Shown here piece by piece: positions 1-28,482 of a stretch of 28,482 bases of DNA (positions are counted from its first letter, which is position 1; each line of letters opens with the position of its first letter). The position numbers and the translations under genes are program-made. The notes beneath the pieces were generated by a model. That model saw nothing but the letters and a program-made list of their open reading frames with translations, made no database searches and was not told the DNA's origin. Source of the stretch: a virus; the IMG/VR virus record IMGVR_UViG_3300021963_000515, positions 1 through 28,482 of that record; one strand, given 5' to 3'.

Positions 1-1
1 A

Positions 2-826
2 GGCTTCGAGGACTTGTGGCAACGCGGCGCAAAGCGTCACGGTGTCGCGCCCGCTGAAGCGCAGGCACTTGGCTGGTACGGCTCCGCTGATGTGACCGCA
101 CTCAAGACCAAGCCAGAGAACTATGTGGACAACCTTGAGCGACTGATCAAGCGCACCGCCGATCAGACTGGCAAGTCACCCACTGAGGTGATGAATGACA
201 TGGTCACAGGCAAAGGCTTCCTGCGCAAGGAAGGCGGCGCAGTAGACCGCAAAGAAGATATGTCCATGAAGTTGGCTGACCTGCGCCTCAGAGCAATGGT
301 TGACGAGAGAATGGGTATGGCTAAAGGCGGGCGTGTCAGCGTCTTTGATGCGCCAGCAAAGCGGATGTCCAAGGGTGGCTCATCAGATGAGCCTACGGCC
401 AGAGAAGTTGCCGAGCAGTTGGGCAAGTTGGCTGTGGATCAAGGCAAGGAAGAGTACGAGTCCTTCAAGAAGCCACGCGCCGCAACTGACATCGGCAACC
501 GAGGCATTCTCGCGCCAGCACTTGGCCTGCCAGTGGACATGATGAACATGGGGTTGAGTGGTGTAGACGCGTTGACTGGCCTGATGGGAAAACCGACTCG
601 GTTATCGAGTGAAAAGCCATTCGCTGGATCAGAACACATCAAGGATTTGATGGACAGATACGGTGTAACCTCTGGAGAGGATCGCCCCATGACTGAAACT
701 ATGTTGAGCCTGTTCTCGCCTACTGGCATGATCAAGGGCGCACAGGGCATGACCAAAGGTGCGGTAAAGGCCGCAGACGCAATACGCAGGCCAAGGGCTG
801 GTGCGATGCGTGAAAAAACAAATTAA
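2..826 (+). CDS. Large virion-associated protein, C-terminal part (partial)
   Basis: The frame is open to the left edge: the codons before the TTG at 14 read Gly-Phe-Glu-Asp without a stop, so the gene begins outside the window and 14 is not its start. About 274 residues are visible. The first half is charged and helical. Two Lys-Gly-Gly motifs (MAKGGRVSVFD, then MSKGG) lie near residues 105-125 and suggest a flexible linker. The end contains a hydrophobic Pro/Gly/Met segment (ILAPALGLPVDMMNMGLSG) and an Ala/Gly/Lys-rich tail. This resembles the ends of large polyvalent or ejected internal proteins of podovirus-like phages, which I recall but cannot verify here. It ends 9 bases before the portal ATG, so it belongs to the same operon. 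Function is not assigned; a DNA-ejection or internal virion role is inference. Confidence 0.55.
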   Translation, partial: GFEDLWQRGAKRHGVAPAEAQALGWYGSADVTALKTKPENYVDNLERLIKRTADQTGKSPTEVMNDMVTGKGFLRKEGGAVDRKEDMSMKLADLRLRAMVDERMGMAKGGRVSVFDAPAKRMSKGGSSDEPTAREVAEQLGKLAVDQGKEEYESFKKPRAATDIGNRGILAPALGLPVDMMNMGLSGVDALTGLMGKPTRLSSEKPFAGSEHIKDLMDRYGVTSGEDRPMTETMLSLFSPTGMIKGAQGMTKGAVKAADAIRRPRAGAMREKTN

Positions 827-829
827 GGA
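825..829 (+). promoter_or_regulatory. Ribosome binding site that sets the portal start
   Basis: AAGGA lies 6 bases before the ATG at 836. A TTG at 830 is in the same frame but touches this site directly and could not be used with it, so 836 is the preferred start. Confidence 0.65.
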
Positions 830-835
830 TTGAAC

Positions 836-3343
836 ATGGCGACACAGTTTCCAAACGACCCAAACGCAGACCGCTTCATTGACGGCCTGAAGATGACTGA
901 TGACGGCGGTGCTGTCGCTGACCTGCCTGAAGAAAATCAGGATGTCGAGGAGTTGGAGGACGGCTCGGCCATCGTGACGCTGGGCGACTACCAAGGCCCA
1001 GAAGAGAACCCAGACTTCTACGAGAACCTCGCAGAGACCATCAACTTGTTTGACCTTGAGAAGATTGGTATGCGATACCTTGATCTGATCGAGAAGGACA
1101 AGGAAGCCCGCGAGAAAAGGGACAAGCAATACGAAGAGGGACTCAAGCGCACGGGCTTGGGCGACGATGCCCCGGGCGGTGCGAACTTCTTCGGTGCATC
1201 GAAGGTCGTTCACCCTGTGATGGCCGAAGCGTGCGTGGACTTTGCCGCCCGCGCCATCAAGGAAATGTTCCCACCTGACGGCCCAGTGCGCACCAAGATT
1301 TTGGGTGATGTTACTGACGAGAAGACCGAGACCGCAGAACGCAAGCGCGACTACCTGAACTGGCAGTTGACTGAGCAGATCACAGAGTTCCGCGACGAAC
1401 AGGAGCAGTTGCTCACGCAGTTGCCTCTCGGTGGTTCACAGTTTATGAAAATTTGGTACGACGACAAAAAGCGCCGCCCCTGCGCTGAGTTTGTGCCTAT
1501 CGACAACATCCTCCTGCCATTCGCCGCTGTGAACTTCTACACAGCCCAGCGCGTGACAGAGCAACAAGACATCACTGGCTGGGAGATGCAACAGCGCATC
1601 GACCGTGGCTTGTACCGTGACATCAGCCTGATCCGCGCATCCGCAGAGCCAGAGCAGACAGCCGCCGAGAAGGCCAACAACAAGATTGAAGGCAAGTCGT
1701 GGGACGACAACGAAGACGGCCTGCGACGCGTCTTCCACATCTACACATGGCTGTCGATTGACGACGACCCTGTGACCAACGGCGACTCCGCCCCTTACAT
1801 CCTGATGGTTGACGAGTTGGAGAGCAAGGTGCTTGGCCTCTACCGCAATTGGGAAGAGGGCGACGAGTCGATGGAAAAGTTGGACTGGATCGTCGAGTTC
1901 AAATTCATCCCTTGGCGCGGCGCATACGCTGTTGGGCTACCTCACCTCATCGGAGGTCTCTCCGCCGCCTTGACGGGCGCATTACGGGCCTTGCTGGACA
2001 CTGCGCACATCAACAACTCGGCCACGATGCTGAAGTTGAAGGGCGCACGCATCTCTGGCGCAAGTCAGCAGATCGAAGTCACGCAGATTACTGAGGTGGA
2101 GAGCGCCCCCGGTGTAGACGACATCCGCAAGATCGCAATGCCCATGCCCTTCAACCCACCTTCCGAGGTGCTGTTCAAGTTGCTTGGCTGGATCACCGAC
2201 GCGGCCAAGGGTGTGGTCACCACCGCTGAAGAGAAGATTGCCGACGCAAAGTCCACCATGCCTGTTGGCACAACGCAGGCTCTGATCGAGCAAGGCGCTG
2301 TGGTGTTCTCCTCCATCCACTCACGCCTGCACGAGAGCCAGCGCCGAGTCATTGGCATCGTTGGCCGCTTGAACCGCTGGTACTTGGACGAGCAAAAGCG
2401 TGGCGACATGGTGGCAGAGTTGCCCGTCAAGAAGGAAGACTTCAAGCGCAACAGCGACATCGTGCCTGTAAGTGATCCCCACATTTTCTCTGAGACACAG
2501 CGCGTGGCCCAGATGCAGTCTGTGTTGCAGTTGTCCACACAGTTCCCTGCGATCTTTGACCAGCGTGCGGTGGTGAACCGAATGCTCAAGCAGTTGAAGG
2601 TTCCGAATGTGAACGAGTTGATCCCGAACGCAAGCAAGCCTGCGGAGATGAACGCGGCAGACGAGAACAGCGCAATGGCATTGGGACGCCCAGCCTTTGC
2701 ATACCCTCGTCAGGATCAGTTGGCGCACATCCAAGCCCACTTGGCTTTTGCGCTCGATCCCGCTTTGGGATCAAACCGCCTGATCGCGCCCAAGTTCATC
2801 CCGAATGCGTTGGAACACATCAAGCAACACATGATGCTCTGGTACACCAACCAGATGTCCACCTATGTCCAAGGCGACACTGGTGTGCAGTTTGGCAAGT
2901 ACGAGGACAGCAAACTGGTCAAGCAGATCGACAACGCGGTGGCCTTGGCCTCTACGCACCTGTCAATGGACACCGAAGAGGTGTTCAAAGGCTTGTTGCC
3001 TGCGCTGGAGCAGTTGGGCCAGATGATGCAACAGTTCAAGCCACCAGCACCGCCTATGGACGGCGAGGCACAGGCCGTGTTGCAGGCTTCTATGGCCGAG
3101 ACACAGCGCCGCGCCGCAGAAGATCAGGCACGCCTTGCCTTCGATACGCAGAAGTTCCAAGCGGAAATGCAACAGAAGGACAAGGATCGTCAGGTCAAGA
3201 TCGCGATGAACGCAGAGGACAACCTCACGACAGAGCGAATGAAGACTGCCGAGTTGACCGTGGACGAGGTCAAACTTCGACAAGAGCAGGAGCAGACTGC
3301 TATCAAACTGCAAGATGTTACTCAACGAAACTTAGGAGATTGA
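836..3343 (+). CDS. Portal protein
   Basis: About 835 residues. The portal forms the dodecameric ring at one vertex of the head through which DNA is packaged and ejected, and on which the neck is built. The N-terminus is acidic. A motif near residues 120-150 (NFFGASKVVHPVMAEACVDF, then AARAIKEMFPPDGPVRTKI) is typical of large portals of podovirus-like metagenomic phages. Further on come a core with IDNILLPF and the WYLDE helix, and a Gln/Met-rich C-terminal region of long charged helices (about residues 720-830) that probably forms the barrel or crown. The length is close to P22-type portals (about 725) and larger than T7-type (about 535). Position before co-chaperonin, scaffold and capsid genes supports the call. 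A terminase normally sits upstream, but the fragment there is not one. Confidence 0.85.
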   Translation: MATQFPNDPNADRFIDGLKMTDDGGAVADLPEENQDVEELEDGSAIVTLGDYQGPEENPDFYENLAETINLFDLEKIGMRYLDLIEKDKEAREKRDKQYEEGLKRTGLGDDAPGGANFFGASKVVHPVMAEACVDFAARAIKEMFPPDGPVRTKILGDVTDEKTETAERKRDYLNWQLTEQITEFRDEQEQLLTQLPLGGSQFMKIWYDDKKRRPCAEFVPIDNILLPFAAVNFYTAQRVTEQQDITGWEMQQRIDRGLYRDISLIRASAEPEQTAAEKANNKIEGKSWDDNEDGLRRVFHIYTWLSIDDDPVTNGDSAPYILMVDELESKVLGLYRNWEEGDESMEKLDWIVEFKFIPWRGAYAVGLPHLIGGLSAALTGALRALLDTAHINNSATMLKLKGARISGASQQIEVTQITEVESAPGVDDIRKIAMPMPFNPPSEVLFKLLGWITDAAKGVVTTAEEKIADAKSTMPVGTTQALIEQGAVVFSSIHSRLHESQRRVIGIVGRLNRWYLDEQKRGDMVAELPVKKEDFKRNSDIVPVSDPHIFSETQRVAQMQSVLQLSTQFPAIFDQRAVVNRMLKQLKVPNVNELIPNASKPAEMNAADENSAMALGRPAFAYPRQDQLAHIQAHLAFALDPALGSNRLIAPKFIPNALEHIKQHMMLWYTNQMSTYVQGDTGVQFGKYEDSKLVKQIDNAVALASTHLSMDTEEVFKGLLPALEQLGQMMQQFKPPAPPMDGEAQAVLQASMAETQRRAAEDQARLAFDTQKFQAEMQQKDKDRQVKIAMNAEDNLTTERMKTAELTVDEVKLRQEQEQTAIKLQDVTQRNLGD

Positions 3344-3344
3344 A

Positions 3345-3524
3345 ATGGCTATTACCCTTAAAGACGAGCAATCAGAAGCCGTGCGCCAGCAACACCGCAA
3401 CGCGACTGGTGCATGGATCAACGGTCAACAAATGAAAGAGCAATCAAAAGCGACGCAACCAGAGGCTAACAGCGACCACGGGAATTTCTCCCAAAACAAG
3501 GGCGTTGACAAGAGAAACGCATGA
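3345..3524 (+). CDS. Small hypothetical protein, 59 aa
   Basis: A short gene that starts one base after the portal stop, preceded by TTAGGAGAT (good ribosome binding site). It reads MAITLKDEQSEAVRQQHRNA at the N-terminus and is hydrophilic, Gln/Asn/Lys-rich, with no membrane segment or cysteine. Its stop overlaps the next start in ATGA (3521-3524), which supports it as a real, translationally coupled gene. Function unknown. Its place between portal and scaffold suggests a minor head or assembly factor, but nothing in the sequence shows this. Confidence 0.7.
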   Translation: MAITLKDEQSEAVRQQHRNATGAWINGQQMKEQSKATQPEANSDHGNFSQNKGVDKRNA

Positions 3525-3706
3525 GGTATGTCTCCGACTTTATTGGCGCTGTAAAAGCGCGTAAAGAGGCGGTGGTGCAGGGTTTGTCAACGGGTAATGC
3601 CGCTGATTACGCCTCGTACCAGCGTCTGGTCGGGCATATCGCAGGACTTGAGGAAGCCCTTGAAATCCTCAACAACCTTCTAAAGGAAGAAGACAATGAC
3701 AGATAG
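3521..3706 (+). CDS. Small helical hypothetical protein, 61 aa
   Basis: The ATG overlaps the previous stop (ATGA). The protein is predicted from its pattern to be all-helical: an N-terminal helix (FIGAVKARKEAVVQGL), a short loop (NAADYASYQRLVG), and a second helix rich in Leu/Glu (HIAGLEEALEILNNLLKEE). It also overlaps the following co-chaperonin gene by 11 bases. It may dimerise through the Leu-rich helix. Similar small helical proteins are common between portal and capsid genes of podovirus-like phages, but their role is not known to me. Confidence 0.75.
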   Translation: MRYVSDFIGAVKARKEAVVQGLSTGNAADYASYQRLVGHIAGLEEALEILNNLLKEEDNDR

Positions 3707-4130
3707 CACGGTGGCTGGTGATTCAGCCGATTTGCGGGAAGCCTTTCCTGCTGTAGACCCCGGTGCGATACCCCTTGGCGCAAGAGTTTTAGTACAACTG
3801 CGTCGAACAAAGAAAACGGTAACGAGTGCTGGGATTATTTTGGTCTCCGAGACCAAAGAAACCGAGAAGTGGCAGAACATGGTCGCAAAAGTGATCTCAC
3901 TTGGCCCATTGGCGTTCAAAAAACGCGACACGATGGAGCCTTGGGTTGAGGGAACTTGGTGCGAGGTAGGTGATTTCATCCGCGTCCCTAAGTGGGGCGG
4001 TGATCGTTGGGAGGTTCCAGTCCCTGACGCGCATTCCGATGATGATCCAGCCCTCTTCATGGTGCTAAACGACCATGAAGTCATCGCCAAACTTACTGGT
4101 GACCCACTTGCAATGAAGGCATTCCTATGA
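3696..4130 (+). CDS. GroES-like co-chaperonin
   Basis: 144 residues with the order of motifs of GroES (Hsp10). IPLGARVLVQLRRT (residues 25-38) matches the first strands (RPLHDRVIVKR in E. coli GroES). KKTVTSAGIILVSETKETE (39-57) matches the mobile loop, with the hydrophobic tripeptide Ile-Ile-Leu (47-49) where GroES has Ile-Val-Leu for docking on GroEL. AKVISLGP (64-71) matches GEVLAVG, VGDFIRVPKWGG (91-102) the GD-V strand, and LFMVLNDHEVIAKL (120-133) the terminal strands. It is about 45 residues longer than GroES, with an N-terminal extension and an insert near 72-90. Probable role: partner of host GroEL in folding capsid proteins, like T4 gp31. Its location between portal and scaffold agrees. 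Assigned by motif reading only. Confidence 0.75.
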   Translation: MTDSTVAGDSADLREAFPAVDPGAIPLGARVLVQLRRTKKTVTSAGIILVSETKETEKWQNMVAKVISLGPLAFKKRDTMEPWVEGTWCEVGDFIRVPKWGGDRWEVPVPDAHSDDDPALFMVLNDHEVIAKLTGDPLAMKAFL

Positions 4131-5110
4131 GTACCGAAACCCAACAAGAAGTGATTGTGATTCAAGAGGAAAAAGACGGTTCCGCAACCGTTGATTTGCC
4201 TGAAAGTATCCCTTCACCAACGAGAACCCAAAACGAAGACTCCGACGAGGCTGACGAGCGTGCCAGAGAGGCCGAAATGGCCTCTGGTGGTGGTGTTGAC
4301 CCCGACGCAGAGGCACTGAGAGAGCAAAAACGCCTCAAACGCCTCAAGCGCAAGGAGTACCACAAGCAAGTCTCGACTGAAAAAGACCATAAATTGGACT
4401 TTTTGAGCCGCCAGAACCAAGAATTGATCGAAAGATTGTCGGTTTTGGAGAAAAAGTCGCACGGTAGTGACCTTGCACGCTTGAATGCGGCCAAAACAGA
4501 GAAGCACAACAAAATTCTGTTCGCAAAACAGAAAATTGCTGAAGCAACTCAGACTGGCAACGGCGAAATGCTGACTGCGGCACAGGAATTGTGGTTTGAT
4601 GCTCGTAGAGAGTATGAAGCCCTCGATACTGTGATCAAGAAGGCCACCGCGCCCCAGCGTGAACGCACAATTCGCGCCCCTGACCCACAACTACAGCGCC
4701 ATGCGAACACTTGGATGCAAAACAACCAGTGGTACGACCCAAATGGCAAAGACCCTGACTCAAAGGTCGCTTTGACCATCGATCAGGCTATGGCTGAAGA
4801 AGGCTGGAACCCCAAGACGCCCCAGTATTGGGAAGAACTTGACAACCGCTTGCAAAAGTATTTACCACACCGTTATACTGGCGATACCGATGAGAAACCG
4901 ATTCGGAATTCTAGACCAAGGAATGTTGTGACAAGTTCAGGCCGCGAAAGTTCTTCGAGTAGTGCGATTGGAAAAAATCAGTTTGCGTTAACACGCGATC
5001 AAGTCCAAGCCATGAAAGATGCTGGAATGTGGGATGACGCTGATAAACGGGCGAAGATGATTCGACGCTACGCATTGGAAGCCAAACAAAATCAAGGTTA
5101 TAGGAGTTAA
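4127..5110 (+). CDS. Head scaffolding protein
   Basis: 327 residues, start overlapping the previous stop (ATGA at 4127). The N-terminal 70 residues are very acidic. Residues about 65-135 form long charged helices (LREQKRLKRLKRKEYHKQ, then QNQELIERLSVLEKK) likely to be coiled coil, followed by a domain with WMQNNQWYDPNGKDPDSKV and TPQYWEELDNRLQKYLPHRY that I associate with podovirus scaffolds. A Ser-rich linker precedes a basic C-terminal helix (RAKMIRRYALEAKQNQGYR), the usual place where scaffolds bind capsid protein. It would form the internal core of the procapsid and leave before or during packaging. Position between portal and capsid genes is decisive. No protease motif is visible. Confidence 0.75.
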   Translation: MSTETQQEVIVIQEEKDGSATVDLPESIPSPTRTQNEDSDEADERAREAEMASGGGVDPDAEALREQKRLKRLKRKEYHKQVSTEKDHKLDFLSRQNQELIERLSVLEKKSHGSDLARLNAAKTEKHNKILFAKQKIAEATQTGNGEMLTAAQELWFDARREYEALDTVIKKATAPQRERTIRAPDPQLQRHANTWMQNNQWYDPNGKDPDSKVALTIDQAMAEEGWNPKTPQYWEELDNRLQKYLPHRYTGDTDEKPIRNSRPRNVVTSSGRESSSSSAIGKNQFALTRDQVQAMKDAGMWDDADKRAKMIRRYALEAKQNQGYRS

Positions 5111-5114
5111 GAAA

Positions 5115-5648
5115 ATGGATTCTCGTTTAAAAAAATCTCTATCCGCTGGTGGACGCGAAAATCGCGCGAGTCTTGACAAGAGTCGAGAGGCACCAGAGGA
5201 TAATTTCGTGTCAGCCGATGAGCGCCGCAAGGCGTGGAAGGACGAATGGACACAAAGTGCATTGCCGTCTGTCCCTGATATTAAGGGATGGCACCTTTGC
5301 TGGTTATCTACGACCAACAGTTATGACAGCATCGACAAGCGCATTCGACTTGGTTATGTTCCCGTGAAAGCGGAAGAACTCCCCGGGCTGGATGGCAACA
5401 AAGTCAAGGCTGGGGAACACGCTGGGTTTATTTCGTGCAATGAGATGCTCTTGTACAAGATTCCAATGGACTTGTATCAAGATGTCATGGCTCATTTCCA
5501 CCACGAAGCGCCTCTTGAGGAAGCGAACAAGATTCGCCTTCAGGCAGAGCAGGCCGTGGGACGAGATAGTTCTGGGCGCAAGTTGGGACAGGTCGAGGGC
5601 GAAGGTTTGGATGATATTGATAAACAGTTACCCGCACCAGTTTTCTGA
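5115..5648 (+). CDS. Conserved hypothetical head-region protein
   Basis: 177 residues, starting 4 bases after the scaffold stop behind TAGGAG. The N-terminus is basic and Ser/Arg-rich; the middle has an aromatic core (IKGWHLCWLSTTNSYDSIDK) and the pattern RIRLGYVPVKAEELPG; the C-terminus is Glu/Gln-rich. No signal peptide or membrane segment. I recall proteins with the DKR-IRLGY pattern beside capsid genes in uncultured phages, always without a known role. A minor head or capsid-assembly protein is a reasonable guess from location only. Confidence 0.7.
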   Translation: MDSRLKKSLSAGGRENRASLDKSREAPEDNFVSADERRKAWKDEWTQSALPSVPDIKGWHLCWLSTTNSYDSIDKRIRLGYVPVKAEELPGLDGNKVKAGEHAGFISCNEMLLYKIPMDLYQDVMAHFHHEAPLEEANKIRLQAEQAVGRDSSGRKLGQVEGEGLDDIDKQLPAPVF

Positions 5649-5681
5649 GCGGGTGAATTTAACCAAACAAGGAGTAAGACT

Positions 5682-6254
5682 ATGTCTTCATTGAATCAGC
5701 CGTTTGGTCTGCGTCCCTCGTTCCATCCCTCTGGTTTGGATCGCGCTGTCGCATTGACTGACGGTATCGTTTCTGGTTACACCAGTGACATCTTGAAGGG
5801 TCAGCCCGTCAAGTTGGACACAACAGGTGTTATTCAAGCCGCCGCCGCTGGTGACGCGTTCTTGGGTGCCTTCGCAGGCGTTCAATGGACTGACACTACT
5901 GGTCGCGTTCGTATCAGCAACTACTGGCCCGCCAACACAGCATATGTGACTGGCTCCTGCATTGCTTATTACTACCAAGACCCCGCCATCGTTTATGACA
6001 TTCAGGCCAATGGCCCAATGGCACAAACTACTTTGGGCGCTCAGTCTGATTTTGCCTCTATTACAGCAGGCTCCACGACCACTGGACTCTCTCAGTGTGT
6101 CATTAGCACCTCGGTTGTTTCCGCTGGTTCTTCTGCACAGTTGAAGATTATTGGTTTGACCCCCGGCGTTGATAACGCATGGGGAGATGCATTCACCGTA
6201 GTGCAAGTTCAAGTTAACGAGTCGCAGTTCAATGCGTCTGTTAACGCAGTTTAA
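5682..6254 (+). CDS. Probable capsid decoration or structural protein
   Basis: 190 residues behind a strong AAGGAG site. It is low in charge, rich in Ala/Thr/Gly/Val and strand-forming, with an N-terminal FGLRPSFHPSGL motif. It lies immediately upstream of the major capsid gene and has the composition of head decoration proteins that cement the capsid. I recall proteins starting with a GLRP-HPSG pattern beside capsid genes in many phages of this type. No catalytic motif. Decoration is preferred over an alternative capsid protein because the next gene is a clear capsid protein. Confidence 0.6.
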   Translation: MSSLNQPFGLRPSFHPSGLDRAVALTDGIVSGYTSDILKGQPVKLDTTGVIQAAAAGDAFLGAFAGVQWTDTTGRVRISNYWPANTAYVTGSCIAYYYQDPAIVYDIQANGPMAQTTLGAQSDFASITAGSTTTGLSQCVISTSVVSAGSSAQLKIIGLTPGVDNAWGDAFTVVQVQVNESQFNASVNAV

Positions 6255-6267
6255 GGGGGACTAAAAA

Positions 6268-7182
6268 ATGGCCGCTCCAATGCGCAGTACCGACTTTCGC
6301 TCGATTGTCGAACCCATTCTGAATGAGTGTTTTGATGGTGTATACGATCAACGCACCGACGAATGGTCACGCGTCTTCACTGAACAAGAAGGCATCCCCC
6401 GTAACTACCACGAAGAGCCAGTCCTGTATGGATTTGGTGCCGCACCTCAGTTGCCTGACGGCACTCCTGTGTCGTACCAACAAGGTGGCGTGCTGTTCCT
6501 CCAGCGTTATGTCTACCAAGTCTTTGGTTTGGCATTCGCTTTGACCAAAGTTTTGGTTGAGGACGGTGACCACATCCGCATCGGTCAGGTTTACGCTCGT
6601 CACTTGGCTCAGTCATTGATTGAGACCAAAGAGACTCTGTCGGCGAACATTTTGAACCGTGCGTTCAATGCTTCGTACCCCGGCGGCGACGGCGTGGCAC
6701 TGAACAGCACTGCTCACCCAATCGTGAACGGTACATTCAGCAACCGCTTGACCACTGACGCTAACCTGTCACAGACATCGCTTGAGCAGATGCTGATTCA
6801 GATTCGTCAAGCAGTGGACAACAACCAGAAGAAGATTCGCTTGGTTCCCCGCCAGTTGGTGGTGGCCCCGGGTAATGTCTTCCAAGCGGAAGTGTTGTTG
6901 AAATCTGTTTTGCGTGCTGGCAATGCCAACAACGACATCAACCCAGTTAAGTCTATCGGCTTGCTGGACGAAGGTGCCGCTGTTATCAGCCGTTTGACTT
7001 CAGCCACCGCATGGTGGGTGCAGACAGACGCTCCTGAAGGCATGAAGTTGCTGATGCGTCGCAAGTTGGAGAAGACGATGGAAGGCGATTTTGAGACTGA
7101 CTCTATGCGCTACAAGGCGACAGAGCGTTACCAAGTCGGCTTCACCGATCCTCGTGCGATGTACGGTACGCCCGGCGTCTAA
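6268..7182 (+). CDS. Major capsid protein (HK97 fold)
   Basis: 304 residues behind AAGGGGGA. It shows the layout of a capsid protein without a cleaved delta domain: an N-terminal arm with RSIVEPILNECFDGVYD, a conserved ALTKVLVEDGD region, a long helix (ARHLAQSLIETKETLSANIL), the LNSTAHPIVNG loop, RLVPRQLVVAP, and a closing segment with ATAWWVQTDAPEGMKLLMRR and YKATERYQVGFTDPRAMYG. The VVAP-to-WWV arrangement is typical of HK97-fold subunits where the P and A domains meet. It assembles around the scaffold with the portal at one vertex. The gene is followed by a UUCG hairpin, consistent with strong independent expression. Confidence 0.85.
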   Translation: MAAPMRSTDFRSIVEPILNECFDGVYDQRTDEWSRVFTEQEGIPRNYHEEPVLYGFGAAPQLPDGTPVSYQQGGVLFLQRYVYQVFGLAFALTKVLVEDGDHIRIGQVYARHLAQSLIETKETLSANILNRAFNASYPGGDGVALNSTAHPIVNGTFSNRLTTDANLSQTSLEQMLIQIRQAVDNNQKKIRLVPRQLVVAPGNVFQAEVLLKSVLRAGNANNDINPVKSIGLLDEGAAVISRLTSATAWWVQTDAPEGMKLLMRRKLEKTMEGDFETDSMRYKATERYQVGFTDPRAMYGTPGV

Positions 7183-7188
7183 ACCCAA

Positions 7189-7208
7189 GCGGGGGCTTCG
7201 GCCCCTGC
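7189..7208 (+). terminator. UUCG hairpin after the capsid gene
   Basis: GCGGGGGC and GCCCCTGC pair over 8 bp (one G-U) around a TTCG loop, 6 bases after the capsid stop. No T-run follows (GCTAATAAGG), so it is a poor intrinsic terminator by the usual rule. It could be a partial terminator or an RNA end that protects capsid mRNA. A near copy occurs at 8906-8927. Confidence 0.6.
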
Positions 7209-7227
7209 GCTAATAAGGAGCAAGACA

Positions 7228-7677
7228 ATGGCACAAACCTATTTTGGTTCTACCCTGCGTGCAGGTTCTGGCACTTTGACTGACACTGTGGATGGCGGCT
7301 TTGTCGTCATGTCTCAGACAACCACTGTGACCACTGCCGCCGCAGGCACTGCTACTAGCGCAACTCTAACTCTCCCTGCATCCTCACAGATTATCGACTT
7401 TTTTGCCGATATGGTTGTGAACGAAGCCGTGGGTGGTGGAACCGCTACAACAATCCCTATGACTATCGGTACAGCCGCCGCTGGCACACAATATGTGTCT
7501 TCGACTGATGTGTTCGCTGGTGGTCGTATTGCTTTAACTTTTACAGCCGCACAGTTGCTTGCTATGAGCGACATTGGTAACAATACCTCTGTCGTTGTTA
7601 CGCTTGACCCTAACGGCACGATCGTCACGACTCAAGGCGTTATTCGCCTGACCGTTGTGTACGCTCAGAAAGTTTAA
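7228..7677 (+). CDS. Small beta-rich structural protein, 149 aa
   Basis: Behind AAGGAG. Thr/Ala/Val/Gly-rich, almost without charge, with alternating hydrophobic/Thr patterns of beta strands (VTTAAAGTATSATLTLPASS, RLTVVYAQ at the end). It follows the capsid gene directly. The composition and place fit a minor capsid, head-surface or decoration protein. No recognisable motif gives a more exact role. Confidence 0.65.
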   Translation: MAQTYFGSTLRAGSGTLTDTVDGGFVVMSQTTTVTTAAAGTATSATLTLPASSQIIDFFADMVVNEAVGGGTATTIPMTIGTAAAGTQYVSSTDVFAGGRIALTFTAAQLLAMSDIGNNTSVVVTLDPNGTIVTTQGVIRLTVVYAQKV

Positions 7678-7688
7678 GGGGAGCAATC

Positions 7689-8900
7689 ATGGGCCAATTC
7701 AAACCTATGGTCAAAATGATGACCACTGAGCCGACCGTTGAGTTAAAACTCAAAAAGGGCGGTCATGTGAACATGAAAAAAGGCGGCAAAGCCGAGGCTG
7801 GTCACAAGAAGATGGCCGATGGTGGTGGCGCTATGGGCGCATTGGCGGGTACTCCAGCCTTGATTGGCCGTCCCGCTGTGAATGCACCTGTTCGCGCCCC
7901 CGGCAAGCCTTCGATGGCCTCTCGTCGTAAGGCGATGGCCGCAAAGCCAGCAATGGCTCCCAAAGCACCAATTGGCAACCCTGCCATGCCTTCAACACCA
8001 ATGAAAAACGGTGGCGAGTCTAAGGCAACACACAAGGCTGAGATGTCGAAGATGAAGGGTCTTGAAAAAGAACTGAAGTCTCACGAGTCCAAGCCTGCCA
8101 GCAAAGGCCATAAAGGTCTTGCTACTGGTGGTGTTGCTCTTGGTCAAGGTGGCTACAAAAAGGGCGGCGATGTCAAGAAGTACGCTAAAGGCGGTGTGGC
8201 AGGCAATGGAGTTATTCCTGAGTCTGTTTCCGCAAAAGGCGCTGGCCCTTATCGCAATACTGAGATGCACACTGCTGAGTACACTGGCAAGTCCAGTGGC
8301 AAGACAGGCGGCGTGAAGAACGGTAACGGCGGTGGCTATGCGACTGGCGGCGTTGCGCTAGGCAATGGTGGCGGCTACAAAAAAGGTGGTGCCACAAAAA
8401 AAGCCTACGCGACGGGGGGTACTGTTGATTCAGGCAAACCCGTCGCGATGCCCCAAGGCTCTAAAAAGCCTCCAACACCAGTAAGCATCAATCGTCTGAC
8501 AGGTACTTACAAAAGCGGCGGCAAGGTAACCCCTGCCCAAGGCCGCTTGCAAGCAAACTTCAAAGCGGAGAACGCTACGGCCATGAAAGAGGCCAAGGCT
8601 GACACCAACTTGAAGTACAGCAAGTACCAAAAGATGGCTGATGGTGGGCCTACCTCTGGTCAGGGAACTATCACTGACCGTGAGCGTAAGACAATGCAAG
8701 ATTTGTCCAAAGGTGCATACGATGCTTCCAAAAAGCACAGTATGGAACTGGAAGACGCATTGAACCCACTGAGTATGGTGAAGGAACTTGCAGGTAAAGC
8801 GAAGGACTACTTCATGCCCAAGGGTGAAAGTGTGACCAAGACGAAAGAGTCTGTAACGGTCTCACCAGCACTTAAAAAGCGTGGCGGTGGCGCTTGTTGA
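7689..8900 (+). CDS. Lys/Gly-rich repeat protein, unknown function
   Basis: 403 residues, strongly basic and low in complexity, behind AAGGGGAGC. It is built from short repeats of the type Lys-Lys-Gly-Gly and ATGGVALG-GGYKKGG, with two clear long copies encoded near 8118-8170 and 8335-8392. The first third also has Ala/Pro/Met-rich stretches (IGRPAVNAPVRAPGKPS). The last part is more ordinary (MELEDALNPLSMVKELAGKA) and ends in Gly-Gly-Gly-Ala-Cys. Such a protein is probably disordered and could bind nucleic acid or polyanions, but this rests on charge alone. It lies among structural genes and ends at a second UUCG hairpin. No family recognised. Confidence 0.65.
   Translation: MGQFKPMVKMMTTEPTVELKLKKGGHVNMKKGGKAEAGHKKMADGGGAMGALAGTPALIGRPAVNAPVRAPGKPSMASRRKAMAAKPAMAPKAPIGNPAMPSTPMKNGGESKATHKAEMSKMKGLEKELKSHESKPASKGHKGLATGGVALGQGGYKKGGDVKKYAKGGVAGNGVIPESVSAKGAGPYRNTEMHTAEYTGKSSGKTGGVKNGNGGGYATGGVALGNGGGYKKGGATKKAYATGGTVDSGKPVAMPQGSKKPPTPVSINRLTGTYKSGGKVTPAQGRLQANFKAENATAMKEAKADTNLKYSKYQKMADGGPTSGQGTITDRERKTMQDLSKGAYDASKKHSMELEDALNPLSMVKELAGKAKDYFMPKGESVTKTKESVTVSPALKKRGGGAC
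8118..8392 (+). repeat. Two diverged copies of a Gly/Lys repeat unit
   Basis: Copies at about 8118-8170 and 8335-8392 both encode Ala-Thr-Gly-Gly-Val-Ala-Leu-Gly, then Gly-Tyr-Lys-Lys-Gly-Gly. They differ at many third codon positions, so the repeat is maintained at protein level rather than being a recent DNA duplication. Confidence 0.55.
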
Positions 8901-8905
8901 AAACG

Positions 8906-8927
8906 AGTGGGGGCTTCGGCCCCCGCT
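8906..8927 (+). terminator. UUCG hairpin, second copy
   Basis: AGTGGGGGC and GCCCCCGCT pair over 9 bp (one G-U) around TTCG, just after the stop at 8900. It is followed by TCTAATT rather than a T-run. It shares the core GGGGGCTTCGGCCCC with the hairpin at 7189-7208. Partial terminator or RNA-stabilising end are both possible. Confidence 0.6.
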
Positions 8928-8944
8928 TCTAATTGGAGAATTAA

Positions 8945-9229
8945 ATGTCAACATTGACGAATGTATTCGCGGCGCACGCTGATGCGACGGGAACAATTTA
9001 CGCTGGCGCAACAAATCTCGCTGGGTATCAGTTATTGACGGGCGGAACGGCTGGTGAAATTGTTTTTCGCGATGGTGGTGCATCTGGCACTGTGCGTTTG
9101 CGAGTAAACATTTCTGCCACACCGACTAACCCGTTTTCGACGCTGTTGCCGGGTAATGGGATTCGCTTCAGCACAAACATCCATGTCACCTTGCCTGCAA
9201 GTGCGGCAGTGACTATTTTCTGCGGTTGA
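8945..9229 (+). CDS. Small beta-rich structural protein, 94 aa
   Basis: Behind TTGGAGAA. It is Gly/Ala/Thr-rich with few charges and reads as a compact beta fold (YQLLTGGTAGEIVFRDGG, RLRVNISATPTNPFSTLLPG). The tail ends in VTIFCG. Its size and composition fit a decoration or head-tail accessory subunit. I cannot assign a family. It is followed without a gap by a small basic protein. Confidence 0.6.
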   Translation: MSTLTNVFAAHADATGTIYAGATNLAGYQLLTGGTAGEIVFRDGGASGTVRLRVNISATPTNPFSTLLPGNGIRFSTNIHVTLPASAAVTIFCG

Positions 9230-9231
9230 TC

Positions 9232-9417
9232 ATGTCAAAAAAACCGAAGGGCTTGTATGCCAACATCAATGCAAAGCGTGAAAGAATCGCTGAAGGCTCT
9301 GGCGAAAAGATGCGCCGAGTGGGTAGCAAAGGTGCGCCAACGGCTGGTGACTTTAAGCAATCGGCAAAAACCGCCAAAATGAAAACTGGCGGTTCTGCTA
9401 AAAATTCTTGCTGGTAA
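9232..9417 (+). CDS. Small basic protein, 61 aa
   Basis: ATG at 9232 lies 2 bases after the previous stop. An upstream TTG at 9226 is in frame but overlaps that stop, so the ATG is preferred. The protein is Lys/Arg-rich and hydrophilic (MSKKPKGLYANINAKRERIA), with a Lys-Thr-Gly-Gly motif and Cys-Trp at the end. Its start resembles small proteins that often precede DUF6321-like proteins in phages (recalled). Function unknown. Confidence 0.65.
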   Translation: MSKKPKGLYANINAKRERIAEGSGEKMRRVGSKGAPTAGDFKQSAKTAKMKTGGSAKNSCW

Positions 9418-9419
9418 TC

Positions 9420-9803
9420 ATGCCAAGCAAATCATCCTCCCAACACAAATTGATGGAAGCGGTTGCGCACAACCCTTCTTTTGCCAAAAAGGTAGGCATC
9501 CCTCAAAAGGTTGGCAAAGAGTTTGCCAAGGCTGATGAAGGTAAAAAATTCAAAGAAGGCGGGCCAAACCTTTCTGTTAGCCGTGGCGAAAAATTGCCAA
9601 CAAAACAAGGCGCAGGTCTTACACAAAAAGGTCGCGAGAAGTACAATCGAGAGACTGGTTCAAACCTCAAGGCTCCTCAACCTCAAGGTGGCTCACGCAA
9701 AGATTCATTTTGCGCAAGAATGAGCGGGATGGCAGGGCCAATGAAAGATGAAAAAGGTCAGCCAACTCGTAAGGCGGCGGCTTTAAACAGATGGAAATGT
9801 TGA
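9420..9803 (+). CDS. DUF6321-like basic protein
   Basis: About 127 residues from the ATG at 9420; an in-frame TTG at 9408 lies inside the previous gene and is less likely. The N-terminus (QHKLMEAVAHNPSFAKKVGI) and the pattern KVGKEFAKADEGKKF are familiar from small proteins of aquatic phages. The second half, GLTQKGREKYNRETGSNLK then DSFCARMSGM and a Trp-Lys-Cys end, matches my memory of DUF6321 proteins. Highly basic, no membrane segment. The paired Cys residues might form a metal or disulphide site. Role unknown; the position suggests a minor virion or DNA-associated protein. Confidence 0.7.
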   Translation: MPSKSSSQHKLMEAVAHNPSFAKKVGIPQKVGKEFAKADEGKKFKEGGPNLSVSRGEKLPTKQGAGLTQKGREKYNRETGSNLKAPQPQGGSRKDSFCARMSGMAGPMKDEKGQPTRKAAALNRWKC

Positions 9804-9804
9804 T

Positions 9805-10866
9805 ATGGCATACTCAGGAACTGTTGGTCAGACAGTCATCAATGTTCAGACATTGATTGATCACGGCGCTCGACGCTGTGGGAAACTCGCCGAAGAGTTG
9901 ACCTCTGAGCAGGTTCTGTCGGCACGCCAGTCGCTGTATTTTCTCTTGTCCGATCTGGGCAACCGAGGCATTCAATTTTGGACGATGACCAAGAAGGTCA
10001 TTGGCCTGACCCCTGACAAGTACATCTACGACCTGCCCAAGGGTTCTATTGACCTCTGGAACACGCTGTATCGCACGATGAGCCGTCCTAGTGGGTCATA
10101 CACCACTTCTGCTGGCGGAACGATTGCAAACGCGTATGACGGCGATGTAGACACCATTTGCACGCAGACATCGGCCAACGGCAACATCACGGTCAATTAC
10201 GGCACATCAAACCCCATCTACATTGGCTCCATCGGCTTGTTGCCTGCGGCCACTGGTACTTGGTCAATCATCTACGAATGGTCAGAAGACGGCGTGACAT
10301 GGGGCACATTGGTTGATCTTGGCACTGTTGCTGTTGTGAACAACGAGTGGATTTGGACTGACATCGAAGCAGGTCAGACTGTCCCCTACTACCGTTGCCG
10401 TGTCTATAACGGCACGACGCTGTCTGTGCGTGAGTTGTACTTTGGGAACAATTCGCTTGAGGTGCAGATGTCTTCGCTCAACCGTGACGACTACACCAAC
10501 CTGCCCAACAAAGATTTCACGGCCAATCAGCCGTACCAGTATTGGTACAACCGCCAGATTCCGAATCCGCAAATCTACATTTGGCCTGTGCCGTCAACTG
10601 CTTTTGTGCAAATGGTTTGCTGGTATTCGCGCCAGATCGAGGATGTCGGCTCTTTGACCGACGAGTTGGAAATTCCACAGCGTTGGTATGAGGCTGTGCA
10701 AATGATGCTGGCTCACAAGATGAGCCTCGAACTGCCTCAAGTTGCGATGGATCGCATCGGGTATCTGGAGAAGATGGCCGAGAAGCACCTCTACATTGCA
10801 GAGCAAGAAGAGCGCGACCGCTCACCAATTTACTGGGCACCGAACATTTCGGTGTACACAGCGTAA
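9805..10866 (+). CDS. Neck/adaptor-like virion protein with discoidin-like insert
   Basis: 353 residues. The N-terminal part (LIDHGARRCGKLAEELTSEQ, then ARQSLYFLLSDLGNRGIQFW) and the C-terminal helical part (IPQRWYEAVQMMLAHKMSLE, ending YWAPNISVY) resemble head-tail joining proteins of podovirus-like phages. Between them, at about residues 97-213, lies a beta-rich block with the pattern of an F5/8 type C (discoidin) domain: NAYDGDVDTICTQ, WSIIYEWSEDGVTW, then PYYRCRVYNG and LSVRELYFGN. Discoidin domains usually bind carbohydrate. This block looks like an insertion into the adaptor fold because the flanking parts are alpha-helical. It overlaps the next gene (TAATG). An alternative is a tail surface protein unrelated to true adaptors. 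Confidence 0.6.
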   Translation: MAYSGTVGQTVINVQTLIDHGARRCGKLAEELTSEQVLSARQSLYFLLSDLGNRGIQFWTMTKKVIGLTPDKYIYDLPKGSIDLWNTLYRTMSRPSGSYTTSAGGTIANAYDGDVDTICTQTSANGNITVNYGTSNPIYIGSIGLLPAATGTWSIIYEWSEDGVTWGTLVDLGTVAVVNNEWIWTDIEAGQTVPYYRCRVYNGTTLSVRELYFGNNSLEVQMSSLNRDDYTNLPNKDFTANQPYQYWYNRQIPNPQIYIWPVPSTAFVQMVCWYSRQIEDVGSLTDELEIPQRWYEAVQMMLAHKMSLELPQVAMDRIGYLEKMAEKHLYIAEQEERDRSPIYWAPNISVYTA

Positions 10867-11240
10867 TGCCAATCTTTCTTGACACAACAGGACTGACTTC
10901 GATTGCCATCGGCGTATGCGACCGATGCAAGATGAAACGCGCCTTTGTGCAATTGGGGCCAGACCCCAACTTCCCCGGCCTGCGGGTGTGCGACCAAGGG
11001 TGCAGGGATCAGTTTGACCCCTATCGCCTTGCCGCCCGCAAGACCGAGCGTATCAACCTGCGGTTTCCTCGTCCTGATGTACCTATCGGTGCTGGCGATA
11101 ACTACCTGATGACTGGCAGTCAATCGATGGATGGCACAAGCCAGTTCCAGATTTCGACTGAGCAGAACACACAGACGCCCACATTGACTGGCAACAAGGA
11201 TACGATTGCCCCGAATCCGCCCGACAATACGAGTACATAA
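10866..11240 (+). CDS. Zinc-ribbon-like small protein
   Basis: 124 residues, ATG overlapping the previous stop. Cys18-x2-Cys21 and Cys42-x3-Cys46 (VCDRCKMK and RVCDQGCRDQFDP) form a four-cysteine site that would bind Zn. The second pair has three residues between the cysteines rather than the usual two. The C-terminal half is Thr/Asn/Pro-rich and probably disordered. I recall similar short CxxC...CxxC proteins followed by a Trp or Asp-Pro motif in phage structural regions, with unknown roles. It probably acts with its neighbours in neck or tail assembly. Confidence 0.65.
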   Translation: MPIFLDTTGLTSIAIGVCDRCKMKRAFVQLGPDPNFPGLRVCDQGCRDQFDPYRLAARKTERINLRFPRPDVPIGAGDNYLMTGSQSMDGTSQFQISTEQNTQTPTLTGNKDTIAPNPPDNTST

Positions 11241-13544
11241 ATGTCAGCACAAGTCGCCATTACCCAACTGCCAGCCGCTGGTGCTATCACAGGCACCGAA
11301 GCGGTTCCTATCGTCCAAAATGGCGTGACCGTGCAGACAACGACGGGTGCAATCTCCGCATCGCCGTCGCAGGTGTACACATACCTGACGGTCAATCAAA
11401 CGCCTCAGTTGGCAAACAGCCGCTATGTTGGGGTGAGCAATGGCTTGTCAATCACTGACGGCGGAGCGCAGGGACTCTTCAATATCAGCACCACAGGCGC
11501 TTTATTGTCTTTGGTGAACTCTGGCACTGGCTTTCAGGTAAAAACCTCTTCTACGGCCATTACGAACCGTTCTATAGCGGTTACTGGCGCTGGCTTGGGG
11601 ATTACCAACGGTGACGGCATCGCAGGCAACCCAACAGTTGCTTTGGCGGGTCAAGTCCTTTCCTTGGCAAATTTGAGCGCCAATGGCCTGATGACCATCA
11701 CTTCTGGCGGTGTTTTGAACGCCACATCTATCACGGGCACGGCCAATCAAATTGGCATTGCAAATGGTGATGGCACTGGTGGTTCTCCAACAATTTCAAT
11801 TGTGGACAACGCGACGCTCCCCGGGACGGGTGGCGTGGTTATCCCCAAGGGCACGACTGGTCAACAGCCTGTAGGTGTCAGCGGCCAGTTTCGCTTTAAC
11901 ACCACCACAAACCGCTTTGAGGGCTACATCAGTGGCTCTTGGGTGAACATTGGCTCTGGCGACGGTACGGTGACCAATGTCAATGGCACGACCAACCAGA
12001 TCAGCGTTTTGAATGGCACAACGACGCCAATCATCAGCATCACGCCAAACCCGATAATCCCCGGCACCGCCAGCATCACCATGCCAATTGGCGGAACAGC
12101 ACAGCGCCCAACTGGCGTGAATGGTATGTTCCGCTACAACACCGATGTGGCGCTGTTTGAAGGCTACATCAACGGCTCGTGGCAAATTATTGCCGCTGGC
12201 ACTGGCGTTACTTCGGTGGCAACTGGTACTGGCTTGCAGGGTGGCCCAATTACCTCTACGGGCACCATTTCAATTTCTGACACCACTGTAGTTGCTGGCA
12301 CTTACGGCTCGTCATCCCAAGTCCCAAGTTACACGGTCAACGCTCAAGGTCAATTGACTGCGGCGGCAAATATTTCCATCTCCGCTACGGCTATCGGCGC
12401 TGTGACCTCTGTGTCTGGTACGGCTGGCGAAATTGACTCAACTGGCGGTCAGACCCCTGTTATTTCGTTGCCCAGCGCGTTGGTGTTTACCAGCAAGACA
12501 ATCACTGGTGGCGCTTTCAACATGGCTTCTGCCTCTGTTGTTTCAGACCAAGTAACCACCAACACTGCGGCTCAAACGCTGACCAACAAGACAATCAGCG
12601 GCGCGTCAAACACACTGACCAACATTGCCAATGGATCACTGACAAACAGTTCTTTGACCGTTGGCTCAACCAACATTGCACTGGGTGCAACAGCGTCAAC
12701 TTTGGGTGGCCTGACTTCGGTCGCCGTTACGCAAGACCCAACAACCAATTTGCAATTGGCGACCAAGCAGTATGTGGACAGTGTGGCCGCTGTAGGGTTG
12801 ACATTCCACCAGCCAGTGCAGGCGGCAACGACTCAGAGTCTTGCGGCGCAAACTGGCGGCACGGTCACCTACAACAACGGCGCGGCTGGCGTTGGAGCAA
12901 CCATCACTTTGTCTGTTGCGTTGACTGTTTTGGATGGCTACACGCTACTCAATACAAACCGCATTCTGGTCAAGGATGAGACCAACCAAGCCTACAACGG
13001 CATCTATACATGGGCGACTGGCGGAACGGTTCTGACTCGCGCTACAGACGCTGACACCTATGGTTCTGGCTCAAATCAACTTAGCCTGAACGATTATTTT
13101 TACACGCAAAATGGCACGGTCAACAAGGGAATTGCTTATGTTTTGAGCGCCCCAGTAGGCACAATTACATTTGGCACCTCCAACATTCAGTTTGCTGAAT
13201 TCAGCAGTTCACAGGTTTACACTGGAACTACGCCAATCAATGTTACTGGCACGGTAATTTCATTGACAACTGTTCCAGCCACCCTTGGTGGAACTGGGCA
13301 GTCTTCCTACGCGGTTGGTAATTTGCTGTATGCCTCTGGCACTACAGCATTGTCAAAATTGCCAATTGGCACAAACAGTCAGGTGTTGAAGTCAAATGGC
13401 ACAACCCCTTACTGGGATTTGAATCCGACATATTTGCCAGTTGTGTTGCATAGCGGATCATCGACAAACATCCCTGTTGGAAGTGGTTACCTGCCTGTCT
13501 TGTTACATGACGGCGTAACCATAGTCAATGTGGCTTTATTTTGA
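11241..13544 (+). CDS. Tail fibre protein, repeat-rich
   Basis: 767 residues, Thr/Ser/Gly/Asn-rich with very few charges. The start MSAQVAITQLPAAGAITGTE is a typical phage fibre N-terminus, probably the virion-attachment part. Two domain copies follow (nucleotides about 11815-11960 and 12055-12205), each with RPxGVxGxFRYNT, FEGYxxGSW and a Gly-rich end. After several NGxG repeats comes the fibre motif LATKQYVDS, then ILVKDETNQAYNGIYTW, a widespread fibre domain, and GGTGQSSYAVGNLLYASG. The C-terminus has two short related units (LPVVLHSGSS and LPVLLHDGVT). It would form a trimeric fibre that binds the host surface. The start lacks a good ribosome site and is probably coupled to the gene before it. 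Confidence 0.8.
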   Translation: MSAQVAITQLPAAGAITGTEAVPIVQNGVTVQTTTGAISASPSQVYTYLTVNQTPQLANSRYVGVSNGLSITDGGAQGLFNISTTGALLSLVNSGTGFQVKTSSTAITNRSIAVTGAGLGITNGDGIAGNPTVALAGQVLSLANLSANGLMTITSGGVLNATSITGTANQIGIANGDGTGGSPTISIVDNATLPGTGGVVIPKGTTGQQPVGVSGQFRFNTTTNRFEGYISGSWVNIGSGDGTVTNVNGTTNQISVLNGTTTPIISITPNPIIPGTASITMPIGGTAQRPTGVNGMFRYNTDVALFEGYINGSWQIIAAGTGVTSVATGTGLQGGPITSTGTISISDTTVVAGTYGSSSQVPSYTVNAQGQLTAAANISISATAIGAVTSVSGTAGEIDSTGGQTPVISLPSALVFTSKTITGGAFNMASASVVSDQVTTNTAAQTLTNKTISGASNTLTNIANGSLTNSSLTVGSTNIALGATASTLGGLTSVAVTQDPTTNLQLATKQYVDSVAAVGLTFHQPVQAATTQSLAAQTGGTVTYNNGAAGVGATITLSVALTVLDGYTLLNTNRILVKDETNQAYNGIYTWATGGTVLTRATDADTYGSGSNQLSLNDYFYTQNGTVNKGIAYVLSAPVGTITFGTSNIQFAEFSSSQVYTGTTPINVTGTVISLTTVPATLGGTGQSSYAVGNLLYASGTTALSKLPIGTNSQVLKSNGTTPYWDLNPTYLPVVLHSGSSTNIPVGSGYLPVLLHDGVTIVNVALF

Positions 13545-13554
13545 GGAATAGAAA

Positions 13555-13848
13555 ATGACGGCACGATACCCACTCGTAATTGCTGGTGTCACGATTGAAG
13601 AGATTCAAACTGGCGACACCTATAACTTGGATCAAGGAACCAGCCTTCCGCTGACCACTGGTGTCACTGGCGTCCTGCCAACGGCCAACGGCGGAACCAA
13701 TTTGTCGTCATTTACGGCAGATGGGGTGTTGTTTGCCTCAAGTACCAGTGTACTGGCTCAATCTGCAAACCTTTCTTATAATTCATCCACAAGCGTGCTG
13801 ACCGTTGGAACAGGCACAACTGGCGGTATCTCAGGAGGAACCTTCTAA
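13555..13848 (+). CDS. Short fibre-like protein, 97 aa
   Basis: Behind GAGGAATAG. The N-terminus (ARYPLVIAGVTIEEIQTGDT) looks like the base of a phage fibre. The middle has the ANGGTN repeat motif seen in the neighbouring fibres, and the end (VGTGTTGGISGGTF) closely resembles the end of the protein encoded at 21512-22741. It overlaps the next start (TAATG). It may be a separate short fibre or a fragment of a once longer fibre; the intact start and coupling favour a functional gene. Confidence 0.7.
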   Translation: MTARYPLVIAGVTIEEIQTGDTYNLDQGTSLPLTTGVTGVLPTANGGTNLSSFTADGVLFASSTSVLAQSANLSYNSSTSVLTVGTGTTGGISGGTF

Positions 13849-14495
13849 TGGCGGCTTTAAATTTCACCCCAATTTCGCTGTACTACAGCACCACTGCGGC
13901 GGCTGTTCCCTCTGCTGGAAATCTTGTTGCTGGAGAGTTGGCGCTTAACACTCTAGACGAGAAGTTGTACTTTAAGAACAGCGCAGGTGTTGTAAAGTTA
14001 TTGGCGTCAAACGCCGTCACAGCGCCCGTTACAACGATTTCTTTTGGCTCGACTGGCCTTACCCCTGCAACAGCAACTTCAGGCGCTGTAACGGTTGCTG
14101 GAACGCTTGCAATCGCAAACGGCGGTACTGGACAGACAACAGCAGGTGCGGCGTTCAATGCTTTGTCACCTATTACCACCACTGGTGACTTGATTCTAGG
14201 TAACGGCACAAACAGTGCAACTCGCCTTGGAATCGGCGCAAACGGTTACTTGCTGACCTCTAACGGCACAACAGCATCGTGGCAAGCGGCTCCAGCAGGA
14301 GGCGTAACAACTTTCAGCGCAGGAACTACTGGATTGACGCCTTCAACGGCAACTTCTGGTGCGGTCACCTTGGCTGGAACATTGGCGATTGCCAATGGCG
14401 GTACAGGTCAAACTTCTGCCTCTGCGGCGCTTACGGCGCTTGGCGGCATCAACACTGGTAAGTCCATCGCTATGGCGATGATTTTTGGATTATAA
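13848..14495 (+). CDS. Tail fibre-like protein with tandem repeat
   Basis: 215 residues, ATG overlapping the previous stop. The N-terminus carries a common fibre module (GNLVAGELALNTLDEKLYFK followed by NSAGVVK). It is followed by two copies of a unit of about 45 residues, each containing TGLTP-TATSGAVT-AGTLA then IANGGTGQT. Between them is a segment with SNGTTASW that also occurs near the end of the protein at 11241-13544 (SNGTTPYW). The shared parts suggest that fibre genes here exchange modules. The end is hydrophobic (AMAMIFGL). Confidence 0.75.
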   Translation: MAALNFTPISLYYSTTAAAVPSAGNLVAGELALNTLDEKLYFKNSAGVVKLLASNAVTAPVTTISFGSTGLTPATATSGAVTVAGTLAIANGGTGQTTAGAAFNALSPITTTGDLILGNGTNSATRLGIGANGYLLTSNGTTASWQAAPAGGVTTFSAGTTGLTPSTATSGAVTLAGTLAIANGGTGQTSASAALTALGGINTGKSIAMAMIFGL

Positions 14496-14504
14496 GGAGC
14501 AATC

Positions 14505-14879
14505 ATGGCAAACCCAAACATAGTCAATGTCACCTCGATTTACGGTAACACGACATATCTAATTCCTAGCACAACGAGCGCAACCGTATGGACTGCGTTG
14601 ACTCCTGCTGTTGGCACGGTCAATAAAATTGGCAACATTGTTGCGGCCAATGTAACGGCATCTGCCGTTGCGGTGACAGTGTCAATCAATAGCGCAGTCA
14701 GTGGTGGTGGTACGGCTTACGATATTGCCTACCAAATCAGTGTGCCAGCAAATGCATCACTCATCATCATGGACAAGACCACCAGCATTTATGTTGGCGA
14801 GGCTCAATCCATTGTGGTGACTGTTGGCACTGGTAGCGCAATTGAACTGACATCGTCTTACGAAGCAATCACATCCTGA
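14505..14879 (+). CDS. Small beta-rich virion protein, 124 aa
   Basis: Behind AAGGAGCAATC. Val/Thr/Ser/Ala-rich, with alternating strand patterns (VTASAVAVTVSINSAVSG, QSIVVTVGTGSAIELTSSY) and almost no charge. It reads as a beta sandwich, possibly an Ig-like or fibre-cap subunit. It lies within the adhesin region. No family recognised. Confidence 0.65.
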   Translation: MANPNIVNVTSIYGNTTYLIPSTTSATVWTALTPAVGTVNKIGNIVAANVTASAVAVTVSINSAVSGGGTAYDIAYQISVPANASLIIMDKTTSIYVGEAQSIVVTVGTGSAIELTSSYEAITS

Positions 14880-14891
14880 TAGGAGCGACTT

Positions 14892-16088
14892 ATGTCGATG
14901 CGCTATCAAGCCGCCATACTGACGGCATCGTATTTCCCATTGAAGACGCCTAATGCGCCGACGATTGGTACAGCCACGGCTGGTGATACTTCTGCATCTG
15001 TAACTTTTACGGCGCCTGCTAATGTTGGTGGTGGGGCAATTACTGGCTACACGGTGACTTCAAGCCCCGGTGGGTTTACTGGCACTGGTGCGTCTTCGCC
15101 AATTACAGTAAGTGGATTGACAAACGGCACGGCATACACCTTCACTGTTGTTGCAACAAATGCATTTGGAACTGGCCCAGCAAGCGCGGCTAGTAACAGT
15201 GCAACGCCCTCTCCTCCAAGCCAAGTTGCATACACAACTGCTGGGACATACTCATGGGTTGCGCCCCCAAGCCTAAGTCCAGCAACAGTTTCTGTTGTCT
15301 GTGTCGGCGGCGGTGGTGGCGGTTTTGCTACAGGTGCTGGAGATGGGTATTACGCTGGCGCGTGTGGAGGTGGCGGTGGTCTTGGGTACAAAAACGGCTA
15401 CTCTGTGACCTCTGGCTCTTCATACACGGTTGTTGTTGGCGCTGGCGCTGTTATGTCTACTGGCTCCCAAACAAATGGTGGAACAAGTTATTTTGTCAGC
15501 ACTAGCCTTGTGCGTGGGGGCGGTGGTAATGGCGGAAGTAGTGCAAGCCCCGGCTCTGGCGCTGGAGCGGGTGGCGATTACGCTGGTGATGGTGGCGGCA
15601 ATGGTGGAAATGGTGCAAATGGTGGTCAATACAACTCAGGAAATTATTGGCCCGGCGGCGGTGGCGGCGCAGGCGGTTACGCTGGTAACGGCGGTGCTGG
15701 GGCGCAATCTAATTCTTCAAACACAGCAGGTTCGGCAGGAAGTGGCGGTGGAGGTGGTGGAGCCTCTTCTGGCTATGGCTCTATTGGCGGATACGGCGGT
15801 GGCGGTGTAGGTATTCTTGGGCAAGGCTCTAACGGCGCTGGTGGTTCTGGCCCTAGCGGTGGCGGAGGTGGCTCTGGAGGCGCACAAGGTACTGGTTTTG
15901 TTGCTCCAAATTACGCAAATGGCGGCGCAGGCGGAGCATACGGTGGTGGCGGTGGTGGCGGAAACCCATCAACAGGTAATGGTGGTACGCACAATGGAGG
16001 CGTGGGTGGAGTCGGTGCTGTTCGCATCATCTATTCTTTTTCTGGTGTTACTCGCTCATTCCCATCCACAAATACAGGAGACCTGTAA
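14892..16088 (+). CDS. Adhesin with Fn3 domain and glycine-rich region
   Basis: 398 residues behind TAGGAGCG. Residues about 20-107 form a fibronectin type III domain (PTIGTATAGDTSASVTFTAP, GGAITGYTVTSSPGG, then the GTAYTFTVVATNAFGTGPAS closing strands). A short beta segment follows (YTTAGTYSWVAPPS, then VSVVCVGGGGGG) with the usual entry into a glycine-rich domain. From about 135 to 385 the chain is mostly Gly/Ala/Ser/Asn with Tyr, which could fold as a polyglycine-II helix bundle as in the receptor-binding tip of phage S16 gp38-type adhesins (comparison by composition only). Likely a receptor-binding protein. It overlaps the next gene (TAATG). Confidence 0.75.
   Translation: MSMRYQAAILTASYFPLKTPNAPTIGTATAGDTSASVTFTAPANVGGGAITGYTVTSSPGGFTGTGASSPITVSGLTNGTAYTFTVVATNAFGTGPASAASNSATPSPPSQVAYTTAGTYSWVAPPSLSPATVSVVCVGGGGGGFATGAGDGYYAGACGGGGGLGYKNGYSVTSGSSYTVVVGAGAVMSTGSQTNGGTSYFVSTSLVRGGGGNGGSSASPGSGAGAGGDYAGDGGGNGGNGANGGQYNSGNYWPGGGGGAGGYAGNGGAGAQSNSSNTAGSAGSGGGGGGASSGYGSIGGYGGGGVGILGQGSNGAGGSGPSGGGGGSGGAQGTGFVAPNYANGGAGGAYGGGGGGGNPSTGNGGTHNGGVGGVGAVRIIYSFSGVTRSFPSTNTGDL
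15305..15990 (+). repeat. Low-complexity GGN-rich tract (glycine codons), first
   Basis: This stretch is dominated by GGT, GGC and GGA glycine codons coding for the glycine-rich part of the adhesin. The codon mixture is varied, so it is selected as protein rather than being a simple satellite. Such tracts favour slippage and recombination. Confidence 0.6.
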
Positions 16089-16501
16089 TGGAACTCTTTA
16101 TTCGCATAAAAGATGGACAACCTTTTGAACACCCAATTCTTGGTGACAATTTCCGCCAAGCATTTCCTAATGTAGATACAAACAATCTGCCTGCTGAATT
16201 TGCTCGGTTTGTACGAGTTGCACCTCCTGCAATTGGTGTGTACCAAAAAAACCAGACTGTTTCTTATCAGATGGTTAATGGTGCATACACCGATGTGTTT
16301 TCAGTTGAGCAAATGACGGCTGAAGAGATTGCCGCAAAACAGCAGGCAACAAAAGATGCATGGGCGGAAAATGGTTTTGCATCTTGGGTATTTAATGAGT
16401 CAACTTGTTCCTTTGAAGCGCCAACTCCACGACCAACTGATGGTAAGTTCTATCAGTGGGATGAACCAACAACATCTTGGGTGGAGGTAACCAATGCCTA
16501 A
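16088..16501 (+). CDS. Tail-adhesin accessory protein, copy 1
   Basis: 137 residues, start overlapping the adhesin stop. The N-terminal part (MELFIRIKDGQPFEHPILGD) and the central helix (QMTAEEIAAKQQATKDAWAE) are followed by a C-terminal domain: FASWVFNESTCSFEAPTPRP, then FYQWDEPTTSWVEVTN. The same C-terminal domain ends the protein at 17315-17692. Similar small proteins lie after adhesin or fibre genes in many phages and are thought to act as chaperones or assembly factors (recalled, not tested). Its last codons contain the ATG of the next adhesin gene, with an 8-base overlap. Confidence 0.75.
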   Translation: MELFIRIKDGQPFEHPILGDNFRQAFPNVDTNNLPAEFARFVRVAPPAIGVYQKNQTVSYQMVNGAYTDVFSVEQMTAEEIAAKQQATKDAWAENGFASWVFNESTCSFEAPTPRPTDGKFYQWDEPTTSWVEVTNA

Positions 16502-17306
16502 TTATTCAGGTCTTTGGACATCAAGACAGCAAATGCAAGCAATCGGTGGAGGTACTTGGCCTAGCCCACCTTTTTCAATTAACTATCTAGTTGTTGCTGG
16601 CGGTGGCGGTGCTTACACTGGAGCGGGTGGCGCTGGTGGATTGCTTTCTGGAACAATTTTAAGTCCATCAGGAGCATATACAGTAACTGTAGGTGGTGGT
16701 GGTGCGGCTAGTTCTTCTGCTAATGGAAGTAACTCTGTATTTGGTGCATTCACCTCAATAGGCGGTGGTGGCACTACTTTTGATGGCGTTGGTAAAGCAG
16801 GTGGCTCTGGTGGTGGCGGCGACGCCGCTGGCCCTTCTACGGCTGGTGGCGCTGGAACTGTAGGACAGGGAAATAACGGCGGTTCTGGTTTTGGTGGCTC
16901 TCCTTATGCTGGTGGTGGTGGTGGCGGCGCAGGCGCAGTAGGCGGTAATGCTCCAAACTCTTCAACTGGTGGAAATGGTGGAGATGGTATTGCTTCTTCT
17001 ATAACAGGAACTTCTGTAACTCGCGCTGGTGGTGGTGGTGGCGGGGTATACAGTGGTGGAACTGGCGGTTCAGGTGGTACTGGAGGCGGGGGTGCTGGTT
17101 CAGGCGGTACTGGCACAAGTGGAACTGCTAATACAGGTGGCGGTGGTGGTGGCGGAGGAGGGCGAAGTGGTGGTAATGGAGGCTCTGGCGTTGTAATTAT
17201 CAGCACACCAGTGGCGGCATCATCTACCACAGGCTCTCCAACCGTAACAACTAGCGGTGGAAATACCATTTACCAATTCAACTCTTCTGGTTCAATTACA
17301 TTCTGA
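16494..17306 (+). CDS. Glycine-rich adhesin
   Basis: 270 residues. The N-terminus PNYSGLWTSRQQMQAIGGGT then Trp-Pro is a recurrent attachment motif of phage adhesins, with Gly-x-Trp-Thr and Gln-Gln pairs; a related motif starts the protein at 17685. It is followed by SINYLVVAGGGGAYTGAG and a long Gly/Ala/Ser/Asn region to about residue 235, then a short strand pair (SGVVIISTPVAASST, YQFNSSGSITF). It is likely another receptor-binding protein, possibly folding with help from the small proteins on either side. Confidence 0.75.
   Translation: MPNYSGLWTSRQQMQAIGGGTWPSPPFSINYLVVAGGGGAYTGAGGAGGLLSGTILSPSGAYTVTVGGGGAASSSANGSNSVFGAFTSIGGGGTTFDGVGKAGGSGGGGDAAGPSTAGGAGTVGQGNNGGSGFGGSPYAGGGGGGAGAVGGNAPNSSTGGNGGDGIASSITGTSVTRAGGGGGGVYSGGTGGSGGTGGGGAGSGGTGTSGTANTGGGGGGGGGRSGGNGGSGVVIISTPVAASSTTGSPTVTTSGGNTIYQFNSSGSITF
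16590..17190 (+). repeat. Low-complexity GGN-rich tract (glycine codons), second
   Basis: Second glycine-codon tract, coding for the repetitive part of the adhesin at 16494-17306. The reverse strand here gives a proline-rich open frame that is only a shadow. Confidence 0.6.
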
Positions 17307-17314
17307 GGAACATC

Positions 17315-17692
17315 ATGGCACATTTTGCAAAAGTAGAAAACGGCATCGTCACACAAGTTATTGTGGCGGAGCAAGATGTTATTGACTCTGGCTTGTTTGG
17401 GCCAAGTTGGGTTTGGACTTCTTCTAATACAGGAGAAGGCTGGGTTCAAACTTCGTACAACACCCGTGGCGGTCAGCACCCAGAAGGTCGTCCATTGCGT
17501 AAGAACTACGCAGGTATTGGTTATACCTACGACGCCCAGCGTGATGCATTTATTCCCCCCAAGCCATTTGCCTCTTGGACATTGAATGAAGACACTTGCT
17601 TGTGGAATTCACCAACACCCATGCCCACTGACGACAAGCGTTATGAGTGGGACGAGCCAACAACATCTTGGATTGAGGTGACAAATGTCTGA
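17315..17692 (+). CDS. Tail-adhesin accessory protein, copy 2
   Basis: 125 residues behind GAGGAACATC. The start MAHFAKVENGIVTQVIVAEQ is a familiar N-terminus of small proteins next to tail genes in aquatic phages, followed by WVQTSYNTRGGQH and LRKNYAGIGYTYD. The C-terminal domain (FASWTLNEDTCLWNSPTPMP, YEWDEPTTSWIEVTN) is the same as that of the protein at 16088-16501, while the N-terminal domains differ. The end again overlaps the next start by 8 bases. Probable assembly or chaperone role for the adjacent adhesins. Confidence 0.75.
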   Translation: MAHFAKVENGIVTQVIVAEQDVIDSGLFGPSWVWTSSNTGEGWVQTSYNTRGGQHPEGRPLRKNYAGIGYTYDAQRDAFIPPKPFASWTLNEDTCLWNSPTPMPTDDKRYEWDEPTTSWIEVTNV

Positions 17693-18884
17693 ACAGTACC
17701 CCGGTGGGTTTATAAGTAAAAACGCACCAACTGTATCGACATCGTCGGCACAGGGGATGTGGACGCTTTCACAGCAGGCTGGATATAAAAAGCAAGGAGT
17801 GTGGCCTATACCTCCCGTTTTTATTTCAGGCTCTCAAGCCAATGTGGCTACGCTTCAGTTGCAAAGGAGTTCAGTTGCGACTTTGTCGTCGTCCTCGTTT
17901 TTGTACGCATACATTGGATATAACACAGGTTCTGGAACGGCCAATCTTTATGCTGTGGTTGCAACAATAAGTGGCACAACAATCACATTTGGCACACCAG
18001 TAATAATTCGTTCTGACTTGTCTCCGCAAGGTGTTGGTTGTTGCGCTCTATCTTCAACTTCTGCGTTGATTACATACGGCAATACAAGCAGTGTCTGGGC
18101 GGCTACAGCCATAACAATTAGCGGCACAACGATTACAGCGGGTTCTGAGACTTCCGCTGGAACTACAGCAAGCAGTTCAACTTGTGTTGCCTTGACCAGC
18201 ACCACCGCATTGTGCATCGACAATTACGGCAATAAAGCGCGAATTGCAACAGTGAGCGGTACTTCAGTTTCTTGGGGTTCACCAACATCGTTTGGATCAA
18301 CTGGCAACTACGCTTATGTAACTTCAGGCTCATCGACAACTGGTATTGTTGCAAACTGCCCATTTACTGGCGCAAACAGCGGGAAACTTGTTGCAACAGC
18401 ATTGACAATTAGTGGCACAACAATCACTGCTGGTTCTGAAACTGTTCTTGATGCATCTCCATCTGGCGACCCGTTTGGTATTTGCGCTGTGACTGCGACC
18501 TCTGCAATTGCCGCCTATGGGGCATCATCGACAGCGTATTTCAAAGCGGTAGGCATGACAATAAGCGGGACAACAATAACAGTTGGAACTCCTGTGACGC
18601 TTACTTCGTATGCGGTTGGATTTAATAATTACGATTGCGGCCCAGTGGGTGCGGCAATAAGCAGTACACAAGCATTCTTCACGACAGTAGTTAATTCGTC
18701 ATCTGCTTTGCTTGGTCAAATATTGACAATCAGCGGAACATCGGTCACTTCAAGCATAACGGGAACAATTCTTAGTACCGCATCAAGAGTTCCAACTGTG
18801 ACTTACCTTGGTTCCAGCAAGTTGGCCGTTGGGTATGGAGACTCTACAACTTACATTTCAGCAAAGGTGGTAACAGTATTATGA
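17685..18884 (+). CDS. Repeat-rich tail protein, possibly beta-propeller-like
   Basis: 399 residues. The N-terminus ends in the attachment-like motif QGMWTLSQQAGYKKQGVWP. The rest consists of about five to seven units, each carrying the phrase ISGTTIT or ISGTSVT, often with AGSE or FGTP after it, and with ALSSTSAL or AVTATSAI between. The spacing of about 45-60 residues and the alternating hydrophobic pattern suggest blades of a beta propeller or a beta-helix fibre; the fold is inference. Likely host-surface binding. Overlaps the next start (ATGA at 18881). Confidence 0.7.
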   Translation: MSEQYPGGFISKNAPTVSTSSAQGMWTLSQQAGYKKQGVWPIPPVFISGSQANVATLQLQRSSVATLSSSSFLYAYIGYNTGSGTANLYAVVATISGTTITFGTPVIIRSDLSPQGVGCCALSSTSALITYGNTSSVWAATAITISGTTITAGSETSAGTTASSSTCVALTSTTALCIDNYGNKARIATVSGTSVSWGSPTSFGSTGNYAYVTSGSSTTGIVANCPFTGANSGKLVATALTISGTTITAGSETVLDASPSGDPFGICAVTATSAIAAYGASSTAYFKAVGMTISGTTITVGTPVTLTSYAVGFNNYDCGPVGAAISSTQAFFTTVVNSSSALLGQILTISGTSVTSSITGTILSTASRVPTVTYLGSSKLAVGYGDSTTYISAKVVTVL

Positions 18885-19183
18885 CAACTCCTACATCTTT
18901 TGCTTTATCCGCAAATATTGCTGTTTGCGACACATTAACATTCGCAAACGGCATGAACGCAACGCCTCCTCAGTTAACTCAAACAACAGAGAACCTGCTT
19001 GGCGTTTCAACCAGTGGCTATGCTCTGCCTGACGGTGTTGTTGGCTATTTGCTTGGCGCTTACGAGCCAGTGACTGGCGTTTTCACCGTCGGTACTGGCA
19101 CCCAGACTTTGTTTTGGAGCGGAACGGCGCAAGAGTTTGCATCAGTCGGCCAAACTGGCGGCAATTGGCAATTGGCTACATAA
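18881..19183 (+). CDS. Small hypothetical tail-region protein, 100 aa
   Basis: The ATG overlaps the previous stop by 4 bases, so it is probably made with the repeat protein. Low in charge, Thr/Gly/Ala-rich, with CDTLTFANGMNATPPQL and GVVGYLLGAYEPVTGVFTVG. Reads as a small beta protein. No family recognised. It closes the adhesin region before the lysis genes. Confidence 0.65.
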   Translation: MTTPTSFALSANIAVCDTLTFANGMNATPPQLTQTTENLLGVSTSGYALPDGVVGYLLGAYEPVTGVFTVGTGTQTLFWSGTAQEFASVGQTGGNWQLAT

Positions 19184-19192
19184 GGAATAAAA

Positions 19193-19333
19193 ATGAAAAT
19201 TGAACTACCAGTCGAAGCAGTGAACCAAGTTCTTGGCTACCTTGGAACTCGTCCTTATCAGGAAGTGTTTCATTTGATCCAAGCCATCCAAGATGCGGCC
19301 AAGCCTCAAGAGGCGGAGCAGAAAGACGAATGA
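19193..19333 (+). CDS. Very small protein, 46 aa
   Basis: A short gene behind AAGGAATAAA. It reads MKIELPVEAVNQVLGYLGTR and then PYQEVFHLIQAIQDAAK, with an acidic end. The pattern is two helices. I recall small proteins with this MKIELP-VLGYLGTRPY pattern in other uncultured phages, so it is probably conserved; role unknown. The next gene starts 2 bases after the stop. Confidence 0.7.
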   Translation: MKIELPVEAVNQVLGYLGTRPYQEVFHLIQAIQDAAKPQEAEQKDE

Positions 19334-19334
19334 G

Positions 19335-19550
19335 ATGGCGGATGTTCACGAACTTGCCTCAGAGACAGACAAGCGGTTAAGCGTCCACGAAGCCATCTGC
19401 GCCCAGCGTTATGAGGGAATACAGGGTCGCTTTGACGATGGCTCAAAGCGCATGACCAAGATTGAGTACCTCTTGTATGGGGTGATTGTGTGCGTGCTGT
19501 TTGGCCCCGGTGTGGCTGGCGAACTCATTAAAAAAGTTCTAGGACTGTAA
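19335..19550 (+). CDS. Small membrane protein, lysis region
   Basis: 71 residues from the ATG at 19335; an earlier ATG at 19293 in the same frame lies inside the preceding gene and is less likely. The N-terminal half is charged and helical (VHELASETDKRLSVHEAICA), followed by one hydrophobic segment (IEYLLYGVIVCVLFGPGVAG) and a Lys-containing end. The layout resembles XhlA-type lysis proteins or other holin-like accessory proteins, with a soluble helix and a C-terminal membrane span. It overlaps the next start (TAATG) and belongs to the lysis group. Confidence 0.65.
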   Translation: MADVHELASETDKRLSVHEAICAQRYEGIQGRFDDGSKRMTKIEYLLYGVIVCVLFGPGVAGELIKKVLGL

Positions 19551-20005
19551 TGGTTGACCTTACCAAAGCCATCGGAGCCGTTGCCGCTAGTGTTGCCGCA
19601 CTAGGCGGCAGTTACACGCTTGCCGATAAGTTTGGCTTTTTTGACCGAGCAATTATTGAATGGTCGCCAGAGAATTTTAAAATTGTGGCAGAGGCTGACA
19701 AACCAATCACTGTCACGGTGGCAAGAATAAAGAAGCGGGATGATTGCTCTGTTGAAAGTTTTACACCAAGCATTCGTGATGCGGCAGGCATGGTGCATGA
19801 GGCAACCACCACCGCAAGCAAGTTCAGTGGCCCAGCAGGCCCAGAGATTGACACATTTACCTACGAACTCACAATGGTGAGAAAAGAAAAGATTGCCAGC
19901 GGCAAAGCAACTTTGTTGGCAACGATCAAATATAAATGCCCTGAAGGGGAGCGCGTTGTGCAATACCCCCGTCATGCAAATCTAAGTTTTGAATTAAAAG
20001 GGTGA
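19550..20005 (+). CDS. Membrane-anchored protein of unknown function
   Basis: 151 residues, ATG overlapping the previous stop. A hydrophobic N-terminal segment (AIGAVAASVAALGGSYTLAD) may be a membrane anchor. The rest is a soluble beta-rich domain with VTVARIKKRDDCSVESFTPS and, after the middle, ATLLATIKYKCPEGERVVQY; the two Cys residues could form a disulphide if the domain is exported. No lipobox, so not a clear o-spanin. The location between two membrane proteins in the lysis cassette suggests an accessory lysis or envelope function, but this is inference. Confidence 0.65.
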   Translation: MVDLTKAIGAVAASVAALGGSYTLADKFGFFDRAIIEWSPENFKIVAEADKPITVTVARIKKRDDCSVESFTPSIRDAAGMVHEATTTASKFSGPAGPEIDTFTYELTMVRKEKIASGKATLLATIKYKCPEGERVVQYPRHANLSFELKG

Positions 20006-20007
20006 CC

Positions 20008-20526
20008 ATGATTCCAATCGTTGCATCCCTCCTTGGTACATTGGCTCAGAACGGTCTGGGCCTTTTGTCTTCTGCAATCCAAGCAAAGGGCAAAGAAGTC
20101 GTCGAAAACGCTCTTGGCGTCAAGATTTCTGACAACCCTTCTGACGCCGAAGTTGCCAAGTTGCGCCAACTGCAATATGACCACGAAGAGCGCCTGCTTG
20201 AGTTGGGTATTGAGAAGGCCCGTATTGAGCAAGAAGAGTTGACGGCGCTATTGAAAGCCCAAGCAAACCAAGAAGACAATGTGTCCAAGCGTTGGCAGGC
20301 TGATATGTCTTCTGACTCGTGGCTGTCCAAAAATATCCGCCCCGGGACTCTGATCTACATCCTGACCGCCTACTTGCTCTTTGCTGGCCTAAGTGCCGCA
20401 GGCATCGAGGTCAACGAGGCTTATGTTGCTTTGCTAGGCCAGTGGGGTATGTTGGTGATGACCGCCTACTTTGGTGGCCGCACCGTCGAGAAGGTCATGG
20501 AAATGCGCAAAAAGGACAAAGAATGA
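20008..20526 (+). CDS. Holin (3TM type)
   Basis: 172 residues from the ATG at 20008; a GTG at 20002 overlaps the preceding stop and is less likely. Layout: an N-terminal weakly hydrophobic segment (IPIVASLLGTLAQNGLGLLS), a long charged helical region (residues about 50-105), then SWLSKNIRPGTLIYILTAYL and a second span ending MTAYFGGRTVEKV. This is the layout of GTA_holin_3TM-type phage holins, including the conserved RP before the first C-terminal span and the FGGR-(T/S)-EK end. It would permeabilise the inner membrane. The end overlaps the peptidase start (ATGA). Confidence 0.75.
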   Translation: MIPIVASLLGTLAQNGLGLLSSAIQAKGKEVVENALGVKISDNPSDAEVAKLRQLQYDHEERLLELGIEKARIEQEELTALLKAQANQEDNVSKRWQADMSSDSWLSKNIRPGTLIYILTAYLLFAGLSAAGIEVNEAYVALLGQWGMLVMTAYFGGRTVEKVMEMRKKDKE

Positions 20527-20864
20527 GCCTGAGTGACGAACAAGCGGCATTCCTGCTAGATGCCTGCAAACTAATCGTATACGCCACTGGCCTTGGTTTT
20601 AAGGTTACAGGTGGGGAGTTGGCCCGCACACCTGAACAGCAAGCCCTCCATGTGAAGGCTGGCCGCTCTAAGACCATGAACTCTATTCACCTCAAGAGGT
20701 GCGCTATCGACTTGAACTTTTTCAAGGATGGGCAGATAATCTGGAACAAAGAAACCCTTGCTCCGCTGGGCGCGTATTGGGAGAATATGCACCCCAAAAA
20801 CCGCTGGGGAGGCAACTTCAAATCGCTGGTAGATTGCCCGCATTTTGAGCGCAATGTCGGATAA
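20523..20864 (+). CDS. Endolysin, M15-type L-Ala-D-Glu peptidase-like
   Basis: 113 residues from the ATG at 20523, which overlaps the holin stop. An upstream in-frame ATG at 20319 lies within the holin gene and is rejected. Motifs match VanY/Peptidase_M15_4: TGGELARTPEQQ, Ser54-x-His56 with x6-Asp63 (SIHLKRCAIDLN), and the final Asp104-x2-His107 (DCPHFE) with WGGNFKS before it. His56, Asp63 and His107 are the expected Zn ligands and Asp104 the likely catalytic residue, as in the T5 endolysin arrangement. The enzyme would cut cell-wall peptide stems. Its short length equals the catalytic domain only, without a separate binding domain. Confidence 0.8.
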   Translation: MSLSDEQAAFLLDACKLIVYATGLGFKVTGGELARTPEQQALHVKAGRSKTMNSIHLKRCAIDLNFFKDGQIIWNKETLAPLGAYWENMHPKNRWGGNFKSLVDCPHFERNVG

Positions 20865-20873
20865 GGAGAACAA

Positions 20874-21509
20874 ATGACGACCGCATCGGTAATGACTTAC
20901 GACTCCTTGGTCGAAAATATCCAGTCTTATTTGGAGCGATCTGACACCCAGACGCTGGACAAAATCCCTCTTTTCATCATGCTGGCCGAGCAGATCATTG
21001 CCAGCCAGATCAAGTTTTTGGGAAACCTAACAGTCAACACCAGCACGATGACGGCCACTCAAGCGGTCATTGACAAGCCTGCTCGTTGGCACAAAACAGT
21101 TTCAATGAATGTTGTGGTGGCTGGTAGCCGCACCCCCGTCCTACTTCGCAAGTATGAGTACCTGCGTGAGTATTGGCCTGATGCTACAGAAACAGGTGTT
21201 CCTGTTTATTACGGCGACTACGATTACACACACTGGCTGGTGGTTCCTACGCCAGCCGCCAACTACACCTTTGAGGTGTTGTATTACGAGCGCATCCAAC
21301 CGCTCGACTCTTCAAACCAAACGAACTGGTTCACCATTTACGCCCCGCAGGCGTTGCTGTACGGCTCTCTTTTGCAGTCTATGCCGTTCCTCAAGAACGA
21401 CGAGCGGATGCCCATGTGGCAGGCAAACTATGACCAGATTATGCAGACACTGAAGCAAGAAGATGTTCAGCGTATTGGTGACCGTCAAGCCGCAGTATTG
21501 GATACCTGA
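20874..21509 (+). CDS. Head-tail adaptor protein (SU10-adaptor-like)
   Basis: 211 residues behind AAGGAGAAC. The N-terminal helices (YDSLVENIQSYLERSDTQTL, IPLFIMLAEQIIASQIKFLG), the middle strand region (ARWHKTVSMNVVVAG, VLLRKYEYLREYWPDATETG) and the TWLVVP-like phrase HWLVVPTP before FEVLYYERIQPL follow the pattern of SU10-type adaptor proteins. These form the ring under the portal that joins it to the tail nozzle. The nozzle gene lies just downstream, which supports the call. The C-terminal region (YGSLLQSMPFLKNDERMPMW, YDQIMQTLKQE) is helical as expected. Confidence 0.75.
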   Translation: MTTASVMTYDSLVENIQSYLERSDTQTLDKIPLFIMLAEQIIASQIKFLGNLTVNTSTMTATQAVIDKPARWHKTVSMNVVVAGSRTPVLLRKYEYLREYWPDATETGVPVYYGDYDYTHWLVVPTPAANYTFEVLYYERIQPLDSSNQTNWFTIYAPQALLYGSLLQSMPFLKNDERMPMWQANYDQIMQTLKQEDVQRIGDRQAAVLDT

Positions 21510-21511
21510 TC

Positions 21512-22741
21512 ATGTCATATAACAGCCCCTTCACAGGTAATGTCATCCAGCCAACGGATGTCTCTTATCGCCGAATTATTCTGACGGCTGACTTGCAGTT
21601 GGAATGGCCTATCAATGGCACAGCAACTGACGATGCCGCCGCTCGTATCATGGAGGTGTCTACCGCTTCCACGGCCAACGAGTTGTGGATGCCGCCCGCC
21701 AATCAAACTTCGGTTGGTAATGACGCGCTAATCCGAAATGTGGGCGCTGTTGCTTTGACGGTCAAAGACTACACGGGCGCAAACACTATTGTCACGGTTG
21801 CCGCTGGTCAAGCGCAGTACATTTACATCACGGCCAACCCAACGGTGGCGGGTACTTGGGGCATCATTGCTTACGGCATTGGCTCTTCTGGTGCTGATGC
21901 GGCCACCCTTGCTGGGTATGGCTTGTTGGCAATCGGCCAGACGCTGAACCAAAGCCAGCCAGTCACAACCTTCTCTTCAAGTTATACGGCCACCACATCT
22001 GATCGCTCTAGCACTTATGTGTGGACGGGTGGTGCTGGCACGCTGACTATGACCCTTGCTTCTACGCTTGGGGATAACTGGTTCATGTTTGTTCGCAACA
22101 GCGGAACTGGTGCATTGACTGTTGATGGAACAAGTGGCGACACAATCAATGGCTCTGCTTCGATCATTCTCCAGCCAACTGATTCCGCAATTATTGTTTG
22201 CAGTGGCACAACCTTCTACACCGTTGGCCTTGGCAAATCGACTCAGTTCAACTTCACTCAGTTGACTAAAGCGGTGACCTCTGGAAGTTACACGCTGACA
22301 GCCTCTGAGGCGTCTAATGTGATCCAGAAGTACACGGGCGCTTTGACTGGCAATGTGACCATTGTTGTGCCCCCTACGGTGCAGGTGTACTACATCGTTG
22401 ATGCAACGACTGGCCCTTACACATTGACCATTACAACTGGTAGCGGCGCAAGTGCGACCCTTACCGCTGGCTCTCAAGCCACACTGGTTTGCGACTCTGT
22501 CAACTTGTTCAACGCCAACACAATTTTGGCTGGCTCCTCCGCCATCAGTTTGAACAATGGCAGTGTTAGTTCACCATCATTAAACTTTGCGACAGAGACA
22601 ACGACTGGCGTGTATCACGCCGCCGCTGGTGAATTCAACATTGCAATCCTTGGTGTGCTGAGATCAACATTGACCGCCTCTGGTCTTGCCATTGTTGGAA
22701 CAGGCAACTTTACTGGCGGCATCGCTGGTGGGACTTACTGA
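21512..22741 (+). CDS. Fibre-like structural protein
   Basis: 409 residues starting 2 bases after the adaptor stop. The N-terminus (NVIQPTDVSYRRIILTADLQ, LEWPINGTATDD) is a recurrent start in podovirus-like structural proteins. The rest is Thr/Ser/Gly-rich and strand-forming, with two related phrases (TFSSSYTATTSDRSSTYVWT and VTSGSYTLTASEASNVIQKY) that look like duplicated domains. The end (SLNFATETTTGVYHAAAG, GNFTGGIAGGTY) resembles the C-terminus of the small protein at 13555. It is probably part of the tail tip or a short fibre. It overlaps the nozzle start (TGATG). Confidence 0.7.
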   Translation: MSYNSPFTGNVIQPTDVSYRRIILTADLQLEWPINGTATDDAAARIMEVSTASTANELWMPPANQTSVGNDALIRNVGAVALTVKDYTGANTIVTVAAGQAQYIYITANPTVAGTWGIIAYGIGSSGADAATLAGYGLLAIGQTLNQSQPVTTFSSSYTATTSDRSSTYVWTGGAGTLTMTLASTLGDNWFMFVRNSGTGALTVDGTSGDTINGSASIILQPTDSAIIVCSGTTFYTVGLGKSTQFNFTQLTKAVTSGSYTLTASEASNVIQKYTGALTGNVTIVVPPTVQVYYIVDATTGPYTLTITTGSGASATLTAGSQATLVCDSVNLFNANTILAGSSAISLNNGSVSSPSLNFATETTTGVYHAAAGEFNIAILGVLRSTLTASGLAIVGTGNFTGGIAGGTY

Positions 22742-24801
22742 TGACCAAGAAGGTTTTTGCGATTGATACGCAACCCGGCGTCCAGCGCGACGGTACGATC
22801 TTCGACATGAACTTCTACACCGATGGCCGCTGGGTTCGTTTCCAGCGTGGCCGTCCCCGCAAGATTGGCGGGTACAGAGCCATCACAGAAGAGGCGCATG
22901 GATACTCTCGCGGCATCTATGTCAACTCTGTTGACGGCAACAACCAAGTTTTCAACGGCTACAACAACGGCCTTGAAGTCATCAACATTGACAACACAGG
23001 TATCGGTGGCGGCGTTAACCAGTTCACCTTCACAGGTTTGGTTTTGACGCTCAACACTTTGGTTGGCGGTACGCTGTACACCAACGGTACTTATACCAAT
23101 GTGACCCTTACTGGTGGCTCTGGATCGGGCGCAAAGGCCACCATTGTGGTGTCTGGCAATACTGTGACCACGGTGACCCTGACAACTGCTGGTAACGGCT
23201 ATGTTGTTGGCAACACTTTGAGCGCCACAGCGGCCAGCATCGGCGGAACTGGTAGCGGATTCTCAATCAATGTCGCAACAATCAACGATGGGTTTACTGA
23301 AAGCGATTTAAACCTTTGGCAGTTTGATTCCTCGTTTGATTCTCAGGGTTCAGGCAATCAGTTGTTGTTGGCGCACCCCGGCCTCAACTTGGCTCAAATT
23401 GACCAAACAACGGTGACCCCTGTTTTGGCTGGCAACATTGCTGGCACGACCATGTCTCCTCTGACCGACACCTCTGGAACGACGCCAACAGGCGACATCA
23501 TCGAGGTTGCTGGCGGCGTGGTTGTGTTGCACCCATATGTGTTTGTCTATGGTGACAACGGCCTGATCAAGAACTGCGTGGCTGGCAATCCTTACGACTG
23601 GAACGGCCCAGACTCCAACGAGGTCAATGTAGCCTCCACCAAGATCGTCAAGGGGTTGCCAGTGCGAGGCGGCTCAAACGCTCCTTCTGGCCTGTTCTGG
23701 GCGCTTGATTCGTTGATCCGAGTGTCCTATACCCCGACGACCATTACGGTTGCAAGCACACCTCAGACCTTCTACTGGCGGTATGACATCATCTCCAGCC
23801 AGTCTTCTATCCTTTCAAGCCAGTGCGTCATTGAGTATGACGGCATCTACTACTGGATTGGCGTTGACCGATTCCTGCTGTACAACGGTGTGGTCAAAGA
23901 ACTCAAGAACAACTTCAACCAAAACTACTTTTTTGACAATTTAAACTATGCGCAAAGTCAGAAGGTGTATGCGCAGAAGGTTCCTCGGTTTGGCGAGATT
24001 TGGTGGTTCTTCCCGTCTGGCGACTCGACAGAGTGCAACGACTGCATCATCTACAACACCCGTGAAGATTGCTGGTATGACGCAGGCACAGCCGATGGCG
24101 CACGCCGCTCTGCTGGTTACTTCTCTCAGGTGTTTCGTTACCCCATCAATGCGGGTAATGTGTTGACCACCCAAGAGTTGGTCTTCTCTTCAACGATCAC
24201 CACAAACTCAACGACGAGCATCGAGGTTCCAATTACAAACCAGATTGCAATCAATCAACTGGTGACGGCGACTGGAATTCCTGCTGACACTTTGATTTTG
24301 GCGATTGCCCCAAGCGCAACGGCTGGATACTTCACCGTGACGCTTTCAAATGCGGCCACAGCGTCTGCGACCGTGACGGCTGACTTCAGCACCACGGCTG
24401 GCCGAATCACTTTGTGGCAACACGAAATTGGAACCGATGAGGTTGTTGGCGAAACGGCCAACGCCATTGAGAGTTACTTTACGACCTCTGACTTGGGTTG
24501 GGTGCAGGGTGGCCCGTCGCAGGCTTCGCCTGTGGGCGACAACTACTGGTTGCATCTAGAGCGTATGGAGCCTGACTTCATCATGTCTGGTGAGATGACT
24601 TTCCAAGTTACTGGCCGTCCATTTGCGCAGGCGGAGGACACAACCTCTCCTCCTTACGCATTTAGCCCTGACACCCGCAAGATTGACCTGCGGGAACAGC
24701 GCCGTGAGTTGCGCTTGACTTTCTCAAGCAATGTGGCTGGGGGTGACTACCAGTTGGGTAAAGTTCTGCTCCATGCTAATGTTGGCGATGTAAGGCCATA
24801 A
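22741..24801 (+). CDS. Tail nozzle / tubular protein B-like
   Basis: 686 residues. The N-terminus (PGVQRDGTIFDMNFYTDGRW, VRFQRGRPRKIGGYRAI) and the aromatic motifs further on (FWALDSLIRVSYTP, QTFYWRYDIIS, IYYWIGVDRFLLYNG, EIWWFFPSGDST, NTREDCWYDAG) are typical of nozzle proteins of short-tailed phages, comparable in role to P22 gp10 and T7 gp12. These form the narrow end of the tail tube. Two low-complexity beta segments are inserted: about residues 100-183 (YTNVTLTGGSGSGAKATIVV) and about 478-557 (TTNSTTSIEVPITNQIAINQ), both Thr/Val/Gly-rich. They probably project from the tube. The C-terminus ends in FSSNVAGGDYQLGKVLLHAN. Confidence 0.75.
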   Translation: MTKKVFAIDTQPGVQRDGTIFDMNFYTDGRWVRFQRGRPRKIGGYRAITEEAHGYSRGIYVNSVDGNNQVFNGYNNGLEVINIDNTGIGGGVNQFTFTGLVLTLNTLVGGTLYTNGTYTNVTLTGGSGSGAKATIVVSGNTVTTVTLTTAGNGYVVGNTLSATAASIGGTGSGFSINVATINDGFTESDLNLWQFDSSFDSQGSGNQLLLAHPGLNLAQIDQTTVTPVLAGNIAGTTMSPLTDTSGTTPTGDIIEVAGGVVVLHPYVFVYGDNGLIKNCVAGNPYDWNGPDSNEVNVASTKIVKGLPVRGGSNAPSGLFWALDSLIRVSYTPTTITVASTPQTFYWRYDIISSQSSILSSQCVIEYDGIYYWIGVDRFLLYNGVVKELKNNFNQNYFFDNLNYAQSQKVYAQKVPRFGEIWWFFPSGDSTECNDCIIYNTREDCWYDAGTADGARRSAGYFSQVFRYPINAGNVLTTQELVFSSTITTNSTTSIEVPITNQIAINQLVTATGIPADTLILAIAPSATAGYFTVTLSNAATASATVTADFSTTAGRITLWQHEIGTDEVVGETANAIESYFTTSDLGWVQGGPSQASPVGDNYWLHLERMEPDFIMSGEMTFQVTGRPFAQAEDTTSPPYAFSPDTRKIDLREQRRELRLTFSSNVAGGDYQLGKVLLHANVGDVRP

Positions 24802-24802
24802 A

Positions 24803-25063
24803 ATGGCACTGGCTGTTGTCTACGATCCTCGGTTTCACACCTTTGAGTCGTGGGCGGCGCTAATGTGCGAGGCGTATGCGGGTCAACAGTTGTCGATTCC
24901 ATCGCCTCAAACAGACTGGAAGCAGTGGGCGGCTGGGTTGAAGGCGATTGATGTGTTCACGAATGAGGGCATCCCCGGCCCCTACATCTACAACAACTGG
25001 CAGGATTGGGCGGCGGCTTTGGTTGGCGCTGTCAACCAGCCCACAGAAGGCCCAGACCAATGA
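24803..25063 (+). CDS. Small conserved tail-region protein, 86 aa
   Basis: It starts 1 base after the nozzle stop. Trp/Ala-rich (FESWAALMCEAYAGQQLSIP, TDWKQWAAGLKAIDVFTNEG, YIYNNWQDWAAALVGAVNQ). I recall similar proteins after nozzle genes in uncultured podovirus-like phages, without known role. Repeated Trp-x2-Trp-Ala phrases suggest a small helical structural protein. The stop overlaps the acyl carrier protein start (ATGA), so it heads a coupled group. Confidence 0.65.
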   Translation: MALAVVYDPRFHTFESWAALMCEAYAGQQLSIPSPQTDWKQWAAGLKAIDVFTNEGIPGPYIYNNWQDWAAALVGAVNQPTEGPDQ

Positions 25064-25344
25064 CAGAGTTCATCGAGATTTTCAACTATGTGGCAAAGGT
25101 CGCACGACCAGCCCACGCCAAAGCCACCATCGCAGAATCAATGGAAGACGCCTTCCAAGACATTGGATTGGACAGTCTGGATGGTTTGGTCATGTTGATG
25201 TACTTCGATGACCTCTACGGGATTGATGACGCAGTCAGCAAGGAGTGGACACCCACCTCTGTGCAAGAGTTGCACGACCTTGTGATGGCAAACAAAACCA
25301 AAGAGCCTGCCTCAATGGAAGAAGTGGCCGAGGTGTGCAAATGA
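25060..25344 (+). CDS. Acyl carrier protein
   Basis: 94 residues from the ATG at 25060. An in-frame ATG at 25006 would add 18 Arg/Pro-rich residues read from inside the previous gene and is rejected. The motif DIGLDSLDGLVMLMYFDDLY (residues 34-53) matches the ACP helix-II signature; Ser39 in Asp-Ser-Leu is the site for the 4'-phosphopantetheine arm, and the following helix matches the acidic recognition helix. The N-terminal helix (FIEIFNYVAKVARP) and the final helix (SVQELHDLVMAN) complete a four-helix ACP. It has no holo-ACP synthase gene nearby, so the host enzyme would have to load it. It overlaps the condensing enzyme gene (ATGA), so the two are probably partners. Confidence 0.85.
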   Translation: MTEFIEIFNYVAKVARPAHAKATIAESMEDAFQDIGLDSLDGLVMLMYFDDLYGIDDAVSKEWTPTSVQELHDLVMANKTKEPASMEEVAEVCK

Positions 25345-26450
25345 TCTACCTCACGCACTACCGCACAGCCTCCACGACCAATGTCGAGTTGTTTGACGAC
25401 ATCATCTACCCCCAGAAGGTCAATTGGTTTCCTGAGACTTACAACCGAGCCAAGTCTGGTTTGGTCTATGTGCCCCACAAGTTGGCCGAGAAGGTTCTTG
25501 ACCCTGAGTTGCTGACCTATCTGCGCGAGAACCCTGTTGGCAAGACTGCCTTCATTCTGGCCGCAGGCAATGCGCACTTTGCTGGCATCGGCCAGCGCCC
25601 CTACGACTCGCGCCTGACCTACACCTACAAGTTCCTGCCGTTCACCCTGACACAGGTCTACGCTGGCCGTATAGCCCAGTCCTGCGGCGACATGGATATG
25701 GTGACCACCGACTCGTCAGCCTGCGCCTCCAGCCTTAAAGTGATGATGGATGTGGTCAACCTGATCGACTTCTACGACTATGACCGCGTGATTGTGCTGA
25801 CTGTCGAGGACGGCGTATCAAACGCCGTGCTGGAGTTTTTTGGCGACTCCAAGGCCGTACTAACCCAAAAACAAGAGGACACAGGCATAAAGCCATCCGC
25901 TTTTGACTCGGTAAACAGTGGGTTTAGAGTTGGGCAGGGAGCCGCTTTTGCGGTGTTCGAGTCTGAGAGCGCCGTTTCCCGCCAGAGAGTTACCCCACAC
26001 GCCGCCCTGATTGGTGCCTACAACGCGTCAGAACGATCTACAAACGCAATTGGGCAGTGTGAGGATGGTGAGGGCTTCAAAAAGGTTATTGAGGGCGTAT
26101 TGCACTATTCCCATACAAGGGCAGATCAGATTAAAATTGTCAAAACCCACGGAACTGGAACAGCGTCCAACAACAAGGCCGAAAAGAGCGCCTTGAACCA
26201 AACGCTACAAGGGTTCATTGCGACATCGTATAAACAAAAAATTGGTCATACGATGGGAAGCAGTGGACTGCTTGAAACTTTATTGTTATTGGGCGACATC
26301 AAGGCGGGATTTGTGCCAGCGATTGAGAACCGAACTGAAAACGATTCGGTATTCCTTTCGAAATCGACAAGTCCACCTGATGGTTTGATACTGAGTCTGG
26401 CGGCTGGGATGGGAAACATCTATTCCGCCGCAATATTTAAGGGGATGTGA
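25341..26450 (+). CDS. Beta-ketoacyl-ACP synthase-like condensing enzyme (KAS I/II type)
   Basis: 369 residues from the ATG at 25341, overlapping the ACP stop; an upstream in-frame ATG at 25245 lies in the ACP gene and is rejected. The nucleophile motif is TTDSSACASSLK with Cys128; the first histidine motif is THGTGTASNN with His270; the second is YKQKIGHTMGSSG with His303 and Lys298 five residues before. Cys-His-His with THGTGT defines the FabB/FabF/polyketide class, not FabH. It lacks some 40 residues of a normal FabF, mainly at the N-terminus. In the GFGGTN loop the sequence is SLAAGMGN, so the gatekeeper Phe of FabF is probably Ala355. It would extend an acyl-ACP chain using malonyl-ACP, or accept an unusual acyl group. 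A role in the phage cycle is unknown. Confidence 0.85.
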   Translation: MIYLTHYRTASTTNVELFDDIIYPQKVNWFPETYNRAKSGLVYVPHKLAEKVLDPELLTYLRENPVGKTAFILAAGNAHFAGIGQRPYDSRLTYTYKFLPFTLTQVYAGRIAQSCGDMDMVTTDSSACASSLKVMMDVVNLIDFYDYDRVIVLTVEDGVSNAVLEFFGDSKAVLTQKQEDTGIKPSAFDSVNSGFRVGQGAAFAVFESESAVSRQRVTPHAALIGAYNASERSTNAIGQCEDGEGFKKVIEGVLHYSHTRADQIKIVKTHGTGTASNNKAEKSALNQTLQGFIATSYKQKIGHTMGSSGLLETLLLLGDIKAGFVPAIENRTENDSVFLSKSTSPPDGLILSLAAGMGNIYSAAIFKGM

Positions 26451-26893
26451 TGCTGGTCGATAGCAAAAAGAAGCAACTTAGTTCTGAGGCAATCTTGATG
26501 ATTGCGGCTCAACAGACGAAGTCTCCTTATTCCCCAGAGCAAGTCTATGCGGCTCTCGTAAAAGAGATGAACTTGGAAGGCACAAGCACCTACCGAGAAG
26601 GCAATACCGTGTTTCTGATGCATCACGCCAAGGGCCGTATTGGAACCTTCCGCGCTCTAAATGCTGACACAGCCAGAAATTATCTGGACAACTCCTATCA
26701 ATTTATTCAAGACGCATACAAGATGGGCTTTGACATTCTTGTGAGCGACTTTCAAGACCCGACAATTATGAACATTTTTAAGGGCATCTCAAGAAACCCT
26801 CCGCAAGAAGGCATGGGCTACCGCGCAGAGAAAACCAAAACAGGTTTCCGCGTGACGGTCAAGTTGGGGCCAGCGCGGCCTGATAAGGAATAA
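26450..26893 (+). CDS. Unknown protein coupled to ACP and KAS; possible acyltransferase fold
   Basis: 147 residues from the ATG at 26450, whose first base is the last base of the KAS stop (TGATG), with AAGGGG upstream. An in-frame GTG at 26447 is also possible but adds only one residue. The N-terminal part is helical (SEAILMIAAQQTKSPYSPEQ). From residue 49 the pattern is strand (NTVFLMHHAKG), strand (RIGTFRALNADTA), long helix (RNYLDNSYQFIQDAYKMG), strand (FDILVSDFQDPT), helix (IMNIFKGISRN) and strand (GFRVTVKLG). This order resembles the GNAT fold and the acetyltransferase-like T7 gp13, but no acetyl-CoA loop is clear. As a partner of ACP and KAS it could be an acyl-ACP-using transferase. 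This is inference. Confidence 0.7.
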   Translation: MLVDSKKKQLSSEAILMIAAQQTKSPYSPEQVYAALVKEMNLEGTSTYREGNTVFLMHHAKGRIGTFRALNADTARNYLDNSYQFIQDAYKMGFDILVSDFQDPTIMNIFKGISRNPPQEGMGYRAEKTKTGFRVTVKLGPARPDKE

Positions 26894-26895
26894 AA

Positions 26896-28482
26896 ATGAG
26901 CGCGGTAGCAGATTTAATTGAAGATGCATTTGACGCTGTTGGTGATGTATTTGAAGCCGTTGGCGATGTCGTAGAAAGCGTTGTTGATGTAGTCGGTGAC
27001 GCTCTTGAGTTTGTTGGCGATACCGTCCAAAAGGTTCTTGACGATCCTTTGCCTGTGCTTCTGCAAATTGCTGGCGCGGCCATTGGTATCCCGCCTTATG
27101 TGACTTCCGCCATAGTTACTGGTGCGCGTGGCGGTGATCTTGGGGACATGGTTCTGTCTGCTGGCACATCTTATCTTGGAGGCCAGTTGGGTGTTCAAGT
27201 TGCTGGCCCAGTTTCAGACTCTCTTTCATCTACATTTATTGAATCTGGAGTTAATTCCACAGTTGCCAATATTGTTTCTGACGGTATTGGCAAGGGGCTT
27301 GTTAGTGGAGTCATGGCAGAGGTTAAAGGTGGTGAATTTGGTGACGGCTTTGCTGGCGGTTTTGTCGGAACCGTTGTTGGCGGTGGCGTAACACAACTCA
27401 CCAATGTTGTTTCTGATTCAGTGATCAGCACCGCAACAACTGCAATGGAATCGGTGGGCACTACGGCCAACACTGATTTTGTGGCGGGATTTGATTCTGG
27501 CGTGACTACTGTTGACACCTCTAGCGCAACGGTCACCAGCACATTTGAAAATGTTGCTTCAACTTTTGATTCAGTTGATACAACTGGCGCATCAACCACG
27601 CTGAACTTGGCAACCGATGGCGCTGGCGTATCGTCAGACATTGTTTCTGATGTCACTGTTTCCAACATAGGCGTTGACAACACAGGTGTAGACAGCACAT
27701 TCACTGGCGATACAAGCACAACTGGCGCAACCGATGTTGTTGATACAAACCTGAACAGCGCCGACACAACAACTGGCTCAACACTTACTGGCTCTGGTGG
27801 CGCAGACAGTGTTACAGATGTTGTCCTGAACAGTGGCGACACAACTGGCTCGACCATCATCGGTGATTCTGGTGGCTTGGATAGTGTCGCCGACATAATT
27901 CAAAATCTTGACTCTGGCGATACAACGCTGGACACAACGCTGGGTACGACAGGCGACACGACAACTGATACAACGGGCGACACCACCGTGGGTGGCCTTG
28001 GCACGATAAACACTGAGTTGACTGGTGGATCGGACATTGATACAGGCACTGATGTTGTTGGTGGCTTGACCGCAGTAACTGGTGATCAGGGTGCAGACAC
28101 CACAGACACCGTGGTCACAGACGCTGGCGGAAACACTGTTGTCGTGAAAGCAGATGATGTCATTACCGATACTGGTGCAGGCAACATTGTTGCTGACACT
28201 GGCTCAACTGATACCGTTGGTGGTTTGACGCAAGTGCAGTCTGGCGACACCCGCTTGAATGTAGATTCAGCCGCAGATGCCGCAACAACTGGCGGCTTGA
28301 ATCAAGCAAGCACCACAGGATCAAAAACTGATGCGCTTGCAAACATCGCAAAAGGCGCAGTGACTAAGGCTGTGACTGGGGCCGTTAAAGGTCAGATCAG
28401 AAGCGGCATCAATAAGGCAATTGGCGTCAAGACTGCAAAACAACCATCAGTTGGGAAGCAGTTGGTCAAGGGTGTTGCATCT
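26896..28482 (+). CDS. Thr/Asp/Gly-rich repetitive protein (partial, cut at right edge)
   Basis: The frame runs from the ATG at 26896 (AAGGA seven bases upstream) to the window end without a stop: 529 codons. The N-terminus is a run of acidic amphipathic turns (EDAFDAVGDVFEAVGDVVES). Then comes DDPLPVLLQIAGAAIGIPPY with a hydrophobic Gly/Ala region (TYLGG-like phrases to about residue 165). From about 190 to 480 it is Thr/Asp/Ser/Gly-rich with repeated phrases such as SGDTT and DTTGDTT and almost no basic residue. The visible end turns basic (AKGAVTKAVTGAVKGQIRSG). The N-terminal part resembles phage proteins I recall with the DDPLPVLLQIAG pattern. A virion-internal or fibre role is possible; function unknown. 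Confidence 0.7.
   Translation, partial: MSAVADLIEDAFDAVGDVFEAVGDVVESVVDVVGDALEFVGDTVQKVLDDPLPVLLQIAGAAIGIPPYVTSAIVTGARGGDLGDMVLSAGTSYLGGQLGVQVAGPVSDSLSSTFIESGVNSTVANIVSDGIGKGLVSGVMAEVKGGEFGDGFAGGFVGTVVGGGVTQLTNVVSDSVISTATTAMESVGTTANTDFVAGFDSGVTTVDTSSATVTSTFENVASTFDSVDTTGASTTLNLATDGAGVSSDIVSDVTVSNIGVDNTGVDSTFTGDTSTTGATDVVDTNLNSADTTTGSTLTGSGGADSVTDVVLNSGDTTGSTIIGDSGGLDSVADIIQNLDSGDTTLDTTLGTTGDTTTDTTGDTTVGGLGTINTELTGGSDIDTGTDVVGGLTAVTGDQGADTTDTVVTDAGGNTVVVKADDVITDTGAGNIVADTGSTDTVGGLTQVQSGDTRLNVDSAADAATTGGLNQASTTGSKTDALANIAKGAVTKAVTGAVKGQIRSGINKAIGVKTAKQPSVGKQLVKGVAS

Follow-up and report, generated by a model that had tools for sequence, protein, structure and literature searches.

A conserved pair of acyl carrier protein and ketoacyl synthase-like genes in uncultured phages

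The window analysed here is a whole virus record of 28,482 bases. Portal and capsid genes lie upstream in the record (phrog_1216; PF25209), and two tail-region proteins (window positions 14892-16088 and 16494-17306) carry fibronectin III and glycine-rich domains (PF00041, PF21722). The end of the window holds, in order, a tail nozzle gene, P86, an acyl carrier protein gene (ACP), a gene for a condensing enzyme (KAS), P3 and an ejection-type gene:

22741..24801, + strand: tail nozzle / gp10-like stabilization protein (context gene)
24803..25063, + strand: P86, a small conserved gene 3' of the nozzle gene (context gene)
25060..25344, + strand: ACP, acyl carrier protein, 94 aa, with a predicted phosphopantetheine site at Ser39 in DSLD
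25341..26450, + strand: KAS, beta-ketoacyl-ACP synthase-like condensing enzyme, 369 aa, with C128, H270, K298, H303 and E281
25341..25344, + strand: ATGA overlap by which the ACP and KAS genes are coupled, conserved in 73/73 relatives measured
26447..26893, + strand: P3, a protein with a GNAT-like fold that lacks the acetyl-CoA loop, a neighbour of the ACP-KAS unit rather than part of it
26896..28482, + strand: 5' part of an ejection-type repeat-rich protein gene, which runs past the record end (context gene)

The ACP gene starts within the final codons of P86, the KAS gene within the final codons of ACP (ATGA) and the P3 gene within the final codons of KAS (GTGATG). A sequence-only reading of this DNA had placed three such overlapping reading frames between the tail nozzle gene and a probable virion gene, and all three are where it put them. 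P3 is 147-148 aa long, with its start at GTG 26447 or ATG 26450. For KAS, a longer GTG start at 25245 would run into ACP and was rejected in favor of ATG 25341, because in the relatives it is the shorter start that lies in the conserved ATGA overlap. The name "nozzle" comes from a homologue in MW202545 annotated as "phage stabilization protein", with no Pfam match behind it.

The ACP carries the motif I-G-L-D-S(39)-L-D. As a single sequence it had no match in Pfam, and among phage families it matched the profile of phrog_5934 ("acyl carrier protein") only weakly (7e-4). The ACP family stayed below the cut-off of the Pfam PP-binding model, which matched 10 of 18 members with a best E of 0.01, and a profile of the family hits ACPs of known structure at 1.3e-4. 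We placed the catalytic residues of both ACP and KAS by alignment to E. coli AcpP and FabF. The DSL motif, described earlier as complete, has its serine in 144/144 distinct ACP copies, and DSLD is invariant in the alignments. The position of AcpP E41 is acidic in only one of 143 phage ACP copies, hinting at a dedicated partner.

KAS matched both ketoacyl-synthase domains in Pfam, PF00109 at 38.2 bits and PF02801 at 50.6 bits, each above the cut-off of 20.8. The best NCBIfam model was fabF (7.5e-28), with a score of 97 bits against an equivalog cut-off of 494; AmcF and models of the polyketide synthase (PKS) type appeared as secondary matches. Its sequence matches FabF-type structures at 8e-17. 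The predicted structure (AlphaFold) is only fair, with a mean pLDDT of 71, and a Foldseek search with this fair model returned FabF (1kas) as the best match (1.1e-17, TM 0.58). By sequence, the assignment to the ketoacyl synthases is certain. The Cys-His-Lys-His set that had been called complete in this one protein is indeed kept throughout the family: C128, H270, K298 and H303, aligning with FabF C163, H303, K335 and H340, are present in 140/141 distinct copies for the cysteine and 141/141 for the other three, as are E281 and D189 (141/141 each). The single copy with Arg at C128 reflects either a sequencing error or a decayed copy.

The pair shares with FabF/FabB (KAS II/I) and AcpP the ketoacyl-synthase domains, the Cys-His-Lys-His set, the conserved Glu and Asp and the DSL serine of the ACP, and in E. 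coli, too, acpP and fabF are neighbours. The phage enzyme differs, however, in being only about 22% identical to FabF, in its length (369 versus 413 aa), in a shorter N-terminal part with two gaps, and in a gating loop that reads GMGN where FabF has GFGG. Phe400 of this FabF loop controls the entry of acyl groups, and some polyketide synthases have another residue in its place (PMC7138838). M357 is found in 138/138 phage copies that cover the loop, and although the exact register of the loop alignment is uncertain, no Phe is kept there. KAS forms a divergent, phage-only clade. It probably works like FabB/FabF, but because GFGG with its Phe400 has given way to GMGN we do not file it as FabF; the low identity, the shortened N-terminal part and the changed loop together leave room for a different KAS reaction. 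The loop, the N-terminal shortening and the E41 difference in the ACP would be in keeping with two dedicated partners that have a substrate range of their own.

In a scan of 2.9 million viral contigs, KAS relatives turned up on 361 viral stretches. The loci we examined were the best 80 per scan out of longer match lists, and most of the records compared are fragments. Across all loci read there were 141 distinct full-length KAS proteins, and an ACP stood in front of KAS in 139 of the 139 distinct copies with enough upstream sequence, with an overlap of 4 bases wherever it was measured. The idea of a carrier protein accompanied by its own condensing enzyme, raised from the window alone, therefore holds across the family: ACP and KAS make up a true pair, inseparable and widespread, in hundreds of uncultured phages. 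The first panel (80 loci plus MW202545) showed one uniform order, nozzle-P86-ACP-KAS-P3, wherever the contig was long enough. MW202545, a 57-kb circular record from an environmental sample with this same gene order, was the only full-length KAS relative among 50,697 phage records. Evolutionary distances covary most strongly between ACP and KAS (r = 0.94, against 0.82 for KAS-P3 and 0.80 for ACP-P3), values that also mirror common phage ancestry. In informative comparisons, dN/dS was about 0.04-0.16 for ACP, KAS and P3. Shared gene order and purifying selection put the arrangement of the locus far beyond chance; ACP and KAS retain their catalytic residues under this selection and are predicted to be active.

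We considered whether the pair might come from a prophage or a host, and rejected this: a scan of 84,980 species genomes by peptide patterns, which distant relatives may escape, gave one match (JAGYJQ010000016.1), a contig with ACP-KAS-P3 that looks like phage DNA although it was binned into a Balneolaceae metagenome-assembled genome. It offers a weak host lead.

P3 had no convincing match by sequence in Pfam, PHROG or PDB. Its structural model is good (pLDDT 91) and has a GNAT-like fold; the top PDB fold matches are of the GNAT type (probability 0.99-1.00, TM up to 0.58), and among viral proteins the nearest folds belong to phage proteins that are uncharacterised. The acetyl-CoA loop Q/RxxGxG/A is matched anywhere in 3 of 124 distinct P3 copies and absent from 121. 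In five contigs (L156, L335, L336, L337 and L341) P86 is followed by P3 with no ACP-KAS, and in the L354/L359 phage type ACP-KAS occurs without P3. The view of the three genes as one co-occurring set stands for the relatives in the first panel, where the trio is together on every contig of sufficient length, but not for these two groups. As each occurs without the other, we rejected P3 as a pathway partner, and its proposed role as the natural transfer step finds no support from these contigs or from the missing loop. In MW202879, a distinct phage, a "putative acetyltransferase" adjoins the nozzle gene, without ACP-KAS.

The closest isolates by nozzle sequence are the Caulobacter phages GB2A, RW, RLK and KcrB. 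In GB2A the nozzle gene, P86 and the ejection gene follow one another without ACP, KAS or P3; P86 is thus retained where ACP-KAS is absent. On the nozzle tree, the records that lack KAS require at least two changes, and most simply four. In four of these records (L335, L336, L337 and L341) the 30 bases just ahead of P3 are similar to the 3' end of KAS in their KAS-bearing siblings (ATTTTTGACCCGAGG...ATG), and none or one of 489 other starts preceded by a ribosome-binding site scored equally high. This apparent remnant suggests a deletion scar, and hence loss of ACP-KAS in the phages without KAS; the alternative is a shared ribosome-binding region. In another relative (L331:6721-7671), a GlcNAc-type glycosyltransferase gene (PF11397, 6e-52) lies between P86 and ACP, so the interval from nozzle to P3 takes other cargo too.

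The pair also has a second genomic address. In L354, L355, L329 and their kin it sits in the replication region, between a SNF2-type helicase and small genes, with a P4-type primase and a ribonucleotide reductase nearby (in L354 the reductase, at L354:14381-16255, is adenosylcobalamin-dependent). The late-operon position therefore does not prove a role in the virion, since the same pair occupies the replication region of other phages. Two of these records encode a holo-ACP synthase (AcpS), the enzyme by which ACPs are armed:

L354:3412-3777: AcpS, 121 aa, about 4 kb upstream of the pair in the same replication region
G021:C1:26391-26639: AcpS in L355, in the replication region with ACP-KAS

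The L354 protein scored above the cut-off for PF01648 and for TIGR00556 (60.2 bits, cut-off 45), and slightly below it for TIGR00516 (52.5 against 59.8). AcpS was found only in these two records; 42 further virus records covered by the same search lacked it. Twenty further related phage records had no AcpS, FabD-type or FabG-type gene (PF01648, PF00698, PF13561). Most of the phages would therefore depend on the AcpS of the host, and host enzymes would have to supply the rest of any pathway in those 20. Of all the evidence, the AcpS genes of L354 and L355 speak most strongly, if indirectly, for an ACP meant to be armed with 4'-phosphopantetheine.

We think it rather likely that ACP-KAS is a self-contained two-gene phage cassette (an auxiliary metabolic gene, or moron) that carries out one acyl-condensation step in the infected cell. 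The ACP would be converted to holo-ACP by the host AcpS, or by the phage's own, after which host enzymes, FabD for example, would load it with malonyl and acyl groups, the host FabD and AcpS being assumed here. KAS would then join the two groups by decarboxylative Claisen condensation on its dedicated ACP. Host FabG, FabZ and FabI, or nothing, would complete the product, which might shift the acyl or lipid pool of the cell or be a small acyl product in itself. P3 and the late operon would be the customary address of the cassette and stand outside the reaction. We favor an auxiliary metabolic cassette acting in the cell over a virion machine because the pair stays together, changes its address, seems to be lost as one unit and would need host enzymes for loading and finishing. 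A more specific reading, that ACP and the divergent KAS, in some phages with AcpS, form a phage-specific acyl-condensation system kept and moved as a unit across several phage types and yielding, during infection, a phage-dictated acyl product (for example a signal or a changed membrane lipid), is offered tentatively.

Some GNAT-fold enzymes, for example LuxI, use acyl-ACP as a substrate and lack the usual CoA loop. Together with the acyltransferase-like fold predicted for P3 and the usual position of the trio between nozzle and ejection-type genes, this general knowledge would favor a modification of the virion, in which an acyl group from ACP-KAS is put on a virion or ejection protein by P3. 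We consider this quite unlikely, as P3 is kept in the five contigs without ACP-KAS, other phages keep the pair, but not P3, in their replication region, and the related phage GB2A manages nozzle, P86 and ejection gene with none of the trio. Somewhat less improbable, though still unlikely, is that KAS is a specialised acyltransferase or polyketide-type synthase making a small signalling or antagonistic molecule and not a fatty acid. The phage-only divergence of KAS, its altered gating loop, its AmcF and PKS-type matches and the nearly universal lack of the acidic E41-position residue in the ACP all agree with that proposal, but fabF is still the best model, and no malonyl-transferase or reductase gene accompanies the pair in the records searched. 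We regard it as very improbable that ACP and KAS serve as a decoy, tying up pantetheine, acyl groups or ACP partners of the host so as to stop its lipid synthesis. A free-standing carrier protein could serve as a sponge, and downstream enzymes are missing from the phage records searched; a decoy, however, would have no need of so strictly invariant a Cys-His-Lys-His set, and the phage AcpS in two records suggests turnover.

Carrier proteins of phages have been listed for years without a role (PMC5463345, PMC10152775, PMC11924767). ORF32 of Erythrobacter phage R6L, in a report that gives the role of phage ACPs as not known (PMC5463345), and ORF117 of Vibrio phage R16F (PMC10152775) are stand-alone ACPs. 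Like these (PHROG 5934), the ACP described here is phage-encoded, and it matches their family weakly; those reports, however, concern single ACPs, whereas in the present set no KAS copy with sufficient upstream sequence lacks its ACP. KAS matches PHROG 35856 at 3.8e-41, so its family has been seen before, although in the PHROG library it has neither a function nor a link to an ACP. The KS-like protein and ACP of the cispentacin biosynthesis cluster (AmcF/AmcB) are also among the matches, but more weakly than FabF and far below the cut-off, in a comparison that covered AmcF/AmcB of the Amc genes. fabF has been reported within bulk lists of auxiliary metabolic genes (PMC10653327, PMC12783922), and fabG-acpP-fabF in predicted Rhodobacteraceae prophages (PMC8224337). 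In the latter, too, the genes of an ACP and of a FabF-type enzyme are neighbours within DNA predicted to be phage; the order there, however, is the ordinary host type with fabG, unlike the phage-only divergent KAS without fabG, and it may represent host DNA at the prophage ends.

We found no description of the conserved ACP-KAS pair in the open-access full-text literature, most subscription papers and preprints being outside the scope of that search. The pair suggests that phages themselves run, during infection, a step of acyl chemistry not described so far, and the fixed pairing, with AcpS in some phages, turns the long-listed ACPs into a testable pathway. If this is true, it would be an unusual case of phages supplying their own carbon-carbon bond-forming acyl chemistry. 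The pair is common in one viral collection, yet the phage records searched hold a single full-length example. Other phage records with FabF-like matches, at 20-28%, are unannotated and look like host-type FabF, apparently from host or mixed DNA.
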